Assembly (NCBI GenBank): GCA_033344815.1
Contig: JAWPMR010000001.1
Location: 358,136 to 422,135, forward strand
Length of the DNA stretch: 64,000 nt
Direction of reading: 5' to 3'
Origin: Paracoccaceae bacterium
GTDB lineage: Bacteria; Pseudomonadota; Alphaproteobacteria; Rhodobacterales; Rhodobacteraceae
Shown here: one piece after another, positions 1-64,000 of the stretch
How positions within the stretch are numbered: position 1 is the first letter of the stretch
How the letters are laid out: each line of letters opens with the position of its first letter
Position numbers and translations under genes: made by a program
Notes under the pieces: generated by a model
Seen by the model: only the letters and a program-made list of their open reading frames with translations
Database searches by the model: none
Told to the model about the DNA's origin: nothing

Positions 1-657
1 CTGCTCTGGCTTGCCGCTTTCGCGCGCAATATCCATTTGAACCTGCTTCTCTTTTTCAACAACAGCCGGGTCCAGATCTGCTTCGGACAAGGACGCCGGG
101 TTCACCGCCGCAATGTGCATCGCGACCTGTTTGCCGAATGCTGCGTCGCCGCCTGTCATGGCAACCAGTACACCGATTTTGCCCATGCCAGGCGCCGCCG
201 CGTTGTGCACGTAGGACACAACCACGTCGCCATCGATCGTGGACATGCGGCGCACCGACATGTTTTCCCCGATGACTGCAACCGCGTCCGTCACGGTTTG
301 CTCGACGGTCTTGCCATTCATGTCCGCCGCTTTGAGTGCGTCAACGTCATTTGCCGACAGTGCGACATCCGCAATGCCCGCGACCATCTTTTGGAAATCC
401 GCGTTTTTACCGACGAAGTCAGTTTCTGAGTTGACTTCGACCGCCACGCCGTGACCGCCCTCGACCTTGACCGCAACCAGACCTTCTGCTGCTGTACGGC
501 CAGATTTCTTGGCGGCCTTGGCAAGGCCCTTGGTGCGCAGCCAATCCACCGCCGCTTCCATGTCGCCATCGTTTTCGGTCAACGCTTTTTTCGCGTCCAT
601 CATGCCCGCGCCGGTCGTGTCGCGCAGTTCTTTGACCATAGATGCTGTAACTGCCAT
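1..657 (-). CDS. tsf: Elongation factor Ts (3' part outside window)
   Basis: EF-Ts is the guanine nucleotide exchange factor that recycles EF-Tu in the cytoplasm during translation. The visible 219 codons begin with the UBA-like N-terminal domain (about residues 1-45) and include the conserved TDFV core motif at residues 79-82, which contacts EF-Tu. The gene runs off the left edge, so roughly the last quarter of the usual protein of about 290 residues is missing. ATG at 657 is chosen because the family begins at this [12 protein letters not shown]-type sequence and an AGGAGAACC-like ribosome site precedes it. It follows rpsB on the same strand, the classic rpsB-tsf pair. Confidence 0.97.
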
Positions 658-714
658 CTGAGGTTCTCCTTTGGGAATCGTCAGGCCAGAAGCCCGCTAT
701 AAATCGTGAAGTTT

Positions 715-735
715 GGGGCAGGTTGTCCCTGCCCC
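715..735 (-). terminator. Hairpin between rpsB and tsf
   Basis: A perfect 8-bp inverted repeat (GGGGCAGG / CCTGCCCC) with a 5-nt loop lies in the 101-bp gap between rpsB and tsf. No U-run follows on the transcribed strand. It is more likely an attenuating or RNA-processing structure that sets the rpsB:tsf ratio than a full terminator. That role is inference. Confidence 0.4.
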
Positions 736-758
736 GCGTGTCATGGGTATGACGCCGC

Positions 759-1562
759 TTACGCTTGTGCCTCGGCGGCGGGCGCTTCTGCGGCTTCTTC
801 CGCTGGCGCTTCTGCCACAGCTTCTTCGACAGGTGCTTCTTCCATCGCGCCGAGATCAACGCCTGCTGCACCCAATTGCGCGCTCATGCCGTCCAGCGCT
901 GCACGGGCTGCGAGATCGCAATAAAGCGTGATCGCACGAGCCGCGTCGTCATTACCGGGGATAATGTAGTCAATGCCGTCTGGTGGGCAGTTGGTATCCA
1001 CAACAGCAACAACCGGAATACCCAGTTTGTTGGCTTCTGCAATCGCCAGCGCTTCTTTTTTTACATCGATCACAAAGATCAGGTCTGGGCGACCGCCCAT
1101 TTCACGAATGCCGCCCAAGGACGCTTCGAGTTTGCCCTGATCGCGCTCCATACCAAGACGCTCTTTCTTGGTCAGGCCGGCAAAACCGTTCTCGGATTGC
1201 TCGTCGATGTTTTTCAGGCGGTTGATCGATTTGGAAACCGTTTGCCAGTTGGTCAGCGTGCCGCCAAGCCAACGGTGGTTCATGTAATACTGTGCGCATT
1301 TCTCTGCGGCATCCGCAATCGGCTGTTGTGCCTGACGCTTGGTGCCCACAAAAAGAATGCTGCCGCCTTTGGCGACGGTGTCACGGATGGCTTGCAACGC
1401 CTGGTCCAGCATTGGAACGGTTTGCGTGAGATCCATGATGTGGATGCCGTTACGTGCGCCGTAAATGAACGGACCCATACGGGGGTTCCAACGCTGCGTT
1501 TGGTGGCCGAAGTGTACGCCTGCTTCAAGCAATTGGCGCATGGTGAACTCTGGAAGAGCCAT
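759..1562 (-). CDS. rpsB: 30S ribosomal protein S2
   Basis: S2 is a late-assembling protein of the small ribosomal subunit at the head-body junction. The 267-residue product starts with the family signature [20 protein letters not shown] and carries the conserved core to about residue 225. The last 40 or so residues are an Ala/Glu-rich low-complexity tail, common in Rhodobacterales S2. ATG at 1562 gives the standard N-terminus. It is first in the rpsB-tsf pair, with about 290 bp of upstream non-coding DNA that should hold its promoter. Confidence 0.98.
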
Positions 1563-1855
1563 GGTAGTCTACCTTTCCGGTTTTATCCTCGGCGGGGGCA
1601 TGACACCGTTTGGGGCCAACCGGAGGACCGTTAAGGATGTCTCCCTCAACAAGCCCAAACCCCGCCTGCGGGTTTCAGTGCGCGCCGTATAGGCCAGCCT
1701 GCCGTCCATCGCAAGTCCATAACGTCGCGTTTTTTGTCCTATAAGTGATCGCAAAATCAGACCCCAACGCTTGTCTCTTTGGGAAATCGCGTTTTAACTA
1801 TCGCCAAACCGCCCCGCAGAGGGCGCGACATCAATGTTGAAAACCGGGAGTAACC
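1563..1855. promoter_or_regulatory. Divergent intergenic region upstream of rpsB
   Basis: This 293-bp gap separates rpsB (-) from a secreted-protein gene (+). It must hold promoters in both directions, but I could not assign convincing -35/-10 boxes. An inverted repeat at 1657-1675 (AAACCC / GGGTTT arms around a GC-rich loop) lies in the expected rpsB leader and could be a target for S2 autoregulation. That is inference only. Confidence 0.4.
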
Positions 1856-2431
1856 ATGAATTTTGCCTTGAAATCCGCCGCAGTGGCGCTTGCCTTGCTG
1901 ATCCCAAGCCTTGCTTTATCCGACACTTTGCAGCTCAGCCCGGCCAGTCCGCAACCAAGTGCGGGTAGCCTGAAATCAGGGCTCGCAGTCAAATACGCCT
2001 TTAAAAATCATGGCAGCTCGCTTGCGGATGCGAAATCGGTTTTGAAAAAGGCGAAACCAGGCACAGCGCTCGTCGGCCTGTCCTATGACGATACGGTAGC
2101 TGGGGACAATGTGCTCACAACCGAGCAGTCTGAAAAAATTGCGGCTGCGATTTCTGGATATATCAAATTTCCCTCAGCAGGCACTTACATGCTGGAATTT
2201 CTGGCCAATGATGGTCTGGAAATCAGCATTGGCGGACAGCAGGTCGGGCGCTATGACGGCATCCATCCCTGCGGCTATGTTGGTGAGCAGGAAGTTCAAG
2301 TGCCGCAAGCCGGATATTACCCGCTTGAAGCGACGTATTTTCAACGCAAGGGAACCGCCTGCCTTTTGATGGAATGGGGCCCTGATAGTGATGGTTTGGA
2401 GCAGGTGCCTGATAGTGCATTCTTCCACTGA
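1856..2431 (+). CDS. Secreted PA14-like domain protein
   Basis: The product has 191 residues. Residues 1-22 look like a Sec signal peptide (basic start, hydrophobic core, small residues before the likely cut near LALS-DT), so it is predicted to be periplasmic or secreted. About residues 95-180 resemble a PA14 beta-barrel: a segment with YIKFPSAGTYMLEF, then GLEISIGGQ, an aspartate-glycine turn and a strand ending in CLLMEW. PA14 modules usually bind carbohydrate. No catalytic domain is attached, so it may be a stand-alone adhesin or envelope protein. It stands alone, convergent with olsA. ATG at 1856 follows a GGGAG ribosome site. The fold is fairly sure, the function unknown. Confidence 0.7.
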   Translation: MNFALKSAAVALALLIPSLALSDTLQLSPASPQPSAGSLKSGLAVKYAFKNHGSSLADAKSVLKKAKPGTALVGLSYDDTVAGDNVLTTEQSEKIAAAISGYIKFPSAGTYMLEFLANDGLEISIGGQQVGRYDGIHPCGYVGEQEVQVPQAGYYPLEATYFQRKGTACLLMEWGPDSDGLEQVPDSAFFH

Positions 2432-2440
2432 CGTGCGGAG

Positions 2441-3274
2441 TTATCTATCCTGCTGATTATCTGAGTGCCCGGCTCTTACCTGCGCCTCACAGGTCTGCGA
2501 CAGCGACTTGCGCTCATCATAGTCGCGCGCCTTCAAGGGCGGGTGATAGTTTATGGACACGTGCCCCTGCCGCGATGACGCCAACACCTTAAGGATATGG
2601 GGCCCAAAATCCATATTCCCCCACCACCCATAAAAGCGACGGTCCATGCCGGGCGGCGCGTGATAGGTGACGCTGACGGGTTGCAGGGACAGGACATCCC
2701 GCAGTTCCGGGGTGAAGAAGGCAGCGAAAAGGGAAGACTTGAAGGGAAGCACCTGCAAGCCATCGCTGCTGGTACCTTCCGGGAAGAACAGCAGCTTATG
2801 CCCGGCTTGCAACCTTGTCCTGAACAGCGCGGCCTGCGCGCCGGCTTTGGATCGCTTGCGTGTGATGAATACGGTTCCCGTGGCGCGGGCAAGCCATCCA
2901 ATGCCGGGCCAGCTTGCCACATCTGACTTTGAGACGAAGTAAACCCGCTTTCGCGCATTGAGAACAATGATGTCCAGCCAACTGGAGTGGTTGGCCACAA
3001 GCGCACCCTGCCCTGTCATCGGTTGGCCGATCAGATCAATGCGCAACCCGATAATCTTGAGGGCAATTCTGCAGACAACTACCGTGATAAAAGGTGTGAT
3101 TGGACGTGCCAGACCAAAAACAGGTCGTTCAAACAATCGCAGGAGGAGTGACAGCGCCAATCCAATAGACAGAACAATCAGCAAAGGCACGACACGCAGT
3201 GCGAAACGAAACCATCCAGCGAATGTGATTTTTTCAAAGGGGGGCGGTGTGTCGCTATGCCAAGTCGGGCTCAC
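2441..3274 (-). CDS. olsA: Lyso-ornithine lipid O-acyltransferase (PlsC family)
   Basis: OlsA is a membrane-bound acyltransferase that esterifies lyso-ornithine lipid with a second fatty acid, completing ornithine lipid. The 277-residue product has hydrophobic stretches near residues 28-48 and 60-75, the catalytic H(X4)D box (NHSSWLD, H96 and D101), and the FPEGTSS substrate motif at about 164-170, as in the PlsC family. The GTG start at 3274 overlaps the TGA stop of the upstream olsB by 4 nt, so the two are translationally coupled. A PlsC homologue alone could be a general lysophosphatidate acyltransferase. The tight coupling to an OlsB-type gene is what makes olsA the better call. Confidence 0.85.
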   Translation of the reverse strand: MSPTWHSDTPPPFEKITFAGWFRFALRVVPLLIVLSIGLALSLLLRLFERPVFGLARPITPFITVVVCRIALKIIGLRIDLIGQPMTGQGALVANHSSWLDIIVLNARKRVYFVSKSDVASWPGIGWLARATGTVFITRKRSKAGAQAALFRTRLQAGHKLLFFPEGTSSDGLQVLPFKSSLFAAFFTPELRDVLSLQPVSVTYHAPPGMDRRFYGWWGNMDFGPHILKVLASSRQGHVSINYHPPLKARDYDERKSLSQTCEAQVRAGHSDNQQDR

Positions 3275-4068
3275 GATCCCGAACCCAGATAGATTTTGGC
3301 CTGCCGTTCATTCATGCGCGCCGTGTCAAGGATCAGGCAGACGTCTGTAGTATTAAAAGCATGATCAACAAACGCGCCCTCTCCTACAAAACCACCCAAA
3401 CGGAGGTAAGACTTGATCAGCGCCGGCACTGACAGCATCGCTGCGCGCACGTCCAAATCACCGGGGGCTATCAGATCCATTGGTTGAAAGGCTTCTGCAC
3501 GCGCTCTGACGCGTAAATCCGAGGGCGCAAGGTGACGGTGATGCAGCAAAGACAGCGCCGCGGTAAGCTGCGATACATCGGTCCCGTGGAAACTCGCGAC
3601 ACCAAAGAGAACATCGATATTGTGGTCCTGAATATACGCAGCGAGACCGCGCCAGAGGTAGAGCATCGCCATGCCGCCCCGGTAGTCCGGATGCAGACAG
3701 GATCGCCCGAGTTCCAAAAGGTTGCGCTCAGAATTCAACAAAACCGACAAGTCGTACTCACTGGCGGAATAGAACTGCCCTGCTGCTGCGGCCTGATCGG
3801 ATCGCATCACCCGGTAGACACCGACGACTTCGTCGAGGCTGATATCCGTCAGCAACAGATGGTCGCAAAACACATCGAAGTGATCCACTTCGAGGCCAGC
3901 TGCGTGATCGACCATGTCACCGCTGCCGCCGAGTTCCTGCACAAAAACCTGATACCGCAAACGTTGCGCCGCTCGCCGATCCGCGTCGGTCTTCGCAAGC
4001 GCCACCGAAAACGTAGGTTCAGAGAGCGTTGGAGACCTTGAAGGATCAGTTGGTTTCATAGGGGGCAT
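3271..4068 (-). CDS. olsB: L-ornithine N(alpha)-acyltransferase (OlsB)
   Basis: OlsB transfers a 3-hydroxyacyl chain from acyl-ACP to ornithine, the first step of ornithine lipid synthesis. The protein has the GNAT/hemolysin-like layout of the family: an RLRYQVFVQELG segment, then the aspartate/histidine-rich VDHFDVFCDHLLL, then ELGRSCLHPDYRGG before the acyl-binding half. The start is uncertain: ATG at 4068 (about 265 residues) or 4059 is preferred over an upstream TTG at 4101, which would add 11 untypical residues. No strong ribosome site marks any of them. It is followed by olsA with a 4-nt overlap. In Rhodobacter the fused-order olsBA pair makes phosphorus-free membrane lipid. Confidence 0.87.
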   Translation of the reverse strand: MPPMKPTDPSRSPTLSEPTFSVALAKTDADRRAAQRLRYQVFVQELGGSGDMVDHAAGLEVDHFDVFCDHLLLTDISLDEVVGVYRVMRSDQAAAAGQFYSASEYDLSVLLNSERNLLELGRSCLHPDYRGGMAMLYLWRGLAAYIQDHNIDVLFGVASFHGTDVSQLTAALSLLHHRHLAPSDLRVRARAEAFQPMDLIAPGDLDVRAAMLSVPALIKSYLRLGGFVGEGAFVDHAFNTTDVCLILDTARMNERQAKIYLGSGS

Positions 4069-4163
4069 GGCGCAAACATGGTTAAAAAGACCCACCCTCA
4101 AAGCGAGAAGGTGTTGCAGGGTTTACAATGCAAACGTGTGCGTTAAAGTTATGGTAAGGGTTC

Positions 4164-4346
4164 TCAATCATCAAAGATCGGGACCAGAGCTACGCGAGTA
4201 CTATCAATGACGACCTTTCCATGGTCCCGAAAATTCACTGTAACACGTGCGTTTACGTTGCTTTGCACCTGCCCCGTTCCCCAGTCTGGAATGTCCGGAT
4301 GCCTCACAAGCATACCGGGTGACAGGATCGCATTCAAATCTTCCAT
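4164..4346 (-). CDS. DUF3553 family small protein
   Basis: This 60-residue protein matches the DUF3553 pattern of alphaproteobacteria: LSPGMLVRHPDIPDWGTGQV followed by a short beta-rich segment with VTVNFRDHGKVVID. The family resembles small SH3-like barrels such as the C-terminal part of UvrD-type helicases, but its role is not established. It starts 28 bp from chpT in the opposite direction, so the two share a short promoter region. No transmembrane or signal sequence is present. Confidence 0.8.
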   Translation of the reverse strand: MEDLNAILSPGMLVRHPDIPDWGTGQVQSNVNARVTVNFRDHGKVVIDSTRVALVPIFDD

Positions 4347-4374
4347 GGCATATTCTTCCAGCAGGAGACATTAA

Positions 4375-4971
4375 TTGGGCCACAGCAACATTAATCTTGG
4401 CGCTTTGATCGGCAGTCGCATTTGTCATGATCTCATATCGCCGATTGGCGCGATCAACAATGGGCTGGAATTGCTCGGGATGTCTGGCGGCACGGGCGGA
4501 GCCGAAATAGATCTCATTCAGGAAAGCGTCGGGAACGCCAGTGCGCGCATCCGCTTTTTCCGAATTGCCTTCGGCGCGGCGGGCGAACAGATGATGGGGC
4601 GTGCCGAAGTGATTTCCATACTCGATGATCTGATGGAGGGGAGCCGATTGGACGTGGCTTGGGGCCCGCTTGATCCACAACCCCGCACGGGCGTCCGGTT
4701 GGCGTTTCTGGCCTTGCAATGCCTTGAGGCTGCCATGCCCTATGGAGGCCGTATCGAGGTCAGCAATGATGGCCAGCGGTGGCTTTTACATGGGCGCGCG
4801 GACAAGCTTAACCTCGATGAAATACTTTGGGCGGTGCTGGCGACCAAGGAACCGCCTACAGATTTGCGCCCGGCGCATGTTCAGTTTGCGCTTTTGCCGA
4901 TTGTTGCAGCGGATGAAAACCGCCGCGTTACGACAGAAATCGCCGAAACAGATATCAAACTGAGTTTTTAA
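4375..4971 (+). CDS. chpT: Histidine phosphotransferase ChpT
   Basis: ChpT relays phosphate from the hybrid kinase CckA to CtrA and CpdR, controlling cell cycle, motility and gene-transfer-agent genes in alphaproteobacteria. The 198-residue product has the ChpT layout: a dimerising helical hairpin with the phospho-accepting histidine (H18) in [18 protein letters not shown], then a degenerate ATPase-like domain lacking ATP-binding motifs. The start is TTG at 4375, supported by AGGAG at 4363-4367. An ATG start would cut into the histidine helix. The gene ends convergently with proA, with stop codons overlapping by 4 nt. Confidence 0.93.
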
Positions 4972-6233
4972 GCGCGCACGGTCCCTTGCCCGGTCACAAG
5001 GTACTTGAAGCTCGTTAACTGGCGTGCGCCCACGGGTCCGCGCGCGTGCATTTTACCCGTCGCGATCCCAATCTCAGCACCCATGCCAAACTCGCCACCA
5101 TCCGCAAATTGGGTGGAGGCATTATGCATCAGGATAGCCGAATCCAGTTCTGTCATGAAGCGACGTGCCGTGGTTTCGTTTTCCGTCAGGATGCAATCGG
5201 TATGGTTTGAACCATGGGTGCGGATATGCGCCATGGCCCCATCGAGATCTTCCACCACGCGCGCCGCGATGATCATATCGAGGTATTCGCGCCCCCAGTC
5301 ATCGTCGTTTGCCTTTTGTGTGCCTTCAATAGCGGCCAGCGTCTCATCGGCGCGCACTTCGACGCCTGCATCCATCAAAGCCATGAGCACGCCGCGCCCG
5401 ATTGTATGGGCAATGTCCTTATGGATCAAAAGACACTCAGCCGAACCACATATCCCGGTGCGGCGCGTTTTGGCATTCAAAACCACCTTCAGAACCTTCT
5501 CCGGGTCCGCTTCCGCATCAATGTAAACATGCACGATCCCTTCAAGGTGGGCAAACACCGGCACACGTGCTTCGCGCTGCACCAGCCCCACCAAGCCTTT
5601 GCCGCCGCGAGGGACGATCACATCAATGCTTTCGGTCATGGTCAACATCTCAGAGACCGCTGCGCGGTCGCGGGTTGGCACCAGTTGAATAGCATCTTCG
5701 GGCAGGTTTGCATCGCGCAACCCCTGTACAAGGCAGGCATGCAACGCCGTGGAGGAATGAAAACTCTCAGAACCGCCGCGCAGGATAACAGCGTTGCCCG
5801 CCTTCAGACACAGGGCTCCGGCATCCACAGTCACATTGGGACGACTTTCATAGATCACCCCGACAACGCCCAACGGCGTGCAGACGCGTTTTATGTGCAG
5901 GCCCGTGGGCTGGGTCCATTCGGCAATGACCTCGCCTACGGGATCTGATTGCTCCGCAACCGCACGCAACCCATCAATGATCCCGCGCAGCCGATCTTCG
6001 TCCAGCGCCAAACGGTCCATCATGGCGTCCGACAAGCCCTTTTCACGCCCATAAGCGAGATCCTTCTGGTTCGCTTCCAAAATGGCCGCACGTTCGGACC
6101 AGACATGTTCCGCCGCGGATATCAGCGCTGCATGTTTGCGCTCGGCACTGGCAAATCCCAAAACTGCGGCGGCTGATTTTGCGCGAGCGCCAATGTCCGT
6201 CATCAGATCAGAAATACTGTCAAAATCTTTCAT
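4968..6233 (-). CDS. proA: Glutamate-5-semialdehyde dehydrogenase (gamma-glutamyl phosphate reductase)
   Basis: ProA reduces gamma-glutamyl phosphate with NADPH to glutamate semialdehyde, the second step of proline synthesis. At 421 residues it has normal family length. The aldehyde-dehydrogenase fold is shown by the [17 protein letters not shown] segment at about 122-138 and the catalytic cysteine C262 in [12 protein letters not shown]. It lies 58 bp after proB on the same strand, so proBA is probably one transcript. The cytosolic route complements the arginase/ornithine cyclodeaminase route to proline encoded near 54.5-56.6 kb. Confidence 0.97.
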
Positions 6234-6291
6234 CGTGCTTTGTCCCGTGTTGCGCCATCATCTGCGATCCGGATGGGGTTTTCAGTTCTGT

Positions 6292-8429
<2,138 letters not shown>

Positions 8430-8455
8430 CTAGCTTGAGGGCTCACTGCCCTCAA

Positions 8456-8998
8456 TCATAGTTTTCGCAAGTAAGTCCAGGTGGGCACGGTTGTATCGCG
8501 CGCAACGCTGTAGCTTTCGGCGTCCCCTAGATACTGGAAGCCGCAATGTGTCAATACACGCGCAGAGGCTGGGTTGTCCTGAAAGACGCTGGCAAACATC
8601 GTGCTATTGTTCAGCGGGTTGGCCGTGACAAGTGCCTGCACCGCATCAGAGGCCAGTCCTGTGTTCCAATAGGGTGGTCCCACCCAGTAGCCCACTTCGG
8701 TTTGTTCCCGCTCCATATTTTCCAGCGAAATCAGACCCATCATTTCGGAACCGCCTGACTTTGTGCCATCCATGGCCCAGATGTCCTCATAGCGTGCGTC
8801 CGCGAGGGCACGGTTGATGAGCGCGTCCGTCATGCCGGACGGCACCGGATGCGGAATCGAGGTGGTCATACGCGCCACACGTTCGTCGCTGGCATATAGC
8901 TCGATCAGTTCTCGATCCGATTTGCGCAAAGGTCGCAGGTCAAAACGTTCCGTTTCGACCATTGGTTGAAGCGCTATTTTCTTCATTTCCACCGTCAT
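8456..8998 (-). CDS. GNAT N-acetyltransferase (RimJ/RimL-like)
   Basis: About 180 residues with the RimJ/RimL-type acetyltransferase layout: ETERFDLRPLRKSD at the N-terminus, LISLENMEREQTEVGYWVG in the core strand, then a variant acetyl-CoA loop and ASARVLTHCGFQYLG near the end. It probably acetylates an amino group on a protein or small molecule; the substrate is unknown. ATG at 8998 is chosen because it overlaps the TGA of the LysE gene by 4 nt, indicating coupling. It lies just upstream of obg. Confidence 0.8.
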   Translation of the reverse strand: MTVEMKKIALQPMVETERFDLRPLRKSDRELIELYASDERVARMTTSIPHPVPSGMTDALINRALADARYEDIWAMDGTKSGGSEMMGLISLENMEREQTEVGYWVGPPYWNTGLASDAVQALVTANPLNNSTMFASVFQDNPASARVLTHCGFQYLGDAESYSVARDTTVPTWTYLRKL

Positions 8999-9597
8999 GT
9001 CCCTCCTCCGAACAGTACGAAAAGGACCGAGGCGACAGTCAGCGCCGCCAGGGTCCACATCAGATAAGGTTCCAGCGCGGTTCCCGCGACCGTTTTCGCG
9101 ATTCTGTCACCGGCGAACGTCCAGATCGGATGCAATATGATCTGGCAGAGAAGCAGGACAGCCGCGATGCTTGCCGTGGCTTCCAAAGTGGATGTGCCGG
9201 GCGCAACAAAGGCCGTAAAACCGCCCACGATCATGGCCCATGCCTTTGGGTTCAGCGGATGTACGATCAGCCCGGCGGCAAAGCCAGGGGCCGCGCTGGA
9301 CCCGCGCGCCGCGTTCAGACGCATGTTTGCAACTTTCCACGCCAACCAGATGATATAGGCCGCAGAGACATACTTCAGAGCTTCAAACACCCAAGGTGCA
9401 CGCTGCGCCAATTCCATAAGGCCAAACCCAACCGGCCAAATCACCAGCTGCTTGCCTAGAGCGACACCCGCCACGAAGGGCAGAGCCGCGCGAAACCCAT
9501 AGCGTGCACCCGTTGCCATGAGCGCCATATTGGCCGGGCCCGGTGTGCCGACCTGGGAGGCTGCAAAAACTGCAAAGGACGCGATGGCCACACTCAT
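8995..9597 (-). CDS. LysE/RhtB family amino-acid exporter
   Basis: A 200-residue inner-membrane protein with about six hydrophobic segments, matching the LysE/RhtB translocator family, which exports amino acids such as lysine, homoserine or threonine. The N-terminal helix is followed by the signature GTPGPANMALMATGARYGFRA, close to the family G-x-G-P-G consensus. ATG at 9597 overlaps the TGA of the upstream acetyltransferase (ATGA), and its own TGA overlaps the next acetyltransferase. The three genes therefore form a tightly coupled unit. The exported substrate cannot be told from sequence; a substrate of the flanking acetyltransferases is possible. Confidence 0.85.
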   Translation of the reverse strand: MSVAIASFAVFAASQVGTPGPANMALMATGARYGFRAALPFVAGVALGKQLVIWPVGFGLMELAQRAPWVFEALKYVSAAYIIWLAWKVANMRLNAARGSSAAPGFAAGLIVHPLNPKAWAMIVGGFTAFVAPGTSTLEATASIAAVLLLCQIILHPIWTFAGDRIAKTVAGTALEPYLMWTLAALTVASVLFVLFGGGT

Positions 9598-10094
9598 GCA
9601 CGCGCCTCCCAACTATCGAACGTCAGAGTCATTTTTTGCAGAACCACAAGGCGACCCAGCGACGAGCACACGGCTTCGTCCGTATGCGTCGGGGTAAAGC
9701 CAAGTTTGGTCAAAATTTTCTCCGATCCGACATTTCCCAATATGAAACCGGAGTGCAAATCATCGCGGGTCTTGCGAAAATACCGTTCGACAATCGCAAG
9801 CGTCGCTTCGGACATATAACCGCGCCCCCAATAGGGCTGACCCAACCAATACCCCAGTTCCGCGTCTATGGCGCAGCACCCGATAATCTCCTCGGACCGG
9901 GTAATGGCCAACGTATCGTCATTCTCAAGGTGGCGATCAATAAATTGCTGTGCGTCCTTTATTTGATAGGGAAACGGCACCCGGGTCAGCCAGCGCGACA
10001 CCGACAGGTTCCCGATCAACTCAGCGACACGCGCGGCATCCGCGCTGCGGAGCCGGCGCAGGACGAGCCTGTCTGTCTGGATGCCTTTTGCCAT
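9594..10094 (-). CDS. GNAT N-acetyltransferase
   Basis: A 166-residue RimJ/RimL-like acetyltransferase: TDRLVLRRLRSADAARVAEL at the start, ELGYWLGQPYWGRGYMSEA as the acetyl-CoA binding strand and loop, then SEKILTKLGFTPT in the last third. It differs clearly from the acetyltransferase two genes downstream, so the two are not a recent duplication. It is first of the acetyltransferase-LysE-acetyltransferase unit and lies 93 bp after rpmA, beyond the terminator at 10134-10160, so it probably has its own promoter. Confidence 0.82.
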   Translation of the reverse strand: MAKGIQTDRLVLRRLRSADAARVAELIGNLSVSRWLTRVPFPYQIKDAQQFIDRHLENDDTLAITRSEEIIGCCAIDAELGYWLGQPYWGRGYMSEATLAIVERYFRKTRDDLHSGFILGNVGSEKILTKLGFTPTHTDEAVCSSLGRLVVLQKMTLTFDSWEARA

Positions 10095-10133
10095 CGTGTC
10101 AGCCTAACGTTTCAGTATGGCAGAAATAAGAAA

Positions 10134-10160
10134 GGGGACCGGCGGTACTCGCCGATCCCC
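10134..10160 (-). terminator. Rho-independent terminator of rplU-rpmA
   Basis: On the minus strand an 11-bp stem (GGGGATCGGCG / CGCCGGTCCCC, with one G-U pair) closes a 5-nt loop and is followed by TTTCTTATTTC. It lies 28 bp after the rpmA stop and should end the L21-L27 transcript before the acetyltransferase-LysE genes. Confidence 0.85.
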
Positions 10161-10187
10161 TGATGTTTCATGTCCTTGAGGAAGGGC

Positions 10188-10457
10188 TTATTCAGCGGCC
10201 TCCGCCACCGGCAGAACCGAAATGAATGTGCGGTTTTTGAGGCCCTTGTGGAACGTCACGGATCCATCAACAGTCGCAAAGATCGTATGATCCTTGCCCA
10301 TACCAACACCGGCCGCCGGCCAGAATTTCGTCCCGCGCTGACGCACGATGATGTTGCCGGGGATGACAGCTTCGCCGCCATATTTTTTCACGCCAAGACG
10401 ACGACCCGCTGAGTCGCGACCGTTCCGGGATGAACCACCTGCTTTTTTATGTGCCAT
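10188..10457 (-). CDS. rpmA: 50S ribosomal protein L27
   Basis: L27 reaches into the peptidyl-transferase centre of the large subunit. The 89-residue product has the canonical start [16 protein letters not shown] and the [10 protein letters not shown] and [11 protein letters not shown] motifs. It follows rplU by 11 bp on the same strand in the standard order and precedes a strong terminator. Confidence 0.98.
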
Positions 10458-10468
10458 TTGGTCTCTCC

Positions 10469-11134
10469 TTAGCCTTTGGCCAGTTCTTTGGCCTGTTCGA
10501 TCCAGCCTTCACGCTCGATCCGGCCTTTGAACGACAGTTTCTCGTCCATAGCAGCTACATCCGCATCGGTCCATGCTGCGATTTGTGCGAAAGAGGTTAC
10601 GCCGCCTTCGATCAGTTTTTTCTCCAGTGCCGGGCCCACGCCTGACAGCTGTTTCAGATCATCCGCGCCGGCAGCAGCTTTTGGCTCTGCTTTTGCTTTT
10701 GGCGTTTCAGCTTTCGCTTCGGCTTTTTTGGGCGCTGCTTTCTTGGGCGCGGCCGCAGCAACAGCTGTTGCAGATACGGAACCTGCGCCCATTGCTGCCT
10801 TTACGCCGGATTTGTCAGCGCCGGACGCCAGAATGTCTGTGACCTTGATCAAGGTCAGCTTTTGGCGGTGGCCTTTCGTGCGCTTGGAAGAGTGCTTCCG
10901 ACGGCGCTTCACGAAATTTATGACCTTTTCGCCTTTGATCTGATCGACCACTTCGGCTTGTACGCCGGCATCCTTGACGAAAGGCGCGCCAACAACAATT
11001 TTGTCGCCACCCAGCATCAGGATATCATTGAATTGGATTGTTTCACCTGCGTCAGCAGCCAGCTTTTCAACACGGAGCGTATCGCCCGATTGAACTTTGT
11101 ACTGCTTGCCACCGGTCTTGAGGACCGCAAACAT
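10469..11134 (-). CDS. rplU: 50S ribosomal protein L21 with C-terminal helix-hairpin-helix extension
   Basis: L21 binds 23S rRNA in the large subunit. Residues 1-103 are the normal L21 ([20 protein letters not shown] to the [19 protein letters not shown]-binding loop). Beyond this the protein runs to 221 residues: an Ala/Lys linker at about 104-158, then a compact domain with [15 protein letters not shown] and [19 protein letters not shown], resembling the helix-hairpin-helix domain seen at the C-terminus of several Rhodobacterales proteins. ATG at 11134 is fixed by AAGGA just upstream and by the L21 N-terminus. The tail's function is unknown; nucleic-acid binding is a reasonable guess. Confidence 0.95.
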
Positions 11135-11318
11135 AGCATTTCCTTTGCTTACCCGCGTTCTGTGGTCCCCAAACCCTGGGCGTTTTGGCCAAAAGGCCAC
11201 CTCGAACAGCGCACTCCGGTCAGAGCGATTGTTTAAAAAGACTTAAGGTCCGGCGCACCGGACCCTATTCGAGCCCGCCAAATGCACCAAGCGTGCACGC
11301 ATGTCAAGCGCCATCCGG

Positions 11319-12128
11319 TCAGATATCGTTGCCGACCGCATTCAATGCGACGGCGCGACCGAGGCCGTATGCAATATCGGTGAACATGGCTTCAAAACTG
11401 GTGAAAAGCGCGCTGTTCAGCGCCTGCCCTGAAGAGCTTTCAAAGAAGGCAAGATAGGCATCCCGATCTTCTGGTGCCAGAGGCTGATAAGCCAGCAGGA
11501 AATAGGCGAACAGCCAATCCTGTGCTTCGGCGCGCAAAGAGGGCTCAGAGTCCCAGACATCTGCAAGAATATCTGCTTCGGGACGACGTAAAAAACCGCC
11601 GTCCGATAGTCCGCGGTAAAATTGATAGCTTGTGCTCATCGTGACTGCGACGTTCAATTCCAGCGCATCATTGGCCTCAACCATCTGAGCGACGAACTCT
11701 GCGTGCGGATCATCAGTCGTCTGCAACGCGTCATAAGCCTCAGAGGCGGTGGCACGCACATCCGGATCAATCATCGCTTGTCGGGCGGCCATCTCCAAAT
11801 TGACGATCCTCTGGCCGCGCGCACTGTCGAAAAAATCGACCGCCACTTGCAGATCACCGTCGTCAAGCCCGTCACGCAGTCCGGCAAAAAACATGTCCTG
11901 CATCGCAATGGGATTGTACAGACCATCTACCTGACCCAACCAGAAGGCACCGCCCTGCCCGGCCAGCATATCGATGTTAATTTGCTCTGCGTCGCTCAAC
12001 CCCTCCTGACGCATGATCTGAACCAGATCAGGCAGGCGCAACGCATCCATGAGGACCGTCAGCCGCGCGTCAGCCCAGACCGACGTGGCACAGAGCCAGA
12101 TCAAACAGGCGGCTGCAAGCCTGCGCAT
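11319..12128 (-). CDS. DUF2059 domain secreted protein
   Basis: A 269-residue protein with a signal peptide (MRRLAAACLIWLCATSVWA) and helical DUF2059-type repeats, such as DGLDDGDLQVAVDFFDSARGQRIVNLE, a pattern seen when a helix pair precedes 'F-S-x-x-G-x-x'. It is predicted to be periplasmic; no enzymatic motif is visible and the family's role is not established. It lies 3 bp after another gene of the same family, which shares the 'VDFYxS-GQR' element, so the two look like an old tandem duplication in one operon. Confidence 0.75.
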   Translation of the reverse strand: MRRLAAACLIWLCATSVWADARLTVLMDALRLPDLVQIMRQEGLSDAEQINIDMLAGQGGAFWLGQVDGLYNPIAMQDMFFAGLRDGLDDGDLQVAVDFFDSARGQRIVNLEMAARQAMIDPDVRATASEAYDALQTTDDPHAEFVAQMVEANDALELNVAVTMSTSYQFYRGLSDGGFLRRPEADILADVWDSEPSLRAEAQDWLFAYFLLAYQPLAPEDRDAYLAFFESSSGQALNSALFTSFEAMFTDIAYGLGRAVALNAVGNDI

Positions 12129-12131
12129 CGC

Positions 12132-12971
12132 TCAGAGGTCTTGACTGGGTCGAAGAGATTGCAAGCGCTGTGCGACCGCTTCATATCTGTTTGCCATGAT
12201 TTCAAACTGAACGGCGTTCATTAACTCATACACCTGTTGCATTTTCGGATTTTCCAAAGCATCAGCATATGCAGAAATTTCATCATCAGAGAAAGCCTGA
12301 TAGGTGTAGGCAGATCCTGACAGAGCCGATCGTTGCATATTCAGGCGAATATCGGCTTCCTGGGATTTCAGGCTTTCGCGCAGGTCTTCTTCCTCCATGC
12401 GCAGCTCAATAATCCCCGCAGACGCTGCCGCCATCAAAAAGCGGACCTGAACTTCCTGAATGGCCCGGATGGACGCATCCTCCGATCCAATGGCATTGTT
12501 CATGCGTTTGAGTTCTTCCAGACGAGGCGATCCAATTTCCAGCAACCCCGCGACAATTGCCTCGCCGCTTTCGGTCTTGAGCTGGTCGTCATCCTTCAAA
12601 TGTGACGCATTTTCGGCCACTACCAGGCGCTGCCCGAGGTCAGAGGCGTAAAAATCAACAGCGTGGTTCAATATGTCCTCGTCCAAAGTTTGCGACAGGA
12701 TATCGATTGCCATTGAATGCATCTGATCCGTGTCAAAGACTTCTTCAACCAAACGGGTCCATTCAGAGCCGAAATCATCCGCCTGCAGACCGATCATATT
12801 AGGCGCTGTTTCAGCGGAAAGACGAATGCTGTCCAAAGCAACATCAAACCCGGTTACCTCCATGAACGCTTCGAGGCGATCCAGATTAGATGCGCGCACC
12901 CCGCCTGTCAGGGCAACGGTCATAAACGCCGTCATCATGACAAGGGCGCAGTTTCGGATCACTGCTGTCAT
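12132..12971 (-). CDS. DUF2059 domain secreted protein
   Basis: 279 residues. A hydrophobic N-terminus (CALVMMTAFMTVALTGGVRA) fits a Sec signal. The body is almost all helical, with the family element LNHAVDFYASDLGQRLVVAE at about 115-135 and SDDEISAYADALENPKMQQ near the end. It is the upstream partner of the other DUF2059 gene, separated by 3 bp, and is the last gene before tRNA-Ser(CGA) and the accessory region. Function unknown; a periplasmic location is inferred. Confidence 0.75.
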   Translation of the reverse strand: MTAVIRNCALVMMTAFMTVALTGGVRASNLDRLEAFMEVTGFDVALDSIRLSAETAPNMIGLQADDFGSEWTRLVEEVFDTDQMHSMAIDILSQTLDEDILNHAVDFYASDLGQRLVVAENASHLKDDDQLKTESGEAIVAGLLEIGSPRLEELKRMNNAIGSEDASIRAIQEVQVRFLMAAASAGIIELRMEEEDLRESLKSQEADIRLNMQRSALSGSAYTYQAFSDDEISAYADALENPKMQQVYELMNAVQFEIMANRYEAVAQRLQSLRPSQDL

Positions 12972-13130
12972 ATCGATCTCCTGCTTTCGTAATGTGTGTT
13001 CACGTTTAAATAGAAGCTTAGGCGAATTATACCAAGGGGCAATGAAATTTCCCGTGTGTCACCGTACGGTGCCAATCTCCCCTTGTCACACGACCAAAAG
13101 CCGACTAAACGCGCCCCACCAGACCCCCGC

Positions 13131-13220
13131 GGAGAGGTGCCGGAGTGGTCGAACGGGGCGGTCTCGAAAACCGTTGAGCCTTCACGGGTTCCCAGGGTTC
13201 GAATCCCTGTCTCTCCGCCA
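13131..13220 (+). tRNA. tRNA-Ser(CGA)
   Basis: A 90-nt class II tRNA. The acceptor arms GGAGAG / CTCTCC pair, the discriminator is G and CCA is encoded. The anticodon loop CTCGAAA gives CGA, with a long variable arm and GGTTCGAATCC as T-arm. An integrase relic begins 150 bp downstream in the same direction, which is typical of an element that entered at the tRNA 3' end. Confidence 0.97.
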
Positions 13221-13370
13221 CTAAAGTGTCCTTATGGATTACTGTATTTCTGAAAAACCTAGTAAAATCAACGTGCGCACGCCGCGTTTACGCGTTTTAC
13301 CCAGCATATCCCTCATAAAATCCCGCATGGATTCCCGCATAGGTGGGGCGGCGGTGATGGAGGATTTTGC

Positions 13371-14687
13371 ATGGGACTGACTTTGGATCGGGGGCGCTAT
13401 TATTTTGTGATGAATGTGCCCAACCGTCTCTTTGGGCACGTGTTAGGCAAGGCGGGGCAGCCGGTGCGGCAAGTGCGGCAGGCGTTGCGAACGGCGTACC
13501 TGAGTATGGCCAAGCGCAAGGCATTCGAGCTGGAAGAGCTGAAACGTTCGGAATGGCATATGCTAGAAATGGGGGAAGACGCACTTGCCCACAAGAAATT
13601 TGCTGCTGCCAAACTCATGGCGGAAAGCCGCGGCTTCGACTATGTGCCAAGCACCGTGCTGTTGCGGAAATCGTTTCAGGAAGATCTACCGCGCTTGCTT
13701 GCAGCGGCGGGAACCACGTCTCAACCCACCTCGCCGGATGTGGCGGACGCCATATTGTGCGGCGCTGCGGTTGCGCTTCCTCCGCTGCGCAGTGTTCTTG
13801 AGGAGTTCATCACTCTCACTAAAACAAAACAGATCCGCAAATCTGACCGTCAGCGGCATCTATGGTGGTTACCCCGCGCGCGCGCCGTGTCGAACTTCGA
13901 GCAAGCTGTGCCGAAGCGTTCCAAGGCGGGTATCGACAAGATATCGCGGGAAGATGCGCTTGCCTTTCGGGGCTGGTGGGCGCAGCGGATCGAGACGGGA
14001 GAGACGCGGGCTTAGACCGCAAACGAGGACTTTGGTCACCTGGCGCAGATCCTTCGGCAATGGTGTGAGTTCAAAGGTCATGCCAATCTGGAGAACCCCC
14101 TCGCAAGGCTCCGGTTTGACAAGGCGGTGGATCCCATAGTCACGCGCCCGCCATTCTCGCCAAAGTGGGTGAAAGAACGGTTGTTGGCACCTGGCGCTCT
14201 GGGCGGGCTCAACGTCGAGGCTGCAGATGCGTTTCTTGTGCTCGTCAACACAGGGCTCAGGCCATCTGAGGTGCTGTCCTGCCCGCTGGAAGATTTCTGT
14301 CTAGATCAGCCTATTCCCTATTTGCGCGTGGCTCCGCATGGTCGGGAGCTCAAACAACATCACACGGCGCGCGACATCCCACTTTTAAGGGTCTCGCTTG
14401 CCGCGGCACAACGGTTCGTGACACGGGGCGGAATCCAGCGGTACTGCGACAAGGCAAATGGATGGTCGAGCCTGGCCAACAAGTACCTCGAGACGAATGG
14501 CTTGAAGGAAACACCCGCGCACGTGGCCTATAGTCTGCGGCACTATGTCGAGGATGCGCTGCTCACCGCTGGAATTGATGATCGCGTGCGCGCGGATATT
14601 CTAGGTCACAAGTACAAGCGGCCTGTTTATGGGGCTGGCGGTGAGTTCGCGTTTCCGACATTGGACTTTCGGCCTTTGCAAAAGTAG
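13371..14687 (+). pseudogene. Tyrosine integrase interrupted by an in-frame TAG
   Basis: Two open segments (13371-14015 and 14016-14687) are in the same frame, separated only by TAG at 14013-14015. Read through, they make one protein of about 438 residues of normal integrase length. The first half has the LDRGRYYFVMNVPNRL start typical of proteobacterial integrases. The second half has the catalytic elements: arginine in NTGLRPSEVL, SLRHYVEDAL (box II arginine; the usual box II histidine is tyrosine here), LGHK, and a probable nucleophile tyrosine in RPVYGAGG. The family inserts elements into tRNA genes, fitting its place after tRNA-Ser. It is probably inactive because of the stop; a sequencing error remains possible. 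Confidence 0.85.
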
Positions 14688-14977
14688 CATTTTCTCGACT
14701 GCGCAGCATTTCTATCGTTGCGATACAGCGTATGTCGCGGAAGCGGTCATTGCGAAACGGTTTCCGAGACCTCGTCTGTACCAAGCTTTCGCTGAAGGCA
14801 GATCGAATAACCAGGAAGCGGTCAAAGCAATAATTTGTCACTGACCCGATACCTTAAGTCTATTGCTGTCAATTCCGCTGCAGGGAGTGTCCAAGAGAAG
14901 ACCGTCAGATACGGTTTGCGGAACTCTGTGCTAATCACGATTGTGCCATGCAGAAAATCGAAACACGACAAGGCAGA

Positions 14978-15676
14978 TCAATCGAGCATCTGCCTCAACC
15001 GTTCAACCTGTAAAAGTCTGATGCATCCGTAGGCGTGCTCGAGCAGATTCTCGCTCGCCAGACGCTTAAGATGCGCATTCACAGACGGGCGTGACATACT
15101 CGACAAGCGCGCCAGATCAGCCTGTGTGATATCGATTTCCGGATGAGGGTCGGCAGGGTTTTGGGAATGTCTCACGCCACCCAGCCAAAGGAGTAATGCG
15201 ATGACCCGCTTTTCAGATTGCCGCCGAATGGAGTCGTCAAACATGCCAATGGCAATTTCCAGATGTTGACTGCACAGGTGGCCAACCTGTCGCCAAGTGT
15301 CGGGATTGATCTTTGCGAGATCGACTAAAGATTTCCGGCTAATGTGAAGATAGCTGGACTTGCGCGTTGCTATGATGCTTCCGGTCTTTTCCCGATTGTC
15401 AAAAATCTCCATTTCTCCGAACCAGAAGCCAGGCCGGAAGAGGAACAATGTATGGGGGCCGCGTTCATTTGGCGCGATACTGTATGCAAATAAGCCTGAT
15501 ACGACGCCATACAGCCCGTCTGTGAACTGCCCATACGTGTAGATGACTTCACCTGCTTCGGCCTCGTGAAAGGTCGCCAGTTCCAGAATTTCGCTGGCAA
15601 AGTCACCCTTGCGATCAGCGAGCCATCCATTCGTGTACAGATAGGTACGTGCCTGTTTCGCGCTGCTCGGTATCAC
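14978..15676 (-). CDS. Crp/Fnr family transcription regulator
   Basis: 232 residues. About residues 30-150 form a cyclic-nucleotide-binding beta-barrel (EAGEVIYTYGQFTDGLYGVV, then FRPGFWFGEMEIFDNREKTG). The C-terminal winged helix has ITQADLARLSSMSRPSVNAHL at about 185-205 as the recognition region. The FNR cysteine set is absent, so it is not an oxygen-sensing Fnr; ligand binding is open. GTG at 15676 starts it. It is divergent from the DUF3604 gene pair with a 135-bp gap, and the natural inference is that it controls them. It could also be an unlinked island regulator. Confidence 0.85.
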   Translation of the reverse strand: MIPSSAKQARTYLYTNGWLADRKGDFASEILELATFHEAEAGEVIYTYGQFTDGLYGVVSGLFAYSIAPNERGPHTLFLFRPGFWFGEMEIFDNREKTGSIIATRKSSYLHISRKSLVDLAKINPDTWRQVGHLCSQHLEIAIGMFDDSIRRQSEKRVIALLLWLGGVRHSQNPADPHPEIDITQADLARLSSMSRPSVNAHLKRLASENLLEHAYGCIRLLQVERLRQMLD

Positions 15677-15811
15677 AAAAAATCTCTTACAATGTCAGTG
15701 ATCGACAGTATTGATAAATTTGTAGTGCTACGATTGCAAGACAAGGCCTCGCGTCGCTTTTTGTATAGCGTTGGCAAAGTCATGAACCCGTCTGCACCAG
15801 AGGCAATTTCT

Positions 15812-17653
15812 ATGAGACGCACCAAAATCAACCTGATTAGTTTCTTTGTGGCTGCAAGCATGTCCTCGGTGGCACCTGCTGCCCTCTTTGCCGACGACAT
15901 TCCAGTGTACCCTCTGAACGAGGTGTTTTTTGGGAACCTTCATGTTCACACCAGCTACTCATTTGATGGCTACACAAACGGATCGGTAACCGATCCCGTC
16001 GATGCCTACGCATGGGCGCGGGGCGAGGCCATCCCTGGCGGCGGTGGCGGGGGCGACATGCAGATCAAAGTGCCGTTGGACTGGTACGCTGTATCAGATC
16101 ACGCGGAGTACCTTGGCGTGTTCAAAAAAATGGAAGACCCCAACAGCCCGTTCAGTAAATTGCCAATTGCTGAACAAGTCACTTCGGACGACGCGGCTGT
16201 CGCTTTCGCGGCATATTCAAACGTGCTGAACGAAATGAGCGAAGGCAAGTCAGACCCTGATCTGTCTGACCCCGTCACCGCGACAACCATCTGGAAGGAA
16301 GTTGTTCAAACAGCAGACGATGCCTATCAGCCCGGTGTGTTTACAACTTTCCCCGCGTTCGAGTGGACATCCAACCCAGGTCAGCGAAACCTTCACAGAG
16401 TTGTCTTGTTTCAGACATCCCAAGGTGTCCCGGACATTCCATTTTCCGCACTGGACTCAGATAAACCCGAGGATCTGTGGGCGTGGATGGATGGTCTGCG
16501 CGAGGCCGGGGCGACCCTTCTTGCAGTGCCGCACAACGGCAACGCAAGCAACGGGATAATGTTTGCGGAAGACGGAAACGACTCGTTTGTAAATCCGATT
16601 GACGCAACCTATTCCGAGACCAGAAATCGCAACGAGCCGCTTTACGAGATCACCCAGATCAAAGGAAGCTCAGATACGCATCCACAACTTTCGCCCAACG
16701 ATGAGTTCGCAAATTTCGAGATCTGGAACTACACGCTTTCAGCAGACGCCAAACCGGGCACCGAAATGGTCGGCAGTTATGCCCGGGACGCCTTTCTGCG
16801 TGGATTGGCAATGGAAGCCGAAGGTCGTGGCAACCCGTTCAAATATGGGCTGATCGGCGACAGTGACACGCACAACTCGGCCTCTACAATCGAAGAGGAC
16901 AACTACACCGGAAAATTCGCCTTCGAGAACACACCGGAAGACCGCCACTTTGGACCAGAAGGCTTCCCCGAGCCGAACAAGAAACAAGCGCGTGAATTTG
17001 GGTCAGCGGGCGTCGCAGGCGTCTGGGCCAAATCAAATACACGAGAAGCGATCTACGAGGCGCTATTAAACAGGGAAACGTTTGGAACATCTGGTCCTAG
17101 AATTAGACTGCGGGTGTTCGGAGGGTCTGATTTTGACGATAGATTGATGGACCAGCCCAACTGGGTCGAAATCGGGTATGATATCGGGGTTCCTATGGGC
17201 GGAGATCTCTCCGTGACCGAAGGCGCCGTGCCTAAACTGGCTATTGCTGCCTTGAAAGAACCACATGGGGCAAATTTGGATCGCATTCAGGTTATCAAAG
17301 GGTTCGTCGATGCGGATGGCGCGTTGACAGAAGTGATCTACAACGTTGCGCTGTCTGATGGCCGCGAGGTTGATGCGGAGGGCAATGCGACAGATGTGGG
17401 CAATACGGTCGACACCACAACCGCCACCTACACGAACTCGATTGGCGCGATACAGCTTTCCGCGCTGTGGACCGATCCGGAGTTTGATCCAAACCAGCAC
17501 GCGTTCTATTATGTGCGGGTTCTGGAAATCCCAACACCGCGTTGGTCCACCTATGACGCTGTCAGGCTGGGTCTGGAGATCAGAGACGATGTTCCTGCAT
17601 TCATCCGCGAACGCGCGTGGTCTTCACCTATTTGGTACACTCCGGAAAGCTGA
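15812..17653 (+). CDS. DUF3604 (PHP-like) secreted protein A
   Basis: 613 residues with a signal peptide (residues 1-27, ending near ALFA-DD). DUF3604 proteins belong with the PHP metal-dependent phosphoesterase superfamily. All likely metal-binding motifs are present: LHVHTSYSFD (H44, H46), VSDHAEYLG (D96, H97), VPHNGNASNG (H241) and GDSDTHNSAS (D352, H354). It is probably a periplasmic hydrolase; the substrate is unknown. ATG at 15812 gives a clean signal peptide; an in-frame ATG at 15782 would place ten extra residues ahead of it. A homologous second copy follows after 14 bp, then a 383-residue protein, in one apparent operon divergent from a Crp/Fnr gene. Confidence 0.85.
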   Translation: MRRTKINLISFFVAASMSSVAPAALFADDIPVYPLNEVFFGNLHVHTSYSFDGYTNGSVTDPVDAYAWARGEAIPGGGGGGDMQIKVPLDWYAVSDHAEYLGVFKKMEDPNSPFSKLPIAEQVTSDDAAVAFAAYSNVLNEMSEGKSDPDLSDPVTATTIWKEVVQTADDAYQPGVFTTFPAFEWTSNPGQRNLHRVVLFQTSQGVPDIPFSALDSDKPEDLWAWMDGLREAGATLLAVPHNGNASNGIMFAEDGNDSFVNPIDATYSETRNRNEPLYEITQIKGSSDTHPQLSPNDEFANFEIWNYTLSADAKPGTEMVGSYARDAFLRGLAMEAEGRGNPFKYGLIGDSDTHNSASTIEEDNYTGKFAFENTPEDRHFGPEGFPEPNKKQAREFGSAGVAGVWAKSNTREAIYEALLNRETFGTSGPRIRLRVFGGSDFDDRLMDQPNWVEIGYDIGVPMGGDLSVTEGAVPKLAIAALKEPHGANLDRIQVIKGFVDADGALTEVIYNVALSDGREVDAEGNATDVGNTVDTTTATYTNSIGAIQLSALWTDPEFDPNQHAFYYVRVLEIPTPRWSTYDAVRLGLEIRDDVPAFIRERAWSSPIWYTPES

Positions 17654-17667
17654 GATTGAGACAAGAA

Positions 17668-19458
17668 ATGAACATCATCATAGCCTCTTTTTTTCTAGCC
17701 ACTCTGTCGCTTCCAGCATTCGCAGAACAAAATCCGATGCGGAACGCCTACTTTGGGGAAACCCATATGCATACGGCGATGTCACTCGATGCATATATCG
17801 GTGGCGCGCGATTGATGCCGTCGGATGCGCTTAGCTTTGCCAGGGGCAATGAAGTCACAATGCCCAATGGGATCAAAAAACAATTGCCGCGCCCGTTGGA
17901 TTTTGCAGCAGTGACAGACCACGCTGAATATCTCGGGGAAATGTACACTGCAATCTTCCCTGATGCCGAAGGACACGATCAGCCACAGATAGAAGCATTG
18001 AATACGCTCGACTCCGTTGAAGAGCGCGCCCAGTGGTTTTTGAAGTACGTGCAAATTCCAAACCGTACGACCCCCAGCCATACGGATTTCTATACCGGTC
18101 CGGCCTCGACTCGAAGCGGCTGGCAGGTGTTGATTGATGCTACGGAAGAGCACAATGAGCCGGGCGAGTTCTCAGCTTTTATCGGTTTTGAATGGTCAGC
18201 TGCACCGAATGGCGCAAACCTGCATAGGAATGTCATTTTTCGGGACAGCAATGTGCCAAAATCACCGATCAGCTACATAGAAGTTCAACAGGAAGAACTG
18301 CTTTGGGAATGGCTGAATGCTCAGGAACGGATGGGCATGAAAGTTCTGGCAATTCCGCATAACTCGAATGCATCCAAGGGGCGGATGTTTCCTGATACGG
18401 ACAGCAATGGCGCGCCCCTCACAACAGAATATGCGACACTCCGGCAGCGCTTTGAGCCGTTGGTTGAAATGATGCAGATCAAGGGTAACTCTGAGGTTCA
18501 CAGGAAGTTTTGGGCGGCTGACGAATTCTCGGATTTCGAGAATGCGGACTCCATTCAGGACAGTTCTGATCGTGCTTTCTCGCAGCGGGACTTTGTACGT
18601 GGCGGATTGAAGGTCGGCCTGAAACATAAAGCAGAAATCGGCGTGAACCCATTCAAATACGGGTTTATCGGCGGCACCGACAATCACAACGGGTTGATGT
18701 CAGACGTCGCAGAAGATGATTTCATTGGCGGTCATGGGTCCGAAGACAACACAGTGGATCGCAGACGTGCGGCCAGTGTCTCGGGCTGGGTCTCCGGTCG
18801 GGATCAGTCCATAGGGTCAATTTCGGGGGTCTGGGCTACAGAAAACACCCGCGCGGCAATCTGGGACGCAATGAAGCGCAGAGAGACATTCGCGACCTCC
18901 GGACCACGCATCAAGCTTCGCATGTTTGGTGGTGTAGACCTGAACGCAACTCCGTCTGATGCGATGACGCTTATCAACGAGGGCTATGCGTACGGAACTC
19001 CAATGGGCGGCACGCTTCCAACCAATCCCGTGGCACCAACATTTACAGTTTACGCGGAAAAGGATCCCGATGGCGCAAATCTGGATCGCATTCAGATTGT
19101 CAAAGGCTGGGTGGACAAAAACGGTGACGTCAACGAACAGATTATCGACGTGGTCTGGGCAGGTGATCGTGAAGTCCAAAGCAACGGCAAATTGCCTTCC
19201 GTGGGGAGCACTGTTGACCTTACAACCGCAACCTTCACCAACGACATTGGGTCCGCAACTTTGATGGGAAGTTGGACGGACGAGAGCTTTGACCCTTCGG
19301 CAGGTGCTTTTTACTACGCCCGTGCTCTTGAAATCCCAACGCCGAGGTGGACGACATATGAGGCAGTCCGCAACGATCTGCCCCTTCTGGAGGATGTGCC
19401 ACCCGTTGTTCAGGAACGCGCTTGGGGGTCACCTATCTGGTACGGCCCGACGCAGTAA
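17668..19458 (+). CDS. DUF3604 (PHP-like) secreted protein B
   Basis: 596 residues, clearly paralogous to the preceding gene. A signal peptide (MNIIIASFFLATLSLPAFA) precedes the PHP-like motifs THMHTAMSLDAY, VTDHAEYLGEMY, IPHNSNASKG and GGTDNHNG. Both copies end alike with RALEIPTPRWTTYEAVRND-type and WGSPIWY sequences. The two retain the metal ligands but differ widely elsewhere, which suggests distinct substrates rather than a recent duplication. ATG at 17668 is chosen for the signal peptide and lies 14 bp after the stop of copy A. It is predicted periplasmic; the reaction is unknown, with a phosphoester or related bond inferred from the superfamily only. Confidence 0.85.
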   Translation: MNIIIASFFLATLSLPAFAEQNPMRNAYFGETHMHTAMSLDAYIGGARLMPSDALSFARGNEVTMPNGIKKQLPRPLDFAAVTDHAEYLGEMYTAIFPDAEGHDQPQIEALNTLDSVEERAQWFLKYVQIPNRTTPSHTDFYTGPASTRSGWQVLIDATEEHNEPGEFSAFIGFEWSAAPNGANLHRNVIFRDSNVPKSPISYIEVQQEELLWEWLNAQERMGMKVLAIPHNSNASKGRMFPDTDSNGAPLTTEYATLRQRFEPLVEMMQIKGNSEVHRKFWAADEFSDFENADSIQDSSDRAFSQRDFVRGGLKVGLKHKAEIGVNPFKYGFIGGTDNHNGLMSDVAEDDFIGGHGSEDNTVDRRRAASVSGWVSGRDQSIGSISGVWATENTRAAIWDAMKRRETFATSGPRIKLRMFGGVDLNATPSDAMTLINEGYAYGTPMGGTLPTNPVAPTFTVYAEKDPDGANLDRIQIVKGWVDKNGDVNEQIIDVVWAGDREVQSNGKLPSVGSTVDLTTATFTNDIGSATLMGSWTDESFDPSAGAFYYARALEIPTPRWTTYEAVRNDLPLLEDVPPVVQERAWGSPIWYGPTQ

Positions 19459-19497
19459 TTTTCCGGTTCTCCGGCGACCGTTTGAAAGGCTGCAGCA

Positions 19498-20649
19498 ATG
19501 GACGTTATTTGCGAGAGGAAATTCACGGTGGCTAACGGCGCAATTGCCTTGACCTTGCCTAGGGTCGGCGAGATTTCGAAAACGGCGGTTCCGGCGGTAT
19601 TGGCATCGCTGGTTGCAACCGCAGGGTATTGTTGCAGCTTTCACAACTATCTACCTGAGAAAACTGCAATCAATTGGATCATCGAGAGCGACCGACTTGT
19701 CCTGGCGCGAAATTCGCGGGAGGACGAGTTCGTTTATCAACCTGTGACAACACTTCGCGGTCAAAAACAGACCGCGCAGATCTCAGATGTGACTGGACCA
19801 GGCCTGCGCGGCTGGTACGCCGAAGGGTCTCAAAAAGACGCGCTGCTCGCCTTTGATGAAGAAGAGCAAGCGTGGCGGTTTGCCGGCTACTTTTCGCCCG
19901 AATATGAAACCCTGGTCCAAAAGGTTCTGGGCAAAGCCGCCGCTTGGGAAAGTAAGTATACCGCTGATCGCTTAGCACTTTTTGGGGAATACCTGGGGCA
20001 CTCAGACGAGAAACTCAGAAACCTTGCGCTGCGCGACATCGATCAGGCGCCGTATTCACTATTGCGAACCGTGGACTTTCATATTCCGGCACAAGACCTT
20101 TTGGCGGGGCTTTGGACTCTGGAGGGGTACCCCGACCAACCCATCAGCGTTTTGCTTTTGGGGTTTACGGATGATGCCGCGGTCCGCCGCGAACTCTACA
20201 ACTACGTTGATCGCGTTTCAGACACCGGCGTTGGTAACAATATTGGGGCATTTGCAACGGCGCTGGTCGAGATCGACGGCATCCGAGGCCTCAAACGGCT
20301 CGAAAACAAGCTGTTTTCAAATTCAACCTTGCCCTTGAACAGGCTGGAGCAAGTCATAGAGGCGCTGGCCATTCATGGTGACGTCGGACGGCCAGAGCTT
20401 CAGGATGAAATCAACAACACAATTGCAAGACTTGTTGCCAAGCGCCATGATGCCGCAGCAGTTGTTGCCCGGCAATTTGGCGGTCGCAAAGACTGGTCGC
20501 AAACAGCTGCGCTGGAGTTTTTCCTTCAGCAAGGGGTACTCCAAAACACACAGGACTTACTTGCAGTCGCAATCTACGTCGCTCAGGGCAGAGAAGCTTT
20601 GAGAGGCGCATCTGACAGTAACTTTGCCAGAATGAAACAGAACCCCTGA
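19498..20649 (+). CDS. Hypothetical membrane-anchored helical-repeat protein
   Basis: 383 residues, family not recognised. A hydrophobic segment at about residues 28-45 (TAVPAVLASLVATAGYCCSF) could be an uncleaved anchor or a signal. About residues 150-360 are helix-rich with a repeat feel (LGHSDEKLRNLALRDID, ALAIHGDVGRPELQDEIN, QQGVLQNTQDLLAVAIYVA), reminiscent of HEAT-like scaffolds. No catalytic motif is visible. It lies 39 bp after DUF3604 copy B on the same strand, so a shared transcript and a partner role to the DUF3604 proteins are plausible. The start ATG at 19498 is not backed by a strong ribosome site. Confidence 0.6.
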   Translation: MDVICERKFTVANGAIALTLPRVGEISKTAVPAVLASLVATAGYCCSFHNYLPEKTAINWIIESDRLVLARNSREDEFVYQPVTTLRGQKQTAQISDVTGPGLRGWYAEGSQKDALLAFDEEEQAWRFAGYFSPEYETLVQKVLGKAAAWESKYTADRLALFGEYLGHSDEKLRNLALRDIDQAPYSLLRTVDFHIPAQDLLAGLWTLEGYPDQPISVLLLGFTDDAAVRRELYNYVDRVSDTGVGNNIGAFATALVEIDGIRGLKRLENKLFSNSTLPLNRLEQVIEALAIHGDVGRPELQDEINNTIARLVAKRHDAAAVVARQFGGRKDWSQTAALEFFLQQGVLQNTQDLLAVAIYVAQGREALRGASDSNFARMKQNP

Positions 20650-20991
20650 TCCGAAGCTTTGGTGCTGTCTAGGTGCAATAGTAGAGAATACTTGATTGCG
20701 CTTCAGGCGAAAGAGTCCAGCCTAACCGCCCCCTATGATGACGTGTTTCAAGGCAGTAGGTCATCGACACAGTTGATCTTTTGCTCTGGAATGCGAGCGA
20801 GGGTATTTACTTTGAGTGCCGGCACTCTTGTTGCAGTTTCAATCGCAGTGTTCTGAATCCGTCGCACGGCTCGGCTACTTTTTCCGTTTGAAGGTGGCGA
20901 AACTGGCGTCCACCTGGATGTGATGTCCTGGCAATTGCATCAGATCAAGCCTGGCACAAAAAGACACCTAGAAACTTTGACCAACGCTACA
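20650..20991. other. Intergenic region with nothing recognised
   Basis: This 342-bp gap lies between the ends of convergent genes. I see no convincing coding region, tRNA or strong terminator hairpin in it. Confidence 0.5.
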
Positions 20992-22416
20992 CTAATCTGC
21001 CTGCTTGATGTTCGGAAGCACCCAACTGTTGTCATACCAACCGTCTGTTGGCCAGTAGGTTCGGAACCACACCATAAACCCTTCGTCCCGATTGGTTTCG
21101 ATCCAGTTTCGATCTGAGACCCCTGCCGGTTGTTGGGGCGCAAAATGCAAGATTGCTGAGCCGTTCTCTTGCATGAACAAATCCTCCGCACAGGAACTGA
21201 CGCCCCACTGGAAAGAGGCGTCGCGGACCATCGACCGATACCGGGCATCGTAGACAGTGATGGACCAGAAATCCTTGGCAGGTGGATTGGCTGGGATCGT
21301 CAGCGTGTAGTGATTTGTCCCATCAAGCCACAGGCCAGCGTCATCTTTTGTTGAAAAGATGTATTGCGAGCTGGCACCTGCAGGCGGGCGCGTCATGGCG
21401 ACAGAATTGAATGTAGCAAAGAAAGACCACAGCCGATGCTGCGAACTGGCGTATGTGCCGCTGCTTCGCCCGGTGAAATCCTCATCGACAAAGTTGTTTG
21501 CCCACTGCCAATTGCTCCGACCGGGCCATTTTTCAGCGTCTTTGTCGCGGTTATTGTACCCCAAGGTTCGTACGTTACGGTCACCGATAGTAGCTGCTTC
21601 GGTCAACAGACCCTCGGCCACGGTTTCGTCGAAAAACCCCAAATCATAGAGATCGCTGTAGGTCTGCATATGCATGGGATTTGAAGATGGCCCGTTGAGC
21701 TCAAAATACTGCCGGATCATCGCGAACACATCAGCTTCATCATACAGCATGTCCATGAAGTGATCGCCCAGCTTTCCCGAAGTATTATAGAAGGTATTCG
21801 CGGGCGGGTTATCAGCATCTGCGAGCGAATATGTCCGGATGCCGGCCTGCACCTCGCGGACCGTTGCAGCGGTATCTCCGTTTTCGACAAACCCCCGTAA
21901 CAGCCACAGGATGGTATTGGCGGGCGACGCAAAGTGGTAAAACCCGTCGGGAATGACCCCTTCGAAACCGGGGCCAGTGAACAGGTATTTTCCACCATCG
22001 CCTTTGTCCGGACCGAAGGCCCCGATATCCTTGATGGTCCACCATCCCGGTGCATTGGCCATGCCTAGCATGCCCTTGGGGACTTCGAGCACAACCGCGC
22101 CGCCTTGCTCGCCCAGATTGACTGGATGGACCGCGTATATCGTCTCAGAGTTGGCTGTCAGAACGCGCTGTCGGCTATCAACCGAGGTCTCCATAATCCC
22201 GATATTTGTGGGCGATGATCCTTCTTCCACGTAAGCGTTGTAGACCGACAGAAATCCGACTTCCGGATGCATACTGCTATGCGTGCGGATGAGCGTTTGC
22301 AGGTCCATTTCCCTGTAGATTTCAGTTGGGTCCAACGGTGGGTAGTATTCCGGATCCGCAAAACTGGCAGAGCCGGTAAAAACCAGTGCGACGCAGAGAG
22401 CTTTCAACTTGAACAC
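20992..22416 (-). CDS. DUF1254/DUF1214 domain secreted protein
   Basis: 474 residues with a signal peptide (MFKLKALCVALVFTGSASFA). The N-terminal half fits DUF1254 (SVDSRQRVLTANSETIYAVH, then VVLEVPKGMLGMANAPGWW), and the C-terminal part fits DUF1214 (DFWSITVYDARYRSMV, then WIETNRDEGFMVWFRTYWP). Such proteins are predicted periplasmic or envelope-associated, and their biochemical role is not established. A second, broken member of the family ends 17 bp upstream on the same strand, so the two were probably one operon. It is convergent with the DUF3604 cluster. Confidence 0.85.
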   Translation of the reverse strand: MFKLKALCVALVFTGSASFADPEYYPPLDPTEIYREMDLQTLIRTHSSMHPEVGFLSVYNAYVEEGSSPTNIGIMETSVDSRQRVLTANSETIYAVHPVNLGEQGGAVVLEVPKGMLGMANAPGWWTIKDIGAFGPDKGDGGKYLFTGPGFEGVIPDGFYHFASPANTILWLLRGFVENGDTAATVREVQAGIRTYSLADADNPPANTFYNTSGKLGDHFMDMLYDEADVFAMIRQYFELNGPSSNPMHMQTYSDLYDLGFFDETVAEGLLTEAATIGDRNVRTLGYNNRDKDAEKWPGRSNWQWANNFVDEDFTGRSSGTYASSQHRLWSFFATFNSVAMTRPPAGASSQYIFSTKDDAGLWLDGTNHYTLTIPANPPAKDFWSITVYDARYRSMVRDASFQWGVSSCAEDLFMQENGSAILHFAPQQPAGVSDRNWIETNRDEGFMVWFRTYWPTDGWYDNSWVLPNIKQAD

Positions 22417-22433
22417 GGCATGGGCCTTTCGGA

Positions 22434-23498
22434 TCAGTTCTGGCGGGTAAGAGTCAAGTTCAACAGCGTCGCAGGGATCGGCTCTGTCCGATTGTAGAAA
22501 CGCGATGTGATTGAAAACCCGTTGTCGTTCTTGTCGGCGCGGTTTTCATTGGCCCCGCAGGCCGCTTCCGATCCGAAACGCAGGGTAATCGTTCCGTCAT
22601 CATTAGGCACCGTATTCTGATTGTTCAAAGTACTGTTGTTGGAGGCGATATACCCGTCCAAACCATAAACCTGATACGACCAGAAACCTGACCGGTCATA
22701 GTCAATGGGTGGCTGAGCGATTGTCACTACGGCGCAGTCACTGCCGAACTCTGTCATATCCGCAGTAGTGCCATAGCTAGCATACCGTTCCAGTTGCCCA
22801 CCCCAGCCGATGGCAGAATAGAAATTGTGAATGAATGGTTCGGTTTTACCGCGTTCGTTATAGCCTTTCTCCGTCCCCTGGGCGACGGTCTCTTCGAGGT
22901 AGGGCACGAAACTTGCCTGCATCTCGCGTACCGCATCAATGTCCCATTCCCGCATAGACCATGTTTTCGGGCTGTCGTCGTTTCCTGTTCGGACCTTGTT
23001 CTGCAATTCGACGGCTTTTGCATCGCCCGCCGCTGTCTGGTCCGTTTGCGTGCGCAGCAGAATGTAGACGAAATCAGTTACCGCTTGATCCTGTGAGATC
23101 TAAATGTCCCGTTCTTTATCCACAAACGCCTGATAGGTGCCGATGTCGCCAGTTTCATCAAAGCCCACTTCGCGCACGATGAAGGTGTCATTGTCTATGG
23201 CAAGCGCAGACATGTAGAGATCGCTTGCAGCAGGCAGAGTTACGGTCAGACCATTTGTTACGTCGAACACACCCCAAGAATAGAGAGTATCGCGGTTTTC
23301 GCGGATGATATTTTGGTTTTCAACGCTTGAAACCTGCCGCATATGCACAAAGCTATTGTTGCCGCCGCGGTCGAGAACTTCCTGAAAGTAGATGTCCGCC
23401 ATCGCAGTTGAAAAGTTTTCTTCGGTTGGCTGCATCCCCTCAGAGAATACTGGCTGTGCCGCAATCGCAAAAACGGCAGTGAGTAATGCTTTTTTCAT
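22434..23498 (-). pseudogene. DUF1254/DUF1214 protein interrupted by an in-frame TAG
   Basis: Two segments are in one frame, split only by TAG at 23100-23102 (codon 133). Together they span 354 codons. The first has a signal peptide (MKKALLTAVFAIAAQPVFS) preceded by AGGAAAG, and the DUF1254 segment with QNIIRENRDTLYSWGVFDV. The second has DUF1214 features (SGFWSYQVYGLDGYI, NDDGTITLRFGSEAAC). The conserved domains on both sides argue that this was one gene, now broken or, less likely, read through. It is paralogous to the adjacent intact gene but only about three quarters as long. Confidence 0.8.
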
Positions 23499-24371
23499 TT
23501 TTCTTTCCTGCAGCACGGTCGCTCACTTCGGGCAGAGCAACCGGCATCGAGTGGCAAACAGGCCAGTGGTGAACGCCAGCTACTTTGGGAAAAGAAGCGT
23601 CACCTGAATGCACGCTCCCCATCCTTCCGGACCAGTATCAGGCCCATCGACCCCGGATCTTAGACCGCCGCCTATGCTGACGCTTTGCTTGCCCAATTGT
23701 ACGACCTTGCTTGAATTGGCAATAACGGCCACGGACCGTTGCTCTAACTACCATTTGTAGATCGAGTCGGTGGTAAGTGTGAAGGACCATGGAAACAGTT
23801 TTGCTGCGCGTTGTATGAATGTCCGCATTTCTCTTAGCAAATCGGCTCAAGCTCTATTCCGTAGTAGCAAAATCGGCGCTGCAGGCGCGCGCAGCAAGAT
23901 ACCAACAGGTCCGGTGAGGACTCTTCCGAAACATTCTCCACCTATCTCACCAATGGCCGATCTGGGAAACTACGCCGTTCGCTGCATCACGCATGAACTT
24001 GTAAGATGCAGGACTTTCCCGACATTGATGTTTGGACATTTTGCTTATGCAGCATTCGATTGCTTTCGCGACATGTGATGTTCTGGATCGTAGCAGTTTT
24101 CGTCAAACCAGTCATTCACAGAAGTGGTTTAGGTCAGGACCTACAGCAAACTTTCGTTGCATTCCGTTAAGACAAACACGTGGGGGGCAAAGCCTCACTT
24201 AAAATTGAGCGGATTAAATTGCGCTTTGTGTAGTGAATGACGAAAAAAATGGTGGAAAAACTGCGGTACCGAAAGCTCTGGGTTTAGTGACACTTCATTG
24301 CGGTTTCTTACAAATACCTGCAGATAGGTATGCGGTGAACCCGACGTGTTCCACCCGTTTCGGAGGTCTTT
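23499..24371. other. Long intergenic region
   Basis: 873 bp between the broken DUF1254 gene (-) and the DUF900 lipoprotein gene (+). Only short overlapping open frames with no family resemblance are present. It must contain promoters for both flanking genes but I could not place them. It looks richer in A and T than the flanking core genome, as expected of decayed island DNA. Confidence 0.5.
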
Positions 24372-25661
24372 GTGCTGAATAAGTTGGTATGCCTTTTGTT
24401 GGTGTGTGGCCTTGCTGCCTGCGCCCCGGCCAATTCGGTCACGACAACCATTGGCCTTATGGAGCCACCGGTTTTGTATCAAGGCGGGGACATTAATCCG
24501 TTTCCGGCGAATTTACCTGCCGACCGGCAGATTCCCTATGCGACTCAACGGGTGCCTGCCATTGTTGGCGATGCGCTCACCTATACGGATGAACCTGAGA
24601 CCATCCTGCGTGTTGGTCACGTGGACGTCGCGATTTCAGGGATAGATGGGTCGTTGCAGATCTCTGACAGCCTTCTCCCCGCTCAGGATCGCATGCCTGC
24701 TCTTTTTGTTGATGTCCGTTCAATTGACGAAGCCGGACCCTTGGTTGCATCGCGCCACCCTGCCGCTAACCCCGCCCTGTTTGCACCGGATGCGGTGTCT
24801 GCCGATCGCGCGTTTGCTGCGCGGATCAACAAACAACTCGCGGCGACCAGAGGGGGGGATTTGGTCATCTATGTCCATGGTGTCAGGTCGGATTTCTCTA
24901 ACCCTGTTTTGGCGGCAGCAGAGTTGCAGCATTTTGCGGGATACCGGAATGTGTTTTCCGCCTATGCATGGCCTGCAGAATCCAGCCTGATCAGCTATTT
25001 GCAAGACACCGAAGAGGCGACGGGAAGTGCCTTCTTGTTTCGGCGTTACATCCGTTTTCTGGCGGCAGAAACCAATGCAAGACGAATACATATCGTGGCG
25101 CATTCAGCTGGCACACGGCTAGTGACGGAAGCCATTGGACAGTTCGGGCTGGAATACTCCCGCGCCAGTGACGCTCAGATCAAGCGCGACTTAAAGCTTG
25201 GCAAAGTCATTCTGATCGGAAGTGATGCCAGCCCTGACCGCTTCGGGAGTTATCTGATTGACGGTGCCGACCGAATTATTGACGAATTGACCATCTATAC
25301 GTCTACGCGAGACCGTGCGCTGCGTTTGTCCGATGCCTTGTTTGGCTTGGGCGGCCGTCTGGGTCAAACCACGACAACAGCCTTGCCCGACTATGTCCAG
25401 ACCTGGTTGGAAAGCATTGAAGACCTTAACATCATTGATGTGACCGATGCCGAGGCATCAAATGCCGCAAACGGTCATGGATATTTGCGGGGCAGCCCTT
25501 GGGTGAGCAGTGACATTGTGACGTCAATCAACTTTGATCTCACCCCGGCGGAGCGCGGTCTTGTGCGCGCACCGGTTGGTCCCGGTTGGGTGTTTCCGCC
25601 AGATTACCCGTCGAAATTGCGCAGTGCTGTGCGCCGCGCAGACCCCGGCCTTGTGCGGTGA
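24372..25661 (+). CDS. DUF900-type alpha/beta hydrolase lipoprotein
   Basis: 429 residues. The N-terminus is a lipoprotein signal with lipobox LAAC (cysteine at about 17), so it is probably membrane-anchored on the periplasmic side. The core is an alpha/beta hydrolase of the DUF900 group: DLVIYVHGVRSDF forms the oxyanion region, and the nucleophile serine is in HIVAHSAGTRLV. The likely aspartate is in LIGSDASPDRF. The substrate is unknown; esterase or lipase activity is inferred from the fold. GTG at 24372 is supported by GGAGG about 6 nt upstream. It ends 7 bp from the convergent gltS-like gene. Confidence 0.82.
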   Translation: MLNKLVCLLLVCGLAACAPANSVTTTIGLMEPPVLYQGGDINPFPANLPADRQIPYATQRVPAIVGDALTYTDEPETILRVGHVDVAISGIDGSLQISDSLLPAQDRMPALFVDVRSIDEAGPLVASRHPAANPALFAPDAVSADRAFAARINKQLAATRGGDLVIYVHGVRSDFSNPVLAAAELQHFAGYRNVFSAYAWPAESSLISYLQDTEEATGSAFLFRRYIRFLAAETNARRIHIVAHSAGTRLVTEAIGQFGLEYSRASDAQIKRDLKLGKVILIGSDASPDRFGSYLIDGADRIIDELTIYTSTRDRALRLSDALFGLGGRLGQTTTTALPDYVQTWLESIEDLNIIDVTDAEASNAANGHGYLRGSPWVSSDIVTSINFDLTPAERGLVRAPVGPGWVFPPDYPSKLRSAVRRADPGLVR

Positions 25662-25668
25662 TTACGCA

Positions 25669-26874
25669 TCACAGACCGACGAAAAAACGGATCGCCAAGG
25701 CATTCGCAAGGTCGACAAAAAAAGCTGACACCAGCGGCAGCACAATAAAGGCCAAGGGCGCGGCACCGTATCGCTTAGTGACAGAAGACATGTTCGCAAT
25801 GGCGGTGGGGGTAGCACCCAGCGCAAAACCTGCGAAACCAGCGCTCAGTACAGCGGCCAGATAACCGCGACCAATGGCGCGAAAGACCACAAACAGAATA
25901 AACCCTACGGTCATGATGACCTGCATCACCAGCACGACAATCAGCGGCCCGCCCAGTTCCGCAAGCGTCCAAAGCTGCATACTCATCAATGACATGGCAA
26001 GGAAAACCGACAGTGCATAGTCAGAAACAACAGCGAGCGCTTTGCTGCCCGTAGGCCATATAAGGGACTTGAAGACGTAAGGCACCGTATTTGACATCAC
26101 GATGCCCATGAGCAGGCAGGGTACAAACAGCGGCAACAACAGACCCATTTCGGAGATGGCCTGATGGGCGAACCAGCCCAGCAAAATCGCAACATGCGCG
26201 GCCAGAGTCGCGCGCATCAAGCTGACGTGATTAACGCTCTCGCCGGTTTCCTTGTCAAAGCTTAACCCGACAATTGGTGCCGCATCGCTTTCACCGGACA
26301 ATTGATTGCGGTCAATCAACCATTTGGCGATTGGCCCGCCGATCAGGGCCGCCAGAACCAGCCCCAAAGTCGCTGTTGCAATGCCGACTTCGGCTGCGGC
26401 CTCAAAACCAGTGAGGGTTTCGATCTGCGGACCCCAGGCAATTGCCGTCCCGTGCCCGCCGATCAAAGAGGCAGAGCCCAGCAGCACCGATACTGGGCTG
26501 GGCAAGCCAAAGAGCTGCACGCCGATAAGGCCTACGATGTTTTGCAGGAGCATGAACCCGACGGTCAAAAGCAGCAAAATGAACAGCAAACGTCCGCCTT
26601 TGAACAGATCTGCGATGCGCGCATTCAGTCCGATGGTCGCAAAAAACAGAACCAGTAGGTAATCCCGCACGTCCATTTCAAAGGTGATCTCGCGCCCGGT
26701 CATCACAAACCAAACCCATGTCAAAACCGCCACAGCAATGCCACCAGAGACAGGTTCCGGGATATTATAGTTCTTCAGGAAAGCGACTTTGCGGGTGAGA
26801 AATGCCCCCAGAAAAAACACAATGAACCCGAGGGTTGCAGCAATAAAGGCAGGGACGACGATCGGGGAGGTCAT
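25669..26874 (-). CDS. gltS: Sodium/glutamate symporter (ESS family)
   Basis: 401 residues with about ten to twelve transmembrane segments, matching the GltS family of Na+-coupled glutamate carriers. Visible hallmarks are the glycine-rich GSASLIGGHGTAIAWGP reentrant region in the first half and GFAGFALGATPTAIANM in the second, the two inverted-repeat pore loops. An AAGGA ribosome site lies 7 nt before ATG at 26874. It is last of a run BCCT transporter - 43-aa peptide - gltS on the minus strand, which suggests joint uptake of compatible-solute or osmoprotective compounds. Confidence 0.9.
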   Translation of the reverse strand: MTSPIVVPAFIAATLGFIVFFLGAFLTRKVAFLKNYNIPEPVSGGIAVAVLTWVWFVMTGREITFEMDVRDYLLVLFFATIGLNARIADLFKGGRLLFILLLLTVGFMLLQNIVGLIGVQLFGLPSPVSVLLGSASLIGGHGTAIAWGPQIETLTGFEAAAEVGIATATLGLVLAALIGGPIAKWLIDRNQLSGESDAAPIVGLSFDKETGESVNHVSLMRATLAAHVAILLGWFAHQAISEMGLLLPLFVPCLLMGIVMSNTVPYVFKSLIWPTGSKALAVVSDYALSVFLAMSLMSMQLWTLAELGGPLIVVLVMQVIMTVGFILFVVFRAIGRGYLAAVLSAGFAGFALGATPTAIANMSSVTKRYGAAPLAFIVLPLVSAFFVDLANALAIRFFVGL

Positions 26875-26892
26875 AGATGTCCTTCGAACTTA

Positions 26893-27024
26893 CTAGTCTT
26901 TGGGGTTGTCACTCTTGTCGTGACGTGGCGCAACCGGTTTGCGCAACAAAAGCCAGACCATCGCCCCGACAAACGCAAATGTTCCAAGGTTCAGTAGTGT
27001 GTCAAGCAGATCACCGATCAGCAT
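26893..27024 (-). CDS. 43-residue single-span membrane peptide
   Basis: A small open frame, M-L-I-G-D-L-L-D then one hydrophobic span (LLNLGTFAFVGAMVWLLL), a basic turn (RKPVAPRHDK) and a polar end, with stop TAG at 26893-26895. The basic side after the span predicts a cytoplasmic C-terminus. ATG at 27024 lies inside the 3' end of the BCCT gene (14-bp overlap) and the stop lies 18 bp before gltS, so it is wedged in an operon. The family is not recognised. It may be an accessory subunit of one of the two transporters. Coding is inferred from its position, overlap and clean span. Confidence 0.6.
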   Translation of the reverse strand: MLIGDLLDTLLNLGTFAFVGAMVWLLLRKPVAPRHDKSDNPKD

Positions 27025-28522
27025 GATGCGTCCCTTTCACATCTTCCTCGCGCAGCGCACGCAACATGCACACGCAGAGCAGGATCGATACAAAGACAAA
27101 AGGCAAGGCACCAAGGGCGATCAGCTTTTTGACAGCATCTATGGAGCCTGACAGGACCATCGCCCCGCCAAGTACGCCCAGCAATACACCCCAGACCAAC
27201 CGGACCTTTGGTTTGGGATTGGGATCACCGCCCGATGAAAACGTGCCTAGCACAAAGGCCGCGCTGACCACGCTTGTCACGATAAACAGAAAGGCAGCGA
27301 TGATCGTGGCGAGGGTTGTAAGCGTGGTCCAAGGCAGCCGTTCGAGCAGGCCAAAAGTCACGCGTTCTACATTGCTGGTGGTCAATGCCAGTAGATCGCC
27401 GGTCCCGAGCAGAGCATCGTAAAAACCAATGCCGCCGAAGGTGCCGAACCATATGATCGAAAAAAGGGTCGGCCCGATCAACACGCCTAGCACAAACTCA
27501 CGGATGGTCCGGCCGCGTGAGATGCGTGCGATAAACACGCCCACAAATGGCCCCCATGCGATCCACCATACCATATAAGTGAGTGTCCAATCCTGAAACC
27601 AGTTGATCAGGGACGCGTCAAAAAAGTTCAATGTTTGAAAGCCGCGTGGGATTGCCGTACTGACATATTCGCCAAAGCTGGTGACGATGGCGTTCATCAG
27701 ATACTCGGTGGGACCGACAATGATGACAAAGGCAATGAGACCAATCGCAATCGACATCGCAAGGTTGCTGAGTTTGGACATACCCGCGCCCAGATCCACC
27801 AAGAGCGGGGGTAGATAGGCCGCGACCATGACGGCGAAGACCGCTGTAATGAGCCAGGGAGCCGCTTGGCTGCCGCCCATCAGCACATCAATGCCATCCG
27901 CCACCTGAAACACGCCCATGGCAATGGAGCCAGCGACACCGATTGCAATGGCCACAATGGCCATGAAATCAGAAAGCCAGCCGACGATGCGCGCCCACCT
28001 CTCATCGGGAAACAGGTTTTCAACAGGGGCGCTGACCAGCATCGGAGTACCGCGCCGGAACGCAAAATAGGCGATCACCAAAGCTGTCGCCCCGTAAATG
28101 GCCCACGCGTGAATGCCCCAGTGAAAATTCGTGGCCAACAAGGCTTGCTGGGCCGCGACTGGCGGATCCATAAACTCGGTTGCAAAATGAAAGTGCGTTA
28201 AGGGTTCGGCCACGGCCCAAAACAACAGACCAACCCCCATGCCAGCCGCGAACAGCATCGCAATCCATGAAGGCGTCGAAAACTCTGGTCGGTCATCATC
28301 TGCACCAAGGCGGATTTTGCCATAAGGGGACGCCGCAAGACCGATGCAGAAAAACAGCATTGCAGAAACCGCGATCATCACAAACCAACCACGACTGACA
28401 AAATACTGCTCAACAATGAGCGATGCACCCGCAACGATCCCTTTTGGATCAAGCACTCCCCAAATCGCGACAGCTGCAATAGTAACAATGGATGTAACAA
28501 GCAAGAGGGTCGTGCGGTTCAT
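27011..28522 (-). CDS. BCCT family betaine/choline/carnitine-type transporter
   Basis: 503 residues, twelve predicted transmembrane helices. BCCT carriers take up quaternary ammonium and sulfonium solutes such as glycine betaine or DMSP. The family signature is seen in GMGVGLLFWAVAEPLTHF, and the helix 8 region has TYMVWWIAWGPFVGVFIARISRGRT. ATG at 28522 is chosen over a longer upstream frame because AAAGGG lies just before it and it begins the first helix directly. The C-terminal osmosensing extension of BetP is absent. The substrate cannot be fixed from sequence. It overlaps the 43-residue peptide gene. Confidence 0.92.
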   Translation of the reverse strand: MNRTTLLLVTSIVTIAAVAIWGVLDPKGIVAGASLIVEQYFVSRGWFVMIAVSAMLFFCIGLAASPYGKIRLGADDDRPEFSTPSWIAMLFAAGMGVGLLFWAVAEPLTHFHFATEFMDPPVAAQQALLATNFHWGIHAWAIYGATALVIAYFAFRRGTPMLVSAPVENLFPDERWARIVGWLSDFMAIVAIAIGVAGSIAMGVFQVADGIDVLMGGSQAAPWLITAVFAVMVAAYLPPLLVDLGAGMSKLSNLAMSIAIGLIAFVIIVGPTEYLMNAIVTSFGEYVSTAIPRGFQTLNFFDASLINWFQDWTLTYMVWWIAWGPFVGVFIARISRGRTIREFVLGVLIGPTLFSIIWFGTFGGIGFYDALLGTGDLLALTTSNVERVTFGLLERLPWTTLTTLATIIAAFLFIVTSVVSAAFVLGTFSSGGDPNPKPKVRLVWGVLLGVLGGAMVLSGSIDAVKKLIALGALPFVFVSILLCVCMLRALREEDVKGTHHADR

Positions 28523-28683
28523 GGGTGTGCCCTTTCGAGTGCATGCAGAGGGAACAAAATACGATCTTGGATGTCCAGACTGTTTGATGTCAGCGCGTTG
28601 GTAAAACCTGAAAAATCCCACCAGTTGCGATCACAATCGCGCGCATCCACAAAAGCGATAAGTAACTGGCCATCGTGAAGGTC

Positions 28684-29694
28684 TTACAAACCAGGTTTTG
28701 CGGCGGGAACACCAACCCGTATGGCGTCGGAAAACCCGGGGTTTAGCCCAAACTGCTGCGCTTTCTGCGTGATTCTGCCCAGCTGTCTGAGGTCGTCAAC
28801 GGAATAATCCGTGTTCAAAACGCCCTGCTCATAACCGAATTCAGGAAGGTATCCGTTCGCAATCAATCGCCAATCAAAAGGCGGACCACTTCCGATCGCG
28901 CTCAGCAATTTCATGACGACAGTTGTGCAATTCGTGGACACCGAATTGTACCATCGCGGTGTTTGGGCCAGGTCATTGGCGTCACGCACGTAGGCTTCAA
29001 GCAGCGCGCGCGCCACGTCGATTTCCGCGTTCAAGCGAAAGAGCTGCACATTTTCACCTCTGATATTTGTCCGCAGGCCGACCACGTCGCGCTCAGTTGC
29101 GGCCAGAATGACCAGCGTGTTCTCTTTGAAGAAATCGGCAACAGGTGAAAACCCACCACCTTTCTGCCGTCTGACCTCAACTGACCAAGCCAGCTGTTGT
29201 CCACCTTCAAAACCAAAGCTCAGGATGAAATGCGCGATCTGTGGACCCGCCCAATAGGACATGAAGAGATCAACTGTTTTTAGCTCTGCCATATCGTAAC
29301 TTTCTTGCACCCAATTCTCGCGGTAGCTCCCATCTGCACGCCACCCGAAATCCCGAATGTCGGTCACGGTAAGGGTATCGCCTTCAACCACTCCGGTGCT
29401 CTGACGGGAAACCTCTGGCGACCAGTCTTGCGTTCTGGGTGGCTCCAAAAATGCCCACCATCCGATAAGGCCCAAAAACGCTATGGCGAAAATGACCGCT
29501 GCTTTGAAACGCCTTGCGTTGAATTGGGCGATAAACGCGCTGCTGCCTAAGCAAGCGGTCAAGCCACAAGCCATGTAGCGCAATGTATCTGAACCTGGCA
29601 GCCGAAACCAAAGCGCCAACGCTCCCCAAAACGTCAGGATCGCAATGCAGCAACACGCCAGAACAACCCAAATGCACAGAAATGGAAGCCGCAT
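28684..29694 (-). CDS. DUF4105 (Lnb N-terminal-like) membrane protein
   Basis: 336 residues. Three or so hydrophobic segments occupy residues 1-90 (for example CIWVVLACCCIAILTFWGAL), then a periplasmic DUF4105 domain: FMSYWAGPQIAHFILSFGF, GQQLAWSVEVRRQKGG and, importantly, NSVSTNCTTVVMKLL, whose cysteine with nearby histidine fits a papain-like (NlpC/P60-related) site. This domain resembles the N-terminal half of Lnb lipoprotein acyltransferases, but the function here is unknown. ATG at 29694 follows GAGGTGG. It stands alone in the island, upstream of the BCCT gene by about 160 bp. Confidence 0.78.
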   Translation of the reverse strand: MRLPFLCIWVVLACCCIAILTFWGALALWFRLPGSDTLRYMACGLTACLGSSAFIAQFNARRFKAAVIFAIAFLGLIGWWAFLEPPRTQDWSPEVSRQSTGVVEGDTLTVTDIRDFGWRADGSYRENWVQESYDMAELKTVDLFMSYWAGPQIAHFILSFGFEGGQQLAWSVEVRRQKGGGFSPVADFFKENTLVILAATERDVVGLRTNIRGENVQLFRLNAEIDVARALLEAYVRDANDLAQTPRWYNSVSTNCTTVVMKLLSAIGSGPPFDWRLIANGYLPEFGYEQGVLNTDYSVDDLRQLGRITQKAQQFGLNPGFSDAIRVGVPAAKPGL

Positions 29695-30233
29695 GGATAG
29701 TCCACCTCATTTTCAATCATTTCGATACAGGTCTGGGTATTTACAAATAGGCAAGTGGTCGATGCCTTAGACTGCTTAAGCGGATACTTTGCAAAACTGG
29801 TACCCTTCGTTCCGCGACCTGTAATTCCCGCGCCTGATCAATGCTCAGACGTGTGTGAAAGGCCGCTTCTCGCGCCGCGCCGCGGCATGTTGAATTTCGC
29901 TCATTACACATTTTTCGTGCCACATACTCGTGCGTCATGAAAAAACAATAACTGCTTTGGGCTCGAAGCCGCCTTGCGGCGTAGCGGCGTATAGAATTTG
30001 GCCGTGCAACCCCTTGCGCGGTCTACCAGATGACGCCAGCCAGCCCTAGCGGACCTTAGTCTTGGTCGCTCAGTGACCGGACCGCGGACGAAGCAGACCT
30101 TGCTTTTTGATCAGGCTCCGGGAGCGCTAAGCTCTTCGAGCTGTACCTTGTCGAGTTTGGTCGGTGCACCATTTTTGTCGAACGGCAACTTGAAATTAAA
30201 CGATGTTGGTGACGTACCGTGGTTGTGTAGATG
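29695..30233. other. Intergenic region with nothing recognised
   Basis: About 540 bp following the start of the DUF4105 gene. It holds only short frames without family resemblance. It should contain the DUF4105 promoter. Confidence 0.4.
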
Positions 30234-30518
30234 TTACAGACACCCGACGCCGTCCGACCAAGTGGGATGGCCGTGGTTTGTATGCCACCATAGTACTAGG
30301 GGTGGCCATTCCGGCGTCTCAAACCATTCCTGCCCACGCTTGAGCGCTTCAGCGTGAAGGCCGAAATATGTAAAGGAAAACACGGCCTCCATGTCTATCC
30401 AAAGAGAAAGCGCAGCTGGCGACCAGTCCTCGCCGGCTTCCCGGTAGAAGCGAGGGTATAGCAACAGGTCTGCGCTTTTCCTGCCGGTGGGAAACAGGTG
30501 TGGCTTACTTCGTTCCAT
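30234..30518 (-). pseudogene. DUF3291-like fragment
   Basis: A 94-codon frame whose sequence AALSLWIDMEAVFSFTYFGL, HAEALKRGQEWFE and PPLVLWWHTNHGHPT matches the middle and end of DUF3291 proteins (about 140-150 residues, possibly monooxygenase-like). The N-terminal third typical of the family is not found upstream in this frame. It is therefore probably a truncated relic in the island. It could still be expressed as a short protein. Confidence 0.5.
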
Positions 30519-30847
30519 ATAAAGTCAATTTTGACGACCACCGGCTATTCCTGCCAAATTTTGGAGTGGTCGGGTCGGAACCATCTTCCGACGCAGAAAC
30601 CAGACCAAATTCAGGACACTTCGCAAAGGCTGCTTGCTGCGCAAACAGAATGTGGCATCGCTTGCGACCAGATCCTCCGAAATCTATTTTGTCTCTCGTG
30701 GTTCAAATCGAAGCACTCTTCAGGACATTGCTACATTGATTTAAAGTAATGCGCGATTGGCGAACGTGTGATATTTGTGAACGCACTTTCTGCCACGAAA
30801 AAACTCATTTCCTTTGATTTCACCCCCTCTGCGAGAGGACACACCTC

Positions 30848-33082
30848 GTGCACCCAGTGAACATTGCCCCCAGTGCCAACGATGACGAACTTTTTCGTGA
30901 TAGCTTTCTCGTCAACAGTACGACCGACAGCCTGCAAGTGGAGCAGAAAGTTGCAGCGCTTGAGGATGATCGATATGTCGTGATCTGGCGGGCTGACCAC
31001 AATCCGAACTACGGGTCCGATAATACGATCCTCGGTCGTATTTTCAACGCGGATGGCTCGGAAACCAGTGCGGAATTTCGGGTTGATGAAAACGATGCCG
31101 CCGGCTTCCAAACCGATGACATCCTCTCTTTGCCAAATGGTTATTTCGTGGTCACCTGGCAGGAAAAGCCCTTCGGCTCCTTCGGATCTGACTCACGGTT
31201 GCGCGTCTTTGATGACACGGGACAACCTGTCTCGGATGTGGTGGAACTCGCAAGTGTGAGCTTCAGCACCTGGCAGAAAGCCTATGTGGAGGTGCTGTCT
31301 GATGGCCGCTTTATCGCGGTCTATCCAATAGGCGCATCGCATATCCTCGAAGCACAGGTGTTCGAGGCGGACGGCACGCCCTCGGGCACAACCTTTCCCA
31401 TTTTCTTGCGGTCTGAGGCTATCGGGCTCAACAGTATTGAGGTTCTGGATGGGGATCGTCTGTTGGTCACCTGGAGCGATCTAGCCACCGGGTATCCCGA
31501 GTTCGGCCGTTTCTTTTCCATTGAAGGCACACCGGAAGGCCCGGCTTTTTCGGTAAACGAAACCGGGCCTTTGAATCCGACATTTGTTTCTGGGCGGACA
31601 AAGCTCGCGGACGGTGGGTTTCTGGTGATGGACGACGACTTTGATGGCCGCATCACGGTCGATGACAGCCCTGGCCTTTTTGCATACTTCTTTGACCCGC
31701 AGGGCAGTTTGCAACACGTTGTTCAGGTCAATCAGGAGACGACCGGGTTGCAGCAACGAAGCTCGGTAGATGTCTTGCCGAACGGGCAGATTGTCATTGC
31801 CTGGATATCCAACAACGAGCGGGAATTACCTGCTGTAGACGAAATAAAGGCGCGCATCCTAAACGCTGATGGCACGCCCGCAAGCGATGAATTCCTGGTC
31901 AATGAGGTGACGTTCCTTGACAGATGGGAGCCCGACGTTGCCGCTCTGGAGAATGGACAGTTCGTCATCACCTGGACGTCAAGGGACCAGCTGGAAGACA
32001 CAGATGACTGGGGAGTTTTTGCGCGGGTCTACAATGGCGATGGCTCGCCGGCAGAACGATCCGGCACCGTCCCTGCCACCGTGATCACGAATGAGGACAC
32101 CCCCTATCTGTTTGAGGCCGCCGATCTGCTGGCCAATGACAGCGACACTGACGGGGACGCTTTGGGAATCGTCTCGGTGAGCACCACCAGCGCACTCGGT
32201 GCGACCGTCATGCTCGGTTCCGATGGAACCATTTTGTATAATCCCATAACTTCGACAACGCTGGATGCGCTGAATTTCGGTGAAACCCTGCAGGACAGCT
32301 TTACTTACACCGTGTCGGACGGGTTGCTGACCGATACAGCGACGGCGACATTGACCGTCGGTGGGCTGACCGATGGCGGCTTTGATGATTTTTCTGTGGA
32401 TGGCCAGTATCTGGTGACGCTGGACGCACTGGATGCGGCAGGCTCCAGTTGGTTTCGCATCGCCGATAGTGTCGAGGGTACGGACATTCTGGAAAACGAT
32501 CGATCGACCAGCACTCAGTTCATCTACGTTCAGGGCGGACTGGTAGAGTACGGAGCATGGTTTGATGGCACCGGTGGCGGTCAGTTCCGAGTTTTTGCAA
32601 AAGGCGCTGTCGATTTCAGAAACCAGGGTGACCTGATTGCACCGGGAGAGAGCACGGGTTTTTCCTACACGTTGAGCAATGGATCCAGCGCGACAGATTC
32701 TGCGACTGTCGTGTTGGAAATAGAGGGCACATCTTTCGAGGGCGATGATCTGTTTGCCCTCTCTGCCGAGGCGCTCGCATCTGCAGGTACAGGATGGTTC
32801 CGGCTTGGCGCAAAGAACGACGAAACGGATCTGTTGCTAAACGACCCTCTGGTCGATGAAATTGTCCTGATCGATGGTGCGCCAATTGACGACGGGATCT
32901 GGTTCGATGGGTCAGACGGTGGCGAGTTCCGGGTCTTTTCCAGCGGAGTCGTTGATTTCCGCAATCAGGGTGACAGCATTGAGCCGGGGGCGCAAACCGG
33001 CTTTGAATATGGCGTTTTGATCGACGATGAGATCATGACGGCTCAAGTCGTGCTGCAGGTGGATGTTTTTGATTTTCTATGA
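30848..33082 (+). CDS. Large acidic repeat protein with cadherin-like domain
   Basis: 744 residues, strongly acidic. About residues 30-400 contain several blade-like repeats alternating NGYFVVTWQ / NGQFVITWTS with NADGxxxxxEFxVNE. About 405-510 is a cadherin-like/VCBS-type module (NEDTPYLFEAADLLANDSD, DSFTYTVSDG). From about 512 come two homologous blocks, each with SWFRI/GWFRL, WFDGxxGGxFRVF and VDFRNQGD. No signal peptide or transmembrane segment is visible, and RTX nonapeptides are absent. It is most likely a surface or secreted adhesin exported by a type I-like route; that is inference. GTG at 30848 is supported by GAGAGGA 9 nt upstream. It stands alone, with no secretion genes nearby. 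Confidence 0.8.
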   Translation: MHPVNIAPSANDDELFRDSFLVNSTTDSLQVEQKVAALEDDRYVVIWRADHNPNYGSDNTILGRIFNADGSETSAEFRVDENDAAGFQTDDILSLPNGYFVVTWQEKPFGSFGSDSRLRVFDDTGQPVSDVVELASVSFSTWQKAYVEVLSDGRFIAVYPIGASHILEAQVFEADGTPSGTTFPIFLRSEAIGLNSIEVLDGDRLLVTWSDLATGYPEFGRFFSIEGTPEGPAFSVNETGPLNPTFVSGRTKLADGGFLVMDDDFDGRITVDDSPGLFAYFFDPQGSLQHVVQVNQETTGLQQRSSVDVLPNGQIVIAWISNNERELPAVDEIKARILNADGTPASDEFLVNEVTFLDRWEPDVAALENGQFVITWTSRDQLEDTDDWGVFARVYNGDGSPAERSGTVPATVITNEDTPYLFEAADLLANDSDTDGDALGIVSVSTTSALGATVMLGSDGTILYNPITSTTLDALNFGETLQDSFTYTVSDGLLTDTATATLTVGGLTDGGFDDFSVDGQYLVTLDALDAAGSSWFRIADSVEGTDILENDRSTSTQFIYVQGGLVEYGAWFDGTGGGQFRVFAKGAVDFRNQGDLIAPGESTGFSYTLSNGSSATDSATVVLEIEGTSFEGDDLFALSAEALASAGTGWFRLGAKNDETDLLLNDPLVDEIVLIDGAPIDDGIWFDGSDGGEFRVFSSGVVDFRNQGDSIEPGAQTGFEYGVLIDDEIMTAQVVLQVDVFDFL

Positions 33083-33560
33083 AAAACGGTTTTTAATCGG
33101 CGTGTGACTTTTGCATTTTGCGAGGCACGCGTCGTTCCGACCGAACGAGGGTTTTTCACCACATGACTTTGCGATGATGGCCCTCCTCAACCTCGGACGA
33201 ATTGTTGCCTTCGCCGCACGCCAACACCGAAATGACGGCGTTGTCGTTCGAGGATGCAGTGAGCTTTCAAACCGGCCTGTTGAAGAATTTATCGTTCGGT
33301 GCCGGTGTCTCAGCTTACAGGGGGCGAGTTGTTCGTAGTTTACGGAGTGTGTAACACCGGCCTGAACGGTGCGCGTCGGAATTTCACGAGGCCATCCCGC
33401 CAAGACGCCCTCTTCGCGGGTCGCGGAGTTTTGACGTGGATCCGACTTCCCTTATGACTTCGCCGCCAAACCGGCACGCATCGCATCAACAGGATCAAGC
33501 AGTGGATGCACCGGTCCGCTGTTGAAAGCGGGTCAAGGTTTCACAAGCCTCTACAGAAAA
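33083..33560. other. Intergenic region with nothing recognised
   Basis: About 480 bp between the repeat protein and the IS3 relic. It contains no recognisable gene. A short T-rich run right after the stop at 33082 could help end transcription, but no good stem precedes it. Confidence 0.4.
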
Positions 33561-33564
33561 GGTC

Positions 33565-33775
33565 TCTTGCGAGCAGACAGATGGCTTTCCTCGACCAGCC
33601 GAACGATCTCCAGCTTCTCTGATGCGGGATACCTGATTCATCGTCGCCCCAACGCCTGTCATGCTTTTTTTGAGAAGACGCAGTTCGAGCGTCTGTTCCT
33701 CAACGATCTACTTGAGATCCTTTGCTTCGCGGCGCAGTGCCTTGACCTCGTCCGCGTTTTGCAGATCGGACGGTC
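33565..33775 (-). mobile_element. IS3-family transposase relic (orfA end and orfB start)
   Basis: Read on the minus strand, one frame gives NADEVKALRREAKDLK, stop, IVEEQTLELRLLKKSM, the leucine-zipper end of an IS3-type orfA with an internal TAG. The next frame then gives RYPASEKLEIVRLVEESH and LSARK, the start of orfB, before homology ends abruptly. The order and frame change are those of IS3 elements. Both ends, the catalytic DDE domain and the terminal repeats are missing, so it is a dead fragment. Confidence 0.75.
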
Positions 33776-33813
33776 AAGCAGTGTCGTGCTGCGGTTGATG
33801 GGATGATGATGTG

Positions 33814-34329
33814 TCATTTAGCACACTCCTGTTGAATCGGTGCGATACTTGCGCCAAGTGACAAACGCCGCAGACTGGGTTCTGACCAGACGGCATCAAG
33901 CCGATAGAACCCTCTGAATTCGGGCTTCTTATCTGCCTGTGCAGAACACTGCAGCCGTGTCTCGGTGTAGATGTGAACGTCCGTTGGAAAGTCTTCGGGG
34001 TGGTCCGGCGTTCCGGCGCGCACAAACCTGACGCTGCACCCTGTTCGATGCACAAAATGGCGATACACACTCCAGATCGCAGCCGAGCAAGTTGTGCACC
34101 TTCTGATCGCCTGTCCATGGCCCGAGGGTGTATCGACAAGATGATCAAACGTCTCGCCGCGCAAAAGCTGTGCGTTCTCCGCCTCGATGAGAACGTTGAC
34201 GGCGTAAGAGCCCCCGGTCAGCACCTGACACATTTTGCAATGGCAGGCATGCACGATCAGGGCTGTATCGGTCAGTCTGTAGCGGGTGCGACCACAACTG
34301 CAATCGCCCTCGTGATGGTTCTGTGACAT
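33814..34329 (-). CDS. GFA (CENP-V/formaldehyde-activating) family zinc protein
   Basis: 171 residues. GFA-family proteins carry two zinc sites; here the ligands are visible as C10 and C12 (GDCSCG), C29, C31 and C34 (ACHCKMC) and C78, C81 (RRCTTC). Some members act on S-hydroxymethyl-glutathione, but many are annotated only by fold, so no substrate is claimed. ATG at 34329 is preceded by AGGATG. It starts 30 bp after the mddA stop on the same strand, so the two probably form an operon. A link with sulfur or one-carbon metabolism is possible but unproved. Confidence 0.88.
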   Translation of the reverse strand: MSQNHHEGDCSCGRTRYRLTDTALIVHACHCKMCQVLTGGSYAVNVLIEAENAQLLRGETFDHLVDTPSGHGQAIRRCTTCSAAIWSVYRHFVHRTGCSVRFVRAGTPDHPEDFPTDVHIYTETRLQCSAQADKKPEFRGFYRLDAVWSEPSLRRLSLGASIAPIQQECAK

Positions 34330-34359
34330 CTCAACATCCTTTGGACTGATTGTGTGGGA

Positions 34360-35112
34360 TCAATGCGACTGCGGCTGGCCGCGAAAAATACCGCCCAGTC
34401 CCGGGATCAACATCGGCACGCGGTTTTGGTAGTCGCGATATGCGTCGCCAAATTCGCGCAACAGAGCACGTTCTTCGAACCAAAGGCCGATCAGGACGTA
34501 GGCCGTCATCGACAGTGCAAACAGCATGTGCCCCGCCGTCATGAGCGGTGTTCCAAAGAAGACCATGATGATCCCCAACTGCATCGGATGGCGCACAATG
34601 CGATACAAAAACGGCGTGCGGAATTCTGGCTTGGGAATAGGGCGTTCCCGGTTGGCGCACCAGATCTGGCGCAGGCCAAAGAAGTCGAAGTGATCAATCA
34701 GAAACGTGGACAACAGAACCATCACAACGCCAAGTACAAAGACAGCGTAGGTCATCGCGGCCAACCCACCACCGACAGACCAAAGCGTGGTCGGCATCGG
34801 CTGCCACAGCCACATGGCCAGGCCCAGAAACAAGGCGGATTGCAGGACATAAGTGCTGCGTTCAGCGGCCTTTGGGATGATTCGGGTCCACCAGTCTTTG
34901 AACCATTGGCGCGCCATCAGGCTATGGAAAAAGCCAAACAGGAAAATCAGGCCGACATTGATCAAAGCCGCATAAGGGGCGGATATCTGAGGCCCGTCAT
35001 TGATGGCCTTTGGCACGAAAAGCGCCTGCAGGAAGCCAAGCATATAGAGGAAAGACAGGTTAAAGAGGATGTAGGCGATGACGCCGTAGATCAGGACGAA
35101 TGGGCGTTTCAT
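34360..35112 (-). CDS. mddA: Methanethiol S-methyltransferase (MddA-like)
   Basis: MddA is a membrane methyltransferase that turns methanethiol into dimethyl sulfide with S-adenosylmethionine. The 250-residue product has five to six hydrophobic spans and matches the family throughout: MKRPFVLIYGVIAYILFN, LSTFLIDHFDFFGLRQIW in the middle, and the isoprenylcysteine-methyltransferase-like motif YRIVRHPMQLGIIMVFFGTP with EERALLREFGDAYRDY at the end. ATG at 35112 is fixed by AAGGAG nearby and the family N-terminus. NnrU-type proteins are the main alternative, but the C-terminal motif set favours MddA. It is upstream of the GFA gene and divergent from a broken regulator gene. Confidence 0.8.
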   Translation of the reverse strand: MKRPFVLIYGVIAYILFNLSFLYMLGFLQALFVPKAINDGPQISAPYAALINVGLIFLFGFFHSLMARQWFKDWWTRIIPKAAERSTYVLQSALFLGLAMWLWQPMPTTLWSVGGGLAAMTYAVFVLGVVMVLLSTFLIDHFDFFGLRQIWCANRERPIPKPEFRTPFLYRIVRHPMQLGIIMVFFGTPLMTAGHMLFALSMTAYVLIGLWFEERALLREFGDAYRDYQNRVPMLIPGLGGIFRGQPQSH

Positions 35113-35336
35113 AAACGCGCTCCTTGTTAAAAAACGATACCCATCCGGTGCGGCGGGCCTTGATAAGGGGAGGTCTAGAGCGGCGGCGACCAGCGTGCTT
35201 GAAGCGAACCTGATGATTGTCTGATGATTTCGTGAAGAGGTTTGCTCTGACCTTCCGCCGTGTCGAAATTTGCCATGCGTCGGGCAAACGTGGCAGGTAT
35301 GAGCCATCGTTCCTTTTCAAAATTAAAGGCCACCCG

Positions 35337-36883
35337 GTGATTTTTGCGTTTGATGATTATGAGCTCGACACCCAGCTGATGGAGCTCCGCAAAGGGGCCG
35401 AGCCGATAAATATTGAGCCAAAGGTTTTCCAGACACTGCGCTTTCTAATCGAGATGCGTGCCCGCGCCGTCTCGCGCGATGAGCTGCTTGATCATGTCTG
35501 GGGCGGGCGGATTGTCAGTGACGCGTCGGTTTCTTCGGCCATCAAGGCAGCGCGGCAAGCCATTGGTGACAGTGGAACCTTGCAGCGCAGGATAAAAACC
35601 GTGCACGGATACGGCTTTCGTTTTGCCGGGGACATCGGCCTGTCGGCACCTGCGGCGGTACAAAAGGCCACCTCGGTGACAGACACTTCGCCACCATCCA
35701 AGCAACCTTCAATCGTCGCCCTGCCTTTTGAGATGCTTGGGCCACAACAGGATCATCCGGCCATTTCTGTGGCCATTGCACATGATGTCATTCAGGCGTT
35801 GTCCCGCCTGCGCTGGCTCAGGGTCATTGCGCGGGCGACAGCCTTTCAGTTCAGCGGCCGCCCCTACGGCGAAATCGCTAGCAGCCTTGATGTCAACTAA
35901 TGTCTGACCGGAACGGTTGAGGTGGACCAGAAGCGTTTGCACATCACCTTAGAATTGCTCGATCTGGTGCGGGGCAGTGTGATCTGGGTTGATCAATTCG
36001 CGGGGGCCATGGACGATATCCATGATCTGCGTGCCAGGATCGTCAACGGGACTGTTGCGTCAATCGAGACACGGATCTCTCAGCATGAGGCACGGTTTGC
36101 ACAGGGGACCCCGACGGAAAGCCTTGATGCATGGTCGGCCTTTCATGTTGGTCTGGTGAATATGTATCGCTTCAGCCATGCGGGAAATGAACGTGCGATC
36201 GCAATGTTTGACCAGGCCATCGCGCTGGACCCCACTTTTGCAAAGGCCCATGCCGGACGGTCGTTCGCCCATTTTCAGAACGCATTCAACGCCTATCCCG
36301 GTGTCGACAAATCGCAGGCTGCCCATATGGCGCTGGCGACGGCAGAGCGCAGTCTGGAATTGGACGAAATGGATCACTTTGCGAATTTCGTGCGGGGGCG
36401 GGCCAGTTGGCTGGCTGGCGATCTAGAGCAGGCGCTGGACTGGGTCTTACGGTCAACAGAAATAAATCCAAACTTCTCGCGCAAGTACACTACACAAGTG
36501 GTCTGCTGGGCGTCTTGTCAGGGGCGCATGTTGACTATGAAGATGCTTCGGACCGGTCTATATCTTTAAGCCCACTTGACCCGATGCTCTATGGAATTCG
36601 TGGCATTCGTGCCCTTGGGTATCTGCAGGACAATAACTATGCAGATGCCGTCGTCTGGGCCAACAATTCGGCGAATGCGCCGGGTGCCCTGCCAGTGATG
36701 GACCTTGTGGCGCTCATCGCCAACGAACTTGCAGAAGACAGATCGGTCGCCAAAAAGTGGGCAGAGCGGGCACTAGCCCGCCACAAAGATTTAAGCAGCG
36801 CCTGTTTCTTTCGAGCACTGCCATTTCAAGACCGTGCCTTTCGGCATTTGGCGGCAAAAATTCTTAAGAAGTATGGCATTTGA
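35337..36883 (+). pseudogene. Winged-helix/TPR transcription regulator, broken twice
   Basis: The first part (GTG at 35337) has an OmpR/CadC-type winged helix: VFQTLRFLIEMRARAVSRDE, LLDHVWGGRIVSDASVSSAI and RIKTVHGYGFRFAG. It is followed by the SVAIAHDVIQALSRL periplasmic-like segment of adenylate-cyclase/TPR regulators. A TAA at 35898-35900 then cuts the frame (the family usually has tyrosine there), but the same frame continues with LTGTVEVDQKRLHITLELLD and TPR helices. A frameshift near 36470-36500 moves the remaining TPR part (LSPLDPMLYGIRGIRALGY) into another frame to 36883. It is divergent from mddA, which it may once have controlled. Confidence 0.8.
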
Positions 36884-37590
36884 TCCAGTTGTTTGGAGAG
36901 GCGGCGAATTGCCCTTCTAATACTTGAATGAGTAAAGACAGAGCGCGGGAACGTTTGGTTGAATCGCCCGCTCCTTTTGCGGCGTAGAGGGCATTCGAAA
37001 TGCCGGCCGAGACCAGCAAGCAATCACCGCTTCCGCAACTGAGCTGCGGCGTAGAGAGAAGCTCGCTGCAACTGAGAACGAATGCCGCGTCAGCAACATG
37101 GCCAAACACCAAAGTCGGGAAAGACTGCGGACTGTGAGTTCGAGCGTCCCGAGATCATGCAGCTGCAGCGAAAGTCCGGTCTGGTGAGGCCGCAGCGCGG
37201 CACTTGACTACCGCGCCAAGGTCCGGTTTGGGCCGTCCACCCTAAAGTTTGCCAAAATCAGCAAAGTCCGCTTCCTGCGCTTCGCTGACATCTGCGCGGT
37301 GTGCAGCATTGTTCTGACCAACCGAGCAGACTGAACGTCCTGTGTGGATAGCTCCTGCAAAGCAAGACATATTTGAAGCTGATTTTGGCACTGGTCAGAA
37401 GCAGACGTTTGTCCGATCCGTTTGCGCGGCGCACGCGGCCGCTGGCCCTGATGGTTTTCGCAACCCGAGTCCCAAACCGCTCTGCGGACAATAAGGTGTC
37501 CCTGACATACGAAGGGGTCTCTCGGTTGACGGGCTGACTGTGCTTTATCATTTCAATGGTCTTGCTGTCTGGTCTTCTGTTCTCCTCGGT
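36884..37590. other. Intergenic region, probably decayed element DNA
   Basis: About 700 bp with no gene I can recognise. The right end, next to the IS110 fragment, is probably the 3' flank of that element. The remainder shows only short frames. Confidence 0.4.
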
Positions 37591-37690
37591 TTAAGCAGTA
37601 TGCGGTCTGTAGTATTCGTTCCTTGTTAGGACGGCCCAGATGATCCGCGCGGTCTTGTTCGCTATTGCCACAGTGGCAAGACGGGTTGGT
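37591..37690 (-). mobile_element. IS110-family transposase C-terminal fragment
   Basis: On the minus strand the frame RKPTRLATVAIANKTAR followed by IIWAVLTRNEYYRPHTA and a TAA at 37591-37593 matches the last 30 or so residues of IS110 (Transposase_20) proteins. The rest of the transposase is missing. The fragment begins where the integrase frame at 37690-37943 loses homology, so it marks an insertion or deletion junction in that integrase. Confidence 0.7.
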
Positions 37691-37943
37691 TTGCGGTCAT
37701 GCGGCGATATTCCAACGCCCGGTCGCGTGCCTGATGGATCGTGACCACATCTGCACCACCAAAACCGAAATCCGTGTGCAGCGGTGCGTCTTTTTTGTTT
37801 TTCTGACCTTTGACCGACACGCGCACAATCCAGCGCCGCGCGCCGGGCGGATCAGCCACCAGATAAAGGCCACTGGCGTCACGTTGACGACCAGAACCAA
37901 GTTTCCCGACTAGCTTCTTAGTCAGCCTACCGGATAGGGCCAT
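37690..37943 (-). pseudogene. Truncated tyrosine integrase (N-terminal arm domain)
   Basis: About 84 codons beginning MALSGRLTKKLVGKLGSG match the N-terminal DNA-arm-binding domain (DUF4102) of P4-type integrases: SGLYLVADPPGARRWIVRV, DFGFGGADVVTIHQAR and ALEYRRMTAN. The homology stops where the IS110 fragment begins, so the catalytic domain is lost. It lies about 150 bp downstream of tRNA-Ser(GGA) in the same direction, the usual place for an integrase that targets a tRNA 3' end. Confidence 0.8.
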
Positions 37944-38092
37944 GTCAAAACACCACTTTCCGTACCATTCAAGAAACGAATTTAGGCATCGTCAAAGGAA
38001 CTCAATGCAAACGATAGCGGGCCCTAAATTCAATAATATAAAATAAAAAGATCGCTCAAAGCGACCCAATCAGATTCGTAAAAATGTGGTAA

Positions 38093-38182
38093 TGGCGGAG
38101 CGACAGGGATTCGAACCCTGGAGACGGTCTCCCGCCTACACACTTTCCAGGCGTGCGCCTTCGACCACTCGGCCACCGCTCC
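38093..38182 (-). tRNA. tRNA-Ser(GGA)
   Basis: A 90-nt class II tRNA on the minus strand. It has acceptor GGAGCG / CGCTCC, discriminator G and encoded CCA. The anticodon loop CTGGAAA gives GGA, with a long variable arm. Its T-arm and 3' end share a 20-bp identical stretch (CCAGGGTTCGAATCCCTGTC) with tRNA-Ser(CGA) at 13.1 kb. A truncated integrase lies just downstream. Confidence 0.97.
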
Positions 38183-38948
38183 GTTGCAGCGGTGTAACGC
38201 GCCCATGACCGGATGTGCAAGAGGCAAATTATAACTCAATCCATGACGGTTCATGCGTTGAACCAGATTTAAACCAGGTCTGCCAGTGAAACCTCTTCAA
38301 TCGTTAAACCGGTCGATTTTGTCTTGGGGCCCTGATCAGATAGGCCATTTTGGGATTGCTACAGGCTTACGATGTCAAAAAGAAATACCACCTGCCGTTG
38401 AAGCTGATGAAAAGCGCGCGGATCTGCCATGCTTTTGGATCTGATGCTGACTTGAAGACCTGTTGTCTTTCAGACTGCCCTACAAAGTCGCGATGCTATC
38501 CTCGCTGCGCAGACCAACCAAAAAGCGGCGAGGCGCATTTCTGGCAAGGCGGTTTTGTCTTTTCTTGATATGGATGTTCGTCTTGACCACCTATGCGGCG
38601 CCCTGCCCGATCTGGCGCTACTTTGTCACTGCGATCAACCCATCGAAAAGAAACTCCCGGCACCATCCTGCATCTCCAATCTAGAACATGACGCAGAACC
38701 CGCTTGGCTTTCAGAAAGTCGTTGTAGAATCTTCTGCGGTGTCAGTCTTTTTCATATGATCGAGGCCAGATGATGCAACGTGATTTTGCACCCGTACACC
38801 CATCTGATGGTCCGTAACCGTTGAGCTTGGCCACCAGTCAGACGAATATCGTTTACATGCAAAGCCGTGTTGGCATTGCTGCGCGAAGCTCCCGATTTTC
38901 GCAAAGCGTCAATATGACAAAGCTCAACGCAAACCAGTGATCTCAAAT
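38183..38948. other. Long intergenic region with nothing recognised
   Basis: 766 bp between tRNA-Ser(GGA) and the mscS-type gene, both on the minus strand. Short frames occur in several phases but none resembles a known family. It should hold the tRNA promoter and the end of the long minus-strand stress transcript. I found no strong hairpin-plus-U-run. Confidence 0.4.
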
Positions 38949-41270
38949 TCAGGATGGCGCGTCTTTCAGGACTTCGGCATTGCGCAGCCAGATATCACGC
39001 TGGGCGAATGGAATTTCGATGTCTTCTTCGGTAAAGCGCTTGGCAATCGCGTGATTGATGTCGTTCTTGACATTCATGATCCAGTTCACGTCCCGCAAGA
39101 TCATTCGCAACTCGAATTCCAGAGAGTCCGCGCCGAAATTATTGAACAGAATCATTGGCGGCGGGGTGCGCAAGACCATGGGTTGATCATCCACGATCTC
39201 TTTGAGGATTGTTTCAACACGGCGTGTATCGGTGCCATAGGCGACACCAACAGATACAATGAGACGCCCGACCTTGTTGCCGCGCGTGTAGTTTGTGACG
39301 GTGCCCGAAACAAGATCGGCATTCGGGACAATCACGTCGGTGCGATCAAAGGTTTCGATCCGTGTGGAGCGCACGGAGATGTCGCGCACATAGCCCATCT
39401 GCCCGCCAACCTCGATCCAATCGCCTTCGGAAATCGGACGTTCAATCAACAAGATGATGCCTGACACGAAATTGGAAACAATCGTCTGCAGTCCAAAACC
39501 AATTCCCACCGATAAGGCACCGGCAACAATTGCCAGCGAAGATAAATCGAGCCCTGCCCCGGTGACTGCTAAAATGCCCGCGAGGAAAATCCCGACATAA
39601 CCAAGACCGGACACAATGGCGTTCTGACCGCCGATGTCGATCTTGGTTTTCGGCAAGACATTCGCACGTAGCGTGTTTTGCAACAGCCGCGTGATCCCGT
39701 ATCCAAGCGCGAAAATCACCACAAGCGTCAGAAAATCACCGGGCGAAATCCGGGTGTCGCCAATGGCGAAACCCAGCGTAAACCGAGACCAGAGTTCCGT
39801 GAGATCTGCGACCCGCGCGCCCCAGACAAGAGCGAGCACCGGCAAAGATGCCATAAGCAGGAAAAATCCGGTGAATATGGGGAACAACGCGTCACGGGCC
39901 TGGACGCCCATCCCGGTGATCAACCCATAAACATCCGCCACAAAGCGGTTCAGGGTGACCACCACACCCAAGACCAATATGGTCATGACCGTGGGGTACA
40001 GCAACGCGTTGCCGGCCTCGCTGTAACCGATGGCTGCCATTGACGGCGCAACCACGGAAACGGCAATCAGCACGGTTCCCATACTGCGATTGAAGCGCGC
40101 GATCGAGGTGCCACGCGCAGCTTCACCTTCTTCGGTCGCCGCAGGCGAAGCATGCCCACGCAGCAGCTGTCCAATACCGGCCAGTGCAAAGGCAACCAAA
40201 ACCATGATCGGGAACGCGACAACGGCCTCTGCCTTCGCCTCCATGCTGTCAAATTCAAGGAGCAGACGCACGATGTCGCGCATCACCATGAATACCGACA
40301 GGATCAGCATCAAAAACCGTGCCTGCGCGCGTTTTTCGTCCGATAGAAGGATCAAGGCATCATCAGGATCGCGTGGAAAAAGGCGCTCGGCCAACCAACG
40401 GAACCCCAGCAAGAAAACCGCCCAGATCGGTAAGGCGTCGAGGATCTGATTGACCCGGTCGCCCGCCAACCCGGTGACCCGCAAGGCGTGGGCAAAGATC
40501 GCGACACCAATCAATGGGATAATGATCCGGAACAACGACACCAAAAAACGCCAGACGCCGCTGCCGCGTCCTCCGATTGCTCTGAGACGGCTCAAAGCAA
40601 ATCCGGCCCAGGCCCTGCCCCGAAAGATAAAAGTCAGGGAAACCACCAACAAAAACAGGACAAGCGGCGCGTTCTGGCGCAAGACCATTCGACGCTCGGG
40701 ATCCTTGTGCAGGCTCACCTCGTCGAGCAGATTGCTGAAGGTATTGTCCAATTCCCTGATCGCGATGGGCCAATTCGACGGATTTACCGGAGAAGCGCCC
40801 AGCGACAAAAGGCGTTTGGTTTGCCGTTCGCGGATGATCCCATCTATTTCGTCGATCAAAGAGTCGGCCCGTCGAAATGCCTCCGTGGCAACCTGCACAG
40901 GGCCCTGCACTGCCAGAAGCTGGCTTTCCAATTCACTGCGGCGTGCGGCGACTTCGGGCAATTCTTCGCCCGACGCCGGTGTCTCACCCAATGCTTCGAT
41001 TTGTCGGTTAAGCGCAGCTATTCGGGGTTCACTTGCGCTTCTGACATCAGAAAACCGCGCCCGAAAATTTGAAACGCCCTGTCGTAGGACTTCAAACTGT
41101 TCGTTGGTGCTGACATCCTTTTGAATGGCTGTTTCCGTGAGGCCCGCCAATTGCTCCCACGCAGAATAATCCAGTACATCGCTCGGCGCGTTTTGAGCCG
41201 TAGCGCCATCGTTGACGATAGTGCACAGCCCGATCAGCAGAATCGCGAAGGCCCGGAATAAGCGGCTCAT
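38949..41270 (-). CDS. Mechanosensitive channel, MscS family with DUF3772 domain
   Basis: 773 residues. A signal sequence is followed by a periplasmic coiled DUF3772 domain (about 30-210, rich in Glu/Arg helices), then eleven or so transmembrane segments. The pore helix has the small-residue pattern SLAIVAGALSVGIGFGLQ at about 585-605, followed by the cytoplasmic MscS beta-domain (SEGDWIEVGGQMGYVRDISV, DVIVPNADLVSGTVTNYTRG). It is predicted to open on membrane tension and release solutes on osmotic downshock. It overlaps the cysK stop by 4 nt and is last of the phrB-cfa-trgA-trgB-cysK run. Confidence 0.92.
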   Translation of the reverse strand: MSRLFRAFAILLIGLCTIVNDGATAQNAPSDVLDYSAWEQLAGLTETAIQKDVSTNEQFEVLRQGVSNFRARFSDVRSASEPRIAALNRQIEALGETPASGEELPEVAARRSELESQLLAVQGPVQVATEAFRRADSLIDEIDGIIRERQTKRLLSLGASPVNPSNWPIAIRELDNTFSNLLDEVSLHKDPERRMVLRQNAPLVLFLLVVSLTFIFRGRAWAGFALSRLRAIGGRGSGVWRFLVSLFRIIIPLIGVAIFAHALRVTGLAGDRVNQILDALPIWAVFLLGFRWLAERLFPRDPDDALILLSDEKRAQARFLMLILSVFMVMRDIVRLLLEFDSMEAKAEAVVAFPIMVLVAFALAGIGQLLRGHASPAATEEGEAARGTSIARFNRSMGTVLIAVSVVAPSMAAIGYSEAGNALLYPTVMTILVLGVVVTLNRFVADVYGLITGMGVQARDALFPIFTGFFLLMASLPVLALVWGARVADLTELWSRFTLGFAIGDTRISPGDFLTLVVIFALGYGITRLLQNTLRANVLPKTKIDIGGQNAIVSGLGYVGIFLAGILAVTGAGLDLSSLAIVAGALSVGIGFGLQTIVSNFVSGIILLIERPISEGDWIEVGGQMGYVRDISVRSTRIETFDRTDVIVPNADLVSGTVTNYTRGNKVGRLIVSVGVAYGTDTRRVETILKEIVDDQPMVLRTPPPMILFNNFGADSLEFELRMILRDVNWIMNVKNDINHAIAKRFTEEDIEIPFAQRDIWLRNAEVLKDAPS

Positions 41271-42304
41271 ACGTCCTCAAAGACCCCCGGTATGCTTGCA
41301 GGTGCCTGATCAAGCCATCCGGGTGTCGGCAACCCCTTTTCGCGCAGAAACTCGGGATTGAACAATTTGGACTGATAGCGTGTGCCATAGTCGCACAGTA
41401 TCGTCACAATTGTATGCCCCGGCCCCATGTCACGCGCCAGACGCATGGCACCCGCGATATTGATGCCTGAGGATCCCCCGAGGCAAAGTCCCTCATGCTG
41501 AAGCAAGTCAAACACGATCGGCAGAGCTTCGGCGTCATGTATGTTGTAGCTGAAGTCCGGCACAAAACCTTCCAGGTTCTTGGTGATACGGATCTGCCCG
41601 ATCCCTTCGTTGATCGAGGATCCTTCTGACATGACCAATTCACCCTTGGTGTAGTGGTTGTACAAGGAGGCGCCATCCGGATCGGCCAACCCTATTTTGA
41701 CACCCTTGGGCTTCAGGACCTCGGATACGCCCGCTAAAGTGCCACCAGACCCCACGGCGCAAATGAAGCCATCAACTCCACCCTCTGTCTGTGCCCAGAT
41801 CTCCGGCCCTGTTGTTTCGATATGCGCGCGCCGGTTGGCCGTATTGTCAAACTGATTGGCCCAGATCACGCCCTCATTCGTGGTGCGCGCCAATTCATTT
41901 GCCAGCCGTTCGGAATAGCGCACGAAGTTGTTGGGGTTGCGGTAGGGCGCTGCGGGCACCTGTACCAATTCCGCACCCGCCAGGCGCAACATGTCTTTCT
42001 TTTCCTGACTTTGTGTCTCCGGAATAACAATGACAGTTTTAAAACCCATCGACGCTCCGACCAACGCGAGGCCGATGCCTGTATTACCTGCGGTGCCTTC
42101 GACGATGGTGCCACCAGGTTTCAGCAGGCCGCGCTCAATCGCGTCCTTGATGATAAAAAGCGCTGCGCGATCCTTGACCGATTGGCCCGGGTTCATGAAC
42201 TCGGCCTTACCTAGAATTTCGCAGCCCGTCGCCTCACTGGCATGCCTCAACCGGATCAGCGGTGTGTTTCCAATGGCTGTCGCCAGATCAGTCGCAACCT
42301 GCAT
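41267..42304 (-). CDS. cysK: Cysteine synthase
   Basis: CysK makes cysteine from O-acetylserine and sulfide. The 345-residue product is a fold-type II PLP enzyme: the PLP lysine is K44 in MNPGQSVKDRAAL, the substrate loop is TAGNTGIGLALVG (usual T-S-G-N-T variant) and the phosphate-binding loop is AVGSGGTLAG. It is about 25 residues longer than short CysK at the C-terminus. In Rhodobacter sphaeroides a cysK gene lies with trgAB and contributes to tellurite resistance; the same order occurs here (54 bp after trgB). ATG at 42304. Confidence 0.92.
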   Translation of the reverse strand: MQVATDLATAIGNTPLIRLRHASEATGCEILGKAEFMNPGQSVKDRAALFIIKDAIERGLLKPGGTIVEGTAGNTGIGLALVGASMGFKTVIVIPETQSQEKKDMLRLAGAELVQVPAAPYRNPNNFVRYSERLANELARTTNEGVIWANQFDNTANRRAHIETTGPEIWAQTEGGVDGFICAVGSGGTLAGVSEVLKPKGVKIGLADPDGASLYNHYTKGELVMSEGSSINEGIGQIRITKNLEGFVPDFSYNIHDAEALPIVFDLLQHEGLCLGGSSGINIAGAMRLARDMGPGHTIVTILCDYGTRYQSKLFNPEFLREKGLPTPGWLDQAPASIPGVFEDV

Positions 42305-42358
42305 TGCCCTACCCCAATTTATTACTTCGTTGAAACCTATCCCCGCGCAGGCGTGACC

Positions 42359-43465
42359 TCAAGAGGAAGCGCGTAGTCGATCACGATGACGTGCCAACCA
42401 ATAGGCAATTAGAACCAAAGGCGCATTGACGATCCGCTGCGTGTCACATTGTGCCATCAGCGTGTCAAAATCCATCACATGCGATCGGATATCTTCCTCT
42501 TCTGCATCCAGACCACCAACCCCGCCGGCATCATCAGGAAGATCGGCGATTCCCACATAAGTGTAGTGAAATTCCGTCGAATTCCCCGGCGAGCTGTAGG
42601 TCTCTCCGACGGCATGCAGGGCACCAATACTGACACCGGTTTCCTCAATGGCCTCGCGGCGCACCGCCTCCTGTGGAGTCTCTCCCGGATCAAGGCGGCC
42701 TGCAATGGGTTCCAACTGCCACAAGGCTGCATCCCCCCGCGCCAGAGGGCCCAGACGCATCTGCTCGATCACCAGAACACGGTCCCGAACCGGATCATAT
42801 GGTAGGACATGTGCCGCATCCGCCGCCACGAACACCGCACGCATCAGCTGCGGCGTCATGGAACCGTCAAACCGTTCATGGCTCAGATCAAATTCGTCCA
42901 ATGCAAAATACTCAGCGTACATCCGGCGCCGTTCGGTGATATCCACCCTGCCCCGAAACCTGTCCTGCGCAGAGCCGCCCTGCGCGGCGTTCAAAGTGGA
43001 CCAGGCCCGCGCCCGGATCATGGGAAACATTTGAGCGATATCTTCGGGCGGTTTCTGCCCCATATATCCCATCACTTCGTCTGCGGCGAGAACGCTTAAC
43101 GGTCCCCAGTCTTCAGCCCACAACGCGAGGGACCATGCGCCATTTGCCGTCCAGAGATCCTGCTGCGCCATGTATACCCGTGCCGCACGTCCATCTGCGA
43201 GGACGACATCCCTGAGAACATAGCCAAAGGCGCCTTCGTAATAGTCCAGCCGTGCCAGTTCGGCATCTGTTACCCCTTCAGCGAGCAGACCCGGAGCGGT
43301 TGTGCCTTGTTTCGCGACAAGCGTCGGAAACGGACCTTCAAGGACAGCCTGAACGCTGTAATCCGCCAACTCTGCAGGGCTTAACCTGATGTGGGAACAA
43401 TCGCCAGCAACGGCATCAAAAAGCGCGCGGTGCTGCATCGTGCCGAAAAAAAAGAGTGATGTCAT
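42359..43465 (-). CDS. trgB: TrgB: gamma-glutamylcyclotransferase-like plus Nudix hydrolase
   Basis: 368 residues with two domains. Residues 1-150 resemble the gamma-glutamylcyclotransferase/AIG2-like barrel (MTSLFFFGTMQHRALFD start; LARLDYYEGAFGYVLRDV). The C-terminal half is an ADP-ribose-pyrophosphatase type Nudix domain with a complete Nudix box, GRLDPGETPQEAVRREAIEE then TGV. The likely reaction is cleavage of ADP-ribose-like nucleotides; the first domain's role is unknown. ATG at 43465 gives the right N-terminus. It follows trgA by 16 bp. In Rhodobacter, trgAB confers high-level tellurite resistance. The trgB name rests on domain order and neighbours. Confidence 0.83.
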   Translation of the reverse strand: MTSLFFFGTMQHRALFDAVAGDCSHIRLSPAELADYSVQAVLEGPFPTLVAKQGTTAPGLLAEGVTDAELARLDYYEGAFGYVLRDVVLADGRAARVYMAQQDLWTANGAWSLALWAEDWGPLSVLAADEVMGYMGQKPPEDIAQMFPMIRARAWSTLNAAQGGSAQDRFRGRVDITERRRMYAEYFALDEFDLSHERFDGSMTPQLMRAVFVAADAAHVLPYDPVRDRVLVIEQMRLGPLARGDAALWQLEPIAGRLDPGETPQEAVRREAIEETGVSIGALHAVGETYSSPGNSTEFHYTYVGIADLPDDAGGVGGLDAEEEDIRSHVMDFDTLMAQCDTQRIVNAPLVLIAYWLARHRDRLRASS

Positions 43466-43481
43466 ACCGCGTCTTAGCGCG

Positions 43482-43922
43482 TCAACGCCAGGTCCGCCAT
43501 GCGTATTCGGTGGCAAGTCCGGACAAAATGCCACCCATGATCAGGGACATGACCACCAAGGGGTTGAGCATGACCAGACCGTATTCTGCCATGAACTTGA
43601 AAATCGCCAGTAATGCATCAAAAGCACCATCATACCAATTCGCCATCGCCCGGTCGAACATCTGATAGCTGGCATGCAAAAACAGGCACCACAAGATCAA
43701 CATCAAAACCCCGCCGAAGCCGTTGTTGATGGCCGCTGTGAGCCCGCGCCCGGCCCGTTTACCCATCACTGTCCAGCCGACGAAAACGCCAATAAAGGCG
43801 TTCACATAAGCGAAAAGGCCGAAACCGGTGCTTTCAGGCATCAAGGGGATGATCTGATGGGAGACGATAAATCCGACGATACAGATGCAAATGGCGGCAA
43901 TCAGCCGGGCTGCTGTTGGCAT
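43482..43922 (-). CDS. trgA: TrgA family inner-membrane protein
   Basis: 146 residues with four hydrophobic segments (RLIAAICICIVGFIVSHQII, a second around YVNAFIGVFVGWTV, a third around GVLMLILWCLFLHA and a fourth near the end). It fits the TrgA family named for tellurite resistance in Rhodobacter sphaeroides; the mechanism is not known. ATG at 43922 has AAAGGAT 8 nt upstream. It lies between cfa (26 bp) and trgB (16 bp) on the same strand, which supports the identification. Confidence 0.85.
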   Translation of the reverse strand: MPTAARLIAAICICIVGFIVSHQIIPLMPESTGFGLFAYVNAFIGVFVGWTVMGKRAGRGLTAAINNGFGGVLMLILWCLFLHASYQMFDRAMANWYDGAFDALLAIFKFMAEYGLVMLNPLVVMSLIMGGILSGLATEYAWRTWR

Positions 43923-43948
43923 CTGATCTATCCTTTCAATATGCGCCC

Positions 43949-45157
43949 CTATCCAGGCCGCTTGATGGTGATTTGCGTGACATCGCAATTCGAGCTTTCG
44001 AACGTTGATGCACAGGACGTCAGGTAGAAATTCCACATTCGACGAAAGCGTTCATCGAACCCCAAAGTGCTGACCTGATCCCATTTGGCGTTGAATGTAT
44101 CGTGCCATCGGCGCAAAGTTATGGAATAACTGTGGCCAAATTCGACAGAACGCTCGATGCTCAGGCCGGCTTTTTTGACCTGATCGCGCAAAGCCGAAGG
44201 GCTTGGCAGCATCCCACCGGGAAAAATGTATTTCTGGATGAAATCGACGCCGCGCTGGTACACATGCCAACGCCTGTCCGCCACGGTGATAATCTGGAGC
44301 GTCGCACTTTTCCCAGGTTTCAACCGTTCCCGAACCACATTGAAATATGTCGGCCAGTACTTTTCGCCCACGGCTTCGAACATTTCGATGCTGGCGATGC
44401 CATCATAGGTCCCGGTTTCATCCCGGTAGTCTTGTAGCTTGAAGTCTACCTGATCTGAAAGTCCTGCACTTTCAATACGTTCCCGAGCATATTTAATCTG
44501 CTCCTCGGAAATGGTCAGCCCGGTAACACGCAGGCCTCTTTCCTTGGCGGCATATTCGGCAAAACCGCCCCAACCACAGCCAATTTCAAGAATGTGATCC
44601 CCCGGCTGGGCCCCCATTTCATCCACCATTGATTTATATTTTTCGATCTGGGCTTTCTCTGTGCTTTCCTGCCCGGTGCGGAACATGGCCGAGGAATAGG
44701 TCATCGTGTCATCCAGCCAGAGCCCATAGAAATCATTTCCCAGATCGTAATGAAAACTGATGTTCTTGCGTGCCTGATTTCTGTGATTGCGCTGCAGCCA
44801 GAACCGAAATCGTTCAAAATTGCGCAAAATGGCCATGCCGGGGAAGCCATCATAGATGTCCTCATTGTCTGCATGCACCAGGTCCATGAAGGCCTGCAAA
44901 TCGGGTGTTGACCACCATCCATCCAGATAACCATCACAAAATCCCAGATCGCCTTCGCGGATCAGGCGGGCAAAGAGATCGTCATTGTGGATCTCGATCT
45001 CGGCGACCGGCCCGGGGTACTTGCCCTCCGCGCGGAACCGCCGCCCGTCCGGAACTACAAAATCAACGCGGCCGTTGTTCATCTTCTGCGCCATGGCGAA
45101 CACATGCGTGAAGTATCGCGGCAGATTGTGTTGGCCATCAGTGGTGGTCAGGATCAT
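43949..45157 (-). CDS. cfa: Cyclopropane-fatty-acyl-phospholipid synthase
   Basis: Cfa uses S-adenosylmethionine to add a methylene bridge to unsaturated lipid chains, stabilising the membrane against acid, oxidants and heat. The 402-residue product has an N-terminal lipid-binding region and a class I methyltransferase domain: YDLGNDFYGLWLDDTMTYSS, HILEIGCGWGGFAEYAAKE for SAM binding, and FDRGVDFIQKYIFPGGMLPS-like sequence near the end. It is 73 bp after phrB and 26 bp before trgA. In Rhodobacter a cfa homologue belongs to the RpoE singlet-oxygen regulon, fitting the promoter upstream of phrB. Confidence 0.93.
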   Translation of the reverse strand: MILTTTDGQHNLPRYFTHVFAMAQKMNNGRVDFVVPDGRRFRAEGKYPGPVAEIEIHNDDLFARLIREGDLGFCDGYLDGWWSTPDLQAFMDLVHADNEDIYDGFPGMAILRNFERFRFWLQRNHRNQARKNISFHYDLGNDFYGLWLDDTMTYSSAMFRTGQESTEKAQIEKYKSMVDEMGAQPGDHILEIGCGWGGFAEYAAKERGLRVTGLTISEEQIKYARERIESAGLSDQVDFKLQDYRDETGTYDGIASIEMFEAVGEKYWPTYFNVVRERLKPGKSATLQIITVADRRWHVYQRGVDFIQKYIFPGGMLPSPSALRDQVKKAGLSIERSVEFGHSYSITLRRWHDTFNAKWDQVSTLGFDERFRRMWNFYLTSCASTFESSNCDVTQITIKRPG

Positions 45158-45230
45158 GTGGTTTCCGTCTGTTGTAGTGGTCGGGCGTTACACCGATTTT
45201 AAAGCATGCGCAAAGGGGCGATCAAGGGTT

Positions 45231-46649
45231 TCAAAAGCCTTTGTTTCCATAGGCTTCAAGGGCGATTTTACGTCCCTCATCCGCAGCCACTACCGGAGCG
45301 GGAATTTTGTCATCGGGGGACATGTTCCAGCGGCGTGGAATGGCCTCAAAAAAGGCAAGCGCATCTTCGCTGGGCTTTGACCGTCCTTCTGCAATCCAGC
45401 GGGTGGTATAGTCGCGGTTTTTGTCAAATTTATCGAGTTGCGTCACGGGATTGAACACCCGGAAGTAAGGTGTGGCATCGGGACCGGACCCGGCAGACCA
45501 CTGCCATCCCATGGCATTGCTGGCGGGATCCCAGTCAATCAGGCAGTCCTCAAACCAGTCCCTGCCGATTTTCCAATGCGTCAGCAGGTGTTTCGTCAGG
45601 TAACTGGCCACGATCATGCGGCCCCTATTGTGCATTATTCCAGTCACATAAAGTTCGCGCATGGCCGCATCGACGAATTGAATTCCTGTACGTCCTTGCA
45701 TCCACGCCCTGACTTCCGGCGCGTCTGGATCGGTGCGCCACGGAAACGCATCCCAGGCCTCCTTCCAGTTGCCGCTCAGCAAACGCGGGGTGTGATGCAT
45801 CAAGTGGTAGGCAAACTCGCGCCAGACCAGCTCCTTGAGAAAGGTCTCCGCACCCTTCTTGCCCTCTTGGCGCGCCCGCACGCCCGCGTGCCAGCATTGA
45901 TGCGGACTGATCTCGCCAAGGCTGAGGTTCTGCGACAGACCAGACGTCCCGTCGACCCCCGGTAAATCGCGGGTGGTGTCATACCCCTCGACTATTTGCG
46001 CGATAAACGCGCCCAGACGTGATTGTGCCGCCTTCTCGCCCAACCGAACGTGGGGCCGCACTATTTCCGCACCCCGGTTCATGGCTTTGCCCATTTCCCA
46101 AGCGGCCAATTCCTCACTCGATGGCCATTGAGATGGCGCGGGAATGTCACCGGGGGTGGGCAAAGGTGCATCGACCTCACGCGTTTTCACCATATTCCAA
46201 AACGGTGTGTAAACTTTGTAGAACCCGCCGGTTTTAGTTTCTACGGTCCAAGGCTCGAACATCAAATGCCCGCCAAAGGATTTTGCCTCGATTCCCTGCT
46301 CTTTGAGCGCGGATTTGATTTCGGTGTCGCGCGTGACCGCGTCCGGATCATAGAGCCGAGACCAGTAAACAGATGTCGCCCCGGTCTCGGAGATCAGCGC
46401 GCGCAGAGTTTCCAGCGCATTGCCGCGGCGCAACGTCAGCCGGCTCCCCTTACTGGAAAGACTGCTCGCAAAATCCTCCAACCCAAGACCAAGCCGCCAT
46501 TTCGGAGCAGACCCCAGTTTAGACACCGCGTCGTCATGGATGAAAATCGGAACAATGGGTCGGCCCGTCGCACATGCAGCGTGCAACGCGGGATGATCAC
46601 TCAGTCGCAGATCACGACGGAACCAGACAAGTATCGGAGATGTGCCCAC
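45231..46649 (-). CDS. phrB: Deoxyribodipyrimidine photolyase
   Basis: PhrB uses FADH- and blue light to split UV-induced pyrimidine dimers. The 472-residue product has the antenna domain (PILVWFRRDLRLSDHPAL) and the helical FAD domain, with LSQNLSLGEISPHQCWH, TGIQFVDAAMRELYVTGIM and HNRGRMIVASYLTKHLL, then DWDPASNAMGWQWSAGSGPD. The start is GTG at 46649, with GAAGG upstream. It is first of a minus-strand run phrB-cfa-trgA-trgB-cysK-mscS, and a sigma-E-like promoter ends about 30 bp before its start. Confidence 0.95.
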   Translation of the reverse strand: MGTSPILVWFRRDLRLSDHPALHAACATGRPIVPIFIHDDAVSKLGSAPKWRLGLGLEDFASSLSSKGSRLTLRRGNALETLRALISETGATSVYWSRLYDPDAVTRDTEIKSALKEQGIEAKSFGGHLMFEPWTVETKTGGFYKVYTPFWNMVKTREVDAPLPTPGDIPAPSQWPSSEELAAWEMGKAMNRGAEIVRPHVRLGEKAAQSRLGAFIAQIVEGYDTTRDLPGVDGTSGLSQNLSLGEISPHQCWHAGVRARQEGKKGAETFLKELVWREFAYHLMHHTPRLLSGNWKEAWDAFPWRTDPDAPEVRAWMQGRTGIQFVDAAMRELYVTGIMHNRGRMIVASYLTKHLLTHWKIGRDWFEDCLIDWDPASNAMGWQWSAGSGPDATPYFRVFNPVTQLDKFDKNRDYTTRWIAEGRSKPSEDALAFFEAIPRRWNMSPDDKIPAPVVAADEGRKIALEAYGNKGF

Positions 46650-46677
46650 GCCGCAAAGCCTTCACGTTTCTTTAATA

Positions 46678-46707
46678 CACTTACGTAAATCGATCCTTTT
46701 TGGATCA
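46678..46707 (-). promoter_or_regulatory. Candidate RpoE (ECF11-type) promoter upstream of phrB
   Basis: On the minus strand TGATCC (46707-46702) is followed by exactly 18 nt and then TAAGTG (46683-46678). This fits the -35 TGATC and -10 TAAG consensus, with about 18-bp spacing, that I recall for Rhodobacter sigma-E (RpoE/ChrR, singlet oxygen response). It lies in the 68-bp gap between the desulfurase-like gene and phrB, properly placed about 30 bp from the GTG start. In Rhodobacter, photolyase and cfa genes are known targets of this sigma factor, which supports the match. It has not been tested. Confidence 0.7.
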
Positions 46708-46717
46708 AGTCAACCGA

Positions 46718-47941
46718 TTAAAGAACATGATCAAGTGCTTCTAATAACTTATCGATTTCTTCCTTCGAGGTGTAATGGGTGAAGCTTAGCCGCAAAACGC
46801 CCAAACCCTCATCCACCCCCATCGCCTTCAGCGCGCGACCCGCATAGAAATCGCCGCCCCCTGCCATAACACCATGCGCAGAGAGTTCGGCGGCCACCTC
46901 TTCAGCATTCCGATTGAGGGCCAGCGTGACCGTAGGTGCGCGATTTTGAGGATCAGACGGGCCAATGAGACGCACAGAATTGCGCGCTTTGACAGCTTCC
47001 AGTACAGGCGCCAGAAGAGCCTGTTCGTGGGCCCGCATCAGATCATGTACCGCGCTACCGCGCTCCCTTGGTAACATCTCCTCCGCAAAATGATGTGCAA
47101 ATAGCGCGTCGACATAGTCCGCCATCCCGGCGCAGGCCGCTACCTGCGCGTGATCCGGACCGGCAGGCGTGAACCGTTTATAAAGCGTATCCGCGTTGAA
47201 GTGATGCCCCTGATTGGGCAACAGGTTCCCCAATGTGCGCCGCATGATCATAACGCCCTGATGCGGCCCATAGGTTTTATAAGCAGAAAAAAGATAGATA
47301 TCTGGTCCCATCGCGCCCAGATTTGGAAATCCATGTGGCGCATAGGAGACGCCATCAACACAGGTGAACGCCCCGGCTGCGTGCGACAATGCGGTGATTT
47401 CCACAACCGGATTGATCTCCCCCACCACGTTTGAGCAATGCGGAAAACATACAAGGCGGACTTTTTCATCCAGAATTTCTTCGAGGTCTTCGGGATTGAG
47501 GTGACCAGTATCTGGATCGACTTGCCACTCCCGGATCTCGATGCCGCGCTCGGACAGCCGCCGCCAGGGGCCGGAGTTGGCTTCATGATCCTGATTTGTG
47601 ACGATGATCGCCTCGCCCGGCGCCATCATTTCCGCAAAGGCCTGCGCCAGCACATAAGTGTTTTGAGTGGTTGAGGGTCCAAAGCTCACTTCATCCGCGT
47701 CGACACCCAAAATCGCCGCCATACGCTGCCGGGCTTCGTCCATCTCGGCACCCCCCAAACGGCTCGCCGCGTAAGGTGCATAGGGTTGAACTTTACGTTC
47801 TCTGTAAAACCGCGTGAGCCGGTCAATCACCTGCGCGCAAGCATAAGACCCGCCCGCGTTCTCAAAAAATGCCTGATCTTTCAAAGAAGGCACATCAAAT
47901 GCGGGGAACTGGCGCCGCACAAATTCTAAATCCAAATTCAT
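46718..47941 (-). CDS. Cysteine-desulfurase-like aminotransferase class V protein
   Basis: 407 residues, PLP-dependent. Class V motifs are visible: VSFGPSTTQNTYVLAQAF, NQDHEANSGPWRRLSERG, AGAFTCVDGVSYAPHGF and the PLP lysine in FSAYKTYGPHQGVMI. The protein matches the SF subgroup of desulfurase-like proteins rather than IscS or SufS; no suf or isc genes are nearby, so sulfur transfer is not proved. ATG at 47941 removes an untypical upstream extension. It lies upstream of phrB, and its 3' end abuts the sigma-E-like promoter. Confidence 0.83.
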   Translation of the reverse strand: MNLDLEFVRRQFPAFDVPSLKDQAFFENAGGSYACAQVIDRLTRFYRERKVQPYAPYAASRLGGAEMDEARQRMAAILGVDADEVSFGPSTTQNTYVLAQAFAEMMAPGEAIIVTNQDHEANSGPWRRLSERGIEIREWQVDPDTGHLNPEDLEEILDEKVRLVCFPHCSNVVGEINPVVEITALSHAAGAFTCVDGVSYAPHGFPNLGAMGPDIYLFSAYKTYGPHQGVMIMRRTLGNLLPNQGHHFNADTLYKRFTPAGPDHAQVAACAGMADYVDALFAHHFAEEMLPRERGSAVHDLMRAHEQALLAPVLEAVKARNSVRLIGPSDPQNRAPTVTLALNRNAEEVAAELSAHGVMAGGGDFYAGRALKAMGVDEGLGVLRLSFTHYTSKEEIDKLLEALDHVL

Positions 47942-48317
47942 GGTGGCAACGTCTCTTGCGCGGCTTGTCAGGTCAAGCACTCAATGCATACGGACGTCGG
48001 ATGGACCACTCGTCTTTTTCAAGATATTGGGGTCGCGCTGAAGATCAGCTTTCACTATCTGGCTTTTAATGGTCGCGCACTGCAGAAATGCGCGCGCGCA
48101 GATGACCGGCGATTTCAAAACCTAAGACACCTTTGGCCGATCGTTTTCTGCACCGGTCACACTTGCGCGCGTTGTTATGTCCACAGGCGGTACGAAACGT
48201 TTTTCGTATACGAAGCCAAATCGTTGGAGATAAAAGTCATGTGTTTGCCCAACACATATTTGCTTGCCCGGCTCGTGAGATTTAAGAAGGCTACCAAAAA
48301 CCAATAGGACTTCAAAC
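47942..48317. promoter_or_regulatory. Divergent intergenic region
   Basis: 376 bp between the desulfurase-like gene (-) and an alpha/beta hydrolase gene (+). It contains promoters for both, but I could not mark boxes with confidence. A frame of about 107 codons crosses it without family resemblance. Confidence 0.4.
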
Positions 48318-49133
48318 ATGCCAACATGGCAGTTATCCGAGACATATCAGACTTCAGCCGGGCGAGTTTCGGCGGGAAAAGCAGGCCAGGGCCCTGCTTT
48401 GGTGCTGGCACATGGATGGCCCTGGTCTTCCTATTCCTGGCATCGCATTATTCCTGAGCTTTCAAAAACCCATACGGTTCATTGGTATGATATGCCCGGG
48501 TACGGGCAGTCTGAAAAGAGCGCCGATCACCGGACGTCCCTGGACGTTCAAGGCGGCGTCTTTGCTGAGATGCTAACCCATTGGGGGCTGGTGCGGCCCT
48601 GTGTTCTCGCCCATGACTTTGGCGGCGCCACAACACTGCGGGCGCATTTGCTGCATGGCTGCGAGTTTGAACGTTACGCCTTGATGAACGTCGTGGCGAT
48701 GCGGCCTTGGGGGTCCGAATTTTTTGATCATGTCGGACGACATGTCGATGCCTTCGAGGGCCTGCCGCCTCATATCCATCGCGCGATTGTGTCGGCCTAT
48801 ATCAAGGGGGCTCTGATCAATGACATCGCGCAGGATGATTTTGACGCGCTTGCGGCACCTTGGTTGACCACAAAGGGCGCGAAGAGTTTTTACCGACAAT
48901 TCGCTCAGGCGGATGAAAAATATACGGCCGAGGTGGAACCTCTGTTTGCGAACATAAGATGCCCGGTTAAAATTGTTTGGGGTCAGGATGATCCGTGGAT
49001 TCCGATTGAAAGGGGCCGTGCTCTGCATGATATGATCGGTCAGGACCAGTTTGAGGCTCTGCAAGGCGTTGGGCATCTGCCGCAACTGGAAGCGCCCGAG
49101 CGGGTTTTGAAGGCCTTGGACGGATTTTTCTGA
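48318..49133 (+). CDS. Alpha/beta hydrolase (haloalkane dehalogenase-like group)
   Basis: 271 residues, cytoplasmic (no signal). The HGWPWSSYSWHRIIPEL oxyanion region follows the first strand. The nucleophile is an aspartate (D100 in LAHDFGGATTL), as in haloalkane dehalogenases and epoxide hydrolases, rather than serine. The acid is likely in WGQDDPWIP, and the histidine is H253 (GVGHLPQLEAPE). It may be a dehalogenase or epoxide hydrolase; the substrate is unknown. It stands upstream of the FAD dehydrogenase gene by 123 bp on the same strand. Confidence 0.85.
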   Translation: MPTWQLSETYQTSAGRVSAGKAGQGPALVLAHGWPWSSYSWHRIIPELSKTHTVHWYDMPGYGQSEKSADHRTSLDVQGGVFAEMLTHWGLVRPCVLAHDFGGATTLRAHLLHGCEFERYALMNVVAMRPWGSEFFDHVGRHVDAFEGLPPHIHRAIVSAYIKGALINDIAQDDFDALAAPWLTTKGAKSFYRQFAQADEKYTAEVEPLFANIRCPVKIVWGQDDPWIPIERGRALHDMIGQDQFEALQGVGHLPQLEAPERVLKALDGFF

Positions 49134-49256
49134 CACCATCCTCCCAATCCTCAAAACCCCGGTATCGGCATCTGGAAACGTCAAGTTCTGTCGCTCCTGA
49201 GCCAGCCGACTCCGCTGAAAACGAGACAGTGAGGCCAGGAAACACTGGAGGACCCC

Positions 49257-51674
49257 ATGCAGACCACCACGCGCGTTGCCATTATCGGCGGAGGCGTTGT
49301 TGGCGCGTCTGTCCTTTATCATCTGACCAAATTGGGGTGGTCGGATGTGATGCTGCTGGAACGCTCCGAACTCACGTCTGGGTCTACATGGCATGCGGCG
49401 GGCGGGTTCCATACATTGAACGGCGACACGAATATGGCCGCCCTTCAGGGCTACACCATTCGCCTATATAAGGAGCTGGAAGAGATTACCGGCATGTCCT
49501 GCGGATTGCACCATGTGGGGGGTGTGACGCTGGCGGACAATCAGGACCGCTTCGATATGTTGCTGGCGGAGCGTGCCAAGCACCGTTTCATGGGGCTGGA
49601 AACTGAAATTGTCGGCCCGGAAGAAATCCGCAAAATCGCACCCGTCACCAACATCGACGGCATTATCGGCGCGCTTTACGATCCGCTGGATGGGCATCTG
49701 GACCCGTCTGGCACAACCCATGCCTATGCCAAGGCCGCCCGGATGGGTGGGGCGACAATCGAAACCCATTGCATGGTGCGTGAAACCAATCAGCGCCCCG
49801 ATGGCACCTGGGATGTTGTAACGGACAAAGGCTCGATTCACGCCGAACATGTGGTCAACGCGGGGGGTCTCTGGGCTCGCGAGGTAGGTGCGATGGCGGG
49901 CGTCTATTTCCCGCTGCATCCGATGGAGCATCAGTACATCGTGACAGAAGACGTGCCGATGATCGTCGACATGTTGGCAGATGGCAAAGAGCATCCGCAT
50001 GTGATGGACCCTGCGGGTGAGAGCTATTTGCGTCAGGAAGGGCGTGGCCTGTGCATCGGGTTTTACGAACAACCCTGTCGGCCTTGGGCCGTGGATGGCA
50101 CCTCTTGGGACTTTGGTCAGGATCTGCTGCCCAATGATTTCGACAAGATCGAGGACAGCATTACGTTTGCCTACAATCGTTTTCCTGATCTGGCGCGCGC
50201 GGGCGTCAAGAATGTGATCCACGGGCCTTTTACCTTTGCCCCTGATGGCAATCCGCTGGTCGGACCGGTACCGGGCATGCGCAATTACTGGTCGGCCTGC
50301 GGCGTTATGGCCGGGTTCAGTCAGGGCGGCGGCGTCGGTTTGATGCTGGCGCAGTGGATGATCGAGGGTGAAACGGAACGCGACACCATGGCCATGGATG
50401 TGGCGCGTTTCGGGGATTGGATCACCCCGGGTTACACGCTGCCCAAGGTGATTGAAAACTACCAGAAACGCTTTTCGGTGGCCTATCCGAACGAGGAGCT
50501 CCCTGCTGCCCGCCCCCATCGCACCACGCCGATGTATGACATTTTTACACAAATGGGCGCGGTCTGGGGCCAGCAGTTCGGCCTGGAAGTGCCGAATTAC
50601 TTCGCGCGCAGCGATGAACCCACATATGAAACACCGTCGTTTCGCCGCTCGGATGCATTTGCGGCAACCGCGCGTGAAGTCAAAGCGGTGCGCGCGGGCG
50701 TCGGCATCAACGAGTTGCAGAATTTTGGCAAATACCGTGTGTCGGGCCCAAAAGCACGGGCATGGCTGGATCGGATCATGGCCGGGCGGGTCCCACAACC
50801 GGGGAGATTATCCCTGACACCAATGCTATCACCCAAGGGCAAGCTCATCGGTGATTTTACGATGTCTTGTCTGGCGGAAGATCACTTCCAGCTCACAGCT
50901 TCCTATGGCAGCCAGGCGTTCCATTTCCGGTGGTTCCAGCAACATCAGGAAGAGGGCGTAAGTCTCTGTAATATCAGTGATCAACGCACGGGATTTCAGA
51001 TCGCAGGCCCGCGCGCCCGCGATGTATTGACCGCCTGCTCACGCGATGATGTGAGCGACATGAAGTTTCTGGATGTACGACGCATGACTGTCGGCAGTGC
51101 GGACTGCATCGTGCAACGGGTCAGCTACACAGGCGATCTGGGGTTCGAGATCTACTGTGATCCAATGGACCAACGCAGTCTTTGGCATACGCTTTGGGGG
51201 GCGGGTCAAACCCACGGCATGACACCCTTTGGCATGCGCGCGATGATGTCCCTGCGGCTCGATAAATCCTTCGGCAGTTGGATGTCAGAATTTTCGCCGG
51301 ATTATACAGCGGCCGAAACCGGGCTGGACCGTTTCATTCACTTCAAGAAAAACACCGATTTCATCGGACGCGCAGCGGCGGAACAGGAACGTGCAACAGG
51401 AGCCGCCCGCCAACTCGTCACATTTGAGGTCGATGCAGAAGACGCCGATGTTCAAGGGTATGAGCCGATCTGGCTAGACGGCACAGTGGTCGGATTTTGC
51501 ACATCGGGCGGTTATTCACACCATGCCGGAAAATCCATCGCCATGGGATTTTTACCCAAGGATCGCATCGCAGAAACCCCTGATGTACAAATCGAAATAC
51601 TCGGCAAGATGCGTGACGCATTTGTGATTGCCCAACCCCTCTTTGATCTGGATGGTGCGCGCATGCGTGGATGA
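49257..51674 (+). CDS. Dimethylglycine/sarcosine dehydrogenase-like FAD-GcvT enzyme
   Basis: 805 residues in two parts. Residues 1-430 are a DAO-type FAD oxidoreductase: dinucleotide motif IIGGGVVGASVLYHLTKLGW, then SGSTWHAAGGFHTLNG where FAD attaches in relatives, and VIHGPFTFAPDGNPLVGPVPG. Residues 450-805 are GcvT and GcvT_C domains (TGDLGFEIYCDPMD, MSLRLDKSFGSWM), which bind tetrahydrofolate and take up the methyl carbon. The family demethylates dimethylglycine, sarcosine or related N-methyl compounds. The exact substrate is open. GGAGGACCCC precedes ATG at 49257. It pairs naturally with the betaine-type BCCT transporter elsewhere in the window. Confidence 0.9.
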   Translation: MQTTTRVAIIGGGVVGASVLYHLTKLGWSDVMLLERSELTSGSTWHAAGGFHTLNGDTNMAALQGYTIRLYKELEEITGMSCGLHHVGGVTLADNQDRFDMLLAERAKHRFMGLETEIVGPEEIRKIAPVTNIDGIIGALYDPLDGHLDPSGTTHAYAKAARMGGATIETHCMVRETNQRPDGTWDVVTDKGSIHAEHVVNAGGLWAREVGAMAGVYFPLHPMEHQYIVTEDVPMIVDMLADGKEHPHVMDPAGESYLRQEGRGLCIGFYEQPCRPWAVDGTSWDFGQDLLPNDFDKIEDSITFAYNRFPDLARAGVKNVIHGPFTFAPDGNPLVGPVPGMRNYWSACGVMAGFSQGGGVGLMLAQWMIEGETERDTMAMDVARFGDWITPGYTLPKVIENYQKRFSVAYPNEELPAARPHRTTPMYDIFTQMGAVWGQQFGLEVPNYFARSDEPTYETPSFRRSDAFAATAREVKAVRAGVGINELQNFGKYRVSGPKARAWLDRIMAGRVPQPGRLSLTPMLSPKGKLIGDFTMSCLAEDHFQLTASYGSQAFHFRWFQQHQEEGVSLCNISDQRTGFQIAGPRARDVLTACSRDDVSDMKFLDVRRMTVGSADCIVQRVSYTGDLGFEIYCDPMDQRSLWHTLWGAGQTHGMTPFGMRAMMSLRLDKSFGSWMSEFSPDYTAAETGLDRFIHFKKNTDFIGRAAAEQERATGAARQLVTFEVDAEDADVQGYEPIWLDGTVVGFCTSGGYSHHAGKSIAMGFLPKDRIAETPDVQIEILGKMRDAFVIAQPLFDLDGARMRG

Positions 51675-51716
51675 GTATCGCTGTCCTTCTCGCTTGGATT
51701 GCGTTACATCGGGAGC

Positions 51717-52337
51717 ATGAAACAGCAAGCGCCTTCGGATCTTCCAATCATCGTGCTTGCCGCCGGGCAATCGCAGCGCATGCGGGGCGTCGATAAGCTC
51801 CTGGAGGAGGTCGATGGCAGACCCCTTTTGCGCAGACAGGCAAATTTGGCCTGCAATGTCACGACCGGGCCGGTTCTGGCCGCCCTGCCCCCGTCGCCGC
51901 ATCCGCGATATCAATGTCTGGATGCTCTCGGCGTCAACCGGATCCCGGTTCCCAATGCTTCAGAAGGCATGAATGCGACGATACGTACGGCCATTCGTGC
52001 GCTTCCCCCGGATGCGCCCGGGGTCATGGTGTTGCTTGGGGACTTACCTGAACTGACCGAAGATGATTTGAGAGCGGTGCTACAATCGGTGGACCTGACA
52101 AGTGAAACCCTGATCTGGCGCGGCGCGACGCAGGCCGATGAGCCCGGACACCCCATCGTTTTTTCCAAGGCGCTTTTCGATAGCTTGAGCTGCGTCAAAG
52201 GAGATTGCGGCGCGCAATCGGTGGTCCGGGCCGCGGGCGGGCGCGTGAAACTTGTGCGACTGCCGGATCGCAGGGCACGGATGGATCTTGACACACCAGA
52301 GGAGTGGGCCGCTTGGCGCGCCGCCCGAACCTCTTGA
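51717..52337 (+). CDS. MocA-like nucleotidyltransferase
   Basis: 206 residues. The N-terminus IIVLAAGQSQRMRGVDKLLE is the GxG-type nucleotide-binding loop of MobA/MocA proteins, and VMVLLGDLPELTEDDLRAVL carries the metal-binding aspartate. HPIVFSKALFDSL and RRMDLDTPEEW-like ends (ARMDLDTPEEWAAW) are typical. Relatives cytidylate molybdopterin for xanthine-oxidase-type enzymes; here no such enzyme is adjacent, so the donor and acceptor are not certain. ATG at 51717 lies 43 bp after the dehydrogenase gene, so the two may be co-transcribed. Confidence 0.83.
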   Translation: MKQQAPSDLPIIVLAAGQSQRMRGVDKLLEEVDGRPLLRRQANLACNVTTGPVLAALPPSPHPRYQCLDALGVNRIPVPNASEGMNATIRTAIRALPPDAPGVMVLLGDLPELTEDDLRAVLQSVDLTSETLIWRGATQADEPGHPIVFSKALFDSLSCVKGDCGAQSVVRAAGGRVKLVRLPDRRARMDLDTPEEWAAWRAARTS

Positions 52338-52582
52338 ACTACGCTTCCAATGGTCCAGCCCTATCTTTTCCGCGCGATGCCACGTGTGCAACTTGCCGTA
52401 TTCGTCTTTCAAGCGCGCCGCGTTTGATTGAAAATCGTCGCCTCGTTTGAGTGCAGTCGCTTGGCGGCGCTGACCACACCTCGGACAGGCCACTGGTCAT
52501 GTGATTAAGGGGTAATTTTTATGGCAAGCGCAGTCTTGGCTAAAGCAGCGCCAAGAGATGAAATGCTTCTCTACATAACGAA

Positions 52583-52628
52583 AAAACCCGGCAGCCAACG
52601 TTCCAATCCATTGATCCACCGGGGTTTT
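52583..52628 (-). terminator. Probable terminator after tRNA-Leu
   Basis: On the minus strand the arms AAAACCCCGG and CCGGGTTTT pair across a loop of about 27 nt and are followed by TTC, so the U-run is part of the right arm. It is placed directly after tRNA-Leu(CAA), so it probably ends that transcript. The long loop is unusual. Confidence 0.6.
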
Positions 52629-52632
52629 ACTA

Positions 52633-52716
52633 TGGTACCCAAGGCCGGACTCGAACCGGCACGCCTCGCGGCGGGGGATTTTGAATCCCCTGCGTCTACC
52701 ATTCCGCCACTTGGGC
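52633..52716 (-). tRNA. tRNA-Leu(CAA)
   Basis: An 84-nt class II tRNA on the minus strand. Acceptor GCCCAAG pairs with CTTGGGT (first pair G-U), with discriminator A and encoded CCA. The anticodon loop TTCAAAA gives CAA, with a long variable arm and GGTTCGAGTCC as T-arm. Confidence 0.96.
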
Positions 52717-52900
52717 ACTTTCGTGGTCATTACCCGAGCTTTCGGACGGCGTCCAGCCCAAAGAATCCTCCGTCAAAGCCGGACGTCGCTTCAATCGTCG
52801 CAAAGTCTTCACGGGCGCTGGCGCCGGTGTCTCCAATTTGGTAGGCGCTGGAAAAGCATTGGTTGACACAATTCTGTCCATAACTGCAGAGGATACGCGC

Positions 52901-53515
52901 ATGACGGCTCATGCCATGAACGAAATAACGATTTCGGACCGTCTCAACCAACTGGCGGAAAACGCAGAAAGTGACACCGTGTCGCTGAATTGGATCCTCG
53001 GTCAGCTCCACGAGCGTGCTTTTGGCCTCTTTCTTCTAGTGCTTGCGCTGCCCTGTTGCATCCCGTTTCTGTACGGGATCCCACAGATCGTATCATTGCC
53101 TCTGATGTTTGTATCCGCGCAGATCCTCATGGGGCGCCAGACCCCGTGGCTGCCCGAGCGATTGGCCGTTCGAACCGTGTCGGCCGAAGGGCTGCAAAAC
53201 CTGGCGCGCCGCGCGGGCCCTTGGCTGCGTCGGATCGAGTCTATCAGCAGTCCGCGACACTCCCAACTGACCCGCCCACCCTTGGACCGGATTGTTGGTC
53301 TGGCGTTGGTGCTCTTTAGTGCCTCAATTCTTGTGCCCCTTCCGGGCACCAACACAGTACCGGGCTTCGCTGTCGTTCTCGTTTCGATGGGCCTTTTGCA
53401 ACGCGATGGTATTGTTGTGCTCCTTGGTATGATGCTCGGAACAGCATGGATCGCGTCGCTGATCTTTGCTGGCGCAACACTGGCCAGCTTGATGAAAAGT
53501 TGGATGGGCTTTTGA
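52901..53515 (+). CDS. exoD: ExoD family exopolysaccharide/membrane protein
   Basis: 204 residues with four to five transmembrane segments. ExoD proteins were first named for effects on exopolysaccharide and alkali sensitivity in Sinorhizobium; the molecular role is not clear. Family features are LNQLAENAESDTVSLNWILG, then LHERAFGLFLLVLALPCCIP, then LVPLPGTNTVPGFAVVLVS. ATG at 52901 has AGAGGA upstream. Its TGA overlaps the TTG start of dsbB (TTGA), so the two are translationally coupled. Confidence 0.88.
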   Translation: MTAHAMNEITISDRLNQLAENAESDTVSLNWILGQLHERAFGLFLLVLALPCCIPFLYGIPQIVSLPLMFVSAQILMGRQTPWLPERLAVRTVSAEGLQNLARRAGPWLRRIESISSPRHSQLTRPPLDRIVGLALVLFSASILVPLPGTNTVPGFAVVLVSMGLLQRDGIVVLLGMMLGTAWIASLIFAGATLASLMKSWMGF

Positions 53516-53967
53516 CACGCGCACATCTGATCACTTTCGCCGCGCTTGGTTCTGCCGGATTGTTGGCAGGGGCATTCATGTTCCAAATGCTCGGCTACGC
53601 GCCGTGTCAGATGTGCATTTGGCAACGGTATCCGCATGTTGTTGCGGTCGCTCTTGGTCTTGTTGCCCTGCGACTTCGCAGCACTGCTGTCGTTGTTCTC
53701 GGGGCGATGGCAGCCTTTGCCAGCGGTGCGACCGGCGTGTTTCACGCTGGCGTCGAGCAAGGCTGGTGGCAGGGGCCGACAACCTGCTCCTCCGGTCCGG
53801 TAAGTGATCTGAGTGCCGAGGCGCTGTTGGATCAGATCCTGGCTGCACCGCTGGTGCGATGTGACGACATTGCATGGGAATTTATCGGGATCAGTATGGC
53901 AGGCTGGAACGCGATTCTGTCTTTCGCATTGGTTGCAGTCTGGATCATGGCCCTGAAACGCTCCTAA
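53512..53967 (+). CDS. dsbB: Disulfide bond formation protein DsbB
   Basis: DsbB reoxidises DsbA, passing electrons to quinone in the inner membrane. The 151-residue product has four transmembrane helices and the two cysteine pairs: C32-C35 (PCQMCIWQRYPH) and C92 with C117 (TTCSSG, VRCDD). The TTG start at 53512 overlaps the exoD stop; a longer upstream frame would add 22 hydrophilic residues and cross exoD. Its TAA overlaps the Lrp gene end by 4 nt in convergent orientation. Confidence 0.92.
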   Translation: MTRAHLITFAALGSAGLLAGAFMFQMLGYAPCQMCIWQRYPHVVAVALGLVALRLRSTAVVVLGAMAAFASGATGVFHAGVEQGWWQGPTTCSSGPVSDLSAEALLDQILAAPLVRCDDIAWEFIGISMAGWNAILSFALVAVWIMALKRS

Positions 53968-54389
53968 GAGGCCTTTCTTGTGCTCAACAGCAGACTTGTC
54001 TCGCTTGCAGTGATCCCGTCAAGCCTGCGCACCTGCGTCAGAACCCGGTCGAAATCCTCAAGCGTAGTGGTTCCGATTTCAACAATCACATCCCAGCGTC
54101 CGTTCGTGGAATAGACGCGACGCATTTCGGACATACCGCTCAACTGTCGAATAATCCTGTCCGTGCCCCTGCCCTCGATAGCGATCATCATCAATCCACG
54201 GACCGGGTCCGTTAAAACATCTTCCTTCATGACGACTGAAAACCCTAGGATGTCACCCCGCGCCTGTAACTTCGCCAACCGCGTACGCACAGTTGTGCGG
54301 GTCAGGCCAAGCTCCAAAGCCAGATCGGAAAGCGACGCACGGGCATTATGCCTCAGCGCGCTGACCAGCTTGCGATCCAATTCGTCCAT
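53964..54389 (-). CDS. Lrp/AsnC family transcription regulator
   Basis: 141 residues. The N-terminal winged helix is clear (MDELDRKLVSALRHNARASL, SDLALELGLTRTTVRTRLAK), followed by the RAM amino-acid-binding domain (LMMIAIEGRGTDRIIRQL, GRWDVIVEIGTTTLEDFDRV). It is divergent from the arginase gene and therefore probably controls arginine/ornithine catabolism, with arginine or ornithine as effector. That is inference from position. Confidence 0.9.
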   Translation of the reverse strand: MDELDRKLVSALRHNARASLSDLALELGLTRTTVRTRLAKLQARGDILGFSVVMKEDVLTDPVRGLMMIAIEGRGTDRIIRQLSGMSEMRRVYSTNGRWDVIVEIGTTTLEDFDRVLTQVRRLDGITASETSLLLSTRKAS

Positions 54390-54498
54390 TTTATTTATCC
54401 ATATTGATCATTTAATCGTCATTATGAACAAAATACATGCTTGATGATACCTCGATATGATCAATACTTTGTCTCAACCCGACAAACCAGAGGTTTTC
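54390..54498. promoter_or_regulatory. Shared Lrp/arginase promoter region
   Basis: A 109-bp gap, AT-rich over 54400-54475, with repeated ATTGATCATT and ATATGATCAAT-like palindromic half-sites that suit an Lrp-type regulator. Arginase starts at 54499 preceded by AGAGG. Binding is inferred. Confidence 0.55.
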
Positions 54499-55419
54499 AT
54501 GACACAACAGACTTGTATTCTCATCGGCGCTCCCATGGACAGTGGCAAGCGTCGCCGTGGCTGCTTGATGGGACCTGACGCATATCGGACCGCGGGTCTG
54601 GCGGACGCACTAATGGATCTGGGCCATGATGTTCAGGATCGCGGCAACGTTGTGCCGGCTACCTTTACGACCGCGCCTTCGAGCAAAATCCATGCCCTTG
54701 AAGAAACTGTCGCTTGGACAATCGCCCTGGCTGAGGCTGCACAGGCAGGTTTTCAAGACGGTCTGCCCATTTTCATGGGGGGCGATCATGCCTTGTCGCT
54801 TGGGACAGTCCTGGGCGCCATGCGCCATGCTGATGCGCAAAATCGCCCGTTGTTCGTTCTCTGGCTCGATGCCCACAGCGATTTTCACACCCCCATGACC
54901 ACAGACAGCGGACACTTGCATGGAACACCGCTTGGGTATGTAACGGGCCGCCCGGATTTTGAAGGTTTTCCGCAGATCACATCCCCCTTGCCGCAAAGCA
55001 ACATCGCCATCATGGGCCTGCGCTCTGTGGATCGCGCGGAACGCGAGGCTTTGCAGGAAACCACCATTCACCGTGTCGATATGCGGGAAATCGACGAGAC
55101 CGGCATCGCAAAACCGCTGCACGCGTTTTTGAAGCGCGTGGCAGATGCAAACGGGTTGCTTCATGTGTCGCTGGATGTGGATTTTCTCGATCCGGCCGTT
55201 GCGCCTGCTGTTGGCACAACTGTGCCGGGAGGTGCCACGGTACGCGAAGGTCACCTGGTCATGGAGATGTTGCACGATTCTGGCCTGATGACGTCGCTCG
55301 ACCTGGTTGAGCTCAATCCCTTTTTGGACGAGCGCGGCCGCACCGCTCAGGTGATGGTTGATCTGGCCGCCTCTGCTCTCGGGCGCCGCGTATTTGACCG
55401 CCCGACACAGGCCTACTGA
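54499..55419 (+). CDS. rocF: Arginase
   Basis: Arginase hydrolyses arginine to ornithine and urea using two Mn2+ ions. The 306-residue product has the ureohydrolase motifs GGDHALS (G94-H97 region, H97), DAHSDFH (D124, H126, D128) and the SLDVDFLDPAVAPAVGT segment holding the later metal aspartates. The MDSGKRRRGCLMGPDAYR start is typical of arginase rather than agmatinase. ATG at 54499 is preferred over an upstream frame because of AGAGG. It is 88 bp upstream of ornithine cyclodeaminase on the same strand, so arginine is channelled to proline. Confidence 0.93.
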   Translation: MTQQTCILIGAPMDSGKRRRGCLMGPDAYRTAGLADALMDLGHDVQDRGNVVPATFTTAPSSKIHALEETVAWTIALAEAAQAGFQDGLPIFMGGDHALSLGTVLGAMRHADAQNRPLFVLWLDAHSDFHTPMTTDSGHLHGTPLGYVTGRPDFEGFPQITSPLPQSNIAIMGLRSVDRAEREALQETTIHRVDMREIDETGIAKPLHAFLKRVADANGLLHVSLDVDFLDPAVAPAVGTTVPGGATVREGHLVMEMLHDSGLMTSLDLVELNPFLDERGRTAQVMVDLAASALGRRVFDRPTQAY

Positions 55420-55507
55420 CCCCCAAAAGCCTGCGGATCCAGGTTTGCAAATCCGCTCTGCTGCATCACAACCCACACTCGACGTCGCTCGTAGAAGGAC
55501 ACCCGCC

Positions 55508-56557
55508 ATGACCAATCCAACCCCGTCTGAAAAAGCCCTTGTGCCCTTTGTCTCCGTCGATCACATGATGCAATTGATCCATCATGTCGGCATCGAAGGA
55601 ATGCTGAGCGGTCTCGCGGATTATATCGAGGCCGACTTCCGACGCTGGCAGCTTTTTGATAAGACGCCGCGCGTGGCCAGCCATTCCACAGAAGGCGTGA
55701 TTGAATTGATGCCAACCTCAGACGGCGAAGTCTATGGGTTCAAATATGTGAACGGCCACCCCAAGAACACCGCCGAAGGATTGCAGACGGTCACTGCGTT
55801 TGGCCTGCTGGCGGATGTGGCGAATGGCTACCCGGTGTTGCTGTCTGAAATGACGCTGCTGACCGCGATGCGCACTGCGGCGACATCAGCCCTTGTCGCC
55901 CGCTTGCTGGCTCCCAAAGATGCGCGCGTGATGGCGATGATCGGAAACGGCGCGCAATCGGAGTTTCAAAGTCTCGCCATGAAAGCGATCTGCGGTGTGC
56001 GTGAAATTCGTCTTTACGATACCGACCCGCTGGCGACGCAAAAATGCGCCGCGAATCTGGCAGATAGCGGTTTGACAGTTACGGCTTGCACCAGCCCCCA
56101 AGAGGCAATTCTGGGCGCGCAAATCATCACGACCTGCACGGCGGACAAGCAATACGCTACGATCCTGACCGATAACATGATCGGCGCAGGTGTGCATATC
56201 AATGCGATTGGCGGTGACTGCCCGGGGAAAACTGAACTGGCACCTGCAATCCTGCATCGTTCCGATATTTTTGTGGAATACCCGGAACAGACGCGAATCG
56301 AGGGGGAAATCCAACAGCTCGCTGCGTCCCACCTGGTCACTGAGATCTGGGAAGTTCTGACGGAACAGGCGCCCGGACGCGTATCAGACAAACAAATCAC
56401 ACTTTTTGATTCAGTTGGTTTCGCAATCGAAGATTTTTCCGCGCTGCGTTATGTGCGCGATCAGCTGGCGACAACGCAGCTATTTCACCCACTGGATCTG
56501 CTGGCCGATCCGGATGATCCACGGGACCTTTTCGGAATGTTGCAACGGGCGAGTTAA
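55508..56557 (+). CDS. ocd: Ornithine cyclodeaminase
   Basis: Ocd converts ornithine to proline and ammonia with bound NAD+. The 349-residue product is a mu-crystallin/OCD type protein: EVYGFKYVNGHPKNTAEGLQ and LLSEMTLLTAMRTAATSALV in the substrate half, then the nucleotide loop MAMIGNGAQSEFQSLAMKAI and INAIGGDCPGKTEL. ATG at 55508 is the family start. With arginase it forms a two-step arginine to proline route, probably regulated by the adjacent Lrp protein. Confidence 0.92.
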   Translation: MTNPTPSEKALVPFVSVDHMMQLIHHVGIEGMLSGLADYIEADFRRWQLFDKTPRVASHSTEGVIELMPTSDGEVYGFKYVNGHPKNTAEGLQTVTAFGLLADVANGYPVLLSEMTLLTAMRTAATSALVARLLAPKDARVMAMIGNGAQSEFQSLAMKAICGVREIRLYDTDPLATQKCAANLADSGLTVTACTSPQEAILGAQIITTCTADKQYATILTDNMIGAGVHINAIGGDCPGKTELAPAILHRSDIFVEYPEQTRIEGEIQQLAASHLVTEIWEVLTEQAPGRVSDKQITLFDSVGFAIEDFSALRYVRDQLATTQLFHPLDLLADPDDPRDLFGMLQRAS

Positions 56558-56579
56558 ACCACATCCGTCAATGCACACC

Positions 56580-56599
56580 GTTTTGGGCAAGCCCAAAAC
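56580..56599. terminator. Hairpin between convergent ocd and FAD monooxygenase genes
   Basis: A perfect 9-bp inverted repeat GTTTTGGGC / GCCCAAAAC with a 2-nt centre, followed by a GC-rich second palindrome around 56612-56630. It lies in the 81-bp gap between convergent genes, so it may serve as a terminator in both directions. U-runs are weak. Confidence 0.5.
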
Positions 56600-56638
56600 C
56601 AAAACATGTCGTGCGCGGCGACGCCGCGCGCCGCTGGA

Positions 56639-57793
56639 TCAGGGGTTCTTCCCGGTGACGTCATGCCGGTAGATCCAATCAAACTGGCGCATCATGGCAC
56701 CCGGTGCTGCACGACTGCCAAGAGACAGCCCAAGATGTGCGAGCCTGCGCATCGGCCCTTCCGGCAAATGGTACTTCCAAGCATTCTTGCTGGCGGCATC
56801 AATGACCTTTCGTGCGCGGTCCTTGCGCAATTTCTGATAGGTAACGGAATCCTTGCCGGACATCAGGCAATCCGCCAGCACCCACGCGTCTTCAAGCGCA
56901 AGATTCGCGCCCTGCGCCAGAAAAGGCAAAGTGGGGTGCGCCGCGTCGCCAAGCAAGGACACATTGCCCGCCTGCCATGTCTCAACGACGGGATGACGAA
57001 ACAGACCCCAGAGCTTCACTTCGTTTACTTGCTCCAGAACAGAACGTATTGGGTCGCCAAAATCCGAAAAGGCCGCGCGTAGATTGTCAGGATCGTCCGC
57101 GTGATTCCACCCCCCGGATGCCCAGGCGGCGCGTTCCTGTACCGCCACGATGTTCATTAACTTGCCCGCATGGATGGGATAACTGACCAGATGTCGGCCT
57201 GGTCCCATGGTCACCCGCGCCTCAGGCAGCGCATCTTGGACTGGTATGGCCGCACGCCATGCCACCTGTCCGGTAAAACTTGCCTCAGGGCCCGGGGAAA
57301 CCGCCTGCCTTCCGATTGAATGAATGCCATCTGCGCAAATCACCGCTTGCGCTTGTGCTGAGCTTCCGTCCTCAAAGGTCACAAGGGGCGCGTCACCGGG
57401 CGCAATGGCTGTTACTTTTCGGCCAAGTTTGAGCACCACACCGTGATCAAGCGCTGCCTGTGACAAAAGAGTGATCAGCGCGTGCCTGTGGACAAACAAG
57501 TAGCGCTGATCCTGCAAACGCGTCAGATCCAATCTTGCGACTTGGCGTCCCGACTTATAGTCAGCTAAAACAACGGCCTGCGCGGTAACTGCACCGGATC
57601 TCGCTAAACTCTCTTCCAGGCCCAGAGCATGCAAAACCGCTAAACCATTCGGGCTGACCTGCAATCCCGCACCGACCTCAGAAATCGTAGGGGCTTGCTC
57701 AAACACCTCCACTGCCACACCCTGACGCGCTAAAGCTGTGGCACAGGCCAAACCACCGATACCCGCGCCCGCGACAATCGCGTTTTTGATCAT
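56639..57793 (-). CDS. FAD-dependent aromatic monooxygenase (salicylate hydroxylase-like)
   Basis: 384 residues. The FAD/NAD(P)H motifs of group A flavin monooxygenases are visible: AGAGIGGLACATALARQG at about 8-25, the ICADGIHSIGRQAV DG motif and LGDAAHPTLPFLAQGANLAL near the end. It probably hydroxylates an aromatic acid such as salicylate or 3-hydroxybenzoate; the exact substrate is unknown. It lies downstream of dksA on the same strand but beyond a strong terminator, so it should have its own promoter. Convergent with ocd. Confidence 0.85.
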   Translation of the reverse strand: MIKNAIVAGAGIGGLACATALARQGVAVEVFEQAPTISEVGAGLQVSPNGLAVLHALGLEESLARSGAVTAQAVVLADYKSGRQVARLDLTRLQDQRYLFVHRHALITLLSQAALDHGVVLKLGRKVTAIAPGDAPLVTFEDGSSAQAQAVICADGIHSIGRQAVSPGPEASFTGQVAWRAAIPVQDALPEARVTMGPGRHLVSYPIHAGKLMNIVAVQERAAWASGGWNHADDPDNLRAAFSDFGDPIRSVLEQVNEVKLWGLFRHPVVETWQAGNVSLLGDAAHPTLPFLAQGANLALEDAWVLADCLMSGKDSVTYQKLRKDRARKVIDAASKNAWKYHLPEGPMRRLAHLGLSLGSRAAPGAMMRQFDWIYRHDVTGKNP

Positions 57794-57811
57794 GACGTGC
57801 CTTTCAAAACA

Positions 57812-57843
57812 AAAAGCGCCGAAGCTTGTGCTTCGACGCTTTT
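57812..57843 (-). terminator. Rho-independent terminator of dksA
   Basis: A 14-bp stem (AAAAGCGTCGAAGC / GCTTCGGCGCTTTT, one G-U pair) with a 4-nt loop, ending in TTTTTGTTTTG on the minus strand. It starts 28 bp after the dksA stop and separates it from the FAD monooxygenase gene. Confidence 0.88.
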
Positions 57844-57871
57844 AAACTTTTTTCACCGGTCTCGCTTGGGA

Positions 57872-58294
57872 TCAATCGTCGCGGTGAACTTTCTCGCGGC
57901 GTTCATGGCGTTCCTGTGCCTCAAGGCTCATGGTCGCGATCGGACGCGCGTCAAGGCGTTTCAGTGAAATTGGCTCACCAGTCACCGCGCAATAGCCAAA
58001 TTCACCCTCATCAATCCGGCGCAACGCACCATCGATTTTGCTCACCAGCTTACGCTGACGATCCCGGGTGCGCAATTCAAGCGAGCGATCTGTTTCCTCT
58101 GATGCGCGATCCGCAACATCGGGAATATTGCGGGTTCCATCCTGAAGCCCTTCAATCGTATCCTTGCTGCCCGCCAAAAGCTCGGACCGCCAGGTTAACA
58201 GCTTGCGGCGGAAATACTCAACTTGTCGTTCATTCATGAACGGTTCATTCTCGGCCGGGCGATAATCGTCCGGCAGAAACACTTCCTGCTTCAT
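57872..58294 (-). CDS. dksA: DksA family RNA-polymerase-binding protein, zinc-ligand-poor
   Basis: DksA enters the RNA polymerase secondary channel and, with ppGpp, adjusts transcription in starvation. The 140-residue product has the coiled-coil hairpin with the tip residues D59, D62 and A64 (PDVADRASEETDR) preserved. The C-terminal globular part keeps only C102 of the usual four zinc cysteines: the other positions are T105, S123 and A126 (YCAVTGEP, TMSLEAQERHE). Single-cysteine DksA proteins are typical of Rhodobacterales and can be active without zinc. ATG at 58294 follows GAAGGGAAGC. A strong terminator follows the gene. Confidence 0.93.
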   Translation of the reverse strand: MKQEVFLPDDYRPAENEPFMNERQVEYFRRKLLTWRSELLAGSKDTIEGLQDGTRNIPDVADRASEETDRSLELRTRDRQRKLVSKIDGALRRIDEGEFGYCAVTGEPISLKRLDARPIATMSLEAQERHERREKVHRDD

Positions 58295-58464
58295 TTGCTT
58301 CCCTTCAACGTGGCTAACGTCTGTCATATGCATCTTGTCCTTAGGCCAAGCGCCCCCGATAGGGCACGCTCTACCCCACGTATTTACAATTGTCACTACA
58401 CAAAGCAGAAGAATTCTGGCTAAAAGCGAAACAAGATTTTATCGCGCAAAGGGTTGACACAAGA

Positions 58465-59304
58465 ATGAAATTCCAGGGAACCGCCAACTATATCGCGACG
58501 GATGATCTCACCATTGCGGTGAATGCCGCCGTCACGCTGGAACGTCCGCTTCTGGTCAAGGGAGAGCCGGGCACAGGCAAGACTGAATTGGCGCGCCAGG
58601 TCAGCCTCTCCCTCGATCTGCCTATGATTGAGTGGAACATAAAATCCACTACCCGCGCGCAGCAGGGTCTGTACGAATATGACGCGGTCAGCCGGTTGCG
58701 CGACAGCCAACTCGGCGAGGAACGCGTGCATGATGTGAAAAACTACATTCGCAAAGGCAAGCTGTGGGAAGCCTTTGAAGCGGATCAAAAGGTTGTTTTG
58801 CTGATCGATGAGATCGACAAGGCCGATATCGAATTTCCCAACGATTTGTTGCAGGAACTCGATAAGATGGAATTTTTTGTTTACGAAACCGGCGAGACCA
58901 TCAAGGCGCGGCATCGGCCTGTCGTGATCATCACATCGAACAATGAAAAGGAATTGCCTGATGCGTTCCTGCGGCGCTGTTTCTTTCACTATATCCGGTT
59001 TCCTGAAATCGAGACGCTACGCCAGATTGTCGAAGTGCATTTCCCGGGTATCAAGGACGCGCTGCTCACCACCGCCTTGACCCAGTTCTACGACATCCGC
59101 GATCAGGCGGGACTGAAGAAGAAGCCTTCCACATCCGAGGTGCTCGATTGGTTGAAGCTTTTGCTGGCCGAAGACCTGAACGCAGAAGATCTGAAATCAT
59201 CGGGCTCAAATGCGCTGCCAAAGCTTCATGGGGCATTGCTCAAGAACGAACAAGACGTGCATTTGTTTGAGCGACTGGCATTTTTGGCGCGCAGCGGACG
59301 TTAA
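58465..59304 (+). CDS. MoxR-like AAA+ ATPase
   Basis: 279 residues. Walker A GEPGTGKT is at 33-40, Walker B VVLLIDEIDKAD at about 110-121 (D115, E116), and the sensor region reads VIITSNNEKELPDAFLRRCF. MoxR ATPases act as chaperones that mature metalloenzymes or protein complexes together with VWA-domain partners. The CoxE-like VWA gene 2.1 kb downstream (61444) is the likely partner. ATG at 58465 begins the family-typical MKFQGTANYIATDDL. It is divergent from dksA. Confidence 0.92.
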   Translation: MKFQGTANYIATDDLTIAVNAAVTLERPLLVKGEPGTGKTELARQVSLSLDLPMIEWNIKSTTRAQQGLYEYDAVSRLRDSQLGEERVHDVKNYIRKGKLWEAFEADQKVVLLIDEIDKADIEFPNDLLQELDKMEFFVYETGETIKARHRPVVIITSNNEKELPDAFLRRCFFHYIRFPEIETLRQIVEVHFPGIKDALLTTALTQFYDIRDQAGLKKKPSTSEVLDWLKLLLAEDLNAEDLKSSGSNALPKLHGALLKNEQDVHLFERLAFLARSGR

Positions 59305-59397
59305 ATCGCGCGGCAAACTTGCTTTATTTCCCGTCTGGTATAGCCTTGCCCTGCGGCAACAAGACCGCGCACAAAAGCTTTAGGCAGGCAGAACAAA

Positions 59398-59853
59398 ATG
59401 GCAGACCGTTTGAGTATCCTCGTGCGTCCCTTACGCACGTCCGACAAACCGCAATGGGCAGCAATGTGGCGCGCTTACCTTGAATACTATGAAACCGAGC
59501 GCCCTCAGGAAATCTTTGATCTCTATTTCAATAGGCTGATGGGCGATGATCCTCAGGATTACACCTGTCTGGTCGCAGAATTGGATGGGAAACTCGTCGG
59601 CCTGACGCATTACGTTTATCATCGACATGGCTGGTCCAAAGAAAACGTTTGTTACCTGCAAGACCTCTATGCGGACCCTGCCGTACGCGGCAAAGGCGTC
59701 GGGCGCGCATTGATCGAGGCCGTCTATGCGGCTGCGGACAAGGACGGCGCACCGGGGGTTTATTGGCTGACCCAGGATTTCAACGCAACCGCACGCAAAC
59801 TTTATGATCGCATTGGCAAAAAGACGCCTTTCATCAAATACACGCGCCCATGA
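59398..59853 (+). CDS. GNAT N-acetyltransferase
   Basis: 151 residues. The acetyl-CoA site is shown by YLQDLYADPAVRGKGVGRAL, and the end by WLTQDFNATARKLYDRIGKK. The substrate is unknown. Its stop overlaps the ATG of the DUF2927 gene (ATGA), so they are coupled. It lies between MoxR and VWA genes. Confidence 0.85.
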   Translation: MADRLSILVRPLRTSDKPQWAAMWRAYLEYYETERPQEIFDLYFNRLMGDDPQDYTCLVAELDGKLVGLTHYVYHRHGWSKENVCYLQDLYADPAVRGKGVGRALIEAVYAAADKDGAPGVYWLTQDFNATARKLYDRIGKKTPFIKYTRP

Positions 59854-61214
59854 AAAATCGCGTTATATTGCCATTGCTTATGGTGTTGAACGCCTGTGTT
59901 CCCATCTCCGAGGGGGGCATGCCATCCCGCGCTGTGATTGCGGACAGCAGCCTACCTCCCATGAAAACCTTTGGGCGCGCCGAGATTTCCAGGCCGGCAA
60001 TCGCCAACGCCGATTTAACGCGGGATTTCATTGAGCTTTCCTTTCAACTGGAAAGTGGTCGGGCCTTGCCCGTATTGACCCGGTTTGAGACCCCAATTTC
60101 GCTCCGCGTTACCGGTTCCCCACCGCCCTCGCTTTCCGCTGATCTGACCGCCTTGTTAGGTCGGCTGAGGGATGAGGCCGGCATTTCGATCAAGACGACC
60201 ACCTCAGCGGACGCCAATATTACGATCCAATCCGTATCACGCGCCGACATACGCCGCGTATTGCCGCAAGCCGCCTGCTTCGTGGCCCCAAATGTCAGTT
60301 CTTTGAGCGAATACAGATCTGCCCGCCGTAGCCCGCGCACCAATTGGACAACCTTGCAAACGCGAAAAAAGCTGGCGATTTTCATTCCCAATGATGTCAG
60401 CCCGCAGGAAGTCCGCGATTGTTTGCACGAAGAAGTTGCGCAGGCGCTCGGGCCGCTTAATGATCTCTATCGACTGCCGAATTCCGTTTTTAATGATGAC
60501 AACGTCCATACGGTCCTGACCAATTTTGACATGCTTATCTTACGTGCAACCTATGCGCCGGACCTCAAATCCGGCATGACGCGCGAAGAGGTCGCCGCCC
60601 GTCTGCCAGCCCTTTTTGCGCGCCTCAATCCCAGAGGCCAAACCGGGGCGACGCCGGCCCCCAGTCCAACACCACAAGCCTGGAGTGCCGCCATTCAAGC
60701 CGCGCTCGGACCCGGAACCAGCAGGTCAACACGCCGCAAGGCCGCGGATAACGCGCTTGCCATTGCCAAGGCACAGGGGTGGACCGACAATAGACGTGGC
60801 TTTGCACATTATGCCAAAGCGCGCGTGCTGCAGGCCTCCGATCCGGGTGCGGCCAAGCAAGAATACATATTGGCAGACCGGTTTTACGCTCAATCCCCAG
60901 ATACAAGACTGCATCGCGCCTATGTGGCCACGCAACTTGCCGCCTATGAGATCGCAGACGGAAACGCGGCCCGCGCCCAGCAGATCGTTGGACCTTATAT
61001 CGAAGTTGCCCGCAAATCGCAGAATGCCGCGCTGCTCGCTACCTTGCAATTGTTGCAGGCCGAAGCGCTCGCTTTGGGCGGGCAAGAGACACAAGCGCGA
61101 TCCGTCAGACTGGACAGTCTGGGATGGGCGCGATACGGGTTTGGCGCTGATTGGGCAGTGCGGGCCAAACAACGCGAAATCTCCGCTCTGAACCCTGAAT
61201 ACGAACCGGCCTGA
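59850..61214 (+). CDS. DUF2927 lipoprotein
   Basis: 454 residues. A lipoprotein signal with lipobox LNAC (cysteine near residue 16) predicts a membrane-anchored envelope protein. The DUF2927 core spans about 40-270 and includes CLHEEVAQALGPLNDLYRLP, in which the HExxQ-like histidine/glutamate pair suggests a metal site (compare HExxH proteases). The last 130 residues are TPR-like helices (KRRKAADNALAIAKAQGW-like, YIEVARKSQNAALLATLQLL). The function is unknown. It is coupled to the upstream acetyltransferase by a 4-nt overlap. Confidence 0.8.
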   Translation: MKNRVILPLLMVLNACVPISEGGMPSRAVIADSSLPPMKTFGRAEISRPAIANADLTRDFIELSFQLESGRALPVLTRFETPISLRVTGSPPPSLSADLTALLGRLRDEAGISIKTTTSADANITIQSVSRADIRRVLPQAACFVAPNVSSLSEYRSARRSPRTNWTTLQTRKKLAIFIPNDVSPQEVRDCLHEEVAQALGPLNDLYRLPNSVFNDDNVHTVLTNFDMLILRATYAPDLKSGMTREEVAARLPALFARLNPRGQTGATPAPSPTPQAWSAAIQAALGPGTSRSTRRKAADNALAIAKAQGWTDNRRGFAHYAKARVLQASDPGAAKQEYILADRFYAQSPDTRLHRAYVATQLAAYEIADGNAARAQQIVGPYIEVARKSQNAALLATLQLLQAEALALGGQETQARSVRLDSLGWARYGFGADWAVRAKQREISALNPEYEPA

Positions 61215-61264
61215 CCTGGGTTTCCCAGAATAAAGAAGGCGTGGCAGGAAAAACGAGGGAACCG

Positions 61265-61432
61265 ATGATTGTCATAGCAGCCGCCATTCTGGGTGCCATA
61301 ATTGGCGGTATCACCGCTGCGCGGCGCAAGGGAAACCGCAAGGATATTGCCCAATATGCAGCAGGCTACGCGATGGCCTTTATCATTGTCGGCATGATCG
61401 TAACGGTGGTTGTGCATCGTATGATCGTGTAA
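61265..61432 (+). CDS. 55-residue small membrane protein
   Basis: Two hydrophobic spans, MIVIAAAILGAIIGGITAAR and YAMAFIIVGMIVTVVVH, joined by a basic loop (RRKGNRKD). This topology puts the loop in the cytoplasm. The family is not identified with certainty. ATG at 61265 has GAGGGA upstream. It lies 11 bp before the VWA gene on the same strand, so it may be part of the MoxR/VWA unit. Confidence 0.7.
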   Translation: MIVIAAAILGAIIGGITAARRKGNRKDIAQYAAGYAMAFIIVGMIVTVVVHRMIV

Positions 61433-61443
61433 GATCGTTTTCC

Positions 61444-62631
61444 ATGTTTTTGCCGTTTTTTGGTGCTCTGCGAAAATCTGGACTGCCCGTGTCTTTGCGG
61501 GAATTCTTGTCGTTTCTGGAAGGGATGCAATTCGGTCTCGCAACCTATGATGTTGATGCGTTCTATTACCTGGCACGGGTGACGCTGGTGAAGGACGAGC
61601 GTAACATCGATAAATTCGACCGCGCTTTCGCCGCTGCCTTTTCGGGTCTGGAGAACATCACCGCACAAGACGTTCTGAACGCAGTAGAAGTCCCATCCGA
61701 GTGGCTCGACAAAATGGCTGAAAAACACCTGACGGCCGAAGAAAAAGCCGAGATTGAAGCTTTAGGTGGTTTTGATAAGTTGATGGAAACGCTCAAGAAA
61801 CGCTTAGAGGAGCAAAAGGGTCGCCATCAAGGGGGTAACAAATGGATTGGTACCGCCGGGACATCTCCCTTTGGCGCTTATGGCTACAACCCCGAAGGCA
61901 TCCGCATTGGCCAGGACGGCTCGCGCCATCAACGTGCCACCAAGGTCTGGGACAAACGTGAGTTCAAAAACCTCGACGACACGGTGGAGCTGGGGACACG
62001 CAACATCAAGGTAGCTCTCAAGCGCCTGCGCCGCTGGGCACGCGATGGAGCGAATGAAGAACTGGATCTGAATGGCACCATCCGTGCTACCGCAGAGCAT
62101 GGATACCTGGATGTGAAAACGCGTCCGGAACGACGCAACGCGGTCAAGGTCTTGCTGTTTCTGGACGTTGGTGGGTCGATGGATGCCCATGTGAAAGTGG
62201 TGGAAGAACTTTTCTCGGCGGCGCGCGCCGAATTCAAACACATGGAATACTATTACTTCCACAATTGCCTATACGAAGGGGTTTGGCGCGATAATCGGCG
62301 CCGCTGGGATGCGCAGATCCCGACACATGAAGTGCTGCGCACTTATGGCACGGATTATAAATGTATCTTTGTGGGAGATGCGTCCATGTCGCCTTATGAG
62401 GTCGCTTATCCCGGTGGCGCGTCCGAACATTGGAACGCAGAAAGCGGTGCGACATGGCTCACGCGGGTGCGGGATCAATGGCCGTCAACGCTCTGGATCA
62501 ATCCTGTGCCGGAAAATTACTGGCCCTACACCCAATCCATTGCGATGATCCAGGAGGTAATGGGTGCAGAAACGATGGTTCCCATGACGCTGGAGGGGCT
62601 TTCACGTGGCATCCGGTCACTTGCACGCTGA
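61444..62631 (+). CDS. CoxE-like VWA domain protein
   Basis: 395 residues. The N-terminal half is helical (LPVSLREFLSFLEGMQFGLA). The C-terminal VWA domain has the metal-ion site VLLFLDVGGSMDAHV from about residue 238, with D241 and a DxGxS in place of the usual DxSxS, and KCIFVGDASMSPYEV later. Such proteins act with MoxR ATPases in maturing metalloenzymes such as CO dehydrogenase. No such target enzyme is in the window. It follows the 55-residue membrane protein by 11 bp. Confidence 0.9.
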   Translation: MFLPFFGALRKSGLPVSLREFLSFLEGMQFGLATYDVDAFYYLARVTLVKDERNIDKFDRAFAAAFSGLENITAQDVLNAVEVPSEWLDKMAEKHLTAEEKAEIEALGGFDKLMETLKKRLEEQKGRHQGGNKWIGTAGTSPFGAYGYNPEGIRIGQDGSRHQRATKVWDKREFKNLDDTVELGTRNIKVALKRLRRWARDGANEELDLNGTIRATAEHGYLDVKTRPERRNAVKVLLFLDVGGSMDAHVKVVEELFSAARAEFKHMEYYYFHNCLYEGVWRDNRRRWDAQIPTHEVLRTYGTDYKCIFVGDASMSPYEVAYPGGASEHWNAESGATWLTRVRDQWPSTLWINPVPENYWPYTQSIAMIQEVMGAETMVPMTLEGLSRGIRSLAR

Positions 62632-62715
62632 CACTCCCGCTTCTTTTGGCCAAAATACTCCCGCCGGAGGCTCCCAAAACTTGCCACGCAGCCATTCCGG
62701 CCCCATATCAAGCCC

Positions 62716-63405
62716 ATGATCAAAGTGACACCAATTCTGCTGGCCATCCTATACGGTCTGGCCATGTACCGGTTTTCCGCCTGGCGCACGGCCAAGGAAC
62801 TGGACACGCGCTCTACGGAATTGGCCGATGCCAAGCTCAAGGCTCTGACAGACCGGATGGCAGCAGCACTTGAATTGCCCCGTATTCGCGTCAACATCTA
62901 TGAAATTGACCCGGTGAATGGTCTTGCAGCTCCGGATGGGCGCATTTTCATTACGCGCGGATTTTACAATCGATTCCGATCCGGTGAGGTCACGGGGGAA
63001 GAAATGGCCAGCGTGATTGCCCATGAGATGGGACACGTGGCTTTGGGCCACTCCCGCCGGCGGATGATCGACTTTTCCGGCCAGAACGCGTTGCGCACCG
63101 CACTTGCCATGGTGTTGGGTCGTTTCATTCCGGGCGTTGGCGTTTGGATTGCAGGGATGCTGACGACCCTGCTTGCCGCCAGATTATCACGCTCGGATGA
63201 ATATGAAGCGGATGCTTACGCGGCTGCCCTGCTGACCAAAGCTGGGATCGGCGTCGCCCCACAGATCAGCCTTTTTGAAAAGCTGGAGTCCCTGACCCAG
63301 CAAAACGGAGGCACGGCCCCTGCATGGTTGTTGAGCCATCCGAAAACCGATGAGCGCATTGCTGCGCTGCGCGCGCTTGAAGCGAAATGGGTGACACAGG
63401 ATTAA
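62716..63405 (+). CDS. M48 family zinc metalloprotease
   Basis: 229 residues with an N-terminal membrane span (LLAILYGLAMYRFSAW) and the HEMGH zinc motif (H103, E104, H107) in MASVIAHEMGHVALGHSRR. The third ligand glutamate is in SRSDEYEADAYA. It lacks the four-span HtpX layout and is closer to short BepA/LoiP-like envelope proteases without TPRs. Its likely role is envelope protein quality control; targets are unknown. It lies 84 bp after the VWA gene and ends 4 bp from the convergent PIN gene. Confidence 0.88.
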   Translation: MIKVTPILLAILYGLAMYRFSAWRTAKELDTRSTELADAKLKALTDRMAAALELPRIRVNIYEIDPVNGLAAPDGRIFITRGFYNRFRSGEVTGEEMASVIAHEMGHVALGHSRRRMIDFSGQNALRTALAMVLGRFIPGVGVWIAGMLTTLLAARLSRSDEYEADAYAAALLTKAGIGVAPQISLFEKLESLTQQNGGTAPAWLLSHPKTDERIAALRALEAKWVTQD

Positions 63406-63409
63406 TCCG

Positions 63410-63955
63410 TCAAGTGCGGGTGAGCGCTTTAGCAAGACGCGGCAGGCGTGCCTTTTTCAACAAGGCACGCATTTCCCATTCAGCTCCTGACAGGCGCCGC
63501 GCTTCAGCCAAGACCCGATTTGCAACATCTGAAACAGCATCGGGGTTATCTGACCAGGCGCGGTGTAGAAACCCATCAGGTTCGATGCGATCCAGCCCTT
63601 CTTCGGCCAATATATTCTTGGGAAAGTCTTTTGCATTCAATGTCATGATCGCATCAGCTGAAGCCGATACAGCCACCGCAAGGACGTGAATGTCATTTTC
63701 ATCCGGTAACCAAAGACGGGTTTCCACATGCGGCACAGGGCTGCTTTCCGCCTTGGTCCAGGCAGCACGTAACAATGCGATTTCGCTGCGCGCTTGAGCC
63801 TCACCGGTGGGGCCGAGTTTAATCGCTGCGCGCGCCCATTCCTCCAGGATGCGGGTGGACCAGACAGGTTCAAATATGCCCTGCTGCGCGACCCCCAAAA
63901 TCATTTCACGCATGACCGTTGGATAAAGCACACAGGTGTCGATGACGATTTTCAT
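63410..63955 (-). CDS. PIN domain protein
   Basis: 181 residues. PIN proteins are Mg2+-dependent RNases, often toxins. Acidic residues of the site are visible: D6 in KIVIDTCVLYP, an ENDIHVLAVAVSASAD motif in the middle, then TLNAKDFP. The length is above that of a VapC toxin (about 130), and the conserved Rhodobacterales family bearing this pattern is usually annotated simply as PIN domain. ATG at 63955 overlaps the TGA of an upstream gene by 4 nt, consistent with a toxin-antitoxin-like pair. Confidence 0.85.
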   Translation of the reverse strand: MKIVIDTCVLYPTVMREMILGVAQQGIFEPVWSTRILEEWARAAIKLGPTGEAQARSEIALLRAAWTKAESSPVPHVETRLWLPDENDIHVLAVAVSASADAIMTLNAKDFPKNILAEEGLDRIEPDGFLHRAWSDNPDAVSDVANRVLAEARRLSGAEWEMRALLKKARLPRLAKALTRT

Positions 63956-64000
63956 GAAGCTAAAGTTGGAAGAAGATCGATTTGAGATAGCCGCTTTCCG
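63952..64000 (-). CDS. 3' end of a gene upstream of the PIN gene
   Basis: The minus-strand frame reads GKRLSQIDLLPTLAS and ends in TGA (63954-63952), which overlaps the PIN start as ATGA. Only 15 codons are inside the window, so neither the family nor the coding status is certain. The 4-nt overlap with the PIN gene is the evidence. Confidence 0.35.
   Translation of the reverse strand, partial: GKRLSQIDLLPTLAS

Follow-up and report, generated by a model that had tools for sequence, protein, structure and literature searches.

Gene content of the locus

The locus described here raises the question of whether six genes, which run on one strand from a photolyase gene to an MscS-type channel gene, are transcribed as one stress operon from a single RpoE-type promoter, as the initial annotation proposed. 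On the evidence given below, we consider it probable that they form two adjoining same-strand transcription units rather than one operon. The genes lie in a 64 kb window (the whole stretch of DNA that was analysed), and the annotated arrangement of six same-strand genes with gaps of 73, 26, 16, 54 and -4 bp is confirmed by their minus-strand coordinates (Table 1). All six are contiguous in 61 of 133 family loci. Profile matches and gene order, with a TrgA-family protein adjoining TrgB and CysK, identify a trgAB-cysK locus; TrgB has no named model and was called from its GGACT-like and NUDIX domains plus its position. The aminotransferase-like gene upstream of the run ends 10 bp before P1, and its upstream position is often conserved among family loci.

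Table 1. Coordinates of the genes and promoter-like elements in the window
Feature	Position	Strand	Remarks
Class V aminotransferase / cysteine-desulfurase-like gene	46718-47980	-	PF00266; TIGR01976 below its cut-off
P1, RpoE (ECF11)-type promoter (predicted)	46679-46707	-	TGATCC-N16-CGTAAGTG
phr, DNA photolyase	45231-46649	-	GTG start; PF00875 and PF03441
ufaM-type fatty-acyl methyltransferase (initially cfa)	43949-45157	-	PF02353
trgA, small membrane protein	43482-43922	-	NF033773, 185.2 bits (cut-off 40); hydrophobic segments
trgB, GGACT-like domain fused to NUDIX domain	42359-43465	-	Nudix box present
P3, conserved promoter-like element of cysK	42334-42362	-	TTGAGG-N17-TAGGTT
cysK, cysteine synthase	41267-42304	-	NF007989, 556 bits (cut-off 387)
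mscS-type channel gene with DUF3772	38949-41270	-	PF00924, PF21082, PF12607

An RpoE-type motif before phr

The motif TGATCC-N18-TAAGTG, which had been noted directly before the first gene, is real. Written as TGATCC-N16-CGTAAGTG, with its last base 29 bases before the phr start codon, it fits exactly the ECF11 consensus TGATCC-N16-CGTA given in an excerpt of PMC5507510 and also matches the RpoE promoter TGATCC(N15)GCGTA given in an excerpt of PMC5036791. P1 is the sole exact match to TGATCC-N15..17-CGTA within the window, where 12 more sites match with one mismatch. Genome-wide, this pattern has 35 exact matches versus 7 for the reversed pattern used as a control, and the motif by itself is therefore weak evidence at that scale. 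Before phr, its occurrence exceeds chance. Among upstream sequences of about 130 to 200 bases without N, available for 103 to 133 loci per gene, the pattern with at most one mismatch in TGATCC is present before phr in 42 of 105 family loci, where Markov shuffles predict 0.7; before any one of the remaining five genes it occurs in 0 to 2 loci. With 130-base stretches, phr has the motif in 43/105 loci, against an expectation of 1.4, and each remaining gene in 0 to 4. A first strict pattern, TGATC-N17..20-TAA, had found the motif before phr in just 10 of 103 loci. The conserved core CGTA was taken from those 10 loci, so the pattern was revised after inspection of the data and before the published consensus was met. 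Of two other variants, TGATCC-N16..20-TAAGT gave 4 genome matches (control 0), and TGATC-N18..20-TAAG was dropped as too unspecific (65 matches, control 5).

The genome scan that the initial annotation had suggested as a check returned rpoE itself and genes known as RpoE targets. The 16 exact N16 matches, three of which had no locus and were left out of the inspection, include sites before phr, rpoE, a fasciclin gene and folE2, the last two being entries of the R. sphaeroides RpoE table (PMC7074977 Table 1); a scan of loci L161-L163 for the exact motif gave no match. The genome holds an rpoE-chrR pair (chrR, 206.7 bits, with the sigma factor gene adjoining). The TGATCC-N16-CGTA site before rpoE (L160, 5503-5528) falls inside the longest reading of the rpoE ORF, and a start further downstream must therefore be assumed. 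Family conservation, chrR and the genome scan together support the earlier prediction that phr is headed by a promoter of the RpoE/ChrR type.

A UfaM-type methyltransferase gene

The second gene had been taken for a cyclopropane synthase gene, cfa, a reading that we replace. In a tree of CMAS proteins, which draws on loci for 30 of the 74 listed class-wide matches and includes no named UfaM of proven activity, its product falls in a 48-row clade with support of 100/100, which holds all 24 rows with a ufaO neighbour, all 14 with a trgB neighbour and 10 others. Another 24 CMAS proteins lie outside this clade, and because the flanks extend only ~1.5 kb, the lack of a ufaO neighbour is unsure in this tree. 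No other gene of the genome matches CMAS strongly (31.5 bits for the second-best, versus 289 here), and this one misses the cut-offs of the Cfa models NF008686 (288.9 bits, cut-off 400), NF053839 (261.1, 600) and NF040703 (233.5, 650). Its place in the clade suggests a putative UfaM (cis-vaccenate methyltransferase), which would serve furan fatty acid synthesis, instead of a Cfa. The genome also encodes probable UfaD and UfaO partners, as PF01593 and PF07103 proteins adjoining rpoE, which we identify from gene order and the descriptions in PMC7074977 and PMC5507510. Their genes belong to a ufaD-ufaO-MFS-DUF3833-SDR series divergent from rpoE. Upstream of this operon we found no RpoE-type motif at ≤1 mismatch in the host; the corresponding R. 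sphaeroides operon is among the RpoE targets (PMC7074977 Table 1).

A second conserved element before cysK

The proposal of one promoter for all six genes meets a second conserved element, P3. TTGA-N19-TA precedes cysK in 103 of 119 loci, with 0.9 expected, and each of the other genes in 0 to 4. It also precedes cysK in 31 of 38 named loci outside those used for its definition; this check leaves out two named loci whose sequences duplicate those of sampled loci, and no other pair was ≥95% identical over 2 kb. Strict matches have a spacing of 17 bases in 51 of 52 cases, and conservation runs beyond the -35-like box as GCTTGAG[TG]TC. The TGA inside the window's P3 is the trgB stop codon, an overlap that is frequent in the family. 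This copy has an off-consensus -10, and a search of the host genome with the strict pattern CTTGAGKTC-N13..14-CTACA gave no match; the activity of P3 may therefore be low in this organism. A weaker pattern, CTTG-N19..21-CTA, precedes the methyltransferase gene in 16 of 103 loci (1.1 expected). P3 and TTG-N17-CTA, an element found before phr in many loci (see below), may depend on RpoH or sigma70, for which PMC3441632 describes features in words.

P3 travels with cysK. In 14 of the 133 loci, no same-strand cysK follows trgB within the stretch, and in the 13 of these that were long enough for the test, P3 is never found behind trgB. We searched for cysK in 10 of the 14 genomes and excluded one (G037, locus L312) because its contig ends after the apparent trgB end and 87 bases before cysK, an assembly break. 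In all nine remaining genomes cysK lies elsewhere with mscS adjoining, and in eight of the nine P3 precedes it. L312 has TTG-N19-CTA and lacks TTGA-N19-TA; L321, an inverted case, has neither. The initial annotation had named an independent cysK promoter as an observation that would speak against a single unit, and the conservation of P3 points to just such a promoter. There is no terminator-like site in the trgB-cysK gap, and read-through across six genes would therefore be possible. Hairpins in the gaps, considered as a candidate feature, are unsupported (mean folding z, -0.20 and -0.02).

Turnover of the promoter at the head of the run

The element before phr is not constant in the family. 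Among 105 loci, 38 have the RpoE type, 39 have TTG-N17-CTA, four have both and 24 have neither. On a tree covering 97 of the 105 loci, supported branches force at least 7 changes for the RpoE type and 8 for the TTG type, and the classes are clustered (none of 500 shuffles gave so low a value). The type of promoter at the head of the run has thus switched repeatedly within the family. Of the light and oxidant coupling proposed initially, the RpoE-type head stands and the link to light is weakened: the host genome has no match to Photo_RC (reaction centre), and of the 40 loci whose only head element is the RpoE-type motif, 26 belong to genomes without Photo_RC and 14 to genomes with it. The RpoE-type promoter is unsupported as a phototroph marker, given Photo_RC in the genomes of 16 of 32 loci with a non-RpoE head (p 0.23). 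Nor is a non-RpoE head supported as a sign of ChrR loss, since chrR exceeds its cut-off in the genomes of 27/32 of these loci versus 39/40 of the RpoE type (Fisher p 0.08).

Two proposed transcription units and the alternatives

We propose that unit 1 would start at P1 through RpoE and comprise phr, ufaM, trgA and trgB, and that unit 2 would start at P3, probably a housekeeping promoter, and comprise cysK and mscS, to whose transcription read-through from P1 may add. RpoE would be freed upon loss of ChrR under singlet oxygen or peroxides. The photolyase would then repair DNA, and UfaM would methylate cis-vaccenoyl chains for conversion to furan fatty acids by UfaD and UfaO, whose genes adjoin rpoE; TrgA and TrgB may be passengers or effectors within the unit. 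In R. sphaeroides these furan-lipid genes are reported as necessary for full RpoE activation (PMC7074977, PMC6852236), so that unit 1 would act back on the regulator that turns it on.

The reading of the initial annotation, in which all six genes form one RpoE operon and P3 is silent or minor in the host, draws on the short gaps, the open trgB-cysK junction, the contiguity of the six genes in many loci and the poor -10 of the window's P3. It fits badly with the retention of P3 across the family, with its movement alongside cysK and with the joint departure of cysK and mscS wherever the run is broken behind trgB. In addition, trg, cysK and mscS are absent from the R. sphaeroides RpoE table, which lists phrA and cfaS (PMC7074977 Table 1); induced operons of that species often show induction falling along the operon, according to an excerpt of PMC3688512, and distal genes could therefore be missing from it. 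We judge a single operon quite improbable. That P3 is no promoter and is conserved for some other role, for instance as an operator or a cysK leader, would suit the conservation beyond its -35-like box, but the two boxes with their fixed spacing argue against it, and the missing last T of the -10 is common in alphaproteobacterial sigma70 promoters (excerpt of PMC8407463); we hold this to be unlikely.

The gene order might also be a relic of shared ancestry, with RpoE control incidental and often lost. The mixture of head classes, their repeated changes and the lack of a clear link to phototrophy are what such a history would leave. On the other hand, the classes cluster on the tree, and loci beyond the family (L252, L256, L257, L259, L265) also carry the RpoE-type motif before phr, which implies that the link is old, and the relic is an explanation we would not expect to hold. 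We retain the two-unit arrangement, which helps explain why a tellurite locus sits next to a singlet-oxygen response. For trgA and trgB, which have long been classed as tellurite genes, it suggests a physiological setting that can be tested, in the RpoE response and furan-lipid synthesis. It also places a conserved boundary between units, marked by a promoter-like element over the upstream stop codon, within what would pass for one operon on synteny alone. The repeated change of head class in one family calls for caution with regulons drawn from gene order or from a single species.

Comparison with known systems

The six genes may belong to an RpoE cluster of older origin. In Rhizobium phaseoli and some other alphaproteobacteria outside the family, phr-ufaD-ufaO-ufaM lie beside cysK; these clusters share phr, ufaM and cysK (70-72% identity) with the host, as well as the RpoE-type motif before phr (L252, L256, L257). 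They differ in having ufaD and ufaO inside the cluster and a ChrR-like gene adjoining cysK, and neither trgA nor trgB has a match in them. ChrR-like genes also occur near trgB or cysK in some genera; the idea that these lack the HxxxCxxC motif was dropped, as four of ten without an rpoE neighbour keep it, and the other six include L261, which is read through stops and is unreliable. A tentative reading, to which we give somewhat less than even weight, is that the Rhodobacteraceae trgAB-cysK locus is a remnant of an RpoE cluster (phr-ufaD-ufaO-ufaM with cysK), half of which moved to rpoE-chrR. TrgA and TrgB would then belong, so far unnoticed, to the programme of singlet-oxygen defence and furan lipids, and tellurite resistance would be secondary.

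The closest known counterparts are in R. sphaeroides, where phrA and cfaS (ufaM), with the locus tags RSP_2143 and RSP_2144, likewise place a photolyase and a UfaM-type methyltransferase under RpoE, a control that is predicted here. The host resembles that species in having rpoE-chrR and an operon like RSP_1091-1087, and differs in that no reaction-centre gene was detected in it. The R. sphaeroides tellurite locus trgAB-cysK (O'Gara 1997, as cited in PMC6955997) has the same trgA, trgB and cysK families in the same order, whereas the present locus, a putative tellurite locus, carries phr-ufaM directly upstream and mscS downstream.

The six-gene run and its head promoter

The run had been read in the initial annotation as one stress operon behind a single RpoE-like promoter. 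Its six minus-strand genes and the gaps between them were borne out, with gene calls and family and domain matches in agreement: a photolyase (phr), a CMAS-family methyltransferase, trgA, trgB, cysK and an mscS-type channel. Domain search shows TrgB as a GGACT-like domain joined to a NUDIX domain, and the window protein carries the Nudix box, as do 103 of 121 aligned TrgB proteins.

Features of the run and its flanks
Feature	Position	Strand	Remark
Head promoter P1	46679-46707	-	TGATCC-N16-CGTAAGTG; match to RpoE/ECF11 promoter consensus
Inverted repeat	46692-46706		GATCC-AAAAA-GGATC; inside P1, overlaps the -35 box
Promoter-like element P3	42334-42362	-	TTGAGG-N17-TAGGTT, before cysK; -10 off consensus
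Class V aminotransferase / cysteine-desulfurase-like gene	46718-47980	-	10 bp upstream of the P1 motif
TPR-like ORFs	35922-36883	+	Overlapping, two frames, downstream of mscS; decayed-gene look by eye
Short integrase-like ORF	37662-37943	-	Downstream of mscS; decayed-gene look by eye

P1 agrees with the R. sphaeroides RpoE promoter, TGATCC(N15)GCGTA (PMC5036791), and with the ECF11 consensus of P. syringae (PMC5507510). The host genome (one contig, 5.08 Mb; no Photo_RC match) carries chrR (206.7 bits) with an adjoining sigma factor gene, rpoE, and TGATCC-N16-CGTA occurs near the start of the latter, but inside its longest ORF reading, so that a downstream start must be assumed. Genome-wide, TGATCC-N15..17-CGTA has 35 matches versus 7 for the reversed pattern, 16 of the 35 with N16; the loci of 30 were inspected and the downstream ORFs of 11 were checked. 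Besides those at phr and rpoE, the N16 matches include a fasciclin gene and folE2, both listed for R. sphaeroides RpoE in Table 1 of PMC7074977. Many of the remaining matches, sited in long ORFs, look like chance. Contrary to expectation, no RpoE-type motif at ≤1 mismatch was found upstream of the ufaD operon.

Two head classes among relatives

A TrgB search with one genome per genus matched 133 of 159, host counted, and stretches from all 132 relatives were compared by tblastn. The six genes are contiguous (gaps <400 bp) in 61 of the 133 loci; in the other 72, at least one gene is missing, moved, undetected or lost at a contig end. The RpoE-type motif (≤1 mismatch) precedes phr in 42 of 105 loci, versus 0.7 in Markov shuffles; for each of the other five genes the count is 0 to 2. 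TTG-N17-CTA, another type of head element, was found in 43 of 105 loci (1.9 expected), several of its elements lying, by eye, inside the end of the upstream gene. The 105 heads comprise 38 RpoE-type, 39 TTG-type, 4 with both and 24 with neither; a set of 44 named loci includes 17, 15 and 1 of the first three classes.

A rapidly built tree of 97 loci, with minimum change counts taken from starred branches, forces at least 7 label changes for the RpoE-type and at least 8 for the TTG-type. Both labels also group on the tree, with 0 of 500 shuffles scoring as low; the classes are mixed among the window's closest kin. No clear tie of head type to phototrophy or chrR presence was seen in the family loci.

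The aminotransferase gene is kept directly upstream of phr in many loci, and in some relatives the TTG-type promoter lies within its 3' end. A weaker element, CTTG-N19..21-CTA, was observed upstream of the methyltransferase gene in 16 of 103 relatives' loci (1.1 expected).

A promoter-like element that moves with cysK

Inspection of the trgB-cysK gap revealed GCTTGAG[TG]TC followed by CCTACA. TTGAGG-N16..18-TACA (≤1 mismatch overall) occurs in 52 of 119 loci versus 0.1 expected, 51 of them with spacing 17, and the looser TTGA-N19-TA in 103 of 119 versus 0.9; both patterns were defined on these same 119 loci, and the count in the named loci (31 of 38 for TTGA-N19-TA) is less circular. The TGA of the element is the trgB stop codon in 71 of 101 measurable loci. 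A strict form of the element, CTTGAGKTC-N13..14-CTACA, gave no hit in the host genome.

In 14 loci the fetched stretch has no cysK after trgB; the genomes of ten of these were searched for a displaced copy, and one of the ten proved to be an assembly break. In the remaining nine, cysK lies elsewhere or inverted, mscS adjoins it in all nine, and TTGA-N19-TA is upstream of it in eight. Since the element tracks the displaced cysK and is found behind trgB in none of 13 loci without cysK, it belongs to cysK-mscS. Its form suggests a fit to housekeeping sigma70, because alphaproteobacterial promoters commonly lack T at -7 (PMC8407463). Separate control of cysK is also favored by Pos19, an RpoE-dependent small RNA of R. 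sphaeroides that reduces cysK mRNA (PMC5036791). No description of the cysK element or of a cluster split was found in searches of the open-licence PMC literature; Dufour 2008 may cover part.

A possible ancestral cluster and comparison with R. sphaeroides

Among the 80 named loci, 22 (L251-L271, L273) carry no Rhodobacteraceae or Paracoccaceae label. Of these, 17 have ufaD-ufaO-cfa in a row, 10 of the 17 with phr in front, and seven of the 22 have cysK within the stretch. The cluster is followed by a ChrR-like gene and cysK (70-72% identity) in Rhizobium phaseoli, another Rhizobiales and Oceanicaulis, where an RpoE-type motif lies upstream of phr; the motif is found before phr in L259 and L265 too. 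A ChrR-like gene adjoins trgB in four sampled family loci: L124 keeps a phr-ufaD-ufaO-ufaM-MFS-SDR cluster, L156 is similar judged by ORFs, phr and cfa occur in L145, and the contig of L144 is short. We infer from these gene orders that an ancestral cluster may have split, leaving phr-ufaM with trgAB and cysK-mscS.

In L124, L156, L144, L145, L252 and L256, the ChrR-like cupin gene stands beside trgB or cysK without an adjoining rpoE, with TGATCC-N16-CGTA upstream on the same strand. HxxxCxxC is absent from some copies lacking an rpoE neighbor.

The methyltransferase, initially called cfa, is better read as UfaM-type. It falls below the cut-offs of the Cfa models and is the sole strong CMAS match in the host genome. 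Cyclopropane synthases are its closest solved structures by sequence alone. In a 72-row tree, whose bootstrap had not settled and whose class-wide search rows had flanks of only ~1.5 kb, it falls in a 48-row clade (100/100) comprising all 24 ufaO-adjacent proteins, all 14 trgB-adjacent proteins and 10 others, with 24 other CMAS proteins outside. The R. sphaeroides counterpart, RSP_2144 (elsewhere cfaS), is UfaM, which acts with UfaD and UfaO in furan fatty acid synthesis by methylating cis-vaccenate (PMC7380195). Reviews describe the furan-lipid genes as required for turnover of ChrR or for full activation of RpoE (PMC6852236 section 16; PMC7074977 section 22). Beside the host rpoE lie genes for an amine oxidase, DUF1365, MFS, DUF3833 and SDR proteins, the same order as described in the literature for R. 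sphaeroides RSP_1091-1087.
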